DNA of 64,000 nucleotides from Sphingobacterium deserti (GTDB lineage: Bacteria; Bacteroidota; Bacteroidia; Sphingobacteriales; Sphingobacteriaceae), in contig NZ_JJMU01000008.1 of NCBI RefSeq assembly GCF_000757725.1, positions 1 through 64,000 of the forward strand. Direction: 5' to 3'. The first letter of the stretch is position 1. Every line of letters starts with the position of its first letter. A program made the translations under genes and the position numbers. Below are positions 1 through 64,000 of the stretch, in pieces. The notes under the pieces are model-generated. The model made no database searches. It worked only from the letters and a program-made list of their open reading frames with translations, and had not been told where the DNA came from.

Positions 1-31
1 TTTTCAATCGTCCCTCCCTTGCGGAGTGGTG

Positions 32-62
32 CAAAGATAGAACTTTGGCATATACCTTGCAA
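32..62 (-). promoter_or_regulatory. Promoter reading off the left edge
   Basis: On the minus strand, TATCTTTG (32-39) is an exact match to the Bacteroidota -7 element TAnnTTTG. A TTG (60-62) lies 20 bases upstream, the expected -33 spacing. Transcription would start near position 26 and leave the window, so a gene or RNA probably begins just beyond the left edge. What it is cannot be seen. Confidence 0.6.
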
Positions 63-480
63 GTACAGCCCGCTTATTTCTTCTCCGAACCACGCAAGCA
101 CCTGTGGATCTGCGGGATATTTTTATACGCTGGCCCCTACCGGAGGCGCATGCGCCGAATATTTGGCCGGAAAGCAGGCGGGCAAAGACCTTTGGCGGGA
201 ACGCTGATTCTTCCGGGGTGATTGCAGGCACAATAGAATCCGCGACCAAAAAACTCCCCCCTGGCGAGGGGATTTATGGAACCTTTGCCAAGAGTAAACA
301 GAAGATTGCAAAGTTTTACTCCTACTTATGCACTGTTCCCCCCCTACAAACCTCCCTTAAACCCCGAAGCTACTACAACGTTACTATGCAGTATAGATGA
401 TTTAGCGACACTAGCTTAAAAACTGATTTGTGAAGAATGTTTGGTCATAGATCACAAAAGGTCCCTATTAAATTTGCATT

Positions 481-509
481 TTGGAATACTTTTTGTTACA
501 TTACCTTCG
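481..509 (+). promoter_or_regulatory. Promoter for the 44-residue ORF
   Basis: TTG (481-483) and TACCTTCG (502-509, one mismatch to TAnnTTTG) are 18 bases apart. The element lies 25 bases before the ATG at 534, with AAAGG between them as a possible ribosome binding site. Confidence 0.45.
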
Positions 510-533
510 TAAACAAATAAAGAAAGGTTATTA

Positions 534-668
534 ATGATTAAAAAAGAAAAGTTAAAAACTACCAAATTAGAGAAAAACCCGTACATGTATTACATGACAA
601 ACTGGGGATTCGTTGAGCAGAGCTCCGAAAAGATAGACATCAGGTCTAAAACAAACAAAAGAGGCTAG
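534..668 (+). CDS. Small basic hypothetical protein (44 aa)
   Basis: ATG-to-TAG frame of 44 codons with a plausible promoter and an AAAGG ribosome binding site about 6 bases ahead of the ATG. The product is rich in lysine at its N-terminus, has an aromatic centre (NPYMYYMTNWGF) and a basic C-terminus, and has no signal peptide or membrane segment. I do not recognise a family. It stands alone on the plus strand and converges on ccoS. Against it being random: upstream signals are properly spaced and composition is not repetitive. For it being random: the length is small and nothing else supports translation. Confidence 0.45.
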   Translation: MIKKEKLKTTKLEKNPYMYYMTNWGFVEQSSEKIDIRSKTNKRG

Positions 669-743
669 CCCTCAACAGACGAAGAAAAAAGAGGTGCTTT
701 ATGATAAATAAGGCATTTTATTTTTTCTGACGTATCCTAACCT

Positions 744-929
744 TTACTCCACTACTTCTTCTTCTACCGTACGCTCATTTTCCGATGAAACTTCGTTATC
801 AAACAAAATACGTACCGATGGCGTATACGTATCATCATGTTGACCAGATCTAGTCGCCCAAAAGAAGGCGCCTAAGAAAACTAACGCAATAAATATACTG
901 CAACCGATCAAAAAAAATATAATATTCAT
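744..929 (-). CDS. ccoS: cbb3-type cytochrome oxidase assembly protein CcoS
   Basis: A 61-residue single-pass membrane protein. Residues 1-25 form a hydrophobic helix rich in Ile, Phe and Leu, followed by a short polar, acidic tail ending in EEEVVE. This size and layout are those of CcoS, a small factor needed to insert cofactors into the cbb3 (high-affinity, micro-oxic) terminal oxidase. The sequence itself is too short for a firm call. The strongest support is position: it follows ccoI by 38 bases as the last gene of the operon. No ccoN or ccoO follows in the 740 bases to the window edge, so the oxidase structural genes are encoded elsewhere or beyond it. Confidence 0.85.
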   Translation of the reverse strand: MNIIFFLIGCSIFIALVFLGAFFWATRSGQHDDTYTPSVRILFDNEVSSENERTVEEEVVE

Positions 930-967
930 CGCTATAACATCTTCATAGTCTGAAAGAAAAGTCGCGC

Positions 968-3367
968 TTACGTCAATCCATTACGCTTCGCAAACCATCG
1001 TGTCGCTAAACTTGTGAAAGAAATGATCGTCACCGTGCTGATCGGCATTAAAATAGCCGCAAACAGCGGCGACATCGTTCCTTGTACCGCAAAACTCAAA
1101 CCCACCATGTTATACGCCAATGAAATGGCAAAACTCATATGTATAACTTTTACTGCATCTTTAGCAAATGCGAAAAAGCGGGGCAATTTATCAAAGGATA
1201 CACCGTCCAAAATGGCATCACATCCCGGTGAAAAATTATTAATATCATCAGACACGGCAATACCAAGATCAGCTTTTTTTAACGCGCCCGCGTCATTCAA
1301 ACCATCGCCCAGCATACAGACTTGCAATCCTTGCTCTTGCCAATTCTCTACATAGCGTAGCTTATCTGCAGGCTGCTGATTGAATACCAGCTGCGACGAT
1401 TTTGGAAAGACAGTCCGAAGCGCATCCGCGTGTCGTTCATTATCGCCTGAGAGCAGGTGCAGCGTATAGTTGCCTTCTAAGGTACGGACAACGTTTGAAA
1501 GCCCTTCGCGCCAAGACTGTTCTATCTTAAAAAAACCACAAATCCGATCGTCTACCGCTACATAAATAGCCGTTCCTTCCACACGCTTAGATTCCGAAAC
1601 AACGAAATTAGCCGACCCTACCCTGATCACATGTCCATCGATCTCGGCACGAATTCCTTTGCCGATCTGCTCATCGAAACTTGTTAACTCCAATGGTTGA
1701 TCTTCGGACAACCACTGAACAATCTCTCGGCTGAGTGGATGACTCGAGTGACGGCAGGCGGAATAAAGCAGCTTCCTATCGAATGCGCTAAGATTACCTT
1801 CAAAAAACATTGTTGACGATTTTGGCGAGGATATGGTTCCGGTTTTATCAAATACGATGCAATCTATTGCGGCCATTTGCTCTACCGCTGCTGTATTTTT
1901 AACATACATTTTATTGCGATCGAAGATGGACAACGCCGCAGACAATGTGAAAGGCGAGCTCAATGCTAAAGCACACGGACAAGCAATAATCAATACCGCC
2001 GTAAATGCGCCCCATGCCCGCGATGGATCGCCACCAATCAACCAAACCGTCGCCGCTAAGAAGGCTACCAGCACCAACCCAATCGTGAAATACTTACTTA
2101 TAAAGCCGATAAAAGTATCAAATTTCTTTTCATAATGCTTAAAGCTTTCGTTATTCCAGAGCTTCGTCAAGTAACTTTGTGATACGGCTTTGACAACTTC
2201 TAATTCAATGGCCTCCCCTGTCTGGCGGCCTCCGGCATACACGATCTCGCCCAAGGATTTCGGAATGACTTTCGATTCGCCAGTTACAAAACTAAAATCC
2301 ACCGCCGCGCGCCCCTGCAACAGGATAGCATCAGCTGGAATAATCTCATTGTTTCGTACGCGGATCCGATCCCCGACCTGCAGATTGGCCAGCTGTACCG
2401 GACGGTCCATCTGCTCACCCACCACAGTTACAGCAACAGGAAAGTATGAACGGTAGTCGCGTTCAAAAGAGATATGGTGATAGGTACGCTGTTGCACCCA
2501 CTTCCCAATAAGAATGAAGAACACCAGACTACACAAGGTATCCGCAAAACCCGGCCCCGTTTTACTCAGCACTTCCACTGCTGTGCGTAAAAAAATAACA
2601 AATATCCCTAAAGCCAAGGGGACATCCAGGTTAAGCTGTCGCTGCCGGATACTTTGCCAAGCCGAACGAAAATAATCGGAAGCGCTGTAGAGCAGCGTAG
2701 GTATAGCAAATCCCAAATTCATGTAACCAAAGACGTTGGCATAATTTTTCTCAAAGGCATCCATTCCGAAATATTCCGGAAAGCTCAACATCATGGAGTT
2801 TCCAAAGCAAAAGCCTGCAACGGCTATCTTGGCCAGTAGCTGGTTGTTATTTACGCTTTTCCCCTGTTTGACGACATCTTGCAGCGTGATCTTCGGTTGG
2901 TAGCCAATTTGGGTCAACAGTCCCACCAAACCGCGTAAGGACAAGTTATCCGATGTAAAGGTTATGCTGGCTTGCTTCTTCATAAAATCAACTTGAGAAG
3001 CTAAGACGGCTGCGTTTAGTTTGTAAAGATGCTCCAGTAGCCAAATACAAGAGCTGCAATGAATTGCCGGAATGTACAGGGTAATAATCGTCCGATCCTC
3101 ATCTTGATAATCTACCAGTTTCCGCACAATATCTGCCTCATCCAAATACGACAGATCCCGTTGCGGATCTTTTTGCGATTTGCCGGGATGACTATTGTAG
3201 CGGTAGTAGCTGTGCATATCGCTAGCTGTGAGCACTTGATAGACAGTTTGGCAGCCCAAGCAACAGAAAAGATACTCATCCACCTGATAGGAAGTTGCCT
3301 CTATTCCGATAGCATCGCCACAATGGTAGCATGCTGATTTGTTTTCCACAAGTTTATACGTTGCCAT
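968..3367 (-). CDS. ccoI: Copper-exporting P1B-type ATPase CcoI (FixI) for cbb3 oxidase maturation
   Basis: Membrane cation pump that delivers copper for assembly of cbb3 oxidase. In order: an N-terminal cysteine region (CYHCGD and FCCLGC) of the type found in FixI/CcoI, a heavy-metal-associated domain with CSSC, membrane helices, and the CPC metal site (ACPCALALSS). The phosphorylation site is DKTGT and the hinge motif is GDGLND. About 799 residues, normal for the family. I prefer the ATG at 3367, preceded by AGGA and AGGG, over a GTG at 3394 that would add nine residues. It lies between hemN and ccoS in a four-gene operon. The CcoI subfamily, rather than a general CopA exporter, is inferred from the N-terminal cysteines and from ccoS next door. 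Confidence 0.93.
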   Translation of the reverse strand: MATYKLVENKSACYHCGDAIGIEATSYQVDEYLFCCLGCQTVYQVLTASDMHSYYRYNSHPGKSQKDPQRDLSYLDEADIVRKLVDYQDEDRTIITLYIPAIHCSSCIWLLEHLYKLNAAVLASQVDFMKKQASITFTSDNLSLRGLVGLLTQIGYQPKITLQDVVKQGKSVNNNQLLAKIAVAGFCFGNSMMLSFPEYFGMDAFEKNYANVFGYMNLGFAIPTLLYSASDYFRSAWQSIRQRQLNLDVPLALGIFVIFLRTAVEVLSKTGPGFADTLCSLVFFILIGKWVQQRTYHHISFERDYRSYFPVAVTVVGEQMDRPVQLANLQVGDRIRVRNNEIIPADAILLQGRAAVDFSFVTGESKVIPKSLGEIVYAGGRQTGEAIELEVVKAVSQSYLTKLWNNESFKHYEKKFDTFIGFISKYFTIGLVLVAFLAATVWLIGGDPSRAWGAFTAVLIIACPCALALSSPFTLSAALSIFDRNKMYVKNTAAVEQMAAIDCIVFDKTGTISSPKSSTMFFEGNLSAFDRKLLYSACRHSSHPLSREIVQWLSEDQPLELTSFDEQIGKGIRAEIDGHVIRVGSANFVVSESKRVEGTAIYVAVDDRICGFFKIEQSWREGLSNVVRTLEGNYTLHLLSGDNERHADALRTVFPKSSQLVFNQQPADKLRYVENWQEQGLQVCMLGDGLNDAGALKKADLGIAVSDDINNFSPGCDAILDGVSFDKLPRFFAFAKDAVKVIHMSFAISLAYNMVGLSFAVQGTMSPLFAAILMPISTVTIISFTSLATRWFAKRNGLT

Positions 3368-3403
3368 CCCTATGATTCCTGTACTATTCTTCACGTGATT
3401 CTA

Positions 3404-4762
3404 TTATATTGCCTGACTGAAGATCTTTTCTTCATTTTGCGCGCGTTGAAGCCGTTGATCAAAGGCCATACAAATATTTCTTAAGAAAGATTTGCCTAAA
3501 GTTGTTGCGCGCACCGAAGCCCCTGTAATATCAAGCAATCCATCTTCTGCTAATGCTTGTAAACGTGAGAGGATAATGTCAGACAATTCGCTATCCGCCG
3601 TTAGCTCAACAGATGAACGGCACATCATGTCCAATATATACTGCCGAATACGGCAATCCTCCTGATTCAAAAGATGTCCTTTGAAAATTGGTAGCTGCCC
3701 CTCGTCCAACAATCGATAGTACTCCTCTACGGTCTTCACATTTTGGGCGAAACTATTCCAGGCGTCGCTGATAGACGATACGCCGATCCCAAGAAGCAGC
3801 GGTGTGTAGCGGTCGGCATAGCCCATAAAATTCCGGTGTAAGCGTCCGGCAGCTGCTGCCCTGAACAATTCATCTGTTGCTTGCGCAAAATGATCCATTC
3901 CCACGTCACGATAACCCGCTTGTTCGATCATCGCCTTTCCAAGTTCGTATAGTGCTAACTTATCCTGGCCCACAGGTAGGTCGAATTCCGTAAATCGACG
4001 TTGCCCCGGTTTTAACCACGGGACATGCGCATAGCTATAAAAGGAAATGCGATCTGGTTTAAGTTCCAGCGATTGCTGGATAGTATGTTGTATTTTTGCT
4101 TTGGTTTGGCGCGGCAATCCATAAATCAGGTCGAAGTTGATCGAACTATAGCCAATTTTCCGGGCCACGTTGACGACAGCCTCTACATCTTGTATTGTTT
4201 GGTGCCTGTTGATGACATATTGCACTTCCGGATCGAAATCCTGTATCCCCAAGCTTAACCGCGTAAAGCCAAGATCATATAAGGTCTGGAGATGTTCGTT
4301 TGATGTATTCGCCGGATGTGCTTCAAAAGAAAACACAGCGTCTTCGGTGCTACAGGTGCCATCCAACAAACCCGAAACCAATAACTTTAGATGATCTGCT
4401 TGAAAAAAGGTAGGCGTTCCTCCGCCAAAGTGCATTTCAGTGATTCGAATATCTTGCCCCAATATTTCTTTATACATTTTCCATTCTTTCAGTAAATGGG
4501 CGATGTAGGGCAGCTCTACCGAATGGTTTTTCGTAATTCGCGTATTACAACCACAATAAGTGCAGAGGCTTTCGCAAAATGGCAGATGCACATATAGACT
4601 AATTCCTGTATGCTTCGAACTATCATAGGTCGCTTTCAAACGATCTACCCAAGCCTCGGTCCGGAAATTATCCTGATCCCAAAATGGGACAGTAGGATAG
4701 CTGGTGTAGCGCGGAGCCGCTACATTATATTTTTCGGTTAGACTAACCGGTATATTTCTCAT
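3404..4762 (-). CDS. hemN: Oxygen-independent coproporphyrinogen III oxidase HemN
   Basis: Radical-SAM enzyme that converts coproporphyrinogen III to protoporphyrinogen IX in haem synthesis without oxygen. The cluster motif CESLCTYCGC (residues 63-72) supplies the three Cys ligands (63, 67, 70) plus the extra Cys72 characteristic of HemN. It is followed by the SAM-binding glycine motif HFGGGTPTFF. At 452 residues it is full length, with the C-terminal HemN domain present. Its start overlaps the end of the upstream LDH-like gene by 20 bases, so the two are translationally coupled. Placement with cbb3 assembly genes fits low-oxygen haem supply. Confidence 0.96.
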   Translation of the reverse strand: MRNIPVSLTEKYNVAAPRYTSYPTVPFWDQDNFRTEAWVDRLKATYDSSKHTGISLYVHLPFCESLCTYCGCNTRITKNHSVELPYIAHLLKEWKMYKEILGQDIRITEMHFGGGTPTFFQADHLKLLVSGLLDGTCSTEDAVFSFEAHPANTSNEHLQTLYDLGFTRLSLGIQDFDPEVQYVINRHQTIQDVEAVVNVARKIGYSSINFDLIYGLPRQTKAKIQHTIQQSLELKPDRISFYSYAHVPWLKPGQRRFTEFDLPVGQDKLALYELGKAMIEQAGYRDVGMDHFAQATDELFRAAAAGRLHRNFMGYADRYTPLLLGIGVSSISDAWNSFAQNVKTVEEYYRLLDEGQLPIFKGHLLNQEDCRIRQYILDMMCRSSVELTADSELSDIILSRLQALAEDGLLDITGASVRATTLGKSFLRNICMAFDQRLQRAQNEEKIFSQAI

Positions 4763-5189
4763 TACCTTCGGTATTTAGGGGTGTAACCTTACAATCTTTC
4801 ACGCAGCAACAAGCCGTGCCTACGCATCGGCCACTATCCCATAAATTGAGGTTCCGAATTGTTTGTTCGGCAACGCCTTTCGGTGTCCGATCAGCATAAG
4901 GGGTATTTGCCACTTGTATATTTAAGTCTGCCGCGCGATACAGATCGATATGGTCGGTAGTTAATGAACGGGTGACAATTTTTTGAATGCCTGCAGCCTT
5001 TAATTGCTCTAGGATATCTGCGCTTAACGTATCGTCATGAGACACAATAACCACCTCTTTTCCAGATGCGTAGTGCAAAGTATTACCATTGAGGGGATTG
5101 GAAATCAATGTCAAATCATGAACTTTCCCATTGGCAAGTGCAAGCAGCTCTTTCTCAAAATCTTTTATATTATAAGCGACAGCTTTCAT
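4743..5189 (-). CDS. Truncated D-lactate-dehydrogenase-like protein with C-terminal Cys cluster
   Basis: 148 residues. Positions about 42-117 resemble the N-terminal catalytic subdomain of D-2-hydroxyacid dehydrogenases (VVIVSHDDTLSADIL, then GIQKIVTRS, then DLNIQVANTPYA). The protein stops before the Rossmann NAD domain, and the catalytic Arg/Glu/His region is absent, so it should not be a dehydrogenase. The C-terminal tail instead holds five cysteines (C122, C127-129, C133) in CVGTACCCVKDC, suggestive of metal, Fe-S or thiol chemistry. It is the first gene of the hemN-ccoI-ccoS operon and overlaps hemN by 20 bases. The function is unknown. A role in sensing or supplying metal or redox equivalents for cbb3/haem maturation is inference only. 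Confidence 0.8.
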   Translation of the reverse strand: MKAVAYNIKDFEKELLALANGKVHDLTLISNPLNGNTLHYASGKEVVIVSHDDTLSADILEQLKAAGIQKIVTRSLTTDHIDLYRAADLNIQVANTPYADRTPKGVAEQTIRNLNLWDSGRCVGTACCCVKDCKVTPLNTEGNEKYTG

Positions 5190-5214
5190 GAGGTTCTTCT
5201 GTAAATTGTATGTA

Positions 5215-5243
5215 CAAAATTACCACAGGCCGGAGTAGGCCTG
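5215..5243 (-). promoter_or_regulatory. Promoter of the hemN-ccoI-ccoS operon with overlapping dyad
   Basis: On the minus strand, TAATTTTG (5215-5222) is an exact -7 element 25 bases upstream of the ATG at 5189. Directly upstream lies a perfect inverted repeat CAGGCC-N6-GGCCTG (5226-5243). Six-base arms with a six-base gap match the geometry of CRP-type operators, though the sequence is not the classical TGTGA or FNR TTGAT box. No -33 TTG is present at the usual distance, as at some activator-dependent promoters. Binding by the neighbouring REC-CRP protein is inference. Confidence 0.5.
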
Positions 5244-5282
5244 CATGTGTTGCATCAAGAAAGAAAATGATACTGGTCACAC

Positions 5283-5331
5283 AAAAAAACGGCCCTTCGG
5301 AATAAATATTCCTTAAGACCGCAACGGGCTA
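5283..5331 (-). terminator. Terminator after the REC-CRP regulator gene
   Basis: Read on the minus strand, a hairpin centred on GGAATATTTATTCC, extended by imperfect pairing between flanking GGTC and GGCC segments, ends in seven T. It separates the regulator operon from the hemN operon promoter. Confidence 0.7.
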
Positions 5332-5374
5332 TTTTATCTATTTTGAAAAACCGTCAGGGATATAGCCGCTGGAA

Positions 5375-6433
5375 TTAAAATTTTACGCGCTTCAACTTAG
5401 CGATAGAAAAGACGCGAATCGCGTTCCCCTCTTTCGTTATCAGACGTTCGTCTTTGAAATCGGCTAGCATACGACTGATCGTCTCATTGGCAGTTCCAGC
5501 TAGCGCAGCCAGATCATCACGCGAGATACGGATGAGCACTTCGTCTTCGCTGTTAGCGGATTTGGTCTTTTCAGCCACATTAACGAGCGCATTTGCTACA
5601 CGTTTACGCACTGTATCGTAGGCGAAGCCCAACATTTGTTCTTCTTTCTCCCGGATATTGCCCGATAGCAATTTGATAAATTTGCTAGCAATCGAAGGTT
5701 TGTTGTATAGCAACTCGAAAAAGCGTTCCCTAGGAATAAGCGCAATTTCCGAATCTTCCAAAGTGGAGGCATTGTCGCTATATTTTTCGTTGAGCAATAC
5801 CGTTTCATACCCGAAAAATGTGTCGGGGATATGAATGTCTGTGGAAAGCTCTCTTCCATCTTGATAAAAAAGAAAACTTCGCACCTTTCCTTTCAACAGA
5901 TAGTAAACAAATACAGGAGAATCGCCAGCTTCATAGATAGACTGCTTTTTTTTGAAAACTTTCACTCGAGCATCCTTCACTAGATCCCGCAATAAATAGT
6001 TTTGTTCATCGTCACTCAGATGAAGGTGAGCTTTTTGTGCAGCATTACCGGTCAATTTCTCCCTCTTCTTCAATCTGCTCTCAATGGCATTCAGCAGCTC
6101 AATATCATCAAACGGCTTTGTGAGGTAGTCATCTGCACCCATTTCCATTGCTTTGCGCAAATCAGCACGTTCAGATTTGGCGGTCATAAAGATAAAGGGG
6201 ATGCCAGCCGTCACTTCGTTTTTGCTCAGCATGTATAGCACGCCATAGCCATCTAACTCGGGCATCATAATATCACAAAGGATAAGATCGGGCTTGTTCT
6301 TTATGGCCAGATCAACACCTACTTTTCCATCTGCTGCAGTTAATATTTCGTAATCGCCCGTCAGGGAAAGTACTTCCGCTGTCCCCTCTCGGATTTCGAA
6401 ATTATCTTCAATGATCAGTATTTTTTTTGCCAT
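5375..6433 (-). CDS. Response regulator fused to a CRP/FNR-type DNA-binding module
   Basis: 352 residues in two parts. Residues 1-120 are a receiver domain with phospho-acceptor D54 (CDIMMPELDG), T84 (MTAK) and K106 (TKPF). Residues about 150-345 are a CRP/FNR unit: a cyclic-nucleotide-binding-like beta barrel, a dimer helix, and a winged helix-turn-helix (SRDDLAALAGTANETISRML, about 304-323). The receiver replaces the usual input, so phosphorylation probably controls a CRP-style activator. No FNR Fe-S cysteines are seen. The gene begins 10 bases after the FixL-like kinase, and a terminator follows. Likely targets include the adjacent hemN-cco operon (inference). The fusion is known from Bacteroidota annotations but the output is little studied. 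Confidence 0.93.
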   Translation of the reverse strand: MAKKILIIEDNFEIREGTAEVLSLTGDYEILTAADGKVGVDLAIKNKPDLILCDIMMPELDGYGVLYMLSKNEVTAGIPFIFMTAKSERADLRKAMEMGADDYLTKPFDDIELLNAIESRLKKREKLTGNAAQKAHLHLSDDEQNYLLRDLVKDARVKVFKKKQSIYEAGDSPVFVYYLLKGKVRSFLFYQDGRELSTDIHIPDTFFGYETVLLNEKYSDNASTLEDSEIALIPRERFFELLYNKPSIASKFIKLLSGNIREKEEQMLGFAYDTVRKRVANALVNVAEKTKSANSEDEVLIRISRDDLAALAGTANETISRMLADFKDERLITKEGNAIRVFSIAKLKRVKF

Positions 6434-6443
6434 TATTCTCTTA

Positions 6444-7631
6444 CTATTGCTGGAAAGTCATTTTAAATGTAGCGCCTTCGTTCACTGCAGAGCTGTACTC
6501 CATGATACCGTCCATGAGTTCTACATAGCGCTTTACAATATTAAGCCCCAGGCCAGTCCCTGGAATGTTTCCGATATTCTGTGCGCGAAAAAAAGGTTCA
6601 AATAGGCTTTTTTGATCTTCAATAGGAATACCAATGCCGTTATCACGAATACACATTACGCAGATGTCATCTTTGATTTCTGTAGAAAACTCGATAAATG
6701 TATCCTCTCCCGAATATTTTATTGCGTTGGAAATCAAATTTATGATGCTACTTTTCACCAAATGGCTATCCAGGTAAAAGACACCTACATCACCGGTATG
6801 TTGATATACAATGTGTTGATTTTTCTTGCAAATCATCTGCATTTCTTCCGTAATCTCTTCAGCCAATTGCACCAAATTTATATCGGATTTGTTGGCAACA
6901 ACTTTGCCAGCCTCCAATTTCTCTAAGGAAAGAAAATCATTTAGAATATTGTTTAATAGCTGAACCGCACCGCGAATCCGGTGTGTATGCTTAATGACAT
7001 TTTGATAATCTGGCCGTTCCACATATTTTTCGATCAACGAAGCGGATAATTGCACCGAGCTTAATGGTGTACGAAACTCGTGCGACGCCATCGAAACAAA
7101 TCGTGATTTCATTTGGTTGAGTTCCTTTTCCTTTTCCAAAGACAGGCTCACGTCTGATTTCGCTTTTTCGAGTTCAGAGACCAACTTTATCAAATCTTTC
7201 GTACGCTCGCTTACCGTCGCCTCGAGCTTGATAGCGTGCTCTCGGAGTTCATCCTCTGCTGCACGCTCTTTGGTAAGATCATGGATAAAGCCCGTGAAGA
7301 TATTCTTATTTTGATAATAGACTTCGCTCACGGCCAATCGAAATGGGAAGGTCACTCCATTCTTCTTTCGACCTAGTACTTCCCGACCGATACCAATAAT
7401 CTTCTTGACCCCGGTATGCTGATAACTGGAAATGTAGTCATCATGCTTGCTTCGGTCGGGTTCAGGCATAAGCATAGCAATATTATTACCAATCACCTCT
7501 TCGGGCTCATACCCGAAGAGCGCAGAAGCTGCCGGATTAATAGACTCCACTATGCCCCGACTATCGATGGTGATAATCCCATCGATCGCATTATCAATAA
7601 TAGCGGCTAAAAGCTTTGCGGAGTCAACCAT
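6444..7631 (-). CDS. FixL-like PAS sensor histidine kinase (candidate haem/O2 sensor)
   Basis: Soluble 395-residue kinase. The PAS domain (about 8-121) matches FixL closely: MLMPEPDRSKHDDYISSY, then IIGIGREV, then FTGFIHDLT. It keeps His63, aligning with the FixL proximal haem ligand in RSRHD, and Arg83, aligning with the distal Arg of IGIGR. A coiled coil (about 121-175) leads to HisKA with H184 (SHEFRTPL) and an ATPase domain with N302, DNGIG (330-334) and GTGLGL (358-363). There is no membrane segment. It follows ettA by 2 bases and precedes the REC-CRP regulator, its obvious partner. Haem binding is not proven: close PAS homologues with the same motif exist that have not been shown to bind haem. 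Confidence 0.93.
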   Translation of the reverse strand: MVDSAKLLAAIIDNAIDGIITIDSRGIVESINPAASALFGYEPEEVIGNNIAMLMPEPDRSKHDDYISSYQHTGVKKIIGIGREVLGRKKNGVTFPFRLAVSEVYYQNKNIFTGFIHDLTKERAAEDELREHAIKLEATVSERTKDLIKLVSELEKAKSDVSLSLEKEKELNQMKSRFVSMASHEFRTPLSSVQLSASLIEKYVERPDYQNVIKHTHRIRGAVQLLNNILNDFLSLEKLEAGKVVANKSDINLVQLAEEITEEMQMICKKNQHIVYQHTGDVGVFYLDSHLVKSSIINLISNAIKYSGEDTFIEFSTEIKDDICVMCIRDNGIGIPIEDQKSLFEPFFRAQNIGNIPGTGLGLNIVKRYVELMDGIMEYSSAVNEGATFKMTFQQ

Positions 7632-7633
7632 GC

Positions 7634-9316
7634 TTATTTTACAAGCTTTTTATATTTTATTCGTTTTGGAGCGACATCGCCTAAACGTTTCTTTCTGTTT
7701 TCTTCGTACTCGGTGTAATTCCCTTCGAAGAAGTAAACCTGTGAATCGCCTTCAAAAGCCAGAATGTGTGTACAGATCCTATCAAGAAACCAACGGTCGT
7801 GGGAGATGACTACGGCACAACCGCCAAAGTTATCCATTCCCTCTTCCAATGCGCGTAGCGTATTCACATCGATATCATTCGTAGGCTCATCCAGCAACAG
7901 TACATTTGATGACTTCTTAAGGGTAATTGCTAAATGCACGCGGTTTCGCTCGCCTCCCGATAGTACGCCTACTTTTTTCTGCTGGTCTGCACCATTGAAG
8001 TTAAATTTCGAAACATAGGCTCTGGAATTTATTGGCCGATTCCCCAATAGAATATTGTCGTTACCATCTGTAATGTTTTCCCAAACTGACTTTTCAGGAT
8101 CCAGATCATCATGATTTTGATCCACATACCCTAGGGCAACGGTTTCGCCCACGCGGAACGTTCCAGCGTCTGGCTCTTCTTGTCCAGTAATCAACCGGAA
8201 TAAGGTTGTTTTTCCAGCTCCATTGGGGCCAATAATACCCACTATACCGGCTGGTGGTAAGGAGAAACTCAGATTTTCGAAAAGGATTCTATCGCCGTAT
8301 GCTTTCGAAATGTTGTTTGCCTCAATAACCACATTTCCAAGACGTGGCCCGGGCGGAATGAAAAGTTCTAACTTATCTTCGCGTTCTTTCGTTTCCTCAG
8401 AAGCTAGTTTTTCGTAGTTGTGGAGGCGGGCTTTAGACTTGGCATGTCTAGCTTTGGGAGCCATACGCACCCATTCTAATTCCCGTTCCAAAGTCTTCTG
8501 TCGCTTCGTTTCCTGCTTCTCTTCTTGCGCCAAACGCTTCGCTTTCTGGTCTAACCAAGAAGAATAATTCCCCTTCCAAGGGATACCTTCACCTCGATCC
8601 AGTTCTAGAATCCAACCGGCAACGTTATCCAGGAAGTAACGATCGTGGGTAACCGCGATAACGGTACCTTTATATTGTTGTAGATGCTGCTCTAACCAGT
8701 CAATAGATTCCGCATCCAAGTGGTTGGTGGGTTCATCGAGCAATAAAACATCCGGTTCCTGAAGGAGTAAGCGACAAAGTGCCACCCTTCTGCGCTCCCC
8801 TCCTGACAAATTGGCAATCACCGCATCCGGCTCAGGACAACGTAGCGCATCCATTGCACGCTCTAGTTTGCTATCAAGCTCCCAGGCATTTGTGGCATCT
8901 ATTTTATCCTGTAACTCGCCTTGTCTGGCAAGCAATTTATCCATTTCATCCGCGTTTTCGTAGACTTCTGGAAGACCAAATTTCTCATTGATCTCCTCAT
9001 ACTCCTTCAAAATAGCCGTTGTTTCCGCAACGCCCTCTTCTACAACTTCACGCACTGTTTTTTCCAGATCAAGCTGTGGCTCCTGAGCCAAATAGCCTAC
9101 TGAATAGCCTGGAGAGAAGACCACTTCCCCTTGATAAGATTTATCGAGGCCAGCGATGATTTTAAGCACGGAAGACTTTCCAGAGCCATTTAAACCAATG
9201 ACCCCTATTTTAGCTCCATAGAAAAAGGACAGGTATATATTTTTGAGAACTTGTTTTTGAGGTGGGTAAATCTTGTTTACGCCAGCCATTGAAAAAATGA
9301 TCTTTTCGTCAGACAT
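7634..9316 (-). CDS. ettA: Energy-dependent translational throttle protein EttA (ABC-F ATPase)
   Basis: Ribosome-associated ABC-F protein that gates the first elongation step according to ATP/ADP. Two ABC cassettes are visible. The first has Walker A GLNGSGKS (41-48), signature LSGGERRRVALCR and LLLDEPTNHLDAES. The second has GPNGAGKT, LSGGERNRVH and LLLDEPTNDID. Between them is the charged linker with the EttA-type arm. About 560 residues, as expected. I place the start at the ATG at 9316: an exact -7 promoter element sits at 9346-9353, so the longer frame from 9358 would begin inside the promoter. It leads an operon with the FixL-like kinase and REC-CRP regulator. Confidence 0.95.
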   Translation of the reverse strand: MSDEKIIFSMAGVNKIYPPQKQVLKNIYLSFFYGAKIGVIGLNGSGKSSVLKIIAGLDKSYQGEVVFSPGYSVGYLAQEPQLDLEKTVREVVEEGVAETTAILKEYEEINEKFGLPEVYENADEMDKLLARQGELQDKIDATNAWELDSKLERAMDALRCPEPDAVIANLSGGERRRVALCRLLLQEPDVLLLDEPTNHLDAESIDWLEQHLQQYKGTVIAVTHDRYFLDNVAGWILELDRGEGIPWKGNYSSWLDQKAKRLAQEEKQETKRQKTLERELEWVRMAPKARHAKSKARLHNYEKLASEETKEREDKLELFIPPGPRLGNVVIEANNISKAYGDRILFENLSFSLPPAGIVGIIGPNGAGKTTLFRLITGQEEPDAGTFRVGETVALGYVDQNHDDLDPEKSVWENITDGNDNILLGNRPINSRAYVSKFNFNGADQQKKVGVLSGGERNRVHLAITLKKSSNVLLLDEPTNDIDVNTLRALEEGMDNFGGCAVVISHDRWFLDRICTHILAFEGDSQVYFFEGNYTEYEENRKKRLGDVAPKRIKYKKLVK

Positions 9317-9345
9317 AGGTAATTGTAAAATGCAACTTATTTGTA

Positions 9346-9353
9346 CAAATATA
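9346..9353 (-). promoter_or_regulatory. -7 promoter element of ettA-kinase-regulator operon
   Basis: TATATTTG on the minus strand, an exact match to TAnnTTTG, 29 bases before the ettA ATG at 9316. No clear -33 TTG is seen. It fixes the ettA start because the upstream in-frame ATG at 9358 lies above it. Confidence 0.6.
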
Positions 9354-9502
9354 GTCATTTTTATTTCGGAAAGACTGCCATTTTGATAGTTCGCCGCCTG
9401 TGGCGTAATTGTTGATAAAATCTATAGACAACGGCATAGGTTTTATAATTTATTTTTTACATTTATATCATCCTATCATTTAACAAAGGAAAGGTTTAAT
9501 AC

Positions 9503-12073
9503 ATGGAAGCAAAATTTTCACCACGCGTAAAGGATGTCATCTCCTACAGCCGAGAAGAAGCGCTAAGGCTTCGCCACGACTACATCGGCACAGAGCATCT
9601 TTTGCTCGGGTTGATTCGGGAGGGCGATGGAGTTGCTATAAAAATTTTAAAAAATATTGGAGTTGATACGGCAGTTATAAGGCAGTCTATCGAGGATGCT
9701 GTGAAAGGTTCGTCGATGTCTAGAGCACCAATCGGAAATATGCCGCTCACAAAGCAGGCGGAGAAGGTTCTTAAAATAACCTATTTGGAAGCTAAGATCT
9801 TTAAAAGCGACATTATCGGAACGGAGCACTTGTTACTAGCTATTTTGCGAGATGAGGAAAACATTGCCTCGCAGGTACTGCAGCAATACAGCATTACTTA
9901 CGATTTATTCAAGAGCGAAGTAGAGCAAAACAAAACGACGATTACGGATGAAGCATCGAGCTCGCCTACAGGCGATGACGACTTCGCTGAGGACGACCAA
10001 CAATTTACGGCGCCAAAGAAAGTATCAGACATTAAATCCAAGACACCTGTTTTAGATAACTTTGGCCGCGATTTGACCAAAGCTGCTGAAGAAGGCAAAC
10101 TAGATCCAATTGTGGGGCGTCAAAAAGAAATCGAGCGCGTATCGCAAATTTTATCACGTCGCAAGAAGAACAACCCAATTTTAATTGGTGAGCCCGGTGT
10201 GGGTAAGTCGGCCATTGCCGAAGGTCTTGCTTTACGCATTGTGCAACGCAAAGTGTCGCGCGTGCTTTTCAACAAACGCGTCGTGACGCTTGACCTAGCC
10301 TCGCTGGTAGCTGGAACGAAATACAGAGGACAGTTTGAAGAGCGGATGAAGGCCGTTATGAATGAATTGGAAAAATCGCCGGATGTCATCCTATTTATCG
10401 ATGAAATTCATACCATCGTTGGCGCCGGCGGAGCATCTGGCTCGCTGGATGCCTCCAATATGTTCAAGCCAGCTTTAGCCCGCGGCGAGATACAGTGTAT
10501 AGGTGCTACAACACTAGACGAATACCGCCAGTATATCGAAAAAGATGGCGCCTTAGACCGTCGTTTTCAAAAAGTGGTCGTTGAGCCTGCTTCGCACGAT
10601 GAAACTATCGAGATCTTGAACAGAATCAAGGACAAATATGAAGAGCACCATAATGTGACGTATACTCCTGATGCTATTGAGGCTTGTGTTTCGTTAACAA
10701 CACGTTATGTGACTGATCGTTTTCTACCAGACAAGGCAATAGATGCTTTGGACGAAGCGGGTTCTCGTGTGCACCTTAACAATATCCATGTTCCACAGTC
10801 AATCATCGATATTGAAGAGAAAATTGAGGAAGTAAAAGTAGAGAAAAACAAGGTTGTCCGTAGCCAGAAATATGAAGAGGCCGCTAAGTTACGCGATACG
10901 GAGAAGAAGCTTTTAGATCAATTAGAGAAAGAGAAAGCAGCTTGGGAAGCAGAAACGAAATCAAAAAGATATACCGTTTCCGAAGACAATGTTGCTGAAG
11001 TAGTAGCCATGATGACAGGTATTCCTGTGCAACGCGTTAGCCAATCTGACAGCCAAAAGCTGTTGAATATGGGCGAAGCCGTGAAGGGAAGAATCATTGG
11101 TCAGGATGACGCTGTTCAGAAATTGGTGAAAGCTATCCAACGCACACGTGCGGGTTTAAAAGATCCTAAAAAACCAATTGGTTCCTTTGTATTCTTAGGA
11201 CCGACGGGCGTAGGTAAAACGGAGTTGGCGAAAGAGCTTGCCCGGTTTATGTTTGATTCTGAAGACGCGCTGATTCAGATTGACATGAGTGAGTATATGG
11301 AGAAATTTGCTGTTTCCCGTTTAGTGGGAGCGCCTCCAGGCTACGTCGGTTATGAAGAAGGTGGACAGTTGACTGAAAAGGTACGTCGTAAACCGTATGC
11401 TGTCGTGTTATTGGATGAGATTGAAAAAGCCCATCCAGATGTATTCAACTTGTTGCTACAAGTATTGGATGAAGGTCAGCTAACAGACAGCTTAGGCCGT
11501 AAGGTCGATTTCCGAAATACGATCATCATCATGACGTCTAACATCGGTGCTCGTCAATTGAAGGAATTTGGTCAAGGTGTAGGTTTCACGACCGCAGCTA
11601 AGACTAATCAGGCAGATTCGCATTCGCGTGGCGTTATCGAGACAGCCTTGAAGAGAGCTTTCGCACCTGAGTTCCTGAACCGTATTGACGATGTTATTGT
11701 ATTCAACTCTTTAAGCAAAGAGAATATCTTCAAAATTATTGATATCGAGCTTAAGTCGTTGTTCAATCGTATCGAGGGATTGGGTTACCATATTACCTTA
11801 ACAGATAAAGCGAAAAACTTTATTGCAGAAAAGGGCTACGATAGCAACTTTGGTGCTCGTCCGTTAAAACGTGCAATACAGAAATATTTGGAAGATCCTA
11901 TTGCTGAAGAGATATTGAAAGGGGAAGTGAAAAACGGCTCCCAGTTAAATATCGACTATAGTGAGGAGAGTCAAGAAATCGTTGTCAATGCGATTAATCC
12001 AGACGCTTCGGATAATTCCATCGCTTCTGATGTGACGCAACCAGACGATAAGAATGATACAGAAAAGGAGTAA
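9503..12073 (+). CDS. clpC: Clp protease ATP-binding subunit ClpC
   Basis: Hsp100 unfoldase that feeds substrates to ClpP. The double Clp-N repeat lies at residues 1-145. The first AAA+ module has Walker A GEPGVGKS (about 230) and Walker B LFIDEIH. A UVR-like coiled-coil middle region ([19 protein letters not shown]) is the ClpC hallmark. The second AAA+ module has GPTGVGKT (about 566). A C-terminal D2-small domain precedes an acidic tail. 856 residues, normal for Bacteroidota ClpC. The start is preceded by AAAGGAAAGG. A candidate promoter (TTG 9412-9414, TAGGTTTT 9437-9444) lies upstream. The gene is monocistronic, with its own terminator. Its partner clpP lies 17 kb away in this window. Confidence 0.96.
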
Positions 12074-12093
12074 ATCTTTTTCGAAATAGATTG

Positions 12094-12124
12094 AAAGGCC
12101 TCATTTTTACAATGGGGCTTTTTT
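12094..12124 (+). terminator. Terminator of clpC
   Basis: Stem of GCCTCATT with AATGGGGC (one G-T pair) and a short T-rich loop, followed by six T. Begins 20 bases after the clpC stop. Confidence 0.85.
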
Positions 12125-12221
12125 ATGGCTTATTTTTTGATATAATTTTAAACCATTAACACATTTTAACGTCTTTATAAAATATAGAGAACATTATTTT
12201 AAAAAACTTATACACTATACC

Positions 12222-12629
12222 ATGAAGAAAATTCTATTGGCCTTTCTATTAGGAACGGCAACCTTAGCAGTAGGTACAAGCTGTACAAAGGAGTATTACG
12301 ACACTGTTTTACCTAGTTTTACACTGGTGTATGAACGAACTGCTGACCAGTGGGAAGGGACTGACAATCAAGCAGTCTTAAGATTATTAGTCCCTGAACT
12401 TACGCTCGAGCGCTTAAGACAAGACGTGGTCACGGTTGCCTATAGCGACGATAATGAAGTAACATATAAATCTATTGGTACACAATCTGGTAAATCTTAC
12501 AGCTTTCAATATGGCGTAGGATATGTAGATATCAAGGCTGAGGATCCTATTTTAGGTGATTTTTTCGTGGAAGTACCTCCAAGAATATTCGTCAAAGTTA
12601 CGATAACATCGGCTGACTTCGTAGATTAA
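12222..12629 (+). CDS. Small putative lipoprotein, unknown function (135 aa)
   Basis: N-terminal signal MKKILLAFLLGTATLAVGTSC, with Cys21 in a loose lipobox, so export and probable lipidation. The mature part of about 115 residues is polar, rich in predicted beta strand (alternating hydrophobic residues such as RIFVKVTIT), and has no other cysteine. I recognise no family. It stands alone: the clpC terminator precedes it and 1.1 kb without genes follows. The size and position suggest an accessory surface lipoprotein. Codon use looks similar to its neighbours. Confidence 0.75.
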   Translation: MKKILLAFLLGTATLAVGTSCTKEYYDTVLPSFTLVYERTADQWEGTDNQAVLRLLVPELTLERLRQDVVTVAYSDDNEVTYKSIGTQSGKSYSFQYGVGYVDIKAEDPILGDFFVEVPPRIFVKVTITSADFVD

Positions 12630-13759
12630 CGAGTAGCCACAGGCTCGATGCATTCCATCAAAGATATCGTCCTTAAGCACTAAAATGAAGAATAAATCCC
12701 GAGTATGGTACTGCACAGGTGCTCGGGATTTACCCCTTCTGATAATACCTTCTATAACATGTAGCATGATCCGATGCATTAACTGAAGGCTCATCCAATC
12801 CACTCACTACCTTTGAAGCTCTAGCAAAGACTTCTATAATTAGTCTGCTTGATATTTAAGATAGCTCTTACAAAAGTTACTTTGGTGATTTCACGGACAT
12901 AATTCGCTTATGCTAATCATTTTTTTTCATTTTAGTTGCGCGGCTTGTTCACAGCATAGCTACGCCCAAGCGTTTAATAATTTTCACTTCATACGAAGCC
13001 TTATTTGCTAAATTTCCTAGTACGAATGCATGCAACAGCCAAGTTTGCTTTAGTTAATATAACGTGCAATTCACTTTTCCATCGGATATGTAGCTATCAC
13101 AAGTCAAACATTTAACTACTTTAAAAAAACGCCAGTTTCAAATTTTTGATACGTTATTTTGGATGATATCTACAAATACCAGAACAATCCACTTAAAAAA
13201 ACAGAGATCACACTGAATCTTTGGGGATCGACAATTTTAATCGAACAACCATATTACTCAATAATGTAAGAACTAAGCCTCTGCGACGGCATAAAACATT
13301 CTTTAAACTTCGTTAACTGTTGTTAAATGATTTCGATTTAAGCACCTCCATTTTTGAATAAACCGTACAGCTTCAGTAATCTTCCAACTTATCGCTCGCG
13401 CGCTAAGTAAATAGCGTAGGTAATTGCATGGAAACATACAGTCACTGTGCTATAAACCTACGCCAGAGCTACCAAACGCTCTACCTTCTTAGTACCTTTC
13501 CTGTACACTCTTAGTACCTTTCCCGTATAGCATGCTCAATTCTTTTGCTAAGCTATAATTTCAATATTCTTTACTTAGTCGTATATAAAATATCCGCAAA
13601 AAGCTTAAAATACTGAACATATCAACAGTAAAATATGATAATAAATAATTTTTTAACAAATAAACTAACAGAAAAACAACATTAATCTAAATATAATTTA
13701 CATCAAAGAAAACAATCATGCAATCTTTGTGTTTTATCAATATATCAAAACATTAAATT
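12630..13759. other. 1.1-kb AT-rich gene-free stretch
   Basis: No frame on either strand looks coding and no tRNA or known RNA core is seen. It contains a perfect 10-base inverted repeat AAATCCCGAG/CTCGGGATTT (12694-12731, 18-base loop) without a T tract. It also has an imperfect tandem pair, CTTAGTACCTTTCCTGTA (13488-13505) and the same with one change (13510-13527), 22 bases apart. Short frames here end quickly. A remnant of a lost gene or an unrecognised regulatory RNA cannot be excluded. Confidence 0.6.
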
Positions 13760-15376
13760 ATGAAAAAAAACATCTTACGCATGCTCATCGCATGTATTAC
13801 GCTGGCGCTAGCAAGTTGCCAAAAAGATCGAATCGGTACGGAGAATGAAAGTGACTTATCCATGCAAATTAGTGATTTGGAACGGGTTAAATTGTACAAC
13901 GAATTTGCCATCGTGCTTTCGAAAGCAGTTGTTGACAACCCTGAACTTCGCAAGTTCATTAAAGAAGAAGCATTAAGAAAAGTAGATAACGACCATGATG
14001 TATTCTACAATTTTATAAAAGATAGACAAGTACAAAACAATGAGACCTTTAAAGATGTATTACGGGCTTATGAAAGCTATCCTAATCAATTGGATATTAT
14101 TGAAAAAGGCCTTCCGCTGTTAACTATTTTCGTTCCCACCATTACCATGAGCAAATTCAGCCCTGATACCTGGGATAGCGCAAATGAGGTTCCTATGGTT
14201 GCGACAAACATTATGAAAAGTGACGGTAACATTCCAGTCTACGATAATGGGGAAGAATTGCTGACGTTAAGCAGTAATGAAGTTCCCGGTTTCCCCGTTT
14301 TGGTAGTTAAGCCTAATGAGCGCATTAAAGTTAAAGACGGGCAGAATTTAAGAAGTAGCACAAACGCAGCTAATGGAAGCCCTTCCTTCGAATTTGTATC
14401 ATCCGCATTCGACGGACAAGTTAAACAGCAAGTCCGTAGAGGAACGACCGCAAGTGAACCGAGTTACCGTACGAGTAGCGGCATAAATATCGATCCATCC
14501 ATAGTGCGCGCCTTTAACCTTTTTGGCGTGAGTAATGAGAAATGGCAACGGGATCATATCTACTATAATTTAACCGAAGAAAACCCAACGGGACGTTTAA
14601 ACTTAAATATGGTTGAAACCATTGTTTCTTTTACAATATCAAGAGCCGCCCTTTCAAAGATAAGTGATCAAACTGGAGATCCCGTTTTAACTCCTAATTC
14701 CTCCCAAATTATTGATATACCTTTTGGAGCTGCCGGAGCTCAATTAAACGAGATTATTCAAAAAAATGCATGGACAGATGGACAATTTGAATTTAGGTTT
14801 GACATCTTGATAAATAACAAAAAGGGTGTTGGGAATGCACACCACATTTATTACCCTATATCACCTACTAAGCTATTCCACATTCCATATAGCACTACAA
14901 ATAGAAGAGTAGAAAGCGGACGTGAAAAGCTAACAATTGTTTATGTACTCGAACCTAGCCCTAGGGGCGGGAGCAGCGTCACGGGTAGTAACGAAATAAT
15001 AGTTAATCTTCCGATCATAAATTGGGATATACAGAGTAACGCTCCACTATGGAAAATTTCATTATATGAAGTGGATTCGCAAGAAGTTATTGAAACAAAA
15101 GAAAGCGTCACTAATGAGTTTGCGGCAAACTTTTCAGTAAATGCAGGAGTAGACAGCGGCTTAAAACTTGGTTTCAACTTTGGAAGTTCAAGCAAAGAAA
15201 CCTTCACGAAGGAAATAACTATTAGGAGAACTGCGGGAGATGATGACCTCGGTTCGGTATTCGTAGATTTTGGACATCCGGTAATATCAGGAACGGAAAG
15301 TAGAGGTAGACTGGCTTTGCATGAATATAAAAACGAATATTTCAGTTTGAAAGTAATTCCGACAAGGGCTTATTAG
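13760..15376 (+). CDS. Large putative lipoprotein, unknown function (538 aa)
   Basis: Signal peptide with a good lipobox (LALASC, Cys20). The mature protein starts with a charged helical region (about 30-120: DLERVKLYNEF, FIKEEALRKV) and continues as a beta-rich body. Residues about 440-500 are an unusual run of alternating polar and small residues around FSVNAGVDSGLKLGFNFGSS. That pattern is reminiscent of amphipathic beta-hairpins in pore-forming or adhesin proteins, but it is not diagnostic. I recognise no family. It is a single gene flanked by long non-coding DNA on its left and a dispersed repeat on its right, which suggests an accessory locus. Frame and start (ATG 13760) are clear. Confidence 0.8.
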   Translation: MKKNILRMLIACITLALASCQKDRIGTENESDLSMQISDLERVKLYNEFAIVLSKAVVDNPELRKFIKEEALRKVDNDHDVFYNFIKDRQVQNNETFKDVLRAYESYPNQLDIIEKGLPLLTIFVPTITMSKFSPDTWDSANEVPMVATNIMKSDGNIPVYDNGEELLTLSSNEVPGFPVLVVKPNERIKVKDGQNLRSSTNAANGSPSFEFVSSAFDGQVKQQVRRGTTASEPSYRTSSGINIDPSIVRAFNLFGVSNEKWQRDHIYYNLTEENPTGRLNLNMVETIVSFTISRAALSKISDQTGDPVLTPNSSQIIDIPFGAAGAQLNEIIQKNAWTDGQFEFRFDILINNKKGVGNAHHIYYPISPTKLFHIPYSTTNRRVESGREKLTIVYVLEPSPRGGSSVTGSNEIIVNLPIINWDIQSNAPLWKISLYEVDSQEVIETKESVTNEFAANFSVNAGVDSGLKLGFNFGSSSKETFTKEITIRRTAGDDDLGSVFVDFGHPVISGTESRGRLALHEYKNEYFSLKVIPTRAY

Positions 15377-15479
15377 ATAATAGTATATTGACATTAAAAC
15401 AGAACGTTCAGCAACTGAGACACAAAGGCTGTTATAAAAAAAGGTATGATAACGGAGCAATCTACAATTTCAAAAAAGC

Positions 15480-15512
15480 AGATTGCTTCGTCATACTTTC
15501 TCGCAATGACGC
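15480..15512 (-). repeat. Dispersed GCGTCATTGCGAG...GAAGCAATCT element
   Basis: Read on the minus strand, this is a copy of a short interspersed repeat that begins GCGTCATTGCGAG and ends GACGAAGCAATCT, a sequence type I know from intergenic regions of many bacteria. A second AGCAATCT upstream (about 15456-15463) pairs with the AGATTGCT end to form a hairpin. T residues follow on the plus strand, so it may terminate the 538-residue lipoprotein gene. It lies between that gene and convergent recN. Confidence 0.6.
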
Positions 15513-15543
15513 TTTTTTATATTTTAAACTCTGAATAGCTTCC

Positions 15544-17202
15544 TTACCCTATCAACTCCCTAGCATGTTGTAGTGCAGACTCACCGGGGTTTGCGCCACT
15601 CAGCATTTGTGCTATCTCCAAGACACGTTGCTCGGCAGTTAGGGGAATGATATTCGTTCGTGTTTTTTCGCCTTCGTCGATTTTATATACTTTGAAGTGC
15701 GTCCTGCCTTTTGACGCAATTTGCGGCAAGTGTGATATGGCCAGCACCTGCATGTTCGCAGCTAAACGTTCCATTATTTGACCTACTTTCAAAGCTACTT
15801 CGCCCGAGATTCCCGTATCGATCTCGTCGAAAATGATCGTCGGTAAGGCAGAGCTGTTAGCCACTAGGGATTTGATTGCAAGCATAACCCGCGAGAGCTC
15901 GCCACCAGAAGCAACACGGTGGATCGGCTGTAGCGCCTGCCCCTTATTCGCAGAAAAAAGGAACTGCACTTCATCACCACCACTGGACTTAAACTGGTCG
16001 ACAGGTAGCATTGCCAGCGCTATCTTTAACTGCGCATTGCCCATACCCACTTCGCTTAATACGGCTTGCACATACTCTTCCACTTGTTCGCGCACTGCAT
16101 CCCGCGATTCATGAAGGGTCCTTCCTTCACGCTCGAGGATCAAGAGGCTTTTCTCTACCTCAGCTTGTAAAGCGGATAATCGCTCTTCCCTATTGGCTAC
16201 GTCCAATATCTTCTGCTCTAACTCATTCTGCAAATGCAATAAAGCGGATACGCTCTCTACGCGGTGTTTCTTCTGGAGGTTGTACAGCACACTGAGCCGG
16301 TCATTAACTGTAACCAGCCTACTCTCGTCCATGTGCACATCCTGCCCTAGCGCATCAACTTCATCCGCGATATCCTTTACTTCAATCTGGGCACTTTGTA
16401 GGCGTTCCGTTAGCGTGCTGACTGCCGGTAAATACCGTTGGACAGCTTGCAAATGTTGCAACACTTCCTTCAAAGCTTGATTAACGGATGTTTCACTTTC
16501 TCCGAGCAGATGAGAAGCGCCCAGCAATCCACGCTTTATCTCTTCCGCGTTTTCAAGCTGGTTGATTTCCTCTTCCAACTGTTCTTGCTCGCCCTCCTGT
16601 AATTGCGCCTCCTGTAGTTCGTCAAATTGAAATTGATTGAAATCAAGCTCCGCATTTGTACTGTGAATATCTGCCTGAAGTTGCTCTAGCAAACGGGTGT
16701 TTTCCTTGTAGTCTCTTAGCGCGGTGCGATAATGAGCCAGCACCTCTTGATTTTTAGCCATGCTATCCAGCACCATCAGCTGGAAACGTTCCGTATTAAG
16801 TTGCAAGGTGGCATGTTGGGAATGTATATCAATAAGGAGCTCGCCCAAAGATTTAAGAACATTCAAGGTTACCGGAGAGTCATTGACAAAGGCGCGCGAT
16901 TTCCCATCGATAGCTATTTCCCGACGGATAATGGTTTCAGCCTCATAATCCAGGTCATTATCGTCGAAAAATGCTTGAAGATCGTATGCTGATAATTCAA
17001 AATATCCTTCGATAACACATTTTTGGTCGTCGTTAAAAAAGTGCTTCCCTTCTGCACGATTACCTAGAATCAGCCCCAGCGCGCCCATAATAATGGATTT
17101 ACCGGCCCCCGTCTCTCCTGTAATAATATTTAAACCTGCATCAAATTGGATATCGAGATTCTCAATAAGTGCATAATTCTTAATAAATAGCCTTTTTAAC
17201 AT
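15544..17202 (-). CDS. recN: DNA repair protein RecN
   Basis: SMC-like ATPase involved in double-strand break repair. Walker A GETGAGKS lies at residues 29-36 of the N-terminal ATPase half (ALIENLDIQFDAGLNIITGE). A long central coiled coil, rich in Glu, Gln and Leu, spans about 160-370. The C-terminal half carries SGGELSRVMLAIK and Walker B TIIFDEIDTGISG. 552 residues, full length. The start at 17202 puts the conserved MLKRLFIKNYAL at the N-terminus. The gene stands alone and converges with the lipoprotein gene. Confidence 0.96.
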   Translation of the reverse strand: MLKRLFIKNYALIENLDIQFDAGLNIITGETGAGKSIIMGALGLILGNRAEGKHFFNDDQKCVIEGYFELSAYDLQAFFDDNDLDYEAETIIRREIAIDGKSRAFVNDSPVTLNVLKSLGELLIDIHSQHATLQLNTERFQLMVLDSMAKNQEVLAHYRTALRDYKENTRLLEQLQADIHSTNAELDFNQFQFDELQEAQLQEGEQEQLEEEINQLENAEEIKRGLLGASHLLGESETSVNQALKEVLQHLQAVQRYLPAVSTLTERLQSAQIEVKDIADEVDALGQDVHMDESRLVTVNDRLSVLYNLQKKHRVESVSALLHLQNELEQKILDVANREERLSALQAEVEKSLLILEREGRTLHESRDAVREQVEEYVQAVLSEVGMGNAQLKIALAMLPVDQFKSSGGDEVQFLFSANKGQALQPIHRVASGGELSRVMLAIKSLVANSSALPTIIFDEIDTGISGEVALKVGQIMERLAANMQVLAISHLPQIASKGRTHFKVYKIDEGEKTRTNIIPLTAEQRVLEIAQMLSGANPGESALQHARELIG

Positions 17203-17470
17203 ATTCTATTAGTTTCTCCCCAGCTCTTTTATCAGCGTAGATCTTGAATGCTCCCTACACGCTTGTTACTAGCGTCAATATCTTCCAGCCGTCCTAATCA
17301 TTCGACATGTACCGAAGTATAAGCGATCAATCGTCTTGCTATCAGAGCGCCAACAAAGTGCAGAAATGAGCATCAGCTTTCCTCCTCACCACACTGGATT
17401 AAGCTATCAAATATACTTAATTCAATGGGGATGGGAAGCGGGGATTTTACAGTTTATCAAATAAAAATAA

Positions 17471-17478
17471 TAAGTTTG
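17471..17478 (+). promoter_or_regulatory. -7 element just before the SprT-like gene
   Basis: TAAGTTTG, exact TAnnTTTG, ends six bases before the ATG at 17485. If used, the transcript would start at or next to the start codon (leaderless). No -33 TTG at the usual distance. Confidence 0.45.
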
Positions 17479-17484
17479 CAAGCG

Positions 17485-18150
17485 ATGGCGGATTTTTCGA
17501 AACAACTTAGTAAGTATATGCCGGAAGCTGCGGCACCTATCATTTCTGCTTGGATCAATGATACCGCATGCCGGTTTCGCATATCACGAAGCCGACGGAC
17601 AAAGTTAGGTGATTATACCGCGCCGTTCCGAGGCGACACACACAAAATTTCGATTAACCACGACTTGAATACGTACGCGTTTCTGATCACGACAATTCAT
17701 GAATTTGCGCACTTAAAAACTTGGCAACAGTACAAAAACAAGGTAAAACCGCATGGCGCTGAATGGAAATTCAACTATAAGGAATTAATGCAGCCCTTCT
17801 TAAGGCTGGCTATATTTCCGGCAGATATTCAGGAAGCGATTGTGCGGTACATGGAAAATCCTGCGGCCTCAAGTTGCACAGACCTCAACTTGTATCGCAT
17901 ACTCCGGCGCTATGACGAAACCAGTGATACCGACTTGACAACCATCGAAGCCATTCTGGAGGGCAGTATTTTTAGTATAAAGGGTGGCCGGATATTTCAA
18001 AAAAAAGAACGATTGCGAAAACGATATAAATGCATTGAGCTAGCAACGGATAAAGTGTATCTCTTCCATCCGATTGCAGAGGTATTTCTTTTGCCGGGAG
18101 ATACTGTTCAAGCAGAAGACGGACGGCTTTTTAAACAGCGTATTGATTGA
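17485..18150 (+). CDS. SprT-like zinc metallopeptidase-domain protein
   Basis: Contains the SprT-type zinc site HEFAH (H72, E73, H76) after the segment TRSRRTKLGDY-like ISRSRRTKLGDY. The family is related to the eukaryotic Spartan protease, which removes DNA-protein crosslinks. The bacterial role is not settled. 221 residues from the ATG at 17485, which gives the family-like N-terminus MADFSKQLSKYMPE. A longer frame from 17425 exists, but an exact -7 element TAAGTTTG (17471-17478) lies inside it, favouring the shorter start. That leaves almost no leader. The C-terminal 100 residues are basic and mostly beta. It is adjacent to recN but divergent, so a repair link is only suggestive. Confidence 0.85.
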   Translation: MADFSKQLSKYMPEAAAPIISAWINDTACRFRISRSRRTKLGDYTAPFRGDTHKISINHDLNTYAFLITTIHEFAHLKTWQQYKNKVKPHGAEWKFNYKELMQPFLRLAIFPADIQEAIVRYMENPAASSCTDLNLYRILRRYDETSDTDLTTIEAILEGSIFSIKGGRIFQKKERLRKRYKCIELATDKVYLFHPIAEVFLLPGDTVQAEDGRLFKQRID

Positions 18151-18202
18151 CGTAACGAAGAACTTTATATATAGCAGCTTTTAACCCCTTTGACCAATAA
18201 AC

Positions 18203-19861
18203 ATGAACAAAAAAACACTTCTCATCTGCAGTGCGCTTCCCTTCCTTTTTGCCTGCCAGCAACAAGAGAAAAGTTACGACGCCACTAAGCTCGATAGTGT
18301 AGCACTATCAGCAATCACAGAAGAATCTTACAGTAACTATGTGAAGACACTTTCTTCCGATACCTTTCAAGGGCGGAAGCCATTTACCAAGGGTGATACG
18401 CTGACGGTTAATTATATTGAAGAGCAATTCAAGGCTTTGGGGTTAGAACCGGGCAATAATGGATCGTATTTTCAGGAAGTGCCTATGGTGGAAACTGCTT
18501 CCATGCCGGTACAAAAGTCGTTAACCTTTCGAGGAAAGGCAGGCAATGTCACCGCGGAATATCTTTCGGATTACGTCATTGGAAGTAGACGACAGCAGCC
18601 AGAGATCAACGTTTTGGAATCTGAGCTGGTTTTTGTGGGTTTTGGTATTGTGGCTCCAGAATATGGATGGAATGATTATGAAGGGATCGACGTCAAAGGA
18701 AAGACGGTTGTGGCGTTAGTTAGCGATCCGGGGCGGTATGATGATCAGCTATTCAAGGCAGATACGATGACGTACTACGGCCGCTGGACCTACAAGTATG
18801 AGGAAGCGGCACGGCAGGGTGCTACCGGCGTTCTTCTTATTCACGATACTGATGCTGCCAGCTATGGCTGGAACGTCGTGCGAAGCGGCTGGTCTGGACC
18901 GCAATTAAGTTTAGCTGAAAACACGAGCGAAGCGAAGGCGACGGCATTTGAGGGATGGATAAATAGTGCTACCGCGAAGAGGCTATTTACCCTGGCAGGC
19001 CAGCCTGCAGACATACAGGAACGCGCCAAGAAAAAAGGATTCAAAGCGGTAACGCTGGGCATTAGCACTTCGGTACAATTAAAAAATAACATTCGGAAAT
19101 CCAGCTCCAACAATGTGCTTGCAAAATTGCCGGGTACAAAGCGTGCGGATGAGGTAATCATATACAGTGCACACTGGGATCATTTAGGTATTGGCGAAGC
19201 GGTGAACGGCGACTCTATTTATAACGGCGCAATAGACAATGCTGCGGGCGTGTCCGCGTTGTTTGAAATGGCTAAGGCTTTTAAAGCCGCATCGGCAAAG
19301 CCCGAACGAACAATTGTTTTTTTAGCGGTTACTGCAGAGGAAGAAGGTCTGTTGGGGTCTGATTATTATGCGCAACATCCTGTCTTTCCGCTGCGCAAAA
19401 CTGTCGCAAATTTAAATATGGATGCCTTTAGCGCATTGGGAGCAACAAAGGACGTGTCTATCGTGGGACTCGGTCAAACAGAAATTGAGGATTATGTGCA
19501 ACGCTCGGCTGCTAAATTTGGCCGTACAATGCATGGAGAGGCCAATCCTTCTTCCGGCGGCTTTTATCGGTCAGATCATTTTAACTTTGTGAAAGTCGGC
19601 GTGCCCGGCCTTTTCATGGGTAGCGGTAGCGAACTGATTTCGACAGACTCTACCGCCAATGCAAACCGTAAAAAAGCGTTAGAAGGGCGTTACCATACGG
19701 TTGGCGATGAGGTGGATGAGCATTGGGACTTCGGGGGCATACTGGAAGACATACGCTTGTTTTTCGACATTGGGTATACGATGAGTATGGAGAAAACGTT
19801 CCCAACATTTAAAAAGCAATCAGAATTTAAAGAAATAAGCGACAAGCGACTGGCAAAATAG
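18203..19861 (+). CDS. Secreted lipoprotein M28 zinc peptidase with PA domain
   Basis: Lipoprotein (LFAC, Cys18) exported to the envelope. Residues about 120-290 correspond to a protease-associated insert (VFVGFGIVAPEYGWNDYEGI). The M28 aminopeptidase core follows, with zinc and catalytic residues H324 (SAHWDHLG), D345 (GAIDNAAG), E379/E380 (TAEEEGLLG), D407 (NMDA) and H459 (RSDHF). All are present, so an active di-zinc exopeptidase is likely, releasing N-terminal amino acids from peptides. 552 residues, normal. It begins 52 bases after the SprT-like gene on the same strand and may be cotranscribed. Confidence 0.94.
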   Translation: MNKKTLLICSALPFLFACQQQEKSYDATKLDSVALSAITEESYSNYVKTLSSDTFQGRKPFTKGDTLTVNYIEEQFKALGLEPGNNGSYFQEVPMVETASMPVQKSLTFRGKAGNVTAEYLSDYVIGSRRQQPEINVLESELVFVGFGIVAPEYGWNDYEGIDVKGKTVVALVSDPGRYDDQLFKADTMTYYGRWTYKYEEAARQGATGVLLIHDTDAASYGWNVVRSGWSGPQLSLAENTSEAKATAFEGWINSATAKRLFTLAGQPADIQERAKKKGFKAVTLGISTSVQLKNNIRKSSSNNVLAKLPGTKRADEVIIYSAHWDHLGIGEAVNGDSIYNGAIDNAAGVSALFEMAKAFKAASAKPERTIVFLAVTAEEEGLLGSDYYAQHPVFPLRKTVANLNMDAFSALGATKDVSIVGLGQTEIEDYVQRSAAKFGRTMHGEANPSSGGFYRSDHFNFVKVGVPGLFMGSGSELISTDSTANANRKKALEGRYHTVGDEVDEHWDFGGILEDIRLFFDIGYTMSMEKTFPTFKKQSEFKEISDKRLAK

Positions 19862-19971
19862 TACCTTTGTCAGGGCAACTTCAATTTTGTCCAGCAGCAA
19901 GCGTATCCATGTGCGAAAGCTGTATTTTAGAGAAGAGATATTGTACAATTATTTTAATTTATTTAAACGGA

Positions 19972-20391
19972 ATGAAACATCTACATTCGACCCTAGCCAT
20001 CGTATTATTGCTGGCTTTAGTGATTGCTATTGTAATTACCCTTTCAAATTATTTAGGAAACAAAGCCTATAACCGCAAAGTTGCGCTAATTGGTTTTATA
20101 TCTGCCCACCTGCAATTACTTGTCGGATTAATTATCTATTTCGTATCGCCATTAGGCATACAGTCCTTTTCTGGCGAAAACATGAAAAACAGTTTGTCGC
20201 GTTTGTATTTTTTGGAACATCCATTGATTATGATTATCGCTATTGTATTAATTAGCGTAGGTTATATTAAATCTAAGAAGATTGCCGATGCGAAGAAAGC
20301 AAACCAAACAGTTTTGATTTTCTACATCATTGGTTTAATTCTGATCCTTTCAAGAATTCCATGGAGCACCTGGTCGCTTTTTAACGGTTAA
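19972..20391 (+). CDS. Small four-helix membrane protein (cytochrome-b-like annotation in relatives)
   Basis: 139 residues from the ATG at 19972, with four hydrophobic segments at about 5-25, 38-60, 82-102 and 115-133. This resembles a group of small Bacteroidota membrane proteins often labelled cytochrome b, but I cannot point to a haem-binding pair with confidence: H3 and H82 are the only obvious candidates besides H47. The frame could be extended upstream to 19867, but that part is cysteine-rich and unlike a membrane protein start. An exact -7 element TACCTTTG at 19862-19869 would give a leader of about 100 bases. A strong terminator follows. Confidence 0.75.
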   Translation: MKHLHSTLAIVLLLALVIAIVITLSNYLGNKAYNRKVALIGFISAHLQLLVGLIIYFVSPLGIQSFSGENMKNSLSRLYFLEHPLIMIIAIVLISVGYIKSKKIADAKKANQTVLIFYIIGLILILSRIPWSTWSLFNG

Positions 20392-20412
20392 AAAGACACT
20401 TACTACTATACG

Positions 20413-20447
20413 GAAAGCCCAAATTGAACGATTTGGGCTTTCCTCTT
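20413..20447 (+). terminator. Terminator of the four-helix membrane protein gene
   Basis: Perfect 12-base stem GAAAGCCCAAAT/ATTTGGGCTTTC with a six-base loop, followed by CTCTTTTATT. Confidence 0.88.
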
Positions 20448-20512
20448 TTATTGCGATGGCGTCGCTTTACATTTTTATACTATAATTGCGGAATGCCGCT
20501 GAAAAGTAAGTG

Positions 20513-20549
20513 ACAAAAAAAAGCTAATCATTGATCAACGATTAGCTTT
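20513..20549 (-). terminator. Terminator of the 86-residue membrane protein gene
   Basis: Perfect 10-base stem AAAGCTAATC/GATTAGCTTT with a 10-base loop. Read on the minus strand it runs into eight T. Confidence 0.88.
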
Positions 20550-20572
20550 GTCTATTTTTTTTAAAACAGAGA

Positions 20573-20833
20573 CTAGTATCTGTTTTTTCCAAATCCTAAT
20601 ATTCCAAACACAACTTTGAACGCGATGATGGTTGCTACCACCATGGCTAAGTTAGCGATCAATGAAAACATAAACGTAAATTGATCTAAAGCAGGAAGAA
20701 CATCAGGAACAAATCTGATGAATACTCCAACTAAACCAATCACGATCGCGACAGTCAACGTAACATAATATTCCGTGCGGTTTGCGTTATTATCTGTTTT
20801 CTTTGCTGGTCTTTGAGGCGCTGTATTTTCCAT
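20573..20833 (-). CDS. Small two-helix membrane protein, unknown function (86 aa)
   Basis: Polar N-terminus of about 20 residues (ENTAPQRPAKKTDNNANRT), then two hydrophobic helices (about 23-43 and 52-78), ending in a basic GFGKNRY. No catalytic motif or cysteine. I do not recognise a named family, although small proteins of this layout are common in Sphingobacteriaceae. It has its own promoter (exact TACATTTG with TTG 20 bases upstream) and terminator, so it is a monocistronic unit and very probably a real gene. Confidence 0.8.
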   Translation of the reverse strand: MENTAPQRPAKKTDNNANRTEYYVTLTVAIVIGLVGVFIRFVPDVLPALDQFTFMFSLIANLAMVVATIIAFKVVFGILGFGKNRY

Positions 20834-20860
20834 ATCAGTCTAAAATCTTTTTATACAGGG

Positions 20861-20891
20861 CAAATGTACGGAAGAAATAGTCAAAAGTCAA
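20861..20891 (-). promoter_or_regulatory. Promoter of the 86-residue membrane protein gene
   Basis: On the minus strand, TACATTTG (20861-20868) and TTG (20889-20891) are separated by 20 bases, a full match to the Bacteroidota promoter. It lies 27 bases before the ATG at 20833. Confidence 0.7.
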
Positions 20892-21040
20892 ACATAAAAA
20901 CCCAAAAATGGTCTGCTCTACTGCTGTGGTTAACCTTGATAGCAACGACAGTAGATCGGTCGTGCATTCGTCAAACTTGGGAAGTAAAGTATATGAAACA
21001 AACAAATTTTACCTAATATTGCAAAAAGAACAATTGAATC

Positions 21041-21574
21041 GTGACGCGAGTACGCTATATATTTTTTTTCCTCGTATGCTCTGTGGTGTTAGCAAAGGCA
21101 CAGCCTCAGCGCATAGGTAATTTTATCGTAAAGGAAAACCTGACGCAAAATGGCAAGTTGGCTATTATCGCTGTGGATACTGCTGATCAGCCGCTTGAAA
21201 ATATCAATGGTACTTTCGTCTTTAATCTAAACGGATTTGAACAGGATTTATCTTTTCACGATGGTGTGGCCGTGGTGAAACACCCTTTAGCATCGTCCAC
21301 CTTTGTCTTCTTTAAACATAAAAATCAGGAAAGTTCGGTCGGTAAACTGTATTATATACATAAGTCTGATCAAGCGCTAAAACCGTTCAAAATTAGTGGT
21401 CTCCTCCTCTTAATTATCCCCGGCGCGCTATTACTGGCGGGCTACCTATTTAAACGTTTCCTGACTGTCCTCGTTATCTTAGCCATTATATACGGCTATT
21501 TCCATTATTCGAAAGGTCTGGACTTAGGGAAAATTATTGAAACGATATTTGCAGGTATTAAAGGCTTTCTTTAA
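21041..21574 (+). CDS. Exported membrane-anchored protein, unknown function (177 aa, GTG start)
   Basis: The frame opens with GTG at 21041; no ATG lies close upstream. Residues 1-21 form a signal peptide ending in AKAQ. A beta-rich periplasmic domain of about 90 residues follows (ENINGTFVFNLNGFEQDL), then two adjacent membrane helices (about 118-150) and a short amphipathic end. The layout, an immunoglobulin-like or transthyretin-like domain tied to the inner membrane, is only suggestive. I do not recognise the family. Its stop overlaps the end of convergent tamL by 4 bases. Confidence 0.72.
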   Translation: MTRVRYIFFFLVCSVVLAKAQPQRIGNFIVKENLTQNGKLAIIAVDTADQPLENINGTFVFNLNGFEQDLSFHDGVAVVKHPLASSTFVFFKHKNQESSVGKLYYIHKSDQALKPFKISGLLLLIIPGALLLAGYLFKRFLTVLVILAIIYGYFHYSKGLDLGKIIETIFAGIKGFL

Positions 21575-23931
21575 AAGGGAAGGCCTACGCTGAAGTTGTA
21601 TTGGATAAAATTATAGCGATCTGGCCTCCGTGCTTCATAGAATTCCCTCTTAAATTCCGTTGCGTTAAAAAACTCTTTAATCACCCATTGATCACTTCCT
21701 TCAAACTGTGGATCTTTTAGTTTAAGACCTGCATCTAGGCGGATCATAAAATAGTCCATATCCAATCGTAGTCCAAACCCCGTGCCTAGCGCAATTTGTG
21801 ACAGGAATTTATCGGCTCTAAATGTGCCTTCGCCGGAAGTGGTAAATTCATTGTCGCGAAGCAGCCAGATATTTCCAGCGTCCAGAAAGGTTGCACCATT
21901 TAATTTAGCACCTAAAAATTTGTTGAGCAAGCGAAATCGATATTCAGCGTTAGCCTCAAGCTTGACCTCCCCGAGTTGATCTAGGTTACGCAGATTCAAG
22001 CGCAGCTGTTCATTTTGGAGACCACGGCGATCGTAATTCCCAGGCCCGAGTGTGCGCGCCTGCCAAGCACGAATGCCATTCATCCCACCGCCGTAGAAGC
22101 TTTTTTCAAAAATCAACAACTGTGAATTGTTTCCATAAGGTACTGCAATACCACCGTTAAATCGAAGGACGAACTGTTTATTTCCGGAAAGGTGTTTGTA
22201 CCAACGGTAGTCTACTTCCGCTTTTGCATACTGTAAATAAGGTACACCAAACAGCAATTTTTCGCCTTCTGGAGACGAATTAAATTTAAATAGATTCGCT
22301 GCCATTCCGAGTAGATTTCCGCTACTTTCCAAGCCTACACGGAAGTAATTGAAATCTTCCAAACGAAGAAGGCGCTTGGCATTATAGGTGAAAGCATATT
22401 GCGCACCCAAGCCAAAATACTCGCGGTTGTTACTACGAATATACAGGCGGTAACCCTCTTCCTCTAGCCTGCGTGCGAAGTCCTCGTTCAAACGCCCCTG
22501 CCTATACTCGATTGAAATGGGGGTCAAACTGTGTTGGGCATGCACATCACTATACCATATATAATTTAACGTGTTTGTGAAATATCGGTTTGAGTACGTC
22601 CCATCTTGCTGAAAGAGTTGCACCGTGCTGGAAAACGTTGTGCGTGGCAATCCATAGGTGCCTGTGCTGGAGTTTTCAAAAGGCGTCATCAGGCGTGGAA
22701 CGACCAGGTTTACACCAATCTGAAAGTCATTATTAAAGATTTTGCTTGCTAAATTTCCATCCAAACGGGGATCAAACAATACGCCATACCTTAATTTAAC
22801 TTCCAATTGTTCGGCACCGCCAAACACATTTCGATGCGAAAAGGTATTCCCGACGTTGAAACCACTCATCCCTGAACTAAATGTGAACTCTCCTTCCACC
22901 TGATTTGCCATGACCGGCCTCGGCGTTAGTTCATAAGCAACATGGAGCCTATTGGAATCTACCTTTTGGTAGTTTATTTTTACGTTCCGAAAGCCATTCA
23001 TTTCATAAAGCCTATCATAGGCTTGAATTTCCTTTTTCAGATTATAGCGCATACCTGGCCGGATATACATGTAGCGAGCCATCGGAGCGAGTTTAAATCG
23101 TCCGGTTTCATCTTTATACCGAATGTTTAATTTGGAATGATATAAAGCTTTTGGCTTTCCGTTCCCAGCTTGACCATAAGGGAGACGGACCGTTGCAGAC
23201 ACGCTGTCAATATAATAGATAACATGTTTGCTATTTTCCGAAGGATTTTGAATATCGACCTGAAGGTTTGCTTGCTTTGCCACCGTGTTGGTATCTATTC
23301 CGACGCGCATGTATTGCCGCAGATATTCGTAATAACCATATTCTTTCAATTTGTTATACAACCGCTCGCGTTCATCCAGCAAATCTCCGCTATTGAATTG
23401 CGCTCCAGGCTTAGCCTTGGAATAAGGCAAAACCGACCTGCTGTAAATTGAATCAATCACAGGATCTGTCGCTTGGTGTGTGATATTTCCATACCGAAAA
23501 GGTTGCCCTAAAGCCACATTAAACTGCAGGGTCGCTTTTTTCTTCCTAACAATTGCATGTGGTTCTACTACAGCATTGAAATAGCCACGCGTTTGGAGGA
23601 ATCGATTGATTTGGTTGGCGGATAGTTCCACCAGTGAAGAATCAAGCACATGCGGTGCTTCGCCTACATTTCGTATGCCGTCTCGTTTGTATTTTCCATC
23701 TTTCGTATTAAACCAATTATAGATGGTTAGGTTTAAGCGCGAATTTGGCTTCACTTCGGTTGATATGTATGCAGATGCTTCCTCTTTAAGCTGCGGGGAA
23801 ACGCCTTCCATTGCTACCTCGGTTACCAGCGCTTGGTCATCGTCTAAATACTTCGCAGAGCGGCAGGATGCTAGAATTAGCAACAAAAGCGTTATACTTG
23901 CAAAGGCAACAAAAATATCTTTTTTAATCAT
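21571..23931 (-). CDS. tamL: TamL, lipidated TamA/Omp85-family outer-membrane assembly protein
   Basis: Lipoprotein signal with LILASC (Cys23), then periplasmic POTRA-like repeats to about residue 400, and a C-terminal 16-strand-type barrel. The barrel carries the Omp85 lid motif neighbourhood (FYGGGMNGIRAWQARTLGPG) and ends in aromatic NFSVGLPF. 786 residues. A lipid anchor on a TamA-like Omp85 protein is the feature of Bacteroidota TamL, which works with TamB in outer-membrane protein or lipid transport. No tamB is seen in this window. It is divergent from the SpoU methyltransferase gene with only 6 bases between start codons, so the promoters overlap the coding regions. Confidence 0.9.
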   Translation of the reverse strand: MIKKDIFVAFASITLLLLILASCRSAKYLDDDQALVTEVAMEGVSPQLKEEASAYISTEVKPNSRLNLTIYNWFNTKDGKYKRDGIRNVGEAPHVLDSSLVELSANQINRFLQTRGYFNAVVEPHAIVRKKKATLQFNVALGQPFRYGNITHQATDPVIDSIYSRSVLPYSKAKPGAQFNSGDLLDERERLYNKLKEYGYYEYLRQYMRVGIDTNTVAKQANLQVDIQNPSENSKHVIYYIDSVSATVRLPYGQAGNGKPKALYHSKLNIRYKDETGRFKLAPMARYMYIRPGMRYNLKKEIQAYDRLYEMNGFRNVKINYQKVDSNRLHVAYELTPRPVMANQVEGEFTFSSGMSGFNVGNTFSHRNVFGGAEQLEVKLRYGVLFDPRLDGNLASKIFNNDFQIGVNLVVPRLMTPFENSSTGTYGLPRTTFSSTVQLFQQDGTYSNRYFTNTLNYIWYSDVHAQHSLTPISIEYRQGRLNEDFARRLEEEGYRLYIRSNNREYFGLGAQYAFTYNAKRLLRLEDFNYFRVGLESSGNLLGMAANLFKFNSSPEGEKLLFGVPYLQYAKAEVDYRWYKHLSGNKQFVLRFNGGIAVPYGNNSQLLIFEKSFYGGGMNGIRAWQARTLGPGNYDRRGLQNEQLRLNLRNLDQLGEVKLEANAEYRFRLLNKFLGAKLNGATFLDAGNIWLLRDNEFTTSGEGTFRADKFLSQIALGTGFGLRLDMDYFMIRLDAGLKLKDPQFEGSDQWVIKEFFNATEFKREFYEARRPDRYNFIQYNFSVGLPF

Positions 23932-23937
23932 TAAGCG

Positions 23938-24693
23938 ATGTTATCAAAGGCACAAATCAGTTTAGTAACGTCATTGCAGCATAAAAAATTCCGCAAACAA
24001 CACGGTCTTTTTCTGGTGGAGGGCATAAAGTCCGTCTTGGAATTTACTTCATCCAATTATCATATCCATAGCGTATTCAGCACCGCGGAAGCTCTGGCAA
24101 AAATGCCTAATTTACCGCAGAAAATAAAATGTGTGGAAGTCAGTAATGCTGAATTTCATAAAATTTCTACATTGACCAATCCGCAAGGGATTTTAGCCTT
24201 GATTCATTTACCCGAAGAAGATGCCTTTGATTGGAATACCATTCGTAATGAGCATAGTCTACTGCTAGACGATATTCAAGATCCAGGAAATTTGGGCACG
24301 ATCATCCGAACGGCGGAATGGTTTGGCATACGGCAGCTTATCTGCTCCCAGGGCACGGTAGATGCGTACAACCCCAAAGTGGTGCAAGCAACGATGGGTT
24401 CGCTCGCGCGGATCAAAATTGCATATACCAATTTACCCGATTTTATTGCGCACGCAAAGCTACCCACTTACGGTGCTGTTTTGGATGGTCGATCAATTTA
24501 TACGACGGCCTTCGGAAATGCGGGACTCATTATTATGGGGAATGAAGGCAATGGAATCAGCCATGCTTTGCTGGAACGTGTTGAACACCCCGTCACAATA
24601 CCTCGCGTGGGCAACGCAGAATCACTAAATGTGGCTGTCGCAACGACGATTTTCTGTTCCGAACTGACACGGCAATCTTTAGCTAGAAAATAA
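23938..24693 (+). CDS. TrmH/SpoU-family RNA 2'-O-methyltransferase
   Basis: 251 residues. An N-terminal substrate-binding domain (KFRKQHGLFLVEGIKSV) is followed by the SPOUT knot with its three motifs: LDDIQDPGNLGTIIRTAEWF, LIIMGNEGNGIS and IPRVGNAESLNVAVATTI. These give the S-adenosylmethionine pocket and catalytic Arg/Asn. The substrate is probably a 23S rRNA or tRNA ribose; the exact site cannot be read. It diverges from tamL and is followed after 2 bases by the MFS gene, which is therefore likely cotranscribed. Confidence 0.94.
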   Translation: MLSKAQISLVTSLQHKKFRKQHGLFLVEGIKSVLEFTSSNYHIHSVFSTAEALAKMPNLPQKIKCVEVSNAEFHKISTLTNPQGILALIHLPEEDAFDWNTIRNEHSLLLDDIQDPGNLGTIIRTAEWFGIRQLICSQGTVDAYNPKVVQATMGSLARIKIAYTNLPDFIAHAKLPTYGAVLDGRSIYTTAFGNAGLIIMGNEGNGISHALLERVEHPVTIPRVGNAESLNVAVATTIFCSELTRQSLARK

Positions 24694-24695
24694 CG

Positions 24696-25868
24696 GTGGA
24701 CGAATCTAAGTCGATATATACATTACCTTTTGCCCTGCTATGCATGAGCTCGCTTCTTTTTTCTGCGAGCTTTAACATGATCATTCCTGAGCTTCCGAAC
24801 CATCTCAGTAAAATGGGCGGGGGCGAACACAAAGGGCTAATTATTGCGCTTTTCACCTTGACGGCAGGTATTTCACGACCGTTTAGCGGAAAGCTAACGG
24901 ATCGTTGGGGTCGTGTGCCTGTGATGGCGGTAGGCTCTGTGGTTTGCTTTGTCTGTGGCTTCCTCTATCCGGTGATCAGCTCTGTTGCCTTGTTTTTCTT
25001 GCTTCGCTCAGTACATGGCTTCTCTACAGGCTTTAAGCCAACCGCTACATCAGCCTATGTTGCTGATATCATCCCGCAAAATCGCTGGGGGGAAGCATTG
25101 GGCATGCATGGATTATGCTTTAGCATCGGCGGTGCTATAGGTCCAGCGGTGGGAAGCTATATCGCCCAGAATTATGGAATTAATCCGATGTTTTATAGCT
25201 CATCGCTGTTTGCTATGCTCTCGATTGTCATTGTGATCAATATGCGCGAGACCTTACAAAATAAAGAACGGTTTTCTACCTCTATGCTAAAAATCAAGCG
25301 TAACGAAATACTGGAATGGCGGGTGCTGCCCGCAGCCATCGTGACGCTTTTGTCCTATTCCGGATATGGCGTTATATTAACTCTAATACCAGACTGGAGC
25401 GAGCATCTTGGAATAGGCAACAAAGGCCTTTTTTTCACTGCCTATACGCTGTCCTCGATCCTGATACGGTTTGTATCAGGCAAGGTAGCGGATCGTTATG
25501 GACGAATCCACGTCATGATCGTAGGGCTTTTCATTGTCGCTATTGCGGTACTATGTATCGGGATAGGGGACTCTATTGAAGGCCTGATCACGGGGGCGAT
25601 TATTTACGGGATCGGCACTGGTATCCTCTCTCCTGCTGTGAACGCCTGGACGATTGACCTCAGCTTACCCCAACACCGTGGTAAAGCGATGGCGACTATG
25701 TACATTGCGCTGGAAGTGGGCATAGGCGGCGGCGCACTCCTAGCGGGTTATGTTTACAGCGATAACTTAACACGTATACCCACTATTTTCCTGGTCAATA
25801 GCCTCATCATATCAATTGCTTTCTTCTACGTTATTTTTTGGAATCAGAAAAACAAAAGAACAACTTAA
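24696..25868 (+). CDS. Major facilitator superfamily transporter
   Basis: 390 residues with about 12 hydrophobic segments. It shows the MFS loop 2-3 motif GKLTDRWGRVPVMAVG (about 65-80) and its second-half copy SGKVADRYGRIHVM, plus a cytoplasmic central loop near residue 190. The substrate is unknown; the form resembles drug or metabolite:proton antiporters. The start is GTG at 24696, 2 bases after the methyltransferase stop. A shorter start at an internal ATG would lose part of helix 1. The AI-2E-family gene follows after 24 bases. Confidence 0.9.
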   Translation: MDESKSIYTLPFALLCMSSLLFSASFNMIIPELPNHLSKMGGGEHKGLIIALFTLTAGISRPFSGKLTDRWGRVPVMAVGSVVCFVCGFLYPVISSVALFFLLRSVHGFSTGFKPTATSAYVADIIPQNRWGEALGMHGLCFSIGGAIGPAVGSYIAQNYGINPMFYSSSLFAMLSIVIVINMRETLQNKERFSTSMLKIKRNEILEWRVLPAAIVTLLSYSGYGVILTLIPDWSEHLGIGNKGLFFTAYTLSSILIRFVSGKVADRYGRIHVMIVGLFIVAIAVLCIGIGDSIEGLITGAIIYGIGTGILSPAVNAWTIDLSLPQHRGKAMATMYIALEVGIGGGALLAGYVYSDNLTRIPTIFLVNSLIISIAFFYVIFWNQKNKRTT

Positions 25869-25892
25869 TTGTTGTTTGAAAAAACATTTTTG

Positions 25893-27185
25893 ATGGAAAA
25901 TAATTCAAAGAAATTTCCCTACGCTCTGGATTTGGCGGCGAGTCTTTTAGCGATGGCGTTGCTGTTGGGATTTATGTATGCAACGGAGACCGTGCTGGTG
26001 CCTTTACTGTTCGCGATTTTGATTGCGATTTCTTTGTACCCCATGGCCCGTTTGTTTGAACGGATGCGCCTAGGCAAGGCTACCGCGGCGATACTTTCTG
26101 TCATTGTGGCCATTGCGGTACTGTATGTTATCGGTTGGTTTATCGTTCACCAAAGCATAATAATCGGTAAAGATGCCACGGCGATTACGGATAAGGTGAT
26201 GTCGGTGCTCGACCGCGCACAACGCTGGGCAGAGGACTCGTTCGGTATTCAGCGCAGCGCTGTGATGGATCAACTGCGTGATCAGGGCAACAAGATGATG
26301 TCTAACGCGGGTACAATGGCTTCTGCAACCTTCGGATCGATCGGAAATATTTTGGCGGGAGCCGTACTGGTTCCTTTATTTGCCTTTTTTCTTCTGTATT
26401 ACCGTGATTTCTTTCGGGAATTTTTTTTCAAAGCATTCAAGAGCGTACCGCAGTCAAAGGTGCACGAAACCTTGAATAAAATCTACTATGTTGTACAAAG
26501 CTATCTATTGGGCTTGGTAACCGTAATGGGAATTGTGGCTATTCTTAATACCGTAGGTCTGATGGTTATGGGCATTGAATATGCTTGGTTCTTCGGTACA
26601 TTAGCTTCGCTACTGATGTTATTGCCTTACATTGGAATTGCGATTGGCTCCATCTTACCTGCCTTGTTCGCACTGGCCGTTAAGGACAGCGCTTGGTATG
26701 CCGTAGGTGTTATTGCCTGGTTTCAGGTGGTGCAATTTTTGGAAGGAAATGTTATTACGCCAAATATAGTAGGGAGCAAGGTGAGCATTAACCCGTTGAT
26801 GGCTATTATTGCCATTTTGCTGGGCGGCATGTTATTTGGATTATCTGGATTAATCTTGGCTTTACCCCTCACGGCCACGATCAAAGTGCTATTTGACGCT
26901 ATACCATCCATGCAAGCTTTTGGCTTTCTTATCGGCGAGCCGGAAAAGGAGCATTTGAAAATAAATGCTACGCAGGAGTTGCTTATCAAATGGGGCGTCG
27001 TGCGCAAGCCTAAAATGGAGAAAAAAGTGAAGATAGATGTTGAAATAGATACCGATGATCCGACCGCGCCCACCAAGGTTCACTATAAGGAAATTCACGA
27101 ATCTGAAATTAATCCTTTCGAGGAATCGCCTGAAAAGGAAAAAGGTTTTGGGGCGGAAAAGGGAAAAGATACTAAACGCGACTAG
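25893..27185 (+). CDS. AI-2E transporter-family (PerM-like) membrane protein
   Basis: 430 residues from the ATG at 25893 (a TTG eight codons earlier is less likely). It has the paired N-terminal helices, a periplasmic helical region (about 90-150), and C-terminal helices with the family patterns LLMLLPYIGIAIGSILPA and LEGNVITPNIVGSKV. Members export small molecules or act as Na+/H+ antiporters; the substrate here is not known. The C-terminal 60 residues are charged and probably cytoplasmic (KEKGFGAEKGKDTKRD). Last gene of the methyltransferase-MFS run, overlapping convergent holA by 4 bases. Confidence 0.92.
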   Translation: MENNSKKFPYALDLAASLLAMALLLGFMYATETVLVPLLFAILIAISLYPMARLFERMRLGKATAAILSVIVAIAVLYVIGWFIVHQSIIIGKDATAITDKVMSVLDRAQRWAEDSFGIQRSAVMDQLRDQGNKMMSNAGTMASATFGSIGNILAGAVLVPLFAFFLLYYRDFFREFFFKAFKSVPQSKVHETLNKIYYVVQSYLLGLVTVMGIVAILNTVGLMVMGIEYAWFFGTLASLLMLLPYIGIAIGSILPALFALAVKDSAWYAVGVIAWFQVVQFLEGNVITPNIVGSKVSINPLMAIIAILLGGMLFGLSGLILALPLTATIKVLFDAIPSMQAFGFLIGEPEKEHLKINATQELLIKWGVVRKPKMEKKVKIDVEIDTDDPTAPTKVHYKEIHESEINPFEESPEKEKGFGAEKGKDTKRD

Positions 27186-28192
27186 TTTAGTATCTTGAAA
27201 ATCAATTCGCGCAGAATGTCCCCGCTATCCGTAAAGGGTCCTACATCCATACCTTTCGTCTTTAGATCATAAACACTGAGGTGATGAATGATGGAGAATG
27301 TTTTTTTACGGTTGAAGTTTCGCGCAGCAGCTTCGTATTCTTTCAGAAAGAAGGTGTGCACGCCCAGCTGCTTCGCGGCAACCTGCGGTGACTTATCTGG
27401 CAGGTAGTGATATTTCAAGATTTTAGTAAAATACGTTCCTAGGTTACCGATTACCATCGGAAGGGGATTTGATTTAGGATTTGCAACAAAGTAATCCACA
27501 ATCTGTATAGCTCGAACAGTGTTCCGTTTTGCCAAAGCAGACTGAAGTTCAAAGACGTTGAAATCCTTACTGATACCTATATTTTGTTCAATATGGAGGG
27601 CTTGCACTTCTTGGTGTTTTGGCACGTTTAGCAATAATTTATCGATTTCATTGGCTATTTTAGAGAGATCTGTCCCCAAATAATCGGCCATCATGGCCGC
27701 GGCTTGCGGATGGATATTGCGGTCGGCTGAACGAAATTGATCGACGATCCACTCCCCGATCTTGTTATCATAGAGTTTCGCAGATTCAATGACCACGCCA
27801 GCCTTTTCGAACGCTTTATAGATCTTTTTTCGTTTGTCAAATTTCCCATACTTGTAGGCTATGACCAAGATTGTTGAGGGTGTTAGGTGCTCCAAATATT
27901 TTAATAAAAGTTCTTCCTCCGACTTCCATTTCAAGTCTTGCGCCTCTTTGATGATGATAAGCTGGTGATCGCTCATCATGGGGTAGCGTTTTGCAGCGTT
28001 TACAATATTTATGATGGTACTATCTTTTCCATAGAGTATAGTTTGGTCAAAACCCTTTTGCGCATCGGTGAGTACCTTGTTCTCCAAGCTATCGGTGATC
28101 AAATCGATGTAATAAGACTCATCGCCATGCAAAAGGTATACAGGGCTGAACTTTCTTTTCTTGATATCGGCGAGGATTGCATTTACATTCAT
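27182..28192 (-). CDS. holA: DNA polymerase III delta subunit HolA
   Basis: Clamp-loader subunit that opens the beta sliding clamp. The N-terminus FSPVYLLHGDESYYIDLITD is the typical delta opening with a degenerate P-loop. An ATPase-like fold follows (TTIINIVNAAKRYPMMSDHQLIIIKEAQ), and a helical C-terminal collar domain contains RNTVRAIQIVDYFV. 336 residues, normal. Divergent from the HsdR-N protein gene, an arrangement I recall as common in this phylum. Confidence 0.93.
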   Translation of the reverse strand: MNVNAILADIKKRKFSPVYLLHGDESYYIDLITDSLENKVLTDAQKGFDQTILYGKDSTIINIVNAAKRYPMMSDHQLIIIKEAQDLKWKSEEELLLKYLEHLTPSTILVIAYKYGKFDKRKKIYKAFEKAGVVIESAKLYDNKIGEWIVDQFRSADRNIHPQAAAMMADYLGTDLSKIANEIDKLLLNVPKHQEVQALHIEQNIGISKDFNVFELQSALAKRNTVRAIQIVDYFVANPKSNPLPMVIGNLGTYFTKILKYHYLPDKSPQVAAKQLGVHTFFLKEYEAAARNFNRKKTFSIIHHLSVYDLKTKGMDVGPFTDSGDILRELIFKILN

Positions 28193-28240
28193 ACCTGACG
28201 AAATTACGAATTTTCAACGTTTTATTGCGGGTTGGTAATT

Positions 28241-28270
28241 TTGTTGTCCGCTTAAATTATCGTATTTTTG
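28241..28270 (+). promoter_or_regulatory. Promoter of the HsdR-N-domain gene
   Basis: TTG (28244-28246, or 28241-28243) and an exact -7 element TATTTTTG (28263-28270) lie 16 or 19 bases apart. The element ends only three bases before the ATG at 28274, so the message is predicted to be leaderless or nearly so. Confidence 0.6.
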
Positions 28271-28273
28271 AGG

Positions 28274-28741
28274 ATGTTTGAGCCTATTCCGCTAAATTTA
28301 CCGGCGTATTCGTCTAAGATCACGCAAAAATTGGATAAGCTATTTATTTTTGATGAGCTGCGAAAAAAGGACTTAGTGCTTACACCTGAAGAATGGGTCA
28401 GGCAGCATTGGATTCATTACCTGCATCGCTACAAACATTACCCGAAAGCTCTAATGCAGATCGAAGGTGGACTTCGGTTGAATACATTAAAGAAACGAAG
28501 CGACCTATTGATCTACAACAACGAAGGAGAGAAGATCCTTTTGGCAGAGTTTAAAGCGCCGACTGTCAAAATTACCGAAAAGGTATTCCATCAAATTGCC
28601 AACTACAACAGTATACATAAAATCCCCTTACTTTTGGTTAGTAACGGCATAGAGCACCATTATTGCAAAATAGATTTTGCTGAGAGTCGATTTTTCTTTT
28701 TACCGGAACTGCCAAATTATAATTCGGCGCTCTATTTGTAG
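28274..28741 (+). CDS. Orphan type I restriction HsdR N-terminal-domain (PD-(D/E)XK) protein
   Basis: 155 residues. It matches the stand-alone HsdR_N domain family: FIFDELRKK, LTPEEWVRQHWIHYL, then the nuclease core KRSDLLIYNN (Asp) and LLAEFKAP (Glu-x-Lys). The catalytic set of the PD-(D/E)XK fold is therefore intact. No helicase, HsdM or HsdS gene lies nearby, so it is not part of a restriction system here. Its steady place next to holA suggests a housekeeping DNA role (inference). The start at 28274 gives the family N-terminus. A TTG two codons earlier overlaps the -7 element. Confidence 0.88.
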   Translation: MFEPIPLNLPAYSSKITQKLDKLFIFDELRKKDLVLTPEEWVRQHWIHYLHRYKHYPKALMQIEGGLRLNTLKKRSDLLIYNNEGEKILLAEFKAPTVKITEKVFHQIANYNSIHKIPLLLVSNGIEHHYCKIDFAESRFFFLPELPNYNSALYL

Positions 28742-28799
28742 TTAAGATTTAAATGTTATTTTTATATTGGTATTTTATAAAACAGAAAACACAACAGCA

Positions 28800-29498
28800 A
28801 TGAATATAGATAAAAACGAATTTAGAAAATATGCAATCCAACATCATCGTATAGGTAGTCAGTATGTAGACGGCTATATTTCCCGTGTACAGCAAAATAT
28901 GCCGACCAACCTTACGCCTTACATTATTGAGGAACGCCAACTCAATGTGGCGCAGATGGACGTTTTCTCCCGGTTGATGATGGATCGTATCATCTTCTTA
29001 GGTGATGGTATCAATGATCAGGTTGCAAATATCGTGCAGGCTCAACTTTTGTTTTTGCAGTCTACCGATGCACAACGTGACATTCAGATCTATATTAACT
29101 CACCAGGTGGTAGCGTGTATGCTGGTTTAGGTATTTACGATACGATGCAATATATCTCTCCAGACGTAGCAACGATCTGTACGGGTATGGCTGCTTCTAT
29201 GGGTGCAGTTCTATTGGTTGCTGGAGCGAAAGGTAAGCGCGCAGCTTTAAAACATGCTCGCGTAATGATTCATCAGCCTTCTGGTGGTGCGCAGGGTGTG
29301 GCATCTGACATGGAGATCAATCTTCGGGAAATGTTGAAGCTTAAAGAAGAACTATATACGATTATTTCCGAGCATTCAGGCCAACCTTACGAGTGGGTAG
29401 AGAAGTCTTCCGATCGCGATTATTGGATGAAGGCGGCCGAAGCAAAAGAATTTGGTATGATTGATGAGGTACTATTGCCTAAAAAAGAAGTTAAATAA
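28800..29498 (+). CDS. clpP: ATP-dependent Clp protease proteolytic subunit ClpP
   Basis: 232-residue serine peptidase forming the tetradecameric chamber used by ClpX and ClpC. The nucleophile is S133 in GMAASMGAV and the catalytic His lies in MIHQPSGG; the conserved oxyanion region [10 protein letters not shown] is present. An N-terminal extension of about 35 residues before TPYIIEERQ is usual in this phylum. The ATG at 28800 is preferred over an in-frame TTG at 28767. It precedes clpX by 11 bases in a clpP-clpX operon. Confidence 0.97.
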
Positions 29499-29509
29499 CA
29501 AATCAATCG

Positions 29510-30760
29510 ATGAGTAAGATTAATAATAGAGATATCCGTTGCTCGTTTTGCGGCATTAGCAAAAACGATGCGCAAATGCTTATTGCTGGCGACGGAGCTC
29601 ATATATGCGATCGTTGCGTGACCCAGGCAGGTGAAATTTTGGCGGAGGAATTGAAGCAGCGTAAAAGCAAGTCATTACAGACGACGCTTAAGCTTGTGCG
29701 TCCTATCGAGATTAAACAGCATTTGGATCAGTATGTAATCGGGCAAGATGACGCGAAGAAAGTAATTTCTGTTTCCGTATACAATCATTATAAACGCTTG
29801 AATCAGAAAGTAGACAAGGATGAAATAGAGATTGAAAAGTCCAATTTGATCATTGTCGGTGAGACTGGAACGGGAAAAACCTTGTTGGCTAAAACGGTAG
29901 CCAAGATATTAAACGTTCCTTTTTGTATCGTGGATGCTACTGTGCTAACGGAAGCAGGCTACGTCGGTGAGGATGTCGAGAGTATTTTGACAAGACTGCT
30001 CCAGGCGGCTGATTATGACGTGGCTGCTGCAGAACGCGGTATTATCTACATCGATGAAATCGACAAGATTGCACGTAAGAGCGACAACCCATCTATCACC
30101 AGAGATGTCTCCGGTGAAGGTGTACAACAGGCTCTACTGAAAATATTAGAAGGTACGAATGTAAATGTTCCACCGCAAGGTGGGCGTAAGCACCCGGATC
30201 AGAAAATGATTTCGGTAAACACGAGCAACATCCTCTTTATATGTGGTGGTGCATTTGATGGCATTCAAAAGAAAATTGCGAACAGGTTACGTACGCAGAC
30301 GGTAGGTTACAAGATGAAGGATGATGATGAGGAGGTTGACTTGACAAACTTGTACAAATATATCACACCGTTGGATTTGAAGAATTTTGGGCTCATCCCC
30401 GAGTTAATCGGTCGTTTGCCGGTGTTAACATATTTGAATCCGCTTGATAAAGAAACGCTATTGAACATTTTGACGGAACCTAAAAATGCGCTGATTAAAC
30501 AGTATATGAAGTTGTTTAATTACGAGGGTGTAGAGCTAACTTTTGATGAGGACGTTTATGACTTCATTGTCGAGAAAGCTTGGGAGTTCAAATTGGGCGC
30601 ACGCGGTTTACGCAGTATTTGTGAAGCCATTATGCTCGACGCCATGTTTGAAATACCAACATCGAAGGAGGATACGGGCGATAAGGTATTCCATATAAAT
30701 TTGGAATACGCCAAAAAGAAGTTTGCGAAGTCAGATATTAAGAAGCTTCAGGTAGCTTAA
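29510..30760 (+). CDS. clpX: ATP-dependent Clp protease ATP-binding subunit ClpX
   Basis: 416-residue AAA+ unfoldase. The N-terminal zinc-binding domain has four cysteines (CSFCGI and ICDRC). The AAA+ module has Walker A GETGTGKT, Walker [11 protein letters not shown] and the ClpX pore and sensor motifs ([20 protein letters not shown]). Full length. Cotranscribed with clpP and closed by a strong terminator directly at its stop. Confidence 0.97.
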
Positions 30761-30792
30761 AAAAATCCCTCAGCAAGCTGAGGGATTTTTTG
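30760..30792 (+). terminator. Terminator of clpP-clpX
   Basis: Near-perfect palindrome AATCCCTCAGC/GCTGAGGGATT flanked by A and T runs; six T follow. The A/T symmetry could let it work on both strands. The stop codon of clpX touches the stem. Confidence 0.92.
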
Positions 30793-30853
30793 TATAGTAT
30801 AAAACGGAATTGTTAGCTACGCGATTCCGATGGTTTAACCTAATGAACAGGAT

Positions 30854-31669
30854 ATGACAAAAAAGAAGACGGTAGAAACCCCTATTACGCCCGGTCTAAA
30901 ATCGAAGAAAGACATTGTGAACAATTGGTTACCGCGCTACACCGGTTGTCCGCTTGAAGAATTTGAACCCTATGTATTGCTGACGAATTTCTCTAAATAC
31001 GTGAAGATGTTCTCGGAGATGAATGACAATGCGGCAATCTATGGCGAGGATAAAGCGATGCAAGCTTGTACTGCTGGGGGGATAACCATTATCAATTTCG
31101 GCATGGGCAGCCCCATGGCAGCCACGGTAATGGATTTGCTTTCCGCTATCAACCCCAAAGCGGTATTGTTTCTTGGTAAGACTGGCGGTCTCAAGAAAAA
31201 AATTCCGGTGGGCGAACTTATACTTCCCATTGCCGCTATACGAGGTGAAGGGACTTCTAACGACTACTTCCCGCAGGAAGTACCATCCCTACCCTCATTT
31301 GCACTCCAAAAAGCGATATCAACTACGATTCGTGACTACTCGCGGGACTATTGGACGGGAACCGTGTACACGACGAACCGCCGCGTATGGGAGCACGATA
31401 AGGCTTTCAAAAAGTATTTGAAAGCAATCCGCGCCATGGCCGTTGATATGGAAACCGCGACAATTTTCAGCGTAGGCTTTTCAAACAAAATACCGACGGG
31501 CGCGTTATTACTAGTATCAGATCAGCCAATGGTTCCAGAGGGTGTAAAAACATCAGAAAGCGACTTGGCGGTTACCGCCAAATATGTGGAGACGCACCTC
31601 AAAATTGGCATTGACGCACTGAAACAGCTTGCAAATAACGGATTAACCGTTAAACATCTAAAATTTTAA
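30854..31669 (+). CDS. amn: AMP nucleosidase (short Bacteroidota form)
   Basis: 271 residues of the purine/uridine phosphorylase-like (PNP_UDP) fold. Visible are the glycine-rich phosphate/ribose loop FGMGSPMAATVM, the core LFLGKTGGLKKKIPVGELILP, and the nucleobase/ribose region AVDMETATIFSVGF, where Met-Glu binds ribose, plus VSDQP. Bacteroidota proteins of this size are annotated as AMP nucleosidase, hydrolysing AMP to adenine and ribose 5-phosphate. A purine nucleoside phosphorylase activity cannot be excluded by eye. The ATG at 30854 has AACAGGAT upstream. Confidence 0.82.
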   Translation: MTKKKTVETPITPGLKSKKDIVNNWLPRYTGCPLEEFEPYVLLTNFSKYVKMFSEMNDNAAIYGEDKAMQACTAGGITIINFGMGSPMAATVMDLLSAINPKAVLFLGKTGGLKKKIPVGELILPIAAIRGEGTSNDYFPQEVPSLPSFALQKAISTTIRDYSRDYWTGTVYTTNRRVWEHDKAFKKYLKAIRAMAVDMETATIFSVGFSNKIPTGALLLVSDQPMVPEGVKTSESDLAVTAKYVETHLKIGIDALKQLANNGLTVKHLKF

Positions 31670-31708
31670 AAGGAGCTATTATCCTGATCTAGCGCTAGAA
31701 AATATAAT

Positions 31709-33073
31709 ATGTGGTATAACAATATTTTGGAAACCATTGGCAACACGCCCTTAGTAAAACTGAATAAAGTAACCAAACACCTCAAAGGGACTGTACTTGC
31801 TAAAATTGAAACCACGAATCCGGGAAATTCTATCAAGGACCGTATGGCCATTAAAATGATTGAAGACGCGGAGGAAGCAGGTTTACTGAAGCCTGGTGGC
31901 ACCATAATAGAAGGCACCTCTGGAAATACGGGGATGGGTCTGGCAATGGCGGCAGTTGTGAAAGGCTACAAATGTATATTTACCACGACCGACAAACAAT
32001 CGAAAGAGAAGATAGATGCGCTCCGCGCTTTTGGCGCTGAGGTGATCGTTTGCCCAACAAATGTAGACCCTGAAGATCCAAGATCTTACTACTCCGTTTC
32101 CAGTAGACTTGTCAAAGAGGTGCCCAATGCGTGGAAAGCGAACCAGTATGATAATTTATCAAATGCTCAGGCGCATTATGAACAAACTGGCCCCGAAATA
32201 TGGGCGCAAACTGAGGGAAAGATCACGCACCTTGTTGTGGGTGTAGGTACTGGCGGAACGATATCCGGCGCAGGCAGATATCTACGCGAGCAAAACCCAA
32301 ATATTAAGATCTGGGGAATCGATACTTACGGATCGGTCTTTAAGAAATATAAGGAAACGGGTGTATTGGATAAAGCAGAAATCTACCCTTATATAACAGA
32401 AGGAATTGGTGAGGACTTTATACCTGCAAATGTTGACTTCGAAGTTATTGACTTATTTGAAAAGGTAACGGATAAGGATGCGGCGCTAATGACTCGTGAA
32501 TTGGCACGTCAAGAGGGCATCTTTGCAGGGAATTCGGCTGGATCAGCTATTGCTGGATTGCTTCAACTAGGAAAATCTTTGAAAGAGGACGATTTAGTGG
32601 TCGTTATCTTTCATGATCATGGATCGCGTTATATGGGAAAGATGTATAACGAAGATTGGCTTCGTGAACGTGGATTCCTGAAAGATAAGAAGCTGACCGC
32701 GCAAAGCATTTTACAGAAGCGTGGCGACCAAGATACGATTATGGCTGATGGAGCACAATCCATTCTGGAGACCTTTAATTTGATGAAAGCATTAAACATC
32801 TCGCAGATCCCGGTGACACAGCAAGGAATGGTAGTCAGCAAGGTAACGGAGTCTGATATTCTGAACGCACTGCTGGATAACCCGTCGCTTAAATCTGCAG
32901 CCGTGGAAACCATCGCCAGCAAGGTATTTCCGTTCGTTGATCTCAATACATCTATCGACAAGATATCTACACTAATCGATAAGGAAAATCAAGCGGTACT
33001 GGTTGAGGATGTCCATGGAAAAATAAACATTATCACGCAATACGATATTATAAACGCCATTTCTGAAATCTAA
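31709..33073 (+). CDS. Cystathionine beta-synthase-like PLP enzyme with CBS pair
   Basis: 454 residues. The N-terminal fold-type II PLP domain has the Schiff-base lysine K43 in NPGNSIKDRMA, the asparagine loop GTSGNTGMG and the phosphate loop GVGTGGTISG. Two CBS motifs occupy about 340-452 (GAQSILETFNLMKALNISQ and the second repeat). This is the architecture of cystathionine beta-synthase (serine plus homocysteine) and of some O-acetylserine-type cysteine synthases. The fused CBS pair favours the former. It begins 39 bases after the AMP nucleosidase gene on the same strand. Confidence 0.88.
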   Translation: MWYNNILETIGNTPLVKLNKVTKHLKGTVLAKIETTNPGNSIKDRMAIKMIEDAEEAGLLKPGGTIIEGTSGNTGMGLAMAAVVKGYKCIFTTTDKQSKEKIDALRAFGAEVIVCPTNVDPEDPRSYYSVSSRLVKEVPNAWKANQYDNLSNAQAHYEQTGPEIWAQTEGKITHLVVGVGTGGTISGAGRYLREQNPNIKIWGIDTYGSVFKKYKETGVLDKAEIYPYITEGIGEDFIPANVDFEVIDLFEKVTDKDAALMTRELARQEGIFAGNSAGSAIAGLLQLGKSLKEDDLVVVIFHDHGSRYMGKMYNEDWLRERGFLKDKKLTAQSILQKRGDQDTIMADGAQSILETFNLMKALNISQIPVTQQGMVVSKVTESDILNALLDNPSLKSAAVETIASKVFPFVDLNTSIDKISTLIDKENQAVLVEDVHGKINIITQYDIINAISEI

Positions 33074-33127
33074 AATCCCTGAAGCCTATTGCAAATCTAT
33101 ACTCTTTATTAATTAATAAGGTTCTTT

Positions 33128-33829
33128 ATGGAAAGAAACAGTAAACTTAAGCGATTGGAGTATTGGCTGAAAGCCCGATTAGGAAAAATAGCTTTTATTG
33201 ACGTGGAGAAGCGCATCAACAAACGCTGGTATGGTAGCGATTACGGCGGCTTTTACGTTAACCCCGATTCCTTAGATGCTCGTTCCGTCGTATATTCATT
33301 TGGAATAGGGCAAGACATTTCATTTGACAAGGCAATGATCGAGCAGCACCAATGTTCGGTATTTGGCTTTGACCCAACGCCAAAATCCATAGATTGGGTG
33401 CGCAGCCAACATCTTCCACCGCAATTCCATTTCTATCCGTACGGTCTAGGCGTGCGTACAGAAGAAGTAAAGTTCCATCTTCCACGAAATAAAGAGCATG
33501 TTTCCGGTAGTATTTTCGACCATGGCTTGGTAAGTGAAGAGGATTATGTTTCCGTTCCGCTGAAAAGCTTCGCAGACATTTTAATGGACAGCGGACATAC
33601 AAAAATAGATGTATTAAAAATGGATATCGAGGGTTCGGAGTATGTGGTTATAGATAGTATTTTGGAATCAGGCATTGAGATCAAGCAGCTGCTGCTAGAA
33701 ACGCATGAACGCTTCTTTGCCGATGGTAAAGCTAGAGGCACGAAGTTCTTCAACACATTACGGCAGCACGGCTATCGCATCTTTGCTATTTCTGATACCT
33801 ATCAGGAGATTTCACTGATTAAAGATTGA
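33128..33829 (+). CDS. FkbM-family SAM-dependent methyltransferase
   Basis: 233 residues. Class I methyltransferase pattern: SFGIGQDISFDKAM (SAM loop), VFGFDPTPKSIDWV (acidic ribose contact), and the FkbM signature KIDVLKMDIEGSEYVVID near residue 165. Such enzymes O-methylate sugars of lipids or polysaccharides, or secondary metabolites; the substrate is not visible. No sugar-biosynthesis genes lie around it, so the role is open. 54 bases after the CBS-like gene, possibly its third cistron. Confidence 0.88.
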   Translation: MERNSKLKRLEYWLKARLGKIAFIDVEKRINKRWYGSDYGGFYVNPDSLDARSVVYSFGIGQDISFDKAMIEQHQCSVFGFDPTPKSIDWVRSQHLPPQFHFYPYGLGVRTEEVKFHLPRNKEHVSGSIFDHGLVSEEDYVSVPLKSFADILMDSGHTKIDVLKMDIEGSEYVVIDSILESGIEIKQLLLETHERFFADGKARGTKFFNTLRQHGYRIFAISDTYQEISLIKD

Positions 33830-33867
33830 TGAAGTGTAGCTCCTGTAAAGGAGTATCATTTGGTCTA

Positions 33868-34170
33868 CTACTCTTCTTTAGGTTCTACTTCTTGGATAAC
33901 GTATACGTCTTCGTTATCCTTTTTCATTTTGTAACGTTCGCGCGCGATACGCTGGATTTCTGTCGGACTGAACTGCGCATCCTTTATGGATTTTTCCATT
34001 CGCTCTATCTCCGTTTCATAGAACTCTTTTTCGTTTTCCAGTTTGCTTTTTTCTTGCTGATAAGCGAACTGTGTACTTAAATCATAGCGATCAAAGAAAC
34101 ATATCCAAACGACAAATGCCGTCCCGGCAATCAGATACTTATTCCGTATAAGGCTCAGAAATCTCTCCAT
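33868..34170 (-). CDS. FtsB/DivIC-family septum formation initiator
   Basis: 100 residues: short cytoplasmic N-terminus, one membrane helix (about 12-26), then a periplasmic coiled coil (about 35-65, QQEKSKLENEKEFYETEIERM) and the conserved end SPTEIQRIARERYKMKKDNED. This is the layout of FtsB/DivIC, which bridges the divisome with FtsL and FtsQ. In this phylum it usually sits beside eno, as here. An exact -7 element lies four bases before the ATG. Converges with the FkbM gene. Confidence 0.92.
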   Translation of the reverse strand: MERFLSLIRNKYLIAGTAFVVWICFFDRYDLSTQFAYQQEKSKLENEKEFYETEIERMEKSIKDAQFSPTEIQRIARERYKMKKDNEDVYVIQEVEPKEE

Positions 34171-34174
34171 AAAA

Positions 34175-34182
34175 CAAAGGTA
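34175..34182 (-). promoter_or_regulatory. -7 element of the FtsB-like gene
   Basis: TACCTTTG on the minus strand, exact TAnnTTTG, four bases before the ATG at 34170. Predicts a leaderless or very short-leader transcript. No -33 TTG at normal spacing. Confidence 0.5.
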
Positions 34183-34430
34183 AATATATCTGCCTAAACT
34201 TACGCAGAATTTTGCAGAGTTTCATCTTTGCATAACATAGTTGTAGAGGATTATGTTACATTATCGATAAACAACTAATTGTTAAATGAAGAAATAAATT
34301 TGTAAAGATAAAAGATAATTGTAAATTAGATCACTATACGACGTAGCCTCAGTTTGCAGTAACCACAATTCTGGCCCAATGCCAGATACGGTCTGCCAAT
34401 CCTATTAATGGACGAGTCATATTTAAATTG

Positions 34431-34793
34431 ATGATGAAAAAAACGATAAAACGCGCCTTGCCAGCCCTGCTTCTACTTAGCATGAGCATGGCACTTGCTC
34501 TCTTCGGTTATGCTAAACATCAGATCCGGCCTTTTAATGAACTGCATGCAGCGATTGATGGAAAGATACTGCTATCAGACACCACTCAAGCCATCACAAT
34601 GCCTAAAGGAAATGAATTCACTGGTGTTCTTGTTATCGACGACAAAGTTGACTCCGATCATAGCAAGATAAAAGATAAGGAATTTAAAAAGAGGGTTAAG
34701 AAAATGATGATAAGAAAAAATGCGACTCCGGAGGATGTAAAAAAATATGGAACAAATGCATTAAATGGCATTATGTTCATTACAACAAAATAG
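34431..34793 (+). CDS. Small exported protein with TonB-plug-like C-terminus (120 aa)
   Basis: A basic start (MMKKTIKR) and hydrophobic helix (about 9-27) indicate export; no lipobox. The mature part is polar, with a lysine-rich centre (KDKEFKKRVKKMMIRK). The C-terminus KKYGTNALNGIMFITTK closely resembles the plug-domain motif of SusC/TonB-dependent receptors (YGxxxxNGVIxITTK), but there is no barrel. The same tail occurs in some BlaR1/M56-type and small exported Bacteroidota proteins. The function is unknown. ATG at 34431 or 34434; a TTG at 34428 is also in frame. It stands alone between divergent ftsB-like and convergent eno. Confidence 0.78.
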   Translation: MMKKTIKRALPALLLLSMSMALALFGYAKHQIRPFNELHAAIDGKILLSDTTQAITMPKGNEFTGVLVIDDKVDSDHSKIKDKEFKKRVKKMMIRKNATPEDVKKYGTNALNGIMFITTK

Positions 34794-34825
34794 AGCCGCT
34801 GATTTGGTAGTGGGACTGCTATAGT

Positions 34826-34866
34826 AAAAATAATGTCCTTAGCAAGCTATAGCTACTAAGGACATT
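34826..34866 (-). terminator. Terminator of eno
   Basis: Perfect 11-base stem AATGTCCTTAG/CTAAGGACATT with a 13-base loop; on the minus strand the stem runs into ATTTTTACT. Lies 26 bases beyond the eno stop. Confidence 0.88.
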
Positions 34867-34891
34867 TCAGCTTTCACAAGAATGTGATTAC

Positions 34892-36193
<1,302 letters not shown>

Positions 36194-36219
36194 TTATATT
36201 GTCTTTTTCAATTTCCCAA

Positions 36220-36273
36220 CTTAGTGTATAATCAACACTAAGATAACATTTATACTTAGTATATTCAAACTTA
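36220..36273 (-). promoter_or_regulatory. eno promoter and leader hairpin
   Basis: On the minus strand, TAAGTTTG (36266-36273) is an exact -7 element about 76 bases before the ATG. The leader contains a perfect 8-base stem CTTAGTGT/ACACTAAG with a 7-base loop (36220-36242). The hexamer ACTTAG occurs three times on the plus strand (36219, 36254, 36269). No -33 TTG is obvious. A control function for the hairpin is inference. Confidence 0.5.
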
Positions 36274-36373
36274 GATAAAATTTACCTACTAATCTACATT
36301 CCGTTTTAAAAATCTGAATCTTCATTTGAAAGTTTTTGAACTAGCCCGGTTCTTTTGCTACAAAGCCATGAGC

Positions 36374-36410
36374 ACAAAAAAAGGCCAAACGTTCAGTTCA
36401 GCCTTTATTT
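36374..36410 (-). terminator. Terminator of carA
   Basis: On the minus strand, AAAGGC and GCCTTT arms enclose a 15-base loop and run into seven T. Begins directly after the carA stop at 36417. Confidence 0.75.
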
Positions 36411-36416
36411 TGTTAT

Positions 36417-37517
36417 CTATGCTTTGATCATAGCAATAAAATCATCAAATAAATAGCGGGAGTCATGCGGACCAGGTGACGACTCTGGGTGGTATTGTAC
36501 CGAAAAAGCTTTCTTACCTTTCACTCTGATTCCTTCGACGGAGTTATCATTCAAATTCACATGAGTTACTTCGATTTTATCCGATTTTTCGATGTCTTCA
36601 GCGACAACGCTAAACCCATGGTTCTGCGAGGTAATCTCACAACGATTGGAAATGATATTTTTCACGGGATGATTAATGCCACGATGCCCGTTATGCATTT
36701 TTTGTGTACGGATTCCATTCGCTAAGGCCAGCATTTGGTGTCCTAAACAGATACCAAACATCGGCTTTTCAGCGTCGACAATCTCCTTTATAGTTTCGAT
36801 AGCATAGTCGATAGCTGCCGGATCGCCGGGGCCGTTTGAGATAAAATAACCATCCGGGTTCCAGTCTTCCATTTCTTTAAAAGTGGTTTTAGCTGGAAAA
36901 ACTTTCGCATATACCTGACGGGAATCAAAATTGCGAAGAATGTTCTTTTTTATACCTAAATCCAATACTGCCACGCGGGTTGGAGCGCTCTCTTCGCCAT
37001 AGAAGTAAGGCTCTTTTGTAGAAACGACTGATGAAAGTTCTAAACCTTCCATGGAAGGCACATTCGCCAATATGCTTTTAAGCTCTTCTACATCAAGGTT
37101 TTCCGACGAGATAATAGCGTTCATGGCGCCCTTATCACGAATATGACGCACTAAAGAACGTGTATCGATGTCAGATATACCGACTAGGTTTTGTTCTTCA
37201 AAATACGTCTGTATTGAGGAATCTGCCATTTGACGGCTATAATTAATATTGTAGTTTTTGCATACCAATCCTGCAATCTGAATCTTTCCAGATTCGGTAT
37301 CATCCTCATCGATACCATAATTACCAATATGTGCATTTGTAGTTACCATGATTTGTCCATAATAGGACGGATCGGTAAAGATCTCCTGATAACCCGTTGT
37401 ACCTGTATTGTAACAGATTTCGCCCGTTGTCGTTCCAATTTTTCCGGCAGCCTTGCCATGATAAACCGTTCCGTCTTCGAGCACCAAAATTGCTGGTAAT
37501 TTACTGTAGTTGGTCAT
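36417..37517 (-). CDS. carA: Carbamoyl-phosphate synthase small (glutaminase) subunit
   Basis: 366 residues. The N-terminal CPSase_sm domain has LVLEDGTVYHG-like LEDGTVYHGKAAG and NTGTTGYQEIFTDPSY. The class I glutamine amidotransferase domain has the nucleophile Cys in GICLGHQMLA and His-Glu in QYHPESSPG. It supplies ammonia from glutamine to CarB for arginine and pyrimidine synthesis. carB is not adjacent: a terminator closes carA here. The start ATG at 37517 gives a normal length. Confidence 0.97.
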   Translation of the reverse strand: MTNYSKLPAILVLEDGTVYHGKAAGKIGTTTGEICYNTGTTGYQEIFTDPSYYGQIMVTTNAHIGNYGIDEDDTESGKIQIAGLVCKNYNINYSRQMADSSIQTYFEEQNLVGISDIDTRSLVRHIRDKGAMNAIISSENLDVEELKSILANVPSMEGLELSSVVSTKEPYFYGEESAPTRVAVLDLGIKKNILRNFDSRQVYAKVFPAKTTFKEMEDWNPDGYFISNGPGDPAAIDYAIETIKEIVDAEKPMFGICLGHQMLALANGIRTQKMHNGHRGINHPVKNIISNRCEITSQNHGFSVVAEDIEKSDKIEVTHVNLNDNSVEGIRVKGKKAFSVQYHPESSPGPHDSRYLFDDFIAMIKA

Positions 37518-37558
37518 TCTTTTATATTAATGTATATGGTTCCTAATGTATAGATACA

Positions 37559-37577
37559 AAAAAAGCCCAAAAGGGCT
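37559..37577 (-). terminator. Short terminator upstream of carA
   Basis: Small hairpin AGCCC-AAAA-GGGCT; on the minus strand it runs into seven T. It would end transcripts arriving from the repeat array/YwbE side before carA, or act as an attenuator in the carA leader. Confidence 0.6.
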
Positions 37578-37690
37578 AAAATTAAATCAAATATCCTGTG
37601 AATCAATGTAAACATTGAATTTCTGCCACGCTGCAACGAGAAATGTTACCCCATTTTTCACGAGAGACAAAGTTAGGTAAATAAAGTAAA

Positions 37691-38164
37691 AAGGCAAAAT
37701 TAAAAAGTCAAAAAAAGGAAATGTAGGAATGGAAATTAAAAAGGCAAAATTAAAAAGTCAAAAAAAGGAAATGTAGAAATGAAAAATTAAAAAGGCAAAA
37801 TTAAAAAGTCAAAAAAAGGAAATGTAGAAATGGAAATTAAAAAGGCAAAATTAAAAAGTCGAAAAAAGGAAATGTAGAATTGGAAATTAAAAAGGCAAAA
37901 TTAAAAAGTCAGAAAAAGGAAATGTAGAAATGGAAATTAAAAAGGCAAAATTAAAAAGTCAAAAAAAGGAAATTTAGAAATGGAAATTAAAAAGGCAAAA
38001 TTAAAAAGTCAAAAAAGGAAATGTAGAAATGGAAATTAAAAAGGCAAAATTAAAAAGTCAAAAAAAGGAAATTTAGAAATGGAAATTAAAAAGGCAAAAT
38101 TAAAAAGTCAAAAAAAGGAAATGTAGAAATGAAAATTAAAAAGGCAAAATTAAAAAGTCAAAAA
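37691..38164. repeat. Tandem array, about 9.5 copies of a 50-base A-rich unit
   Basis: The unit begins AAGGCAAAATTAAAAAGTCA, continues through AAAAGGAAATGTAGAAATGG and ends AAATTAAA. Copies start at 37691, 37741, 37792, 37842, 37892, 37942, 37992, 38041, 38091 and 38141 (last partial), with period 49-51. Copies differ by a few substitutions (GTAG/TTAG, GTCG, GTCAG). A period that is not a multiple of three rules out a coding repeat. Each unit contains CAAAATTA, which on the minus strand reads TAATTTTG, an exact -7 element pointing toward carA. It occupies most of the 775-base gap between carA and ywbE. Confidence 0.95.
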
Positions 38165-38292
38165 GCAGAAAGGGAAAGCGAAAAGCATAAAATCAAAAGG
38201 CAAATTAATGTCGATGAACTCGCTACGCTTGGCTAAAAAATTAAAAACGGAGGGAGTTACAATTTGCAAAGCAAGAAATGAATGTATAGAAA

Positions 38293-38496
38293 TTAAAAAT
38301 CATCTTCTATTATCTCTTGCACCCTACCGATCTGCCCATCTTGGAGGCGCACTTTAATACCGCGGTGATGAAAGGGAGCAGATGTCAATAAGTCCTTCAC
38401 AATTCCTTCGGTCAACGTCCCTGTACGTTGATCCTTCTTTAATACAATATTAACCAGCATTCCGGGTTTAATATTTGCTCTTGTTTTTCCGTCCAT
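38293..38496 (-). CDS. YwbE-family small protein (67 aa)
   Basis: Matches the conserved YwbE family: GKTRANIKPGMLVNIVLKKD, TLTEGIVKDLLTSAPFHHRGIKVRL and a GRVQEI end. The family is short, basic and KOW-like in appearance, and its function is unknown; a nucleic-acid-binding role is plausible. Complete at 67 residues. It lies downstream of rseP, separated by a strong hairpin, and is followed by the repeat array. Confidence 0.9.
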   Translation of the reverse strand: MDGKTRANIKPGMLVNIVLKKDQRTGTLTEGIVKDLLTSAPFHHRGIKVRLQDGQIGRVQEIIEDDF

Positions 38497-38510
38497 CTCT
38501 TATTTATATT

Positions 38511-38556
38511 AACGGCTACTTCCGAGATCGCTCTTTCGATAGCAGAAGTAGCCGTT
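38511..38556. terminator. Strong hairpin between rseP and ywbE
   Basis: Perfect 12-base stem AACGGCTACTTC/GAAGTAGCCGTT with a 22-base loop. TTTATCC follows on the plus strand; on the minus strand, the direction of rseP, only AATATAAAT follows. It may therefore be a partial terminator or a processing/stability element between rseP and ywbE. Confidence 0.6.
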
Positions 38557-38568
38557 TTATCCACTACA

Positions 38569-39888
38569 TTACCATTTTATTATATCATTGCCCAATGTAA
38601 AAATCATCAATGCAATGAGTATAAAGAAGCCGACCATTTGCGCCTTTTCCAGAAAGTTATCGCTAAGGGGTTTACCTTGGATCATCTCCACGATTAAGAA
38701 GATGACATGTCCGCCATCCAGTGCGGGAATAGGCAGCAAGTTCATAAAAGCGAGGGCCATGGAAAGCATACCTACTAAACTCCAGAACTTGACCCAGTTC
38801 ACTTCTGTACCAAACATCTTGGCTATACCTACCGGCCCAGAAAGTGCTTTATCTGCACGGACATCTCCCTTAAATATTTTTCCAAAACCTTTTATATTGT
38901 CTGTCACTACAGACAAAGCTTTGTTAGCACCTATTGGAAGAGACTCGATAAAACCATACTTCTGCACGATGACAGGGAAATCTATCTCACCGAGATTCAC
39001 ACCGAGTGCCGCCGTAGAGTCCACATTTCCTTTCAAAACAACCTGCTCACCGCCACGGATTAAGGTGACATCAATCGCTTTCCCTACGTTATTTTTTAGC
39101 GCTGCGGTAAACTCATCGTAAAAACGTGTTGGCTGACCATTAACAGCGATAATGCTATCGCCCTTCATAACCTGCATGCGCTCTGCTTCAGACCCCTTAC
39201 TAACTTCTTGCACGCTATTTAAAGTATGCCGCGGGCTAACAAATTCATTTTTCTTGTGTTCGGCTACTGCATTCAGGATATCGGCAGGCACTTTCAGCTC
39301 CTGCTGCTTGCCTCCGCGTTCGATGGATAAAACGGCATCGCCCATAAGCACTTCCGAGCTCATCACATCGCCAAAAAACTTAACAGCCGGTTTGCCATTT
39401 ACGGCAAGGATCTTATCCCCCGCTTGAATCCCAATCTCTTTCCCGATGATGCCTGGGACAACGCCATACTGTAATTTTGAGTTGTCAATATCGTTTTCAC
39501 CATAATTAAAGGTCATCATCCAAAACACAACAATGCCGACGATTACATTTACTATGATCCCACCAAGCATAACAATAAGACGTTGCCAAGCCGGCTTCGA
39601 ACGAAACTCCCACGGTTGAGGATCTTGCTTAAGCTGTTCCGTATCCATAGATTCGTCAATCATTCCGGAGATCTTTACATAACCACCCAAGGGTAACCAA
39701 CCAATCCCATATTCGCAGTCTTTGTAGGTGAATTTAAACAGCTTTACACCCCACGCATCAAAGAAAAGATAGAATTTTTCAACTTTGATTCCAAAGGCTC
39801 GCGCAGCCAAAAAATGCCCCAATTCGTGTAATATAATCAAGATTGACAAGCCTAAAATTACTTGTCCGATCATTATTAAAGTTCCCAT
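38569..39888 (-). CDS. rseP: Site-2 intramembrane metalloprotease RseP
   Basis: 439 residues. Zinc site H21-E22-x-x-H25 in the first helix (ILHELGHFLAAR), then GYVKISGM, two PDZ domains (about 120-200 and 205-290), and the C-terminal membrane motif NLLPIPALDGGHV supplying the third zinc ligand. It cuts transmembrane anti-sigma factors or signal-peptide remnants in regulated intramembrane proteolysis. It lies downstream of dxr, with an A-rich repeat fragment in the 129-base gap. The start at 39888 (ATG) or five residues later cannot be separated by eye. Confidence 0.95.
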   Translation of the reverse strand: MGTLIMIGQVILGLSILIILHELGHFLAARAFGIKVEKFYLFFDAWGVKLFKFTYKDCEYGIGWLPLGGYVKISGMIDESMDTEQLKQDPQPWEFRSKPAWQRLIVMLGGIIVNVIVGIVVFWMMTFNYGENDIDNSKLQYGVVPGIIGKEIGIQAGDKILAVNGKPAVKFFGDVMSSEVLMGDAVLSIERGGKQQELKVPADILNAVAEHKKNEFVSPRHTLNSVQEVSKGSEAERMQVMKGDSIIAVNGQPTRFYDEFTAALKNNVGKAIDVTLIRGGEQVVLKGNVDSTAALGVNLGEIDFPVIVQKYGFIESLPIGANKALSVVTDNIKGFGKIFKGDVRADKALSGPVGIAKMFGTEVNWVKFWSLVGMLSMALAFMNLLPIPALDGGHVIFLIVEMIQGKPLSDNFLEKAQMVGFFILIALMIFTLGNDIIKW

Positions 39889-39890
39889 TG

Positions 39891-39947
39891 AAAAATTAAA
39901 AAGTAAAAAGTCAAAATTAAAAAGTTAAAAGTTAAAAGTCAAAAGTT
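39891..39947. repeat. A-rich AATTAAAAAGTCAAAA repeat fragments upstream of rseP
   Basis: Several short copies of the motif found in the 50-base array (AATTAAAAAGT, AAGTCAAAATTAAAAAG, AAAAGTTAAAAGT) sit directly before the rseP start. They include CAAAATTA, an exact -7 element on the minus strand. Same orientation relative to the downstream gene as at yajC. Confidence 0.75.
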
Positions 39948-40017
39948 ACTATCAAGAAGTCAAATTTGAAATTGACATCGTGTAACATTAAATTTTAACA
40001 GCTAACTCCGAAAAACA

Positions 40018-41187
40018 TTATTTTATCTGTATCTTATCTATTAAATCTCGTGCCACAATGCGCGATTGCTGATCGACTGCCAGCAGATCCTCCAGTGAAG
40101 GCTCGTCAATCTTTTTTTGCTGACATAATGTCGCTTCGATAAGATCACTCATGCCTATGAAAGAAATTTTATCCTCTAAAAATGCAGCGACGGCAATTTC
40201 ATTTGCAGCGTTAAGCACGCAAGCTCTATCCCCCCCATCGCGCAAGGCGTCATAAGCCAGCTGCAAATTACGGAATGTTTGCACATCTGGTTGTTCGAAA
40301 GTGAAAGTGGGATAATTTAAAAAATTAAAGCGCTCAAATTCGTTAGCTTCTCTCTGCGGATATGTTAATGCGTTTTGTATGGGCAATTTCATATCGGGAA
40401 GACCCATTTGCGCTTTCATGGATCCGTCTCTAAATTGTACGATGGAATGAATGATAGACTGCGGATGCACGATGACATCGATTTGCTCTACGGAAAGGTC
40501 GAAAAGCCATTTCGCCTCAATAACCTCAAGCCCCTTATTCATCAGCGAAGCAGAATCTATCGTAATTTTGGCTCCCATTACCCAATTAGGATGTTTTAAT
40601 GCCTGCTGCTTGGTTACACCTGTTAGAAAAGCACGATCTTTTCCTCGAAATGGGCCACCTGAGGCGGTAAGGTAAATTTTTTCGATCGCTTGTTGCTCTT
40701 CGCCAAGTAAGCATTGAAAAATTGCGGAGTGCTCGGAGTCTACGGGCAACATAGCTACATTATGCTGCTTGACCAGATCCATGATAAGCTGACCGGCTAC
40801 CACCAGCGTCTCCTTATTAGCTAGAGCAATGTCTTTGCCCTGCTTTATCGCAGCTACGGTAGGTCGTAAACCAGCGGATCCGACTATAGCATTCAGAACC
40901 AAATCGATTTCTGGACGTTGTACGACTTCTTGTAGTGCATCTTCACCACACAGCACGACGATATCCAAGTGACCTAAGGCATGTTTTACTTTTTGATATC
41001 CTTCCGCGTGCAAGATCAAAACTGCAGCAGGTCGAAATTCCAGTGCTTGTGCTATCAAAAGGTCAGCGTTGCTGCTAGCCGTAAGAACTGTAACCTCCAA
41101 CATTTCGGGAAATGCGCGCACCACGTCGAGGGCTTGCGTACCGATGCTACCCGTGGAACCTAGAATGGCGATGTTTTTTTTCTTCAA
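40018..41187 (-). CDS. dxr: 1-deoxy-D-xylulose 5-phosphate reductoisomerase
   Basis: MEP-pathway enzyme making methylerythritol phosphate for isoprenoids. NADPH loop GSTGSIGTQALDV, then LANKETLVVAG, the metal/substrate segment PVDSEHSAIFQCL, ASGGPFRG, and MGAKITIDSASLMNKGLEVIEA; C-terminal helical domain present. 389 residues. The start codon is TTG at 41187 (next codons AAG AAA AAA AAC); no ATG exists before the NADPH loop, so the TTG seems real. It begins 13 bases after the upstream membrane-protein gene, so the two form an operon. Confidence 0.97.
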   Translation of the reverse strand: MKKKNIAILGSTGSIGTQALDVVRAFPEMLEVTVLTASSNADLLIAQALEFRPAAVLILHAEGYQKVKHALGHLDIVVLCGEDALQEVVQRPEIDLVLNAIVGSAGLRPTVAAIKQGKDIALANKETLVVAGQLIMDLVKQHNVAMLPVDSEHSAIFQCLLGEEQQAIEKIYLTASGGPFRGKDRAFLTGVTKQQALKHPNWVMGAKITIDSASLMNKGLEVIEAKWLFDLSVEQIDVIVHPQSIIHSIVQFRDGSMKAQMGLPDMKLPIQNALTYPQREANEFERFNFLNYPTFTFEQPDVQTFRNLQLAYDALRDGGDRACVLNAANEIAVAAFLEDKISFIGMSDLIEATLCQQKKIDEPSLEDLLAVDQQSRIVARDLIDKIQIK

Positions 41188-41200
41188 CGTTTTGATTAAA

Positions 41201-41992
41201 TTAAATGATGTTCTTCAGCAGCTCTGGATCATCGCCGCCTTGGTAATCCTTCATCATATCATGATAGGCCACAGCCATTACTAAACTGACTGAAGGAATA
41301 ATTACAAATGTGTTGATAAAGCTAAACGCCTTGGCGATGATAAAGTAATCCAAATATTCGCAAGATGCCTGTAGCATATAAGCCATACCAATGACCATGA
41401 ACAAGAGCAGTAGGCTTATTGTGTTGCCCTTTGTCAGCGCTACACTAAGCCTGCAGGAGCGAAAAAGATGGAATTTTTTATCGACCATGAAATAGGGAAA
41501 GAACGTGATTCTAATCAGCACAAATAGCATAATGATGCCCGTAATAAATGGATTTATTTCCAAACTTAAGGTTTCCATATCCACATCTAAATACAAGAGC
41601 GGAAAAGTGATAATGGATGAAAGCAAATAGACCAACCCAACGAGGAACGAGTAAAGAATAAATCCCAACAAAAAATTGAAAAACTGCTTTGTCGATGGAA
41701 TATAATCTTTAAAATCAGCATGCTCTATGCCTCGAGCTAACAATAACGACCGTTTAATTAATACCAATTGTGTTCCAAAGAATAAGGTCAAGAAGATAAA
41801 ACACAGCAAGGCCTTAATCGCGTATGCGTTCGTATCAGACAATGTCATTGCCAAGTATGAAGAAAGGTTTGATGTTACAAACAACAAAAAGCATAATCCG
41901 GCTATGGAAAAATAATGATTTTTCAATAGCGCTAGCGCCCTTAATACAACATCGTTGGCCTTGAATGTGCTCTCCTTTAAATACTGTAGCAT
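41201..41992 (-). CDS. Polytopic membrane protein, unknown function (263 aa)
   Basis: About six hydrophobic segments (near 25-45, 58-80, 108-132, 148-168, 190-212, 220-245) with short polar loops. No catalytic motif, no signal peptide. I do not recognise a named family with confidence; it loosely resembles DUF975-like or glycerophosphoryl-diester-associated membrane proteins. It precedes dxr by 13 bases, so it is probably cotranscribed with dxr, although nothing links it to isoprenoid synthesis. Confidence 0.75.
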   Translation of the reverse strand: MLQYLKESTFKANDVVLRALALLKNHYFSIAGLCFLLFVTSNLSSYLAMTLSDTNAYAIKALLCFIFLTLFFGTQLVLIKRSLLLARGIEHADFKDYIPSTKQFFNFLLGFILYSFLVGLVYLLSSIITFPLLYLDVDMETLSLEINPFITGIIMLFVLIRITFFPYFMVDKKFHLFRSCRLSVALTKGNTISLLLLFMVIGMAYMLQASCEYLDYFIIAKAFSFINTFVIIPSVSLVMAVAYHDMMKDYQGGDDPELLKNII

Positions 41993-42054
41993 GCTTAAAT
42001 ATGATTATGCAAATATGAGATTATTTTTTTTTGACACACGAATATTCTGTGGCA

Positions 42055-44175
42055 CTAATTGAAATCTGCCGGCACCGGCTTCTCCAGAAGAAATTGATAG
42101 TAAAATCGTACACGTTCCTTAAAATCGTACGCGGATTTCGACCGTGCAAATCCATGCCGGCTACCGGGATAGATCATCAATTCAAAGGGAACGTTTCTAT
42201 CGGTAAGTGCATCAACCAACTGCGTTGTATTCTGCAAATGAACGTTGTCATCAATATCACCATGCATAATTCGTAATCGTCCTTTGTATTGATCCACATA
42301 GCTTAGCACCGATCCATTTTTATATCCTTCGGGATTATCTTGCGGGGTATCCATCCATCTTTCCGTGTAATGGCTATCATAAAGCTCCCAGCTGGTTACA
42401 GGTGCGCCCGCTACACCAAAATCGAAGTAGTCAGCACCTTTAGTAAGAGCCAAGCAGGTCATATAACCTCCATAACTATGCCCGGTAATCAACAGTTTAT
42501 TTTTGGCTACCCAAGGCTTGGCTTTCAGCCATTTTGCGATGCTGATGTAGTCTATCATTTCCCATTTACCCAAATTTCGGTGCATCAAGGCAACGCCCTG
42601 CTTTCCGAAATGCCCGGAAGCACGGTGATCGCAAGCAATCTGAATGATGCCCTCCTTTGCCCAATATTGATTGGATGTCCCTTTCCACGTATTGCGTACA
42701 CTCCCCGCATCTGGGCCCCCATAAATGCTCATCACGACTGGATAAGTCTTACGCTCATCGAAATCAATGGGATAGGTAATGATTACTGGAAGCTGAAATT
42801 TACCATCTTCGGAAGGGATAGTGAAATATTCCGTTTTGCCGATAGTATAGCGATCAAATTCCGCGGAGCGGCTATCGGCCAATTCTTTAATCAATTTCCC
42901 TTTGTTATCCAATAACGCGGCCTTTGTCGGGGTATTTACATTGGAATAGGTAGTTATGAAATATTTGCCATCAGGTGACACCGCAACATGATGCGTGAAA
43001 TCGCCGAATGTAAGTCTTTTACTATTGCGTCCGCTATAATCTACACGATACAAATCCACAGTCGCCGAATTCTCCTTACGGGCTGTGAAATACACAACTT
43101 TATTTTTTTCATCGACAAATTCAATCGAACTTACTTGCCAATCGCCTTGTGTGATGGGATTCAGCATCTTCCCATCCAATGTATATAAGTAATAATGCGC
43201 CCAACCGGTACGATCGGACTTTAGGATGTAATGCTTGTTGTCTGCCAGATAGGTGATGCGTTCATCATGATCTAAATTAATCCAACTTGGTTGCTTTTCA
43301 TCATATGTTTCCTTTTTCGTTCCGTCGACAGGATTTACAGCGTAAAATTTCAGGTTGTTTTGTTCGCGGTTCATCCATTGCACCATGATAGACTGGCTAT
43401 CAAAACTCCAATAAGGCTGGCCAAAATACTGATCGGTCTTTGAATCAAAATCCGCCCATGTTACATCCGCCCCGGCCACCTCTACAAAACCAATTTTTAC
43501 TTCGGGGTTCGGATCTCCAGCCTTCGGGTATCGTGTTTCCTCCAAATAGCCATGCTGTCCGGTCGAAACGTAGATTGGAAACATAGGAACTTTGCTATCA
43601 TCAAAGCGCATGAAAGCAATCTTTTTACTATCTGGAGACCACCAAAAGGCTTTATAATTTGTTGATCGCCCCAGGATTTCTTCGTAATAAACCCAAGATG
43701 ACCAGCCATTATAGATAACATCTGTCCCGTCGCTGGTATAGCGGATTTCCTTTCCAGATGCCAGCTCTAAGCTATACAGGTCGTTTTTTCTGGTAAAGGC
43801 CACATATTTTCCATCCGGCGATAGTGTCGGATTTTTCTCTTCCAGGTCAGGAGACTGCGTAAGTTGTTTAGCAGGCTGCTCCCCACGGCGAATAAATACA
43901 TCGTTATCTTTCACAAAAACATTAATGTCTGCCTTCACGGGAGGTGTGTAGGTTGCACGTTCGCCGCTTGCCACATTGACGCGGTAAAGCTTACCGTCAC
44001 TTGCGTCCCGCTCTATATAATGTTGATTGTCGGCCCAACCCATGTACTGATGGATAGGCTTGGTAATAGAGGCTTCCTGCCCCCACAACTGTTTAAAAGT
44101 CAAGTCTTTTTGCTGCGCAGGTAATTGCGTAACAAATAATGTACTCAGGAAAGCCCCTGCTATAAATTTATTCAT
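42055..44175 (-). CDS. S9-family (dipeptidyl-peptidase-IV-type) exported serine peptidase
   Basis: 706 residues with a signal peptide (AGAFLSTLFVTQLPAQ). The N-terminal eight-bladed beta propeller (DPPIV_N) spans about 90-430 and includes the substrate Glu region WVYYEEILGR. The C-terminal alpha/beta hydrolase has the nucleophile in TGHSYGGYMTCL (about S565), Asp in MHGDIDDNVHLQN and His in GSRHGF. It likely removes Xaa-Pro dipeptides from peptides in the periplasm. Complete triad and propeller argue for activity. Confidence 0.95.
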   Translation of the reverse strand: MNKFIAGAFLSTLFVTQLPAQQKDLTFKQLWGQEASITKPIHQYMGWADNQHYIERDASDGKLYRVNVASGERATYTPPVKADINVFVKDNDVFIRRGEQPAKQLTQSPDLEEKNPTLSPDGKYVAFTRKNDLYSLELASGKEIRYTSDGTDVIYNGWSSWVYYEEILGRSTNYKAFWWSPDSKKIAFMRFDDSKVPMFPIYVSTGQHGYLEETRYPKAGDPNPEVKIGFVEVAGADVTWADFDSKTDQYFGQPYWSFDSQSIMVQWMNREQNNLKFYAVNPVDGTKKETYDEKQPSWINLDHDERITYLADNKHYILKSDRTGWAHYYLYTLDGKMLNPITQGDWQVSSIEFVDEKNKVVYFTARKENSATVDLYRVDYSGRNSKRLTFGDFTHHVAVSPDGKYFITTYSNVNTPTKAALLDNKGKLIKELADSRSAEFDRYTIGKTEYFTIPSEDGKFQLPVIITYPIDFDERKTYPVVMSIYGGPDAGSVRNTWKGTSNQYWAKEGIIQIACDHRASGHFGKQGVALMHRNLGKWEMIDYISIAKWLKAKPWVAKNKLLITGHSYGGYMTCLALTKGADYFDFGVAGAPVTSWELYDSHYTERWMDTPQDNPEGYKNGSVLSYVDQYKGRLRIMHGDIDDNVHLQNTTQLVDALTDRNVPFELMIYPGSRHGFARSKSAYDFKERVRFYYQFLLEKPVPADFN

Positions 44176-44246
44176 CTTAGATTATTGATAAAGCTACGAA
44201 ATTAACAATAATAAAAATTCCGGACGGGGATGCCGTGTAACATATT

Positions 44247-44273
44247 TAAAAAAAAAGCCACTTTAAAGTGGCT
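44247..44273 (-). terminator. Terminator of the PUR-family gene
   Basis: Palindrome AGCCACTTTAAAGTGGCT (44256-44273); on the minus strand it runs into nine or more T. 25 bases beyond the stop at 44298. Confidence 0.88.
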
Positions 44274-44297
44274 ATGATATCGTCATTTACAGAATAC

Positions 44298-44633
44298 TTA
44301 GAAAGTGAAATTATCTTTTTTGGCGTATTCGTTGCTTTCGTATGCAGAATCATCCGGGTTGGCTTCGTATCGCTTTTCTACGACATCTTGGTTGGCTTTA
44401 ATGTAGTCGACAACTTCAGACAAACCTTCAGCAAATTTTTCAAAATCTTCCTTGTACAAGAAAATCTTATGCTTGATAAATTGACCATCTTCAAAACGTT
44501 TTTTGCTTTCTGTGATGGTCACGTAATAGTCGTTCGAACGAGTTGCTTTTACATCAAAAAAATAAGTTCGTTTTCCAGCTCTCACCTTTTTTGAAAATAC
44601 TTCTTCGCGCTCTTTGTTTTCAAAATCTCCCAT
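44298..44633 (-). CDS. PUR-alpha-like (DUF3276) nucleic-acid-binding protein
   Basis: 111 residues with the single PUR repeat: EVFSKKVRAGKRTYFFDVKA, SNDYYVTITESKKR and HKIFLYKEDFEKF. The acidic tail is common in this family. Bacterial PUR proteins bind single-stranded DNA or RNA; the cellular role in Bacteroidota is not established. Monocistronic, with a clean terminator. Confidence 0.93.
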   Translation of the reverse strand: MGDFENKEREEVFSKKVRAGKRTYFFDVKATRSNDYYVTITESKKRFEDGQFIKHKIFLYKEDFEKFAEGLSEVVDYIKANQDVVEKRYEANPDDSAYESNEYAKKDNFTF

Positions 44634-44873
44634 TAGTATTGTAAGTATTTAAGTTTTAATCCTTTTTCAGTTATAAATATATAATAATTTAATTCAATGC
44701 TCCAACTTTTTATAAAAAAAAATTAGATTTCCCCATTTTTTTTGTAGAAGGCATCGCTCATATGTTTTAGCGGCGATCTTACGCTAGGGAATTTTCACCG
44801 AAAAAATGCCGGGCTTTACCGAAAAAGTGTAATGTATTACCTATTTTGGCTTACTGATTTCTAAGTATTGCGC

Positions 44874-44881
44874 TACTTTTG
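44874..44881 (+). promoter_or_regulatory. -7 element of the LiaF-like/LytS/LytTR operon
   Basis: TACTTTTG, exact TAnnTTTG, 25 bases before the ATG at 44907. The nearest upstream TTG (44846-44848) is 25 bases away, rather far, so a regulated promoter is possible. Confidence 0.5.
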
Positions 44882-44906
44882 AATCATACAAATAACACAC
44901 ACAGTA

Positions 44907-45797
44907 ATGGAAAGAGAAAGAGATCATAAATTTACAACGCCCCCACCGATACCGCCACGGAACAACAAAAGCGCGAACATCGTCGGCGCGGTTATCGTTT
45001 TCTTGGGATTGGCCCTGTTATTAAAAAACCTAAGCTTAGGCATTTGGTTCCCTCGCTGGATATTCGGATGGGAAATGATCTTGATTATTATCGGTTTGGT
45101 GATTGGGGTTAATTCGCAATTCAAGAAGAAATCATCAATCATTTTGATCTGTATCGGTAGTTTATTTCTACTGAAGGATTTAATGGATCTATCTTTCGGA
45201 AGGGTGATAATCCCATTAGGAGCGATTATATTAGGTATCTATTTAATTATGCGAAACCGCAGCCATACGCCCCCCCCAATTCCACATGTACCTAACCCTC
45301 AGCCCGAGAAGGATGAGTTTGACTGGGACAAGCGGGTCGTGGAAGCAGATGGTGAAGCTAATAGCACGTTCCAATCGCCTTTCGACCGAGCGCAAACTGA
45401 AGCTGCCCCGAGGCAGACTTATGAGCAGAACCAAAGTCAGGGCTACAGCTACGAGGGTGAAAATTATATCAAGGTAGACTCTGTCTTTGGAAATGCGACG
45501 AAAATAATCTTTTCGAAAAATTTCTTGGGCGGAACGATGACCAACGTGTTTGGCAGCACGAAAATCAATCTGTTACAATCGGATATACAGCAACCTGTAG
45601 CCCTAGATATATTTCAACTCTTTGGTAGCACAAAAATTATCGTTCCTCCGCATTGGATCATCGCGACTACGGTGTCATCCATTCTAAGCGAGAATGACGA
45701 TAGACGGGTAATACTGACAAACATTTCCGATCAGAACAAGTGCCTGTACATTACAGGTACTTCTATCTTCGGGAACATCACCATAAAAAACAGCTAA
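44907..45797 (+). CDS. LiaF-like membrane protein (DUF5668 + LiaF C-terminal domain)
   Basis: 296 residues. A proline-rich cytoplasmic start (TTPPPIPPRNN) precedes about four short helices (about 25-115, ILIIIGLVIGVN and IPLGAIILGIYLIMR). A linker rich in Gln and Glu follows, then a C-terminal beta domain (about 190-296: VFGNATKIIFSKNFLGG, NVFGSTKINL, IFGNITIKN). This repeats the FG-type pattern of LiaF/cell-wall-active-antibiotic-response proteins. In Bacillus, LiaF restrains a sensor kinase of envelope stress. Here it precedes a LytS-like kinase by 10 bases and a LytTR regulator, so a similar restraint role is a reasonable inference. Confidence 0.85.
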   Translation: MERERDHKFTTPPPIPPRNNKSANIVGAVIVFLGLALLLKNLSLGIWFPRWIFGWEMILIIIGLVIGVNSQFKKKSSIILICIGSLFLLKDLMDLSFGRVIIPLGAIILGIYLIMRNRSHTPPPIPHVPNPQPEKDEFDWDKRVVEADGEANSTFQSPFDRAQTEAAPRQTYEQNQSQGYSYEGENYIKVDSVFGNATKIIFSKNFLGGTMTNVFGSTKINLLQSDIQQPVALDIFQLFGSTKIIVPPHWIIATTVSSILSENDDRRVILTNISDQNKCLYITGTSIFGNITIKNS

Positions 45798-45807
45798 GAA
45801 GGCGTAG

Positions 45808-46845
45808 ATGATCTTTAAATTAACATCCAAAAACCGCCTGATCCACGTGACGACGTGGACCATTTGCATTTTGTACTTTTTTGTTTCGTATTTTTTATTG
45901 TGGTGGGATTGCAGGCCGAAGCCCGTAACTCCCTATGAGCCTATTATCGGAGCGTTGTCTATTACTATTTGTTGCTATCTGATCTACAGCACACTGCAAT
46001 ATTACCTTCCTCGTAAGAATCAATACACCAAGATCATGCTCATCTGCGTCATCTTGACCGTGATGAGTGTGGGGCTTTCTATTTTTTTGCTGAATCAATT
46101 TTTTGATCATTTCTCGCTATTCCACTTTTACGAAGTCCTTCCCTATCGCTTTATTATCAACTTTCTTCTATTGTTATGCGTGATTATTATTAACATCTTT
46201 TGGAATATTCAAGAGGAGTACGAGGATAATAAAAAAAGAAAAGAGGAGTCGGAACGGATATTACGCGATGCGGAACTGTACAACTTAAGACAGCAATTAC
46301 AACCGCATTTTCTTTTTAACAGCTTAAATTCTATTATTGCGCTTATCGGAATCAAGCCCGATGAGGCACGCAACATGACCTTCCAATTATCTGATTTCCT
46401 ACGGGGTACGATGCGTAAGGATGATAAGCAATTAATCCCACTAGCCGACGAGATTGCGCATCTACGTTTGTATTTGGACATTGAAAAGGTGCGATTTGGG
46501 CACCGGCTCACCACAACCTTTCATCAGGAAGAGGATTCGAGTCGCGCAAAAGTGCCCTCTATGATCATCCAACCTTTATTGGAAAACGCCATTAAATTTG
46601 GATTGTACAACGTTATTGGCGATGTTCAAATTACGATAGACATCCGCATGGTCGATTACATGCTCCATATCAGCATTACAAACCCCTTCGATTCTGACCA
46701 ATTTGAAACAAAAAAAGGGACAGGTTTTGGGCTATCCAGTATCAAACGTCGTCTTTTCTTACTGTATAGCCGCACGGATTTATTGGAGACATCGATTAAA
46801 GATCATATATTTACGTCGACCTTAAAAATTCCACAATATGATTAA
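45808..46845 (+). CDS. LytS/YehU-type membrane sensor histidine kinase
   Basis: 345 residues. Four membrane helices (about 13-33, 45-63, 74-95, 116-134) form the input. The His_kinase domain has phospho-acceptor H167 in QLQPHFLFNSLNSI, followed by an ATP domain with the N box (PLLENAIKFGL) and glycine motif GTGFGLSSI. No large periplasmic domain, so the signal probably comes through the membrane or the LiaF-like partner. It overlaps the LytTR regulator gene by 8 bases. Confidence 0.94.
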   Translation: MIFKLTSKNRLIHVTTWTICILYFFVSYFLLWWDCRPKPVTPYEPIIGALSITICCYLIYSTLQYYLPRKNQYTKIMLICVILTVMSVGLSIFLLNQFFDHFSLFHFYEVLPYRFIINFLLLLCVIIINIFWNIQEEYEDNKKRKEESERILRDAELYNLRQQLQPHFLFNSLNSIIALIGIKPDEARNMTFQLSDFLRGTMRKDDKQLIPLADEIAHLRLYLDIEKVRFGHRLTTTFHQEEDSSRAKVPSMIIQPLLENAIKFGLYNVIGDVQITIDIRMVDYMLHISITNPFDSDQFETKKGTGFGLSSIKRRLFLLYSRTDLLETSIKDHIFTSTLKIPQYD

Positions 46846-47581
46846 GACCATTGTTATTGATGATGAGCCGCTGGCGCGCATGATAGTCATGGAGTATCTA
46901 AAGCAGCATGCTGATATCCAGATTGTCGCCGAATGTGGTGATGGATTTGAGGGCGCAAAGGCTATCCAACAGCATCAGCCCGACTTGGTATTTCTGGACA
47001 TACAAATGCCTAAATTAACGGGATTTGAAATGCTGGAAATCATCGATGATATGCCGAATGTTATCTTCACAACAGCATTTGATGAATTTGCCATAAAGGC
47101 CTTCGAGAAAAATGCCGTCGATTATCTTTTAAAACCTATAAGCAAAGATCGTTTTGAACAGGGATTGCTAAAATTTAGAAACGCCTTCAATAGTAATAGT
47201 TCAACGCCGCAACATACCTCAACAAAGGTTGCCGCTATCACAGAAGAGGAGTCGCTGGAACGTATCGTGGTTAAAAATGGAACGCAGATCAAAATTATTC
47301 CTGTGCAACAGGTTACCTATCTGGAGGCGTATGATGACTATGTAAAGATTAATACAAAAGACGGCGTCTTTTTGAAGAATAAGACGATGAGTTCTTTTGA
47401 AAAGCAACTTGATCCGAAGCAATTCGTTCGCGTACATCGGTCATTTATAGCTAAAGTGGATCAGCTCGCAAAGATTGAACCGATGGAAAAAGAAAGTTAT
47501 ATCGCAACGCTGCTTACCGGCGAAAAGATCAGTATCAGTAAATCTGGCTATGCACGACTGAAGCAGGTTATTGGTCTATAA
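46838..47581 (+). CDS. LytTR-family response regulator
   Basis: 247 residues. Receiver domain 1-120 with acidic pair D8-D9, phospho-acceptor D54 (VFLDIQMPKLTGFE), Thr in FTTAFDE and Lys in YLLKPI. LytTR DNA-binding domain about 145-245 (YLEAYDDYVKINTKDG, FVRVHRSFIAKVDQ). Partner of the overlapping LytS-like kinase. It may control envelope genes such as this operon (inference). Confidence 0.95.
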   Translation: MIKTIVIDDEPLARMIVMEYLKQHADIQIVAECGDGFEGAKAIQQHQPDLVFLDIQMPKLTGFEMLEIIDDMPNVIFTTAFDEFAIKAFEKNAVDYLLKPISKDRFEQGLLKFRNAFNSNSSTPQHTSTKVAAITEEESLERIVVKNGTQIKIIPVQQVTYLEAYDDYVKINTKDGVFLKNKTMSSFEKQLDPKQFVRVHRSFIAKVDQLAKIEPMEKESYIATLLTGEKISISKSGYARLKQVIGL

Positions 47582-47666
47582 GCGTCGATTATTAACAATT
47601 GCCCATTTAAAAACGTAACATATTTATAGCGCGATCACTTAGCAACATATTTATCTGGCGGCAGTA

Positions 47667-47699
47667 TTGAATTTATCTAATTTTGTTTCTGTAATTTTG
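47667..47699 (+). promoter_or_regulatory. Promoter of the serine hydrolase gene
   Basis: TTG (47667-47669) and exact TAATTTTG (47692-47699) are 22 bases apart. The element ends five bases before the ATG at 47705, predicting a very short or absent leader. Confidence 0.5.
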
Positions 47700-47704
47700 C
47701 GTCC

Positions 47705-49150
47705 ATGAGGCGCAAATTATTTTTTATAGTATTTCTTCTGACCACGTTGACAGGTGCTTTCGGACAAAGTAAAACGGAACTTATCAACCGAGCGATTTTC
47801 AATAAAATAGAGTTTTTTATCAATACGCAGATGACAGACTCTATTTACAGTCTTGCATCTGACAATTTCAAAAAGCAGATTCCGGCGGAACAGCTGGCTT
47901 TTGTTTTAAATAAACTCTATCAACTAGGCACGATACAGCAGGTAGACGTCGTAGACTTTAAAGAAAACACTGCAACATACTTGCTTCAGTTTAGCGAACA
48001 CGCCTTACAAGCTAAGCTTGCTTTAGATAGCACCTTGCATTATGAAATGCTTGCTTTTGTACCGGCCGAAAAACCTACTCAAAAAAAGGTTGAAAAAGCC
48101 GACGTGATTAGTAATGTCGAGAAGGTTTCTCCCTTGGATTTTTATATTGATTCGTTAGCGAGCAGTTACGTAAAAAAAGGCGATGCTCAATCCCTCGCTA
48201 TTGCAATCTTTCATCAAAACGATTATAAAACTTTCTTTTACGGCGAAACCGAAAAAGGAAACCAAACACTCCCAACAGAAACCAGCCTTTACGAGATTGG
48301 ATCTATAACGAAAGTCTTTACGGCAGTGCTATTGGCAGATTTAGTGACTAAAAATATGCTGGAGCTTGATGATACCATCAGCAAATTTCTTCCAGACTCT
48401 GTCGCGCAAAACCCAGCGATACAAGGTATCACATTTAAACAGTTAGCAAACCATACGTCTTCGCTTCCGCGTCTTGCCGATAATTGGAACAAAGTTGCTG
48501 GTTTTAATGAGCGTGATCCTTATGCTGCATATGACCGCAAAGCACTTTTTTCCTTTTTAAAAAATTTTAAAGGCGGAAAAAATCCAGGAGAAGAGTATGA
48601 ATATAGCAATGTGGGTTTTGGTCTACTCGGCGAACTGATTTCGATAATAACAAAAAAGCCCTACATACAGTACCTACAGGAAACCGTACTCACGCCGCTT
48701 CAGATGACAGGTACTTTAGAAAAGGTTGATGCAAAAAAGCAGCAAGCGTTTCTAAAAGTGTATGATGCGGAAGGCAATGAAACACCACTTTGGAATTGGA
48801 AGGCCATGGTAGGTGCTGGCGGATTAAAATCCAATGCGAAGGACCTAACGCTTTTTGCAGTGGAACAGTTTAAAATGCCGCTGGAAGATCTTCAAAAAGC
48901 TATGGCGTTAACGCGTGAATTTACATTCTTCACCCCTAATAATATGGATATCGGCCTCGCTTGGCATATGAGTATGCTCGATGGCATCATTTATTTCCGA
49001 CATACCGGCGGTACGGCCGGAAGCAGCTCGTTTATTGGTCTATCGCCTGATACAAAAACATCCGTTGTGGTGCTTTCAAACCAGGCAGAAAGTGTGGAAG
49101 AGATCAGTGTTGCTATTATGGAAAAATTGCTACAGCAGTCGCAAAATTAA
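47705..49150 (+). CDS. Exported serine hydrolase: DUF3887 domain + beta-lactamase/PBP-like domain
   Basis: 481 residues. Signal peptide to about residue 20 (TLTGAFGQ). A DUF3887-type domain (about 25-120) is followed by a class C beta-lactamase/esterase fold with S200-x-x-K203 (SITK), Y301-S302-N303 and HTGG near residue 430. The catalytic set is intact. Likely acts in the periplasm on D-Ala peptides or esters; beta-lactam resistance cannot be inferred from the motifs. It lies 123 bases after the LytTR regulator, with its own promoter element. Confidence 0.92.
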   Translation: MRRKLFFIVFLLTTLTGAFGQSKTELINRAIFNKIEFFINTQMTDSIYSLASDNFKKQIPAEQLAFVLNKLYQLGTIQQVDVVDFKENTATYLLQFSEHALQAKLALDSTLHYEMLAFVPAEKPTQKKVEKADVISNVEKVSPLDFYIDSLASSYVKKGDAQSLAIAIFHQNDYKTFFYGETEKGNQTLPTETSLYEIGSITKVFTAVLLADLVTKNMLELDDTISKFLPDSVAQNPAIQGITFKQLANHTSSLPRLADNWNKVAGFNERDPYAAYDRKALFSFLKNFKGGKNPGEEYEYSNVGFGLLGELISIITKKPYIQYLQETVLTPLQMTGTLEKVDAKKQQAFLKVYDAEGNETPLWNWKAMVGAGGLKSNAKDLTLFAVEQFKMPLEDLQKAMALTREFTFFTPNNMDIGLAWHMSMLDGIIYFRHTGGTAGSSSFIGLSPDTKTSVVVLSNQAESVEEISVAIMEKLLQQSQN

Positions 49151-49170
49151 CGTAAGTCTTTATTTTTTTT

Positions 49171-49212
49171 AAACTTGTTGTTGATTGGCAGTATCAAGTC
49201 AACAACAAGTTT
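49171..49212. repeat. Perfect inverted repeat without T tract
   Basis: 14-base arms AAACTTGTTGTTGA/TCAACAACAAGTTT with a 14-base loop between two convergent genes. On the plus strand a T run precedes the stem instead of following it, and on the minus strand an A run follows. It is not a standard terminator on either strand, yet lies where one is expected. Confidence 0.7.
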
Positions 49213-49239
49213 AGCAACATGTCATTAATATATACGATC

Positions 49240-50085
49240 TTATTTCTGTTCGGCTATCGCGCTGTAATATTTTAGTCCACTTGTATCCTCACGCTCGATG
49301 ATTACAATGTTCGTCGTATTGGTTTGCCAAATCGCCTTTGGCTTGGCATCTTTCATTTTGTTATGGAATAAACGGTCATACAAGGCACTTAAGCCTTCAA
49401 GCTCCGGTATGTTTATTGCATTTAAGGTTGCATCTCCATATAATGAGGTGAAAAATGCAGCGAGTTCAACACCTCCTTCTTCAATCCTTTTTTCAAAATT
49501 TAAATCAGAGGTACCTTGTGGCGAAAATGAGATGTTTAGCACGACATATGGGATAGCCCCATTATTATACTTTGTAGAAAGAAAATAGTCTTTAGCTGCC
49601 GGGTTAAAATTTCCCTCATCATTCTTGTCGCCCTCATCCCAAACAATATTTAGGAAGTCACGCTGATCAACCACCTCTACGCTGAGTTCTCGACTTTGAA
49701 TAATCTTCTCTTTTTTAAAGAAGGACAAGCTGAATTTGTAAACCCCGGGGGTAGCGAAAGCTTGTGCCATACTTCCTCTAACCGACGAAGGTGTAGATTT
49801 CGCGTACAATATCTCAGGGACAGACCATATTGCTGAATCGAATAGTTCTGTCTCCCCTAAAAGCAATAGTGGACTTGCCGAGTTTTCATCTTTACCGACA
49901 TACATAGTAAAAAAAACGTTCTCAAAGATATTGACCTTGGTCTTACTCGCTTTCACGGATACATTGTCCAGAAGGCTACTTTCAACAGGTTTTTCTTCAG
50001 ATTCTGGTTCTGTAAGCTCTGCCTCTTTGGAACAGGATAAAAGCAAAGCAGAAGTCGTTAGACAACATAGTAAGTATTTTTTCAT
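49240..50085 (-). CDS. Putative lipoprotein with Ig/PKD-like strand pattern (281 aa)
   Basis: Start at the ATG at 50085 (MKKYLLCCLTTSALLLSC, lipobox LLSC, Cys18); the frame extends seven codons further but that adds nothing signal-like. An acidic linker follows (EAELTEPESEEKPVE), then a domain at about 50-150 with FATPGVYKFSLSFFKK, a strand pattern typical of PKD/Ig-like folds. The rest is of unknown type. Probably surface or periplasmic; no enzymatic motif seen. Confidence 0.78.
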   Translation of the reverse strand: MKKYLLCCLTTSALLLSCSKEAELTEPESEEKPVESSLLDNVSVKASKTKVNIFENVFFTMYVGKDENSASPLLLLGETELFDSAIWSVPEILYAKSTPSSVRGSMAQAFATPGVYKFSLSFFKKEKIIQSRELSVEVVDQRDFLNIVWDEGDKNDEGNFNPAAKDYFLSTKYNNGAIPYVVLNISFSPQGTSDLNFEKRIEEGGVELAAFFTSLYGDATLNAINIPELEGLSALYDRLFHNKMKDAKPKAIWQTNTTNIVIIEREDTSGLKYYSAIAEQK

Positions 50086-50236
50086 AAGTCTCACAATCAT
50101 GATCAAATATAAACTTTATACAAGAGAAATAAAGACACAGAAACGAACATTATTTATCAAGCAATTAAAAAAAAGCGAAACTATCGATGAATGGCTGATT
50201 GTATAACGAAGGAATCAAATGAATACTCGTTTTAAT

Positions 50237-50722
50237 TTATTGCACAAATCGGGCAATTTCAGCCGTCTTACTCTCACCTTGGAAAGATTTAACTAACTTC
50301 TTTGTTGCGGCATCATAGATGTAAGTGGCGGGGTAATTTACCGGATTGAATTTCTCGATAAACTCCACGCTTTCTTCTTTCCAAAACGAAACGTTCTTTC
50401 TGGTCTTCAACCCTTTAGCAAACATATTGATATATCCGTCCACATATTCCTTATCATTCATCGTGATAAAAAAAATGGAACTTTGTTGGAACTTTGCGAT
50501 ATTTTTGGAAATGTTTTCGCCAAGCTCCTGGCAATGGCCGCATCCCGGATCATAAAAAACCAATACAATTTTTCCCTTTGAGGGAAGCATTTTTTGGAAA
50601 GTCGCGTCCGGATTGTAAAGATTCCGAAGCTTTGTTAAAGAAGGGAGCTGTGCGGGCTGCTTCTGCGCAACGCAGTATGATGCGAATAGAACTAAGGCTA
50701 GCAATAATCTTATTTTTGTCAT
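50237..50722 (-). CDS. Exported thioredoxin-like (TlpA/DUF5106-type) protein
   Basis: 161 residues. Signal peptide (LLLALVLFASYCVAQ) and a thioredoxin fold with active site C61-G-H-C64 in VLVFYDPGCGHCQELG, and the cis-Pro loop NYPATYIYD. Such proteins reduce or oxidise thiols in the periplasm. 161 residues is short for the longer Bacteroidota redoxins, which carry an extra N-terminal domain. Alone, divergent from purN. Confidence 0.9.
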   Translation of the reverse strand: MTKIRLLLALVLFASYCVAQKQPAQLPSLTKLRNLYNPDATFQKMLPSKGKIVLVFYDPGCGHCQELGENISKNIAKFQQSSIFFITMNDKEYVDGYINMFAKGLKTRKNVSFWKEESVEFIEKFNPVNYPATYIYDAATKKLVKSFQGESKTAEIARFVQ

Positions 50723-50791
50723 TATTAGCGATTTGAACGTGTAGAACCTTCCAAATTACCGCGGGAAGGCTGATTTATTGGGAAAATACCA

Positions 50792-50799
50792 TATATTTG
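50792..50799 (+). promoter_or_regulatory. -7 element of purN
   Basis: TATATTTG, exact TAnnTTTG, 39 bases before the GTG at 50839. The in-frame TTG at 50797 lies inside it, which rules that TTG out as the start of purN if the promoter is real. Confidence 0.55.
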
Positions 50800-50838
50800 G
50801 TTACAAATCAATATTTAAAATACAGAAAATTCAATATT

Positions 50839-51414
50839 GTGAAAAAACGCATCGCTATCTTCGCTTCAGGTTCGGGTTCTAATGCACAAAAAATAATGGA
50901 GTATTTTAAATACTCTAATCTAGCGGAAGTTTCCTTGGTGTTAAGTAACAACCCAGATGCTTACGTATTACAGCGTGCTGATAACTTCGAAATTCCATCG
51001 CATGTTTTTGATCGTAAAACTTTTTACGAATCGGACGAAGTGGTTGACATACTGAAGAGGCTTGAGATAGACTTAGTTGTTCTCGCGGGTTTTCTATGGC
51101 TCGTTCCTGCGAACCTTTTAAAAGCTTTTCCGAATAAGATTATTAATATACATCCGGCCCTATTGCCAAAATTCGGAGGGAAGGGCATGTATGGCGACCG
51201 CGTTCATAAAGCGGTGCTGGAGGCAGCTGAAGAAGAACATGGTATTACCATTCACTTTGTCAATGAAAATTTTGACGAAGGCGAAGTAATTCAGCAGGCA
51301 AAGTTTAAAGTTGATGCAGACGACACTTTGGAAACGATCAAGTTTAAAGGGCAGCAATTGGAACATCAATACTTCCCAAAGGTGATTGAAAACTTACTGA
51401 AAAAATATAACTAG
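50839..51414 (+). CDS. purN: Phosphoribosylglycinamide formyltransferase PurN
   Basis: Purine synthesis step 3: transfers formyl from 10-formyl-THF to GAR. 191 residues from the GTG at 50839, giving the canonical start KKRIAIFASGSGSNAQKI. Catalytic Asn-His-Asp set: INIHPALLPKFGGKGMYG and the HFVNENFDEGEVIQQA region with Asp. The stop codon is inside the stem of a shared terminator. Confidence 0.95.
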   Translation: MKKRIAIFASGSGSNAQKIMEYFKYSNLAEVSLVLSNNPDAYVLQRADNFEIPSHVFDRKTFYESDEVVDILKRLEIDLVVLAGFLWLVPANLLKAFPNKIINIHPALLPKFGGKGMYGDRVHKAVLEAAEEEHGITIHFVNENFDEGEVIQQAKFKVDADDTLETIKFKGQQLEHQYFPKVIENLLKKYN

Positions 51415-51441
51415 AAAAGGGAGCAAAGCTCCCTTTTCTAG
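51411..51441. terminator. Bidirectional terminator containing both stop codons
   Basis: Perfect 14-base stem CTAGAAAAGGGAGC/GCTCCCTTTTCTAG with an AAA loop. The purN stop (TAG 51412-51414) and the stop of the convergent esterase gene (TAG, complement of 51438-51440) are the mirror-image first bases of the stem. T-rich on both outgoing sides. Confidence 0.85.
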
Positions 51442-52622
51442 TTATTGAATAATTGCGGCACAAACTCCGTCAGGTATAATCTCCAATTTGCCCAAGTATG
51501 CCCTCCCTCACTTTCCCGATAAGTATATTTCATATTAATAGCATCTAATTTTTTACGATACTCCTCCCCCGTTTTATAGAGAAAGTCTTCTTTGCCCATA
51601 CCTATCCAATACAGCTTGTATCCCTGATCCCGCTGTTTGAGGAGATTTTGGTCAAAGTTTGTAAACACCGGACTTGATGCATGCTGATTCATACGGAAGG
51701 CCGCCGAAAAAAGTCCGATATAATCAAATGTGTTTGGCAAATACGATGAGATAAATAAAGTATGGGAACCGCCCATGGAGAGGCCAGCGATGGCACGGGA
51801 GGATTTTTCTTTTTTTACCCGGTAGTTGTTTTCTACAAATGCTATGACATCTTGGAAAGACTCTTCCATTTTTCCGGTTCCGACGTCCGGTGTAGCAAAT
51901 TCAATAGGATACTGCCCCTTAGCCGATTCTCCTGGCGCCGCCGCATTGGAAACATGCCCATTCGGCATGACTACAATCATAGGCCTTGCCTTCCCTTGTG
52001 CTATAAGGTTGTCAAGAATTTGCGAGACGCGCCCTAACGACGGCCAGGCTTCTTCATCACCGCCCATTCCATGCAGAAGGTAAAGTACCGGATAACGTTG
52101 CTTACTTTGTTCATAACCCGGAGGGGTATAAATCGTTAATCTGCGATTCATGTTTAATGTAGCAGAATTGTACCAACGTCGTGCCAGGCTGCCATGGGGC
52201 ACATCCTGCACTTGATACAGGCTCGCTTGCTCGCCGCCCGTCAGGAAATAATTGAATGTATTGCTTACATCCCTTATCTGATAAACATTCAGGGGATCAT
52301 TCACAACGGCGCCGTCGATATCGATGTTATACAGAAAAAGGTCCGAGGCCATCGGATCACTGGTATAAGACCAGTATTTACCATCTTTGATCATGAGCTG
52401 CTTTCCGCCAATAGGGCCTACGCGTTCCATCCAATTCCCAACCAATTGCACTTGCTTGGCATTTGGCGCAAACACCCGAAACGTAACGCGATTGTCTGCC
52501 GACACTTCTGGAGATATTTTGCGCTGCTCTTTATCCGGATTGATGTTTTCTTGTGCGGAAGCAGTTCCTAATACATGGGCTGCCGACAGAAGCGATATTC
52601 CTACATATAATTTTACATTCAT
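51438..52622 (-). CDS. Exported esterase (Fes/XynZ-type, esterase_D) with N-terminal CBM48-like domain
   Basis: 394 residues. Signal peptide (ISLLSAAHVLGTASAQ), an Ig-like/CBM48-like domain at about 35-120 (VTFRVFAPNAKQVQLVGNW), and an alpha/beta hydrolase with YPVLYLLHGMGGDEEAW, nucleophile in AIAGLSMGGSHTL and His in EGGHTWANWR. Families with this layout include enterochelin esterases and feruloyl/acetyl-xylan esterases; the substrate is unknown. Convergent with purN. Confidence 0.92.
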   Translation of the reverse strand: MNVKLYVGISLLSAAHVLGTASAQENINPDKEQRKISPEVSADNRVTFRVFAPNAKQVQLVGNWMERVGPIGGKQLMIKDGKYWSYTSDPMASDLFLYNIDIDGAVVNDPLNVYQIRDVSNTFNYFLTGGEQASLYQVQDVPHGSLARRWYNSATLNMNRRLTIYTPPGYEQSKQRYPVLYLLHGMGGDEEAWPSLGRVSQILDNLIAQGKARPMIVVMPNGHVSNAAAPGESAKGQYPIEFATPDVGTGKMEESFQDVIAFVENNYRVKKEKSSRAIAGLSMGGSHTLFISSYLPNTFDYIGLFSAAFRMNQHASSPVFTNFDQNLLKQRDQGYKLYWIGMGKEDFLYKTGEEYRKKLDAINMKYTYRESEGGHTWANWRLYLTEFVPQLFNN

Positions 52623-52796
52623 AAGCTAATATTTTGTTGCATTAAATGTACAAAAAGTTGATTAGATGAGGTAGATGTTACCGGCAGAAGCTGATGTCTT
52701 ATTTCCCAGCAAATGACCAAAAACGCTTGGCTGTAGATAAAGCTGCTAAAAACGATTTAATAAGATGAAAACATGACTTAGTTATTCTAAAATTCG

Positions 52797-52804
52797 TATC
52801 TTTG
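52797..52804 (+). promoter_or_regulatory. -7 element of purH
   Basis: TATCTTTG, exact TAnnTTTG, 19 bases before the ATG at 52824. No exact -33 TTG. Confidence 0.6.
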
Positions 52805-52823
52805 CCGCTCCAAACATAATACA

Positions 52824-54350
52824 ATGAATCATCCTGTTAAGATTAAAAATGCTTTGGTGTCAGTTTATTACAAAGACAACCTGGCCCCTCTCATTCAACT
52901 ATTAAATAAATACGGAGTTACTTTCTACTCTACAGGCGGTACGGAAGCTTTTATCCGTGAGCAAGGTGTTGATGTCGTACCAGTTGAAGATCTAACCAGC
53001 TATCCATCTATTTTAGGAGGACGTGTGAAGACGCTTCATCCCAAGGTCTTCGGTGGTATTTTGGCTCGTCGTCCATTGGAAAGTGATCAACAGCAGCTTG
53101 CACAATACGAAATTCCAGAGATTGACTTAGTTATTGTTGACCTTTACCCTTTCGAGGAGACTGTAGCCTCTGGCGCAGCTCAGCAGGACATTATCGAAAA
53201 AATTGATATTGGCGGTATTTCGTTGATCCGTGCTGCAGCGAAGAATTATAATGATGTCGTTATTATCTCTTCCAAAAATGATTACAAAGAGCTGGAAACG
53301 ATCCTTGCCGAGCAGAATGGCGAAACAAGCCTAGAGCAACGTAAGGAATTCGCAAAACGTGCTTTCAATACCTCATCTCATTATGACACGGCTATCTTTA
53401 ACTATTTTAATGAAGAGGATCCTTTGCAGGTATTTAAACAATCCGTACAACAAGCGCAAAGCTTACGTTATGGAGAAAACCCGCATCAGAAAGGAACTTT
53501 CTTTGGCGACTTAGAAGCCATGTTTGATAAATTAAACGGAAAGGAATTATCCTATAACAACCTTGTTGACGTGGATGCTGCTGTCGCAATTATCGACGAA
53601 TTTACGGCACCTACATTCGCTATCCTGAAGCATACAAATGCCTGTGGCGTTGCTTCGCGTGCGAACGTTAAACAAGCTTGGCTGGATGCGTTAGCTTGCG
53701 ATCCGGTATCGGCTTTTGGCGGTGTATTAATAACCAATGGTGAAGTGGATAAAGAGACTGCAGAGGAAATAAACAATTTATTTTTCGAAGTATTGATTGC
53801 GCCTTCCTACACGGCGGACGCACTAACGGTACTTACAGCGAAGAAAAATCGTATCATTTTGCGACGCAAGTCCATTGCTCTTCCTACAGCGCAATTTAAA
53901 ACCTTATTGAATGGTGTTATCTTACAGGATAAAGATAACACGGTTGAAGGCCCTTCAGAAATGACGACTGTGACAAACGCACAGCCAACCGCAGCGCAAC
54001 TGGAAGATCTATATTTCGCTAATAAAATCGTGAAACATACGAAGTCTAACACGATCGTTTTTGCAAAAGACAGCACCTTGATTGCTTCTGGCGTTGGGCA
54101 GACATCACGTGTTGACGCGCTTAAACAAGCAATTGAAAAAGCGCAATCATTTGGCTTCGACATTAAAGGAAGTGTAATGGCTTCAGATGCCTTTTTCCCC
54201 TTCCCTGATTGTGTGGAAATCGCGGGTAACGCCGGTGTAGCAGCTGTTCTTCAGCCGGGTGGATCGATTAAAGACCAACTCTCTACTGATATGGCGAATG
54301 AAAAAGGAGTAGCGATGGTCGTGACAGGTGTAAGGCACTTCAAACACTAA
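52824..54350 (+). CDS. purH: Bifunctional AICAR transformylase/IMP cyclohydrolase PurH
   Basis: 508 residues, the last two steps of IMP synthesis. The N-terminal MGS-like cyclohydrolase domain has STGGTEAFI and LGGRVKTLHPKVFGGI. The C-terminal transformylase has SLRYGENPHQKG, the catalytic KHTNACGVA (Lys-His) and AVLQPGGSIKDQ. Full length. Monocistronic with its own terminator. Confidence 0.98.
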   Translation: MNHPVKIKNALVSVYYKDNLAPLIQLLNKYGVTFYSTGGTEAFIREQGVDVVPVEDLTSYPSILGGRVKTLHPKVFGGILARRPLESDQQQLAQYEIPEIDLVIVDLYPFEETVASGAAQQDIIEKIDIGGISLIRAAAKNYNDVVIISSKNDYKELETILAEQNGETSLEQRKEFAKRAFNTSSHYDTAIFNYFNEEDPLQVFKQSVQQAQSLRYGENPHQKGTFFGDLEAMFDKLNGKELSYNNLVDVDAAVAIIDEFTAPTFAILKHTNACGVASRANVKQAWLDALACDPVSAFGGVLITNGEVDKETAEEINNLFFEVLIAPSYTADALTVLTAKKNRIILRRKSIALPTAQFKTLLNGVILQDKDNTVEGPSEMTTVTNAQPTAAQLEDLYFANKIVKHTKSNTIVFAKDSTLIASGVGQTSRVDALKQAIEKAQSFGFDIKGSVMASDAFFPFPDCVEIAGNAGVAAVLQPGGSIKDQLSTDMANEKGVAMVVTGVRHFKH

Positions 54351-54374
54351 GGCACAACTTATTTATCATATACG

Positions 54375-54416
54375 AAAAGGGCAGTCTGCACAAAATAGAC
54401 TGCCCTTTCTTTTTAT
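54375..54416 (+). terminator. Terminator of purH
   Basis: Perfect 9-base stem GGGCAGTCT/AGACTGCCC extended by AAAA/TTTC pairing, followed by TTTCTTTTT. 25 bases after the stop. Confidence 0.92.
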
Positions 54417-54433
54417 CTTCATTGTCAATAAGC

Positions 54434-54550
54434 CTACAGGAAACCTAAAAGCCAATAAATAATGATAAATGCGATCACCGTACCAAAACATCCGAAACCT
54501 AATTTTCGTGCTCCCCATCCGGCGAATAATACCTTAAAAAATCTATTCAT
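54434..54550 (-). CDS. Conserved-looking membrane microprotein (38 aa)
   Basis: ATG at 54550, TAG at 54434. Basic start, then FAGWGARKLGFGCFGTV and a hydrophobic end IAFIIIYWLLGFL, so a single C-terminal membrane helix after a Gly-Trp-Gly-Ala-Arg/Lys-Lys motif. I recall near-identical short proteins (AGWGAKKLGGGCF followed by a Leu/Ile-rich helix) in other Sphingobacteriaceae, from memory and without a search. The function is unknown. It fills the gap between the purH terminator and the MBL-fold gene, on the strand of the latter. Confidence 0.7.
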   Translation of the reverse strand: MNRFFKVLFAGWGARKLGFGCFGTVIAFIIIYWLLGFL

Positions 54551-54619
54551 AGTGTGTAGCTTTAAGTTGATCTATTTTTATACTTGATCAACTTGCAAGA
54601 ACAATGCCGTGAAACGCCT

Positions 54620-55567
54620 TTAATGCTTATAAATATCCCGAACGAGCAATTTACCACGGAGATGCTCACGCAAGTGTCGGCCATCACCATGAATAGTCCA
54701 TACTTGCGTAGGTTGTACTTTCTCGATAAAGAAAAGTAAATCATCCCAATCGATATGATCAGAAATATAAAGTTCGATATCATTTTGTCGCTGTAGCCTT
54801 TCCCAACCAGAAGCAAATGCCTTCAATACATTTTTCGCTTTGAAATAGCTGTTGAATGTCAACGGTGGAACTAAATAAATTTTATTGGGAGCACCCTCTT
54901 TCATCGCTTTTCTATTATACAATACATATTTCAGCGGAGTAGAGCCCAACTTTTCGTACAATTTATGTATTGGATAAATCTTATGGTGAACCAATACTTC
55001 GCGTTCGGGCAAGTATTGGTTTATTAATGCAGTTAATCGTTGCGCCTTTCCTAGGGTATAGCATCCCAGCATAATATTACTGGGCTTATTTTTTAGTTTT
55101 AAAATTTCCTCTTTGAAATCCGGATGTTTTATAGAGGGATTTGCAAAAGTTGATTCAGTGATTAACACATCGGCTTGCACAATCTCTATTGGTTCACAAG
55201 TGGGGTCAAGCTGTAATTTATAGTCTCCAGTGTAGAGATAGCGTATGCCTTGGTAGCTCATCAGGATTTGTGCGGAGCCAAGCATGTGTCCAGCAGGCAA
55301 AAACATTACCAACACATCACCAATTGTGAAGCTGTTTCCAAAAGCAATGACCTGTGTGCTTTCGTCGTTTATCTTCCCAAATTTATTTCGCATAAATGCG
55401 AATGTAGCTTCTGTCGCATACATTAATCGATGGCCATTTGTAGCATGGTCGCCGTGTGCATGGGAAATTAGATTACATGCTACAGGTAACATGGCATCAA
55501 TATAAAATCCGCCGTAGCGGCAATAATAACCTTCTTCGGTTTTTACAAGAAAATCGTCTACTATCAT
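54620..55567 (-). CDS. MBL-fold nuclease-like protein (DNA-ligase-associated exonuclease/CPSF type)
   Basis: 315 residues. Metallo-beta-lactamase motifs: H36-x-H38-x-D40-H41 (ISHAHGDHA), GHMLGSAQIL (motif 3 region), GDY (motif 4), ITESTFA and the C-terminal WTIHGDGRHLREHLRGK. This resembles the mRNA 3'-end processing factor/LigD-associated exonuclease branch of the beta-CASP-related family. No ligase or Lhr-type helicase is adjacent, so the usual partner system is not visible. Overlaps coaE by 4 bases (translational coupling). Confidence 0.88.
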   Translation of the reverse strand: MIVDDFLVKTEEGYYCRYGGFYIDAMLPVACNLISHAHGDHATNGHRLMYATEATFAFMRNKFGKINDESTQVIAFGNSFTIGDVLVMFLPAGHMLGSAQILMSYQGIRYLYTGDYKLQLDPTCEPIEIVQADVLITESTFANPSIKHPDFKEEILKLKNKPSNIMLGCYTLGKAQRLTALINQYLPEREVLVHHKIYPIHKLYEKLGSTPLKYVLYNRKAMKEGAPNKIYLVPPLTFNSYFKAKNVLKAFASGWERLQRQNDIELYISDHIDWDDLLFFIEKVQPTQVWTIHGDGRHLREHLRGKLLVRDIYKH

Positions 55568-56166
55568 TTTACGGTCAAGGATGCCTCGATAAGAAAGGTA
55601 TGTAATTTTAATACTTGCGGCAGTAGCGGCTGGTCGCCGTCATTTACAATAACAAAATCTGTCAATTCCATCTTGTCTTTATCGGACATCTGTTTATTTA
55701 TACGGTCTTTTACCTGCTCTTCGGTTGCATTATCCCTTGCCATAACGCGTGCTATTCGAACATGCTCGGGCGCAGTTACCAACACGGTAAAATCTAAGGA
55801 TTTATAGGAATCACTTTCAAAGAGAAGAGCCGCTTCTTTTAGTGAATAAGCAAAAGTCTGTCGTTCTGCCCATTGCTTTCCGTGTTCAATTACCACAGGA
55901 TGCACAATGGCATTTAAGCGAGCCAGCTGATCGCTATCTTTAAACACGCGGGATGAAAGATAAGGACGATCTAATAAATTATTTTTATCATACACTGCAT
56001 CTCCAAAAGCGTCGATCAATTCCTGCCGAATAGTCGCACTTGTATTCATCAGCTCTTTAGCTTCCTTATCTGCATTATAGAACGGCACTCCTAACGCCTG
56101 AAATATATGCGCTACATAGCTTTTGCCTGAACCGATCCCGCCGGTGATGCCTACTTTTAATCCCAT
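55564..56166 (-). CDS. coaE: Dephospho-CoA kinase
   Basis: Last step of coenzyme A synthesis. P-loop GITGGIGSGKS (6-16), then YNADKEAKELM, the lid and CoA-binding regions (VHPVVIEHGKQW, EAALLFESDSYKSLDFTVLV, ARVMARDNATEEQVKDRI). 200 residues, full length. It lies between a YbbR-type gene (13 bases upstream) and the MBL-fold gene in a minus-strand operon. Confidence 0.96.
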   Translation of the reverse strand: MGLKVGITGGIGSGKSYVAHIFQALGVPFYNADKEAKELMNTSATIRQELIDAFGDAVYDKNNLLDRPYLSSRVFKDSDQLARLNAIVHPVVIEHGKQWAERQTFAYSLKEAALLFESDSYKSLDFTVLVTAPEHVRIARVMARDNATEEQVKDRINKQMSDKDKMELTDFVIVNDGDQPLLPQVLKLHTFLIEASLTVK

Positions 56167-56179
56167 TATCGCTCTCTAT

Positions 56180-57127
56180 CTATCGTCTTACAAAAAAGTC
56201 TACGTTCTGCGGTTCCACGCTGATCAGCTTGCAATAATCTGGTATCTTCGTGATGATTACCGGCAAGCTCTGGACTTTATTCTTTTCCCAACTTTCCATA
56301 TCTACGATAGCTTCAAAGTCTCGTGAAGACCATTTATTGTAATCTTTCAAAGAAACCAGGAAGGCCACCTTTACTTTACTCGGCAGCGTTCGCACCGAGG
56401 TATAACTTTCCGCGTTCTCTACTTTTAGGGGTAGCTCCACGACTTTCTCGGTGATCTCCCCTACTGGAATGCTAATTTCTGAGAACGTAGGATAGATTGT
56501 GATGTTATTTTTTTGGTGTTTATTGAGGTAGGCTACCGTGCGAATGTCTGCGCCCACGTTTATACCTTTAATGGTGTCTGTTTCTAAGTATTCGATATTT
56601 GCGACATCTTCCAGCGGCCCCGTCACTGTCACATATTCTGGATTGGCACGCGTATCGCCGATGATTCCATACTGCTTTTTAAACTGCATATCGTAAACTG
56701 GCCGCACGGGAACCTTACGCTGTGTTTGTTTGGAAAAGTCGAAATACAGCGTGTCCGGACTTACGGCTACCACTTGGTTATCGCTCGGAAATTGCCGGTT
56801 TACATACCCCAACTGATTGGTAAATACAATAAAATTCCGCGTTTTTAAACCACTTAAATCCACCTGTATATGTGGGGTATCTGGATGCAATCTTTTCAAA
56901 AATATTTTCCAGCCACTCAGCTTCATCCTGATATTCACCGTATCAGACTGCAAGGGATGGAACGCTTTTTTTTCCGGAATGTTTACGTAAGAAATACCTG
57001 CATTAATGGTATACGTCTGCACGGTCGATACGGCAAACAAAAGCCAAGCGGCAAAGGATATCCCCATGCATCGCAAAAAAATTGCAATTTTCCTCCGTTT
57101 TGCCTTGCTGATCCGAGGTTGAGCCAT
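56180..57127 (-). CDS. YbbR-like (CdaR-type) domain membrane-anchored protein
   Basis: 315 residues. One N-terminal membrane helix (about 14-36), then extracytoplasmic YbbR-like beta repeats (SPDTLYFDFSKQTQRKVPVRP is typical, with VTVTGPLEDVANIEYLETD). In Firmicutes CdaR regulates the diadenylate cyclase CdaA. No cyclase gene lies in the window, so that role is not implied. An exact -7 element sits five bases before the ATG. Leads the YbbR-coaE-MBL operon. Confidence 0.9.
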   Translation of the reverse strand: MAQPRISKAKRRKIAIFLRCMGISFAAWLLFAVSTVQTYTINAGISYVNIPEKKAFHPLQSDTVNIRMKLSGWKIFLKRLHPDTPHIQVDLSGLKTRNFIVFTNQLGYVNRQFPSDNQVVAVSPDTLYFDFSKQTQRKVPVRPVYDMQFKKQYGIIGDTRANPEYVTVTGPLEDVANIEYLETDTIKGINVGADIRTVAYLNKHQKNNITIYPTFSEISIPVGEITEKVVELPLKVENAESYTSVRTLPSKVKVAFLVSLKDYNKWSSRDFEAIVDMESWEKNKVQSLPVIITKIPDYCKLISVEPQNVDFFVRR

Positions 57128-57132
57128 AAAGA

Positions 57133-57140
57133 CAAAGGTA
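57133..57140 (-). promoter_or_regulatory. -7 element of the YbbR-coaE operon
   Basis: TACCTTTG on the minus strand, exact, five bases before the ATG at 57127. Predicts a leaderless or very short-leader message. Confidence 0.5.
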
Positions 57141-57424
57141 AATGTTTCATGTACATATCTCCAAGTTTTGGCTATTTAATCGTGCGTATATCGTCTTTTG
57201 GCTACTATAAGATTGCTCCAGGTTTATTATAGCTTTAATCGCTCACCTGTACAGAGACAGTATTGCTTATATGTGCGTTTTAATACCAGGATCGGAGATT
57301 GCTCCCTATTCCTGTATCCTAGTGCTCTAAAACCCCGTGCTACCTATGCGTCTATTATGCGCCTGTGCACACCATTGTTCGCGGCAAAGCGCGATCATCG
57401 CACCGTGAAACGCTGCTTTCAGCT
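57141..57424. other. Intergenic stretch between YbbR and yajC genes
   Basis: Together with its flanks this is a gap of about 345 bases. I see no gene: a 76-codon plus-strand frame across it has no promoter or family resemblance. No tRNA or known RNA core seen. Confidence 0.6.
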
Positions 57425-57451
57425 ATAAAAAAAGGCAACCCTTGGGTTGCC
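57425..57451 (-). terminator. Terminator of yajC
   Basis: On the minus strand, GGCAACCC-AA-GGGTTGCC runs into seven T, 23 bases after the yajC stop. Confidence 0.9.
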
Positions 57452-57473
57452 CTATCTCTAAAACTTTATTTAG

Positions 57474-57794
57474 TTACTTTTTTACGGTTTCGTTGTTCGC
57501 TGCTCTCGAAGCATCTAAAGCAATAGCGGTCTTGTCAAAACGGATGCGGACGCCTGATCCTACATCAACCAAAAACGTAGTTTCACTCACTTCAACAATG
57601 CGGCCGTGGATACCTGCGTTGGTAACAACTTTCGAGTTAACGCCTAACTCCTCAATATATTTTTTATGATCTTTCTGTTTCTTCATCTGGGGTCTGATCA
57701 TAAAGAAGTAGAAAACTACGATAATTAAGATCATTGGCAAAAAGCTCATTAAGTTGCTTCCACCCGGTGCTGCTTGTAATAATGTTGTAATCAT
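57474..57794 (-). CDS. yajC: Preprotein translocase accessory subunit YajC
   Basis: 106 residues. One membrane helix (about 18-34, FLPMILIIVVFYFFMIRPQ) followed by the conserved RPQMKKQKDHKKYIEEL and a small beta domain (VVTNAGIHGRIVEV). Binds the SecDF-YidC part of the Sec translocase. An A-rich repeat fragment precedes its start. It lies downstream of the DUF1573 lipoprotein and nusB genes, which may be cotranscribed. Confidence 0.95.
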   Translation of the reverse strand: MITTLLQAAPGGSNLMSFLPMILIIVVFYFFMIRPQMKKQKDHKKYIEELGVNSKVVTNAGIHGRIVEVSETTFLVDVGSGVRIRFDKTAIALDASRAANNETVKK

Positions 57795-57799
57795 GTTTT

Positions 57800-57866
57800 A
57801 AATTAAAAAGTCAAAATTAAAAAGTGAAAAGTTAAAAGTGATAAATTAAAAAGTCAAAAATTGGAA
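57800..57866. repeat. A-rich AATTAAAAAGTCAAAA repeat fragments upstream of yajC
   Basis: Three or four copies of AATTAAAAAGTC/G and AAAAGTTAAAAGTG directly before the yajC ATG, including CAAAATTA (an exact -7 element on the minus strand). Same motif as in the 50-base array and before rseP, in the same orientation to the downstream gene. Confidence 0.75.
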
Positions 57867-57906
57867 GTAATAAATAATAACTCAAAAACCAATTATATGG
57901 CGTTCG

Positions 57907-58353
57907 TTATTTCTTTAGCACTTCACCTTTCAACTGAATTGTTGTCACGTTGTTTTCTGCATTTGAAACCACAGTCACAATTTTCTGCTGCTTACCTACC
58001 TGACCATTGCTATCAAAGCTCACTTTTATCTCGCCAGATTTTCCCGGAAGAATAGGTGTTTGCGTATAGGATGGCGTCGTACAACCACAAGATGCAGATA
58101 CCTGTGAAAGAATAACAGGTGATGTGCCTGAATTTAAGAACGTGTAAATGTGTTCTACAACTTCACCCTCTTTGACTTGTCCAAAATCAAAAGCCGCTTC
58201 AGCAAATTCTATCTTGCCTGTGCCAGAAGCGTTGCTTTCGTTGGCAGGTACGCTATCGCTAACCGCATTCTCCTTTGTCCCTGCGTTACCACAAGAAACA
58301 AGTACGGATGCCGCAACGCAGAAAAAAAACGTTTTCAACATATTCATATTCAT
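57907..58353 (-). CDS. DUF1573 lipoprotein
   Basis: 148 residues. Lipobox LVSC (Cys21), a Ser/Asn-rich linker, and one DUF1573 domain of immunoglobulin-like type: AAFDFGQVKEGEVVEHIYTF, NSGTSPVILSQVSASCGCTTP (the characteristic Cys-Gly-Cys) and KVSFDSNGQVG. The family is abundant in Bacteroidota and of unknown function, probably envelope structure or assembly. Alternative ATG codons two and four residues in are equally possible. Between nusB and yajC. Confidence 0.93.
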   Translation of the reverse strand: MNMNMLKTFFFCVAASVLVSCGNAGTKENAVSDSVPANESNASGTGKIEFAEAAFDFGQVKEGEVVEHIYTFLNSGTSPVILSQVSASCGCTTPSYTQTPILPGKSGEIKVSFDSNGQVGKQQKIVTVVSNAENNVTTIQLKGEVLKK

Positions 58354-58397
58354 TTATTGTTTTGTGAACCGAAGCTCTATTTGTCTATTTCAAGAAA

Positions 58398-59345
58398 TTA
58401 ATCTTTGAGTCCTCTCCCCTGTTTTTGAATGCGTCCATCTTGCGATAAATCTGCAAGAATTTTATCCAAAATACCATTGATAAAAGTATTACTCTTATTT
58501 GTACTAAATGCTTTAGATAGCTCAATATACTCGTTGATCGTCACTTTAACAGGGATGGTCGGAAAATTCACTAACTCACAAATGGCCATTCGCATGAGCA
58601 AGGTATCAACCAAGGCGATACGATCAGCTTCCCAGTTTTTCGTTTTTTGCGAAATCAGTTCCTGGTATTCCTTGCCATAGCGGATCGTGTGTTTCAATAA
58701 ATCGATGATAAATTCGCTATCCTCATCCCAACTTGGTGTCAGGTCAGCCAATTTGTTTTGCACGGGGTTTTCGCTGCTGAAATTTTTGAAAGTTTTGGCA
58801 ATCATCGCCTGTAAAACTTCTTTGTCTACAGTCCAGTTGATAAACTTTGTATCAAAAACCTGATCTATTTCAGTAGATTTTAATACAATTTTTTTGAAGA
58901 TGAATTTGATAATATCTTTTTCACCAGCAATGGACTGATCTTCCTGCTTCAGGTATGCAAGATACTCTTCGGACTCTTTAAGCTGCGCAAAAATTGATCG
59001 AACAATTTCCGGATCGAAAGCCCAAGACACATTGTACTTCTTGACATTTTCCAGATAGGAGCGATTTTGACGAAGAGACGTTATAAAGCTGTTGTTATTG
59101 AGTTTCGTTGTGTAAATCTTATCTTTCTCCGTCGGTAGAAATTTATTAGCGCGGCCCTCGGCATCGATCAACACATACTCTGCCACCTCATCCAGTAGGT
59201 TTAATGTCCAGATATACATCTGGTTCACCTCATCTACACTTTTAAGCAGTGCTTTCTCAAAATCTCTCACTTGTTTATCCTCTGATAAACTGAACGCATA
59301 AAGCGTTTGCATTACTTTCACCCGCAGGTGCCTTCTGTTAAGCAT
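58398..59345 (-). CDS. nusB: Transcription antitermination factor NusB (long Bacteroidota form)
   Basis: 315 residues. It opens with RRHLRVKVMQTLYAF and its C-terminal half carries the NusB core (WEADRIALVDTLLMRMAICEL, VKVTINEYIELSKAFSTNKS, FINGILDKI). About 150 extra residues in the middle, compared with roughly 140 for E. coli NusB, are usual in this phylum. Acts with NusE/S10 at boxA in rRNA antitermination. Confidence 0.95.
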   Translation of the reverse strand: MLNRRHLRVKVMQTLYAFSLSEDKQVRDFEKALLKSVDEVNQMYIWTLNLLDEVAEYVLIDAEGRANKFLPTEKDKIYTTKLNNNSFITSLRQNRSYLENVKKYNVSWAFDPEIVRSIFAQLKESEEYLAYLKQEDQSIAGEKDIIKFIFKKIVLKSTEIDQVFDTKFINWTVDKEVLQAMIAKTFKNFSSENPVQNKLADLTPSWDEDSEFIIDLLKHTIRYGKEYQELISQKTKNWEADRIALVDTLLMRMAICELVNFPTIPVKVTINEYIELSKAFSTNKSNTFINGILDKILADLSQDGRIQKQGRGLKD

Positions 59346-59434
59346 AATTCAATTAAAGAACGATTGTATATAAATAAGAACGTATTATACTTGTTATTAC
59401 ACGGAGCTTCCGACGTTTACAACGCCAGCTCCAT

Positions 59435-60505
59435 TTATCTTTTTAACTTTTTGATGTCAAAGATACGCTTTTCTGCCAATTGTTTTGCAGCATCAAAGGT
59501 CGTGATGTTTTCTTCTTTCGATCGCTGAATGACATTTCGTGTGGCATTATATATATTTTTGACCAATGCTTCTGTGCGTTCGTTGCCGTAACCTTCTATT
59601 TCCGAATAACAACTTATTAGCGCTCCAGAATTGATTAAAAAATCTGGATTATACAGGATGTTGTGTTCCTTCAATAATTTGTTAGTCAGCTCCTCTTCTT
59701 TCAACTGATTGTTTGCTGATCCAGCAATAATTTTACACCGCATGCGTGGCACCGTCTCTGGGTTTACGGTTCCACCTAGCGCGCAGGGGGCGTAAACGTC
59801 AGCGTCCAGTTCGAAGCTTGTTGAGTAGGTAATAGGTTCTGCTTTGTATTTTGCAGCGATCTTAAGCTTGCGCTCTTCCGTCATATCCGAAACATAAACA
59901 CGAGCATTTTCGGCGCGCAACATGCCCACCAATTGTTCGCCTACGCTACCAACACCCTGCACCGCGACTTTTCGTCCGGCAAGGCTGTCATCGCCATACA
60001 GTTCTTTTATTGCCGCTTTTATACCGTAGAAAACTCCACGAGCAGCAAACAACGTGGTGTCGCCTCCACCATTCAAAGAAGCTGGCAAACCGGCAACATA
60101 TTGCGTTTCGGACAGCATATACTCTAAATCTTTTTGCGTAGTGCCGATATCCGTAGAGGCGATGAAATTTCCATTTAGCCCTTCCACAAATTGACCAAAG
60201 CGACGCATCAACACCTCCGTTTTATCCGTGCGATTGTTACCAATGATAATAGCACTACCGCCTCCCAAATTAAGACCAGCTAGCGAAGCTTTGTAGGTAA
60301 TGGCTTCGGAAAGCCGCAGGGCGTCATCAATCGCTTCGGGAAGCGACTCATAGGGAAGCATGCGTACACCGCCTATTGCCGGCCCTAATGTAGTATCATG
60401 GATAGCAATAATAGCCTGCAATCCCACCGCCTGGTCATGACAAAAGAATAAATTTTGATGGCCGGAAACGCCCATCTTCTCGAAAACTGAATTGCTTGCC
60501 GCCAT
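59435..60505 (-). CDS. Glu/Leu/Phe/Val dehydrogenase-family protein lacking the catalytic lysine
   Basis: 356 residues, homologous to leucine dehydrogenase: GPAIGGVRMLPYES, ITYKASLAGLNLGGG, an NAD Rossmann loop (VAVQGVGSVGEQL) and GSANNQLKEE. K72 (TYK, carboxylate contact) and D119 (STDIGT, catalytic Asp) are kept. The residue that is the catalytic lysine in GLNLGGGK of known enzymes is S84 here (codon AGT). The protein is otherwise complete, so it may be inactive, altered in chemistry, or regulatory. It has its own well-formed promoter and lies beyond nusB on the same strand. Confidence 0.9.
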   Translation of the reverse strand: MAASNSVFEKMGVSGHQNLFFCHDQAVGLQAIIAIHDTTLGPAIGGVRMLPYESLPEAIDDALRLSEAITYKASLAGLNLGGGSAIIIGNNRTDKTEVLMRRFGQFVEGLNGNFIASTDIGTTQKDLEYMLSETQYVAGLPASLNGGGDTTLFAARGVFYGIKAAIKELYGDDSLAGRKVAVQGVGSVGEQLVGMLRAENARVYVSDMTEERKLKIAAKYKAEPITYSTSFELDADVYAPCALGGTVNPETVPRMRCKIIAGSANNQLKEEELTNKLLKEHNILYNPDFLINSGALISCYSEIEGYGNERTEALVKNIYNATRNVIQRSKEENITTFDAAKQLAEKRIFDIKKLKR

Positions 60506-60540
60506 AGTATATTAATGCCTGTGCTTACCAATAACTTTTG

Positions 60541-60569
60541 CAAAAGTAGGAAATATTTCTTGCACCCAA
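60541..60569 (-). promoter_or_regulatory. Promoter of the leucine-dehydrogenase-like gene
   Basis: On the minus strand, TTG (60567-60569), 18-base spacer and exact TACTTTTG (60541-60548), a full Bacteroidota promoter 35 bases before the ATG at 60505. Confidence 0.75.
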
Positions 60570-60654
60570 TTTCTATAATCTGCTTTATTTATACAATTGC
60601 AATATGTTGACACTAGCGCATGTTTTTTGGCGGCCTTATTTGAAATTTTACCCT

Positions 60655-60662
60655 TACATTTG
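60655..60662 (+). promoter_or_regulatory. -7 element of the ABC exporter gene
   Basis: TACATTTG, exact, six bases before the ATG at 60669. Upstream TTG triplets (60627-60629, 60640-60642) are spaced 25 and 12 bases away, neither ideal. Rules out the longer frame from 60597. Confidence 0.5.
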
Positions 60663-60668
60663 TCGCTG

Positions 60669-62444
60669 ATGAAAGAGCTCGCTTATCTAAATAAATATTT
60701 TTATAAATATCGTTGGAAGCTGATCCCAGGCGTATTGTTTGTTATTATTTCCAACTACTTTGGGATATTACCTGCAAAGGTTATCCGCGAGGCTTTTGAT
60801 CTCGTGAAGGAAAATATCGACCTCTATCGCTTATACGACGGTTTCGATCGCCAAGAGCTTGTTTACCAAGTTTTTGGAAGTAGCTTGCTTTTCTTTGGTG
60901 TCGTTGTACTGGTACTTGCTTTGCTACGCGGTATCTTTCTATTTTTCATGCGCCAAACGATCATTTTAACTTCCCGCCATATTGAGTATGACCTCAAGAA
61001 CGAAATTTACAACCATTACCAGCAATTAGACTTTTCCTTCTTTCGAAAAAATAATACGGGCGATATGATGAATCGCGCGACAGAAGACGTCAACCAAGTA
61101 AGGAACTACTTAGGTCCCGCAATTATGTATGCCATCAACACGGTGGTATTATCCATCATGGTCATTTACGCTATGTATGATGTCAACCCGAAATTAGCAA
61201 CTTACTCACTTTTGCCCATTCCGGTGCTTTCGGTAATCATTCTGTATGTCAACAAAGTTATCAACCACCGCAGCGAGAAGATACAACGCCAACTCTCCAC
61301 CCTATCATCTTTTGTGCAGGAAACCTTTTCAGGAATCCGTGTGATTAAAACCTATACACGCGAGCAACAAAAGATGGATGTATTTGCCGAAGAGAGTAAT
61401 GTTTACAATCGTGTATCTCTTGATTTGGTACGCGTTCAAGCTATCTTTTTTCCGCTGATTATCTTCCTTATAGGATTTAGCACGATTATAACGGTATATG
61501 TGGGCGGTATAGAAGTTAATAACGGGACTATCACCGGAGGTAACATCGCAGAATTTATCTTATACGTGAATCAGCTCACCTTTCCAGCTATGTCACTGGC
61601 TTGGGTTACTTCGTTGTTTCAGCGTGCCGCTGCATCTCAACAGCGCATCAATGAATTTCTGAAAACGACATCGGAAATTCCAGATGGCACTATCGATACG
61701 GTTTTGCAAGGCAATATCCGTGTGGAAGGCCTGAGTTTTACCTATCCGGAGACGGGTATAAAGGCAATAGACAACCTTTCTTTCCAAATACCGCAAGGCA
61801 AGACGCTGGCTATTATCGGAAAGACAGGCTCTGGGAAATCTACCTTGGCAAATCTGCTCTTGCGTATGTATGATGCAGATGCCGGTCATATTTACTACGA
61901 TGACATGCAGATTCAAGATTTAAAAACGGAACAATTGCGTTCGCAGATTGGCTTCGTTCCGCAACAGGTATTTCTTTTTTCTGACACCATCGCGAATAAC
62001 ATTGCTTTCGGTCAAGATAAATTGGACCTGAGCAAAGCGGAACAAGCGGCGAAAGATGCGGCCGTCTATGACAATATTATGGATTTTGACGAAGGCTTCC
62101 AGACGGCCATCGGGGAGCGCGGCATCACTCTTTCCGGCGGACAAAAGCAACGCGTATCCATCGCCAGAGCATTGATAAAAGATCCGCAAATATTAATATT
62201 TGATGACTGCCTTTCGGCGGTTGACACCAAAACAGAAGAAGAGATACTGCATAATCTCGGGCGGATCATGAGGGATAAAACGACAATCTTCATCGCGCAC
62301 CGCATTTCAACGATCAAGAATGCAGACCATATTCTAGTATTGGATCAGGGTAAAATTATTGAACAGGGCACGCATAACGAGTTGATGGCATCTGGCGGTG
62401 AATATTTCGAACTGCACGAAAAGCAATTATTAGAAGCTGAATAA
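60669..62444 (+). CDS. ABC exporter (fused permease-ATPase, MsbA-like type)
   Basis: 591 residues from the ATG at 60669. About six membrane helices (residues about 15-300) with the coupling-helix pattern FFRKNNTGDMMNRATEDVNQ. Nucleotide-binding domain with Walker A GKTGSGKST (about 382), Q-loop GFVPQQVFLFS, signature LSGGQKQRVSIARAL (about 487), Walker B ILIFDDCLSAVD and the H-loop IAHRIS. It acts as a half-transporter dimer exporting lipids or drugs; the substrate is unknown. The aspartate replaces the usual Glu neighbour in FDDCLSAVD (second acidic residue D rather than E), which may slow hydrolysis. Confidence 0.94.
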   Translation: MKELAYLNKYFYKYRWKLIPGVLFVIISNYFGILPAKVIREAFDLVKENIDLYRLYDGFDRQELVYQVFGSSLLFFGVVVLVLALLRGIFLFFMRQTIILTSRHIEYDLKNEIYNHYQQLDFSFFRKNNTGDMMNRATEDVNQVRNYLGPAIMYAINTVVLSIMVIYAMYDVNPKLATYSLLPIPVLSVIILYVNKVINHRSEKIQRQLSTLSSFVQETFSGIRVIKTYTREQQKMDVFAEESNVYNRVSLDLVRVQAIFFPLIIFLIGFSTIITVYVGGIEVNNGTITGGNIAEFILYVNQLTFPAMSLAWVTSLFQRAAASQQRINEFLKTTSEIPDGTIDTVLQGNIRVEGLSFTYPETGIKAIDNLSFQIPQGKTLAIIGKTGSGKSTLANLLLRMYDADAGHIYYDDMQIQDLKTEQLRSQIGFVPQQVFLFSDTIANNIAFGQDKLDLSKAEQAAKDAAVYDNIMDFDEGFQTAIGERGITLSGGQKQRVSIARALIKDPQILIFDDCLSAVDTKTEEEILHNLGRIMRDKTTIFIAHRISTIKNADHILVLDQGKIIEQGTHNELMASGGEYFELHEKQLLEAE

Positions 62445-62731
62445 AGAGGTTGCTAAATTTGAACAAATCGTCCAACAAAACGTCCTTAATTGAGGCTGCA
62501 AACTACGTGCTGTCTCCTCTGCGCGATCACATTTGCAAGTCGTTCAATGGAAAACAATTTAGCCTGCCGCTGCCTGTCGTCTCAAAATATTTACAGACAT
62601 TGACCGTGAAGCGGGTCTTCCAATATCTGGAAATACAGAACAATTTCTAACGAAAGGAACGGTTAAAAAATGTTATATTGGCAAACAAGTATATCCCGTC
62701 ATTGTTAAACGTTGAAAAGGAATTCATATAC

Positions 62732-64000
62732 ATGCGAAGTTATCTAATCGTTCTCTTTTTCTTTACCACTATCCTACAGGTCGCAGCGCAGAAGATCATC
62801 ATCAAAGACACCATTACGAACAAAGCAAAAGATACAGTCCACTATTTCGAACATCTGTATGACATCGGTGATGGGTTTAGGGATGTGAGTCGTTTTGTAC
62901 GGCGCGACACTTCAAAAAGAGTACGGGGGAAGAGGTCTGGAATCTCTATCCTTCCGAATATAAATTACAATCCTAGTATTGGTTTCCAAATTGGTGCTAA
63001 AGTCGTGGGCGGTGTCTATTTGGGCGACCGGGAAACCACCGCAATGTCCACCTTTGCTACGGCGCTGAGTTATACCACTCGGGGCATTATGGTGGGATAC
63101 TTTTCGCATGACACGTACACGAAACAAAACAAATGGAATTTGAAAGGCGGTTTAGTCATCGCTAAAATGGTCATTTTAGATTACGGGATGGGCATGGGAA
63201 ACACAATACCTACCGATATTCCCGAAGAAGAAGTGTTAAATAATCCAGACAGAAACCGCTACACCAATCAGTACACCGTTTATAGCTTCAATGAGCGTCT
63301 TTACAAGCGCCTTTCTCCGGGCATGTATGTCGGCGCAGGCGTTTTCGTGGAGTTAAAGCGAAATATCAGAACTCTAGGAGAATACGAGACCACCCCGCTG
63401 GATGTTTACAGTGATCTCACCGGCTATAATCCAAGAAATTACAACAATAACGGGCTCATGTTTAGTTGGCAATATATGACGCGAGACAACCCAAACAGTG
63501 CATACAAAGGCACCTATACCGATGTTATATTACGGATGAGTCAACCATGGATGGGTAGCGCCAAGGCTTCTTACCAGCTGCAAACAGATTTCCGTAAATA
63601 TTGGTCGCTTTCCAGTACGCGACCAAACCATGTTTTAGCATTTTGGCACTGGGGTTCTTATAATGTTTCAGGGCAACTGGCCTATCTGGATCTGCCGGGA
63701 ACCGGGCGCGACACCTATTCACGCTTAGGGCGGGGTTATACGGCCGGATATTTCAAAGGAAACTCCTTCTTTTATTCGGAAGTGGAGTACCGGTACCCTA
63801 TTCTTCGTAATCAATTCCTCAGCGGTGTAGTATTTGCCAATATACAGACAGCAGATGACCGATTAGGCACCAAATTATTTCAAAGGTGGCAACCGGCTGC
63901 CGGCACGGGACTTCGCGTGTTGTTCAATAAAGCTACACGAACAAACTTATGTATAGACTACGCTTTCGGAAGGTTCGGGCAGCGCGGCCTTTTCCTAGGT
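62732..64000 (+). CDS. BamA/TamA-family (Omp85-type) outer-membrane barrel protein, cut by right edge
   Basis: Open frame of 423 codons from the ATG at 62732 with no stop before the edge. Signal peptide (LIVLFFFTTILQVAAQK), about 55 polar residues, then barrel strands (SILPNINYNPSIGFQIGAK onward). Two late segments match the Omp85 C-terminal barrel: SRLGRGYTAGYFKG with FYSEVEYRYPI, and GTGLRVLFNKATRTNLCID with YAFGRFGQRG. There is no room for POTRA domains, so this is a POTRA-less Omp85-like protein of the surface-antigen type. The upstream GAAAAGGAA is a fair ribosome site. Confidence 0.88.
   Translation, partial: MRSYLIVLFFFTTILQVAAQKIIIKDTITNKAKDTVHYFEHLYDIGDGFRDVSRFVRRDTSKRVRGKRSGISILPNINYNPSIGFQIGAKVVGGVYLGDRETTAMSTFATALSYTTRGIMVGYFSHDTYTKQNKWNLKGGLVIAKMVILDYGMGMGNTIPTDIPEEEVLNNPDRNRYTNQYTVYSFNERLYKRLSPGMYVGAGVFVELKRNIRTLGEYETTPLDVYSDLTGYNPRNYNNNGLMFSWQYMTRDNPNSAYKGTYTDVILRMSQPWMGSAKASYQLQTDFRKYWSLSSTRPNHVLAFWHWGSYNVSGQLAYLDLPGTGRDTYSRLGRGYTAGYFKGNSFFYSEVEYRYPILRNQFLSGVVFANIQTADDRLGTKLFQRWQPAAGTGLRVLFNKATRTNLCIDYAFGRFGQRGLFLG

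Follow-up and report, generated by a model that had tools for sequence, protein, structure and literature searches.

Why should a piece of a D-lactate dehydrogenase (D-LDH), ending in a cluster of cysteines, head a group of genes for haem synthesis and cbb3 oxidase assembly? The question is raised by a gene in the window, as we call the whole stretch of 64,000 nucleotides from Sphingobacterium deserti that was analysed here. A first-pass annotation had read its product as the N-terminal subdomain of a dehydrogenase with no Rossmann domain, and had proposed that it is a repurposed fold handling metal, Fe-S or redox in the insertion of haem or copper. The features discussed below are collected in Table 1.

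Table 1. Coordinates of the cysteine-tailed gene, its parts and its neighbours in the window
Feature	Position	Strand	Basis
ccoS	744..929	-	TIGR00847, 51.6 bits, cut-off 28.35
P-type ATPase, ccoI by neighbours	968..3394	-	Best with heavy-metal P-type ATPase models, under their cut-offs; above the TIGR01494 cut-off
hemN	3404..4762	-	TIGR00538, 433.6 bits, cut-off 324.95
Cysteine-tailed, Rossmann-less D-LDH substrate-domain protein, 148 aa	4743..5189	-	ORF and translation; Pfam 2-Hacid_dh alone; purifying selection in relatives
Cysteine tail C122-C133, motif CX4CXCX3C	4791..4826	-	Translation; motif comparison in the family
Complete (beta-alpha)5 substrate domain, residues 1-118 (N-terminal part plus C-terminal helix), predicted	4836..5189	-	AlphaFold2, VIA-align
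C-terminal helix, residues 103-118, predicted	4836-4883	-	AlphaFold2 model, within the substrate domain
Approximate junction, residues 98-102; site of the inserted Rossmann domain in relatives	4884..4898	-	Family alignment
Promoter element TAATTTTG	5215..5222	-	TAnnTTTG conserved in members
Second, imperfect operator box	5246..5257	-	Part of the tandem pattern
FNR/FixK-like operator TGACCAGTATCA	5268..5279	-	TGAY-N4-RTCA conserved upstream in members
REC-CRP response regulator (REC, cNMP-binding and HTH_Crp)	5375..6433	-	Pfam
Histidine kinase with FixL-type haem-PAS domain	6444..7631	-	phmmer to PDB 2cmn FixL, E 2.9e-30; HisKA and HATPase_c (Pfam)

Domain content and setting of the gene

The gene is a single frame with an ATG start and zero internal stops in the ORF list and translation, and the ORF coordinates confirm the 20-base overlap with hemN that had been reported. 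Pfam finds 2-Hacid_dh (PF00389) at residues 19-109 (E 3.9e-10, 40 bits, cut-off 24.6). PF02826 (2-Hacid_dh_C, the NAD-binding Rossmann domain) was unmatched in the window protein and in two further tail-bearing copies of the same short form that were scanned; the same scan matched it in L199 and in the full-length copy L191. The Rossmann stretch is absent from the window protein in the family alignment too, and all three positions of the Arg/Glu/His triad fall in the missing stretch. Arg, Glu and His make up the catalytic triad of D-LDH. As both the NAD site and the triad are gone, the window protein cannot be a dehydrogenase.

An alignment, A1, was made of 62 of the 97 short copies described below, picked for diversity, and the window protein was modelled by AlphaFold2 with 62 family sequences. 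The mean pLDDT of the model is 92.2, with the blocks of the first 120 residues at 96-98, block 121-130 at 91 and block 131-140 at 60, and the model has five alternating strand-helix units, the last helix being the C-terminal one of Table 1. VIA-align placed model residues 1-129 on residues 1-329 of E. coli LdhA (5z1z_C), with 128 residues aligned at an rmsd of 1.6 and a Z of 23.0. The predicted substrate domain is therefore complete, and the protein lacks the Rossmann domain, which in ordinary D-LDH is inserted before the last helix. Thus the first-pass annotation was right about the Rossmann domain, which neither Pfam nor the alignment finds, but the remaining part is not N-terminal only, since residues 103-118 correspond to the C-terminal helix of the dehydrogenase. 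We are close to certain that the gene encodes a tail-bearing D-LDH substrate domain whose Rossmann insert has been lost. The nearest named relative found was from Sphingobacterium paludis, at 86% identity.

Downstream, where a hemN-ccoI-ccoS operon had been proposed, HemN and CcoS score above their NCBIfam cut-offs, whereas the frame between them passes only the general P-type cut-off of TIGR01494; because the heavy-metal models stay below cut-off, the label ccoI rests on this general match and on the neighbours. Upstream, the kinase with the FixL-type haem-PAS domain adjoins the fused REC-CRP regulator. No RNA element was matched up to E 1 in an Rfam scan of positions 3200-6500.

The locus in other Sphingobacteriaceae

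When 201 genomes of Sphingobacteriaceae were searched with the window protein, 149 were matched at E 1e-8. The set analysed comprises 150 members out of 146 matching genomes, 97 of them short and 53 full-length; the matching genomes G408, G419 and G426, and unlisted second matches, lie outside it. In related genera the order is FixL-type kinase, REC-CRP regulator, gene and hemN, the gene there being a full-length D-LDH that is mostly tailed. REC-CRP and hemN both adjoin at least 75/97 short and 39/53 full-length copies; at some loci the flank is only 1.5 kb long, so that neighbours, and ccoI in particular, may be undercounted here and below. Full-length homologues without a tail had been expected if the window gene were a local truncation, and the outcome was mixed: full-length homologues do occupy the same locus, yet 39/53 are tailed. 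The window gene is therefore neither a local truncation nor the sole tail-bearing copy.

That the intact frame is no obvious pseudogene had also been claimed, and this is borne out by the median dN/dS of 0.077 in relatives over 37 same-genus pairs (similar sequences, dS 0.03-1.5 only), the value for hemN being 0.060 over the 29 of these pairs for which it was computable. Conservation in relatives together with this low dN/dS rules out a local truncation or pseudogene.

In five close pairs (G511-G562, G501-G536, G449-G467, G534-G557 and G447-G551) the synonymous divergence of the short gene is smaller than that of every measured flanking gene, and at nonsynonymous sites it lies below hemN; in the pairs G261-G490, G411-G441 and G472-G566 the low divergence is not clear-cut. 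High expression was rejected as the source of low dS, codon adaptation (0.44-0.50 in five short copies) being similar to that of neighbouring genes and not raised. Exchange of the short gene between species is a possible explanation.

All five clustered cysteines of the first-pass annotation, C122, C127, C128, C129 and C133, are present in the translation, and C122, C127, C129 and C133 are conserved, C128 being under the 80% level used for listing conservation. The motif CX4CXCX2-3C occurs in 83/97 short members. It also occurs in 39/53 full-length members, and the tail is thus probably older than the loss of the Rossmann domain. In some lineages the cysteines are dispensable, since the full motif is missing from 14/97 short copies and six of the 97 have zero tail cysteines. 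No such cluster was found in 20 listed C-terminal ends of LDHs from other families.

The tail is accompanied by a set of residues in the domain itself. K22, T27, I29, N31 and K44 occur in 98-100% of short copies, 100% of full-length locus copies and 0-10% of 20 ordinary LDHs, and the four tail cysteines in 90-96%, 88-91% and 0% (n = 20), respectively; K22, T27, N31, K44 and the four cysteines taken together stand at 0-5% in the ordinary enzymes. These percentages refer to rows with a residue in the column concerned, the five off-locus full-length rows being excluded and the off-locus short copy L099 kept. It can be seen that K22, T27, N31, K44 and the four cysteines are kept whether the enzyme part is present or absent. 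The (beta-alpha)5 topology leads us to infer that the tail, like the points where strands 2 and 3 begin, would be on the side of the domain that faces away from the catalytic cleft.

The triad is altered in six full-length locus copies that keep both the four-cysteine tail and their place. All three residues differ in L191 (G475), Arg is replaced by Ser in L161 (G470), L180 (G476), L167 (G488) and L175 (the locus copy of G520), and His by Arg in L187 (G492). Judged by their residues, these copies are perhaps dead dehydrogenases ahead of domain loss.

Genome G520 holds, besides its full-length locus copy with the Arg-to-Ser change, a tail-less LDH with an intact triad and the short tailed copy L099, which is not next to hemN or REC-CRP. 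Tail-less short relatives directly after REC-CRP were seen in G408 (121 aa, L240:1361-1726) and, in another bacterial family, in G210 (123 aa, L237:7351-7722). Outside the Sphingobacteriaceae, no short cysteine-tailed form was found among the matches listed for 395 genomes of the class (E 1e-6; besides a 57-aa fragment in G707) or among those listed for 395 genomes of the phylum (E 1e-8).

The full/short state of the gene has changed many times. On a HemN tree (FastTree, 135/150 members) 12 changes are needed, 8 of them forced by starred branches, and within genera g3 and g185 (41 rows) 8 changes are needed, 6 of them forced, with a bootstrap range of 7-9; since HemN may have followed a history that is not that of the genomes around it, these numbers are not exact. 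For 11/11 short g3 copies the nearest substrate-domain relatives are full-length g3 copies, one pair of short sisters excepted, and the junctions differ between short copies, with an APHQ remnant in G500 and a different one in G543 in the alignment. The substrate-domain tree needs 10 changes and forces just 1, and because it is poorly resolved, it is the HemN trees and the differing junctions that carry the argument for repeated loss. Counts of changes alone cannot tell loss from gain, and the direction is taken to be loss because full-length forms are the rule elsewhere. The repeated loss of the whole NAD-binding domain, with core and tail kept, suggests that the core has a second job: the ancestral enzyme would have had a non-catalytic role, perhaps in oxygen or metal signalling, that the short forms retain.

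Promoter and partners of the gene

A promoter of its own had been ascribed to the gene, and comparison with relatives backs this. A TGAY-N4-RTCA box lies within 150 bp upstream of 129/150 members (80/97 short and 49/53 full-length; shuffles mean 1.44, largest 4), and TAnnTTTG, which we take to be the Bacteroidota minus-7 element, within the last 70 bp of 141/150 (mononucleotide shuffles mean 6.24, largest 13). The distance from the box to the first following TAnnTTTG is 45 bp in 113/125 copies having both. In the window alone a single box is within chance (1 found, 0.26 expected); for the tandem operator, the window site is the sole match without mismatch in its own genome, one other site (C8:103088-103121) having one mismatch. 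A sigma-70 promoter scan of 4700-5450 found none. Terminator-like hits in the same interval number 4, with 0.8 expected, and one of them, at 5224-5245 (-), occupies the stretch that separates the second box from the TAATTTTG element, for which it is a competing reading.

To which of its neighbours is the gene tied? Across the 201 genomes, the gene and HemN are both present in 141, the gene alone in 8, HemN alone in 6 and neither in 46 (Fisher 2.6e-30, kinship ignored). The corresponding numbers for the gene and REC-CRP are 148, 1, 6 and 46. A genome is counted here as lacking the gene when the window protein has no match in it at E 1e-8, and five of the six genomes with REC-CRP alone have weaker profile matches; in the no-match loci of G398, G413, G425 and G433, the four read, no gene copy was seen beside hemN. 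The gene is present in 7/12 genomes with REC-CRP and without a HemN match, and in 0/5 with HemN and without REC-CRP (Fisher 0.044, kinship ignored), small groups in which some genomes are incomplete (G403 at 71%, G402 and G430 at 76%). In the seven genomes without HemN the gene is still placed after the kinase and REC-CRP. The tie to REC-CRP could be explained by co-regulation alone.

Adjacency gives hemN the closer place among short copies, 94/97 of which lie directly before it compared with 77/97 next to REC-CRP; among full-length copies, 43/53 lie directly before hemN. Conservation of tail and hemN linkage in homologues is thus supported. As to the wider linkage to cco genes, which the first-pass annotation had wished to see compared in homologues, ccoI directly follows hemN in at least 59/97 short loci and in 0/53 full-length loci, three of which (G400, G406 and G461) have ccoI further downstream. 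Six short copies without any tail cysteine still sit before hemN. In G568 the hemN matches are split over two separate frames (C1:7991-9332).

These counts bear on the main rival to the reading we favour below, namely that the protein is a metal, Fe-S or redox accessory, either for HemN (cluster or electron handling) or for CcoI (copper hand-over). Its place before hemN, its co-occurrence with HemN (discordant in 8 + 6 genomes) and the pLDDT of 91 predicted for block 121-130 are in keeping with such a role. We nevertheless judge it rather unlikely, given the seven genomes that have the gene and REC-CRP with no HemN match (one of them just 71% complete), the six copies that keep the place without the cysteines, and the restriction of an immediately following ccoI to the short forms. 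Of the original proposal there remains an intact, selected, enzyme-less fold with conserved tail and hemN linkage, whereas the idea that the protein itself takes part in inserting haem or copper is weakened.

Possible roles of the short protein

The mechanism that we place first, tentatively, is a feedback role in the FixL-type circuit, in which the protein would respond to oxygen or metal and would be a convergent counterpart of FixT of Caulobacter. At low oxygen the gene would be transcribed from an FNR/FixK-type promoter of its own, presumably under the control of REC-CRP; an oxygen-labile Fe-S cluster or a metal would bind to the tail cysteines; and the domain would then feed back on the FixL-type kinase or on REC-CRP, which would keep hemN and the cbb3-assembly genes from over-induction.

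Receiver domains share the (beta-alpha)5 topology. In the available portions of PMC7078487, Caulobacter FixT is described as a small protein with a receiver domain, under induction by FixLJ, which carries an Fe-S cluster on four cysteines (C53, C56, C59 and C64), inhibits FixL and restrains haem synthesis; those portions also state that FixT proteins from bacteria other than Caulobacter do not have the four-cysteine motif, and that inhibition of FixL in vitro does not require the cluster, which is tied to protein stability. Like FixT, the window protein is small, is predicted to be a (beta-alpha)5 protein, has four conserved cysteines and is found alongside a FixL-type kinase circuit and hemN: a REC-CRP match is present in 148/149 gene-bearing genomes, and the FixL-type haem-PAS kinase lies upstream in the window. 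The cysteine motif is lineage-specific in both (for FixT, as far as the same portions of PMC7078487 go). Unlike FixT, the window protein has no receiver domain, Pfam giving 2-Hacid_dh only, and its cysteines are spaced CX4CXCX3C; the Fe-S cluster and the inhibition described for FixT are putative for the window protein. With LdhA-type D-LDH the window protein shares the substrate domain and C-terminal helix, and full-length tailed copies stand at the same locus, but it is without the Rossmann domain, NAD motif and Arg/Glu/His triad and adds the CX4CXCX3C tail.

How such a feedback part could have arisen is a more doubtful matter. A possible history is that a fermentative D-LDH also served to regulate the FixL-type circuit to which it belongs, responding to redox state or oxygen by means of its cysteine tail and the rear face of the substrate domain, and that the enzyme part was later excised independently in many Sphingobacteriaceae lineages, leaving a convergent FixT-like regulator.

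Two other roles seem to us improbable, and about equally so. The first is a soluble, metallothionein-like metal buffer, in which low oxygen would induce the protein, Cu(I) or Zn would be bound and the substrate domain would serve as carrier. The tail does have a CXC core and a P-type ATPase is nearby in many genomes, but the conserved cysteines number four only, the domain has a near-invariant signature and outlasts the tail in some lineages, and the codon adaptation given above is unlike that of a highly made protein. The second is a non-catalytic partner, or metabolite sensor, for an ordinary D-LDH encoded elsewhere, with the cysteines having no role. At another place in its genome (C43), S. 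deserti does keep a D-LDH-like enzyme that has the Arg, Glu and His motifs and no tail, and a 2-oxoacid is a candidate ligand that the substrate domain might still accept; however, among the variants listed most short forms have another residue in place of the substrate-loop glycine (TRSxGTDHID), and the cysteines are conserved in most copies. That the gene is a functionless, decaying remnant is hardly credible even though the catalytic part is gone and the tail too is lost in some copies, for locus, promoter geometry and signature residues are all conserved and the median dN/dS is low.

No earlier description of a tailed, Rossmann-less D-LDH was found in the literature searched, most subscription journals being outside its reach, and the words 'truncated', 'fragment', 'lacking' and 'cysteine' are absent from the main text of PMC6303947. 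Atrophy of 2-Hacid_dh_C, with partial loss of a Rossmann domain, is described in the available part of PMC4432964; in that case, as far as this part goes, some of the Rossmann domain remains, whereas here the whole insert is gone and the two parts of the host domain are joined up.

The locus amounts to a natural experiment that has been run several times, in which a catalytic domain was removed from inside an enzyme while the rest, its place and its promoter were kept. By repeated excision a hidden second function is set apart from the enzyme, and this function can thus be tested by comparing the full-length, the apparently dead and the short forms. If the protein does act as the feedback part proposed here, then FixL-type oxygen circuits would have gained a cysteine-bearing feedback part at least two times, from unrelated folds.
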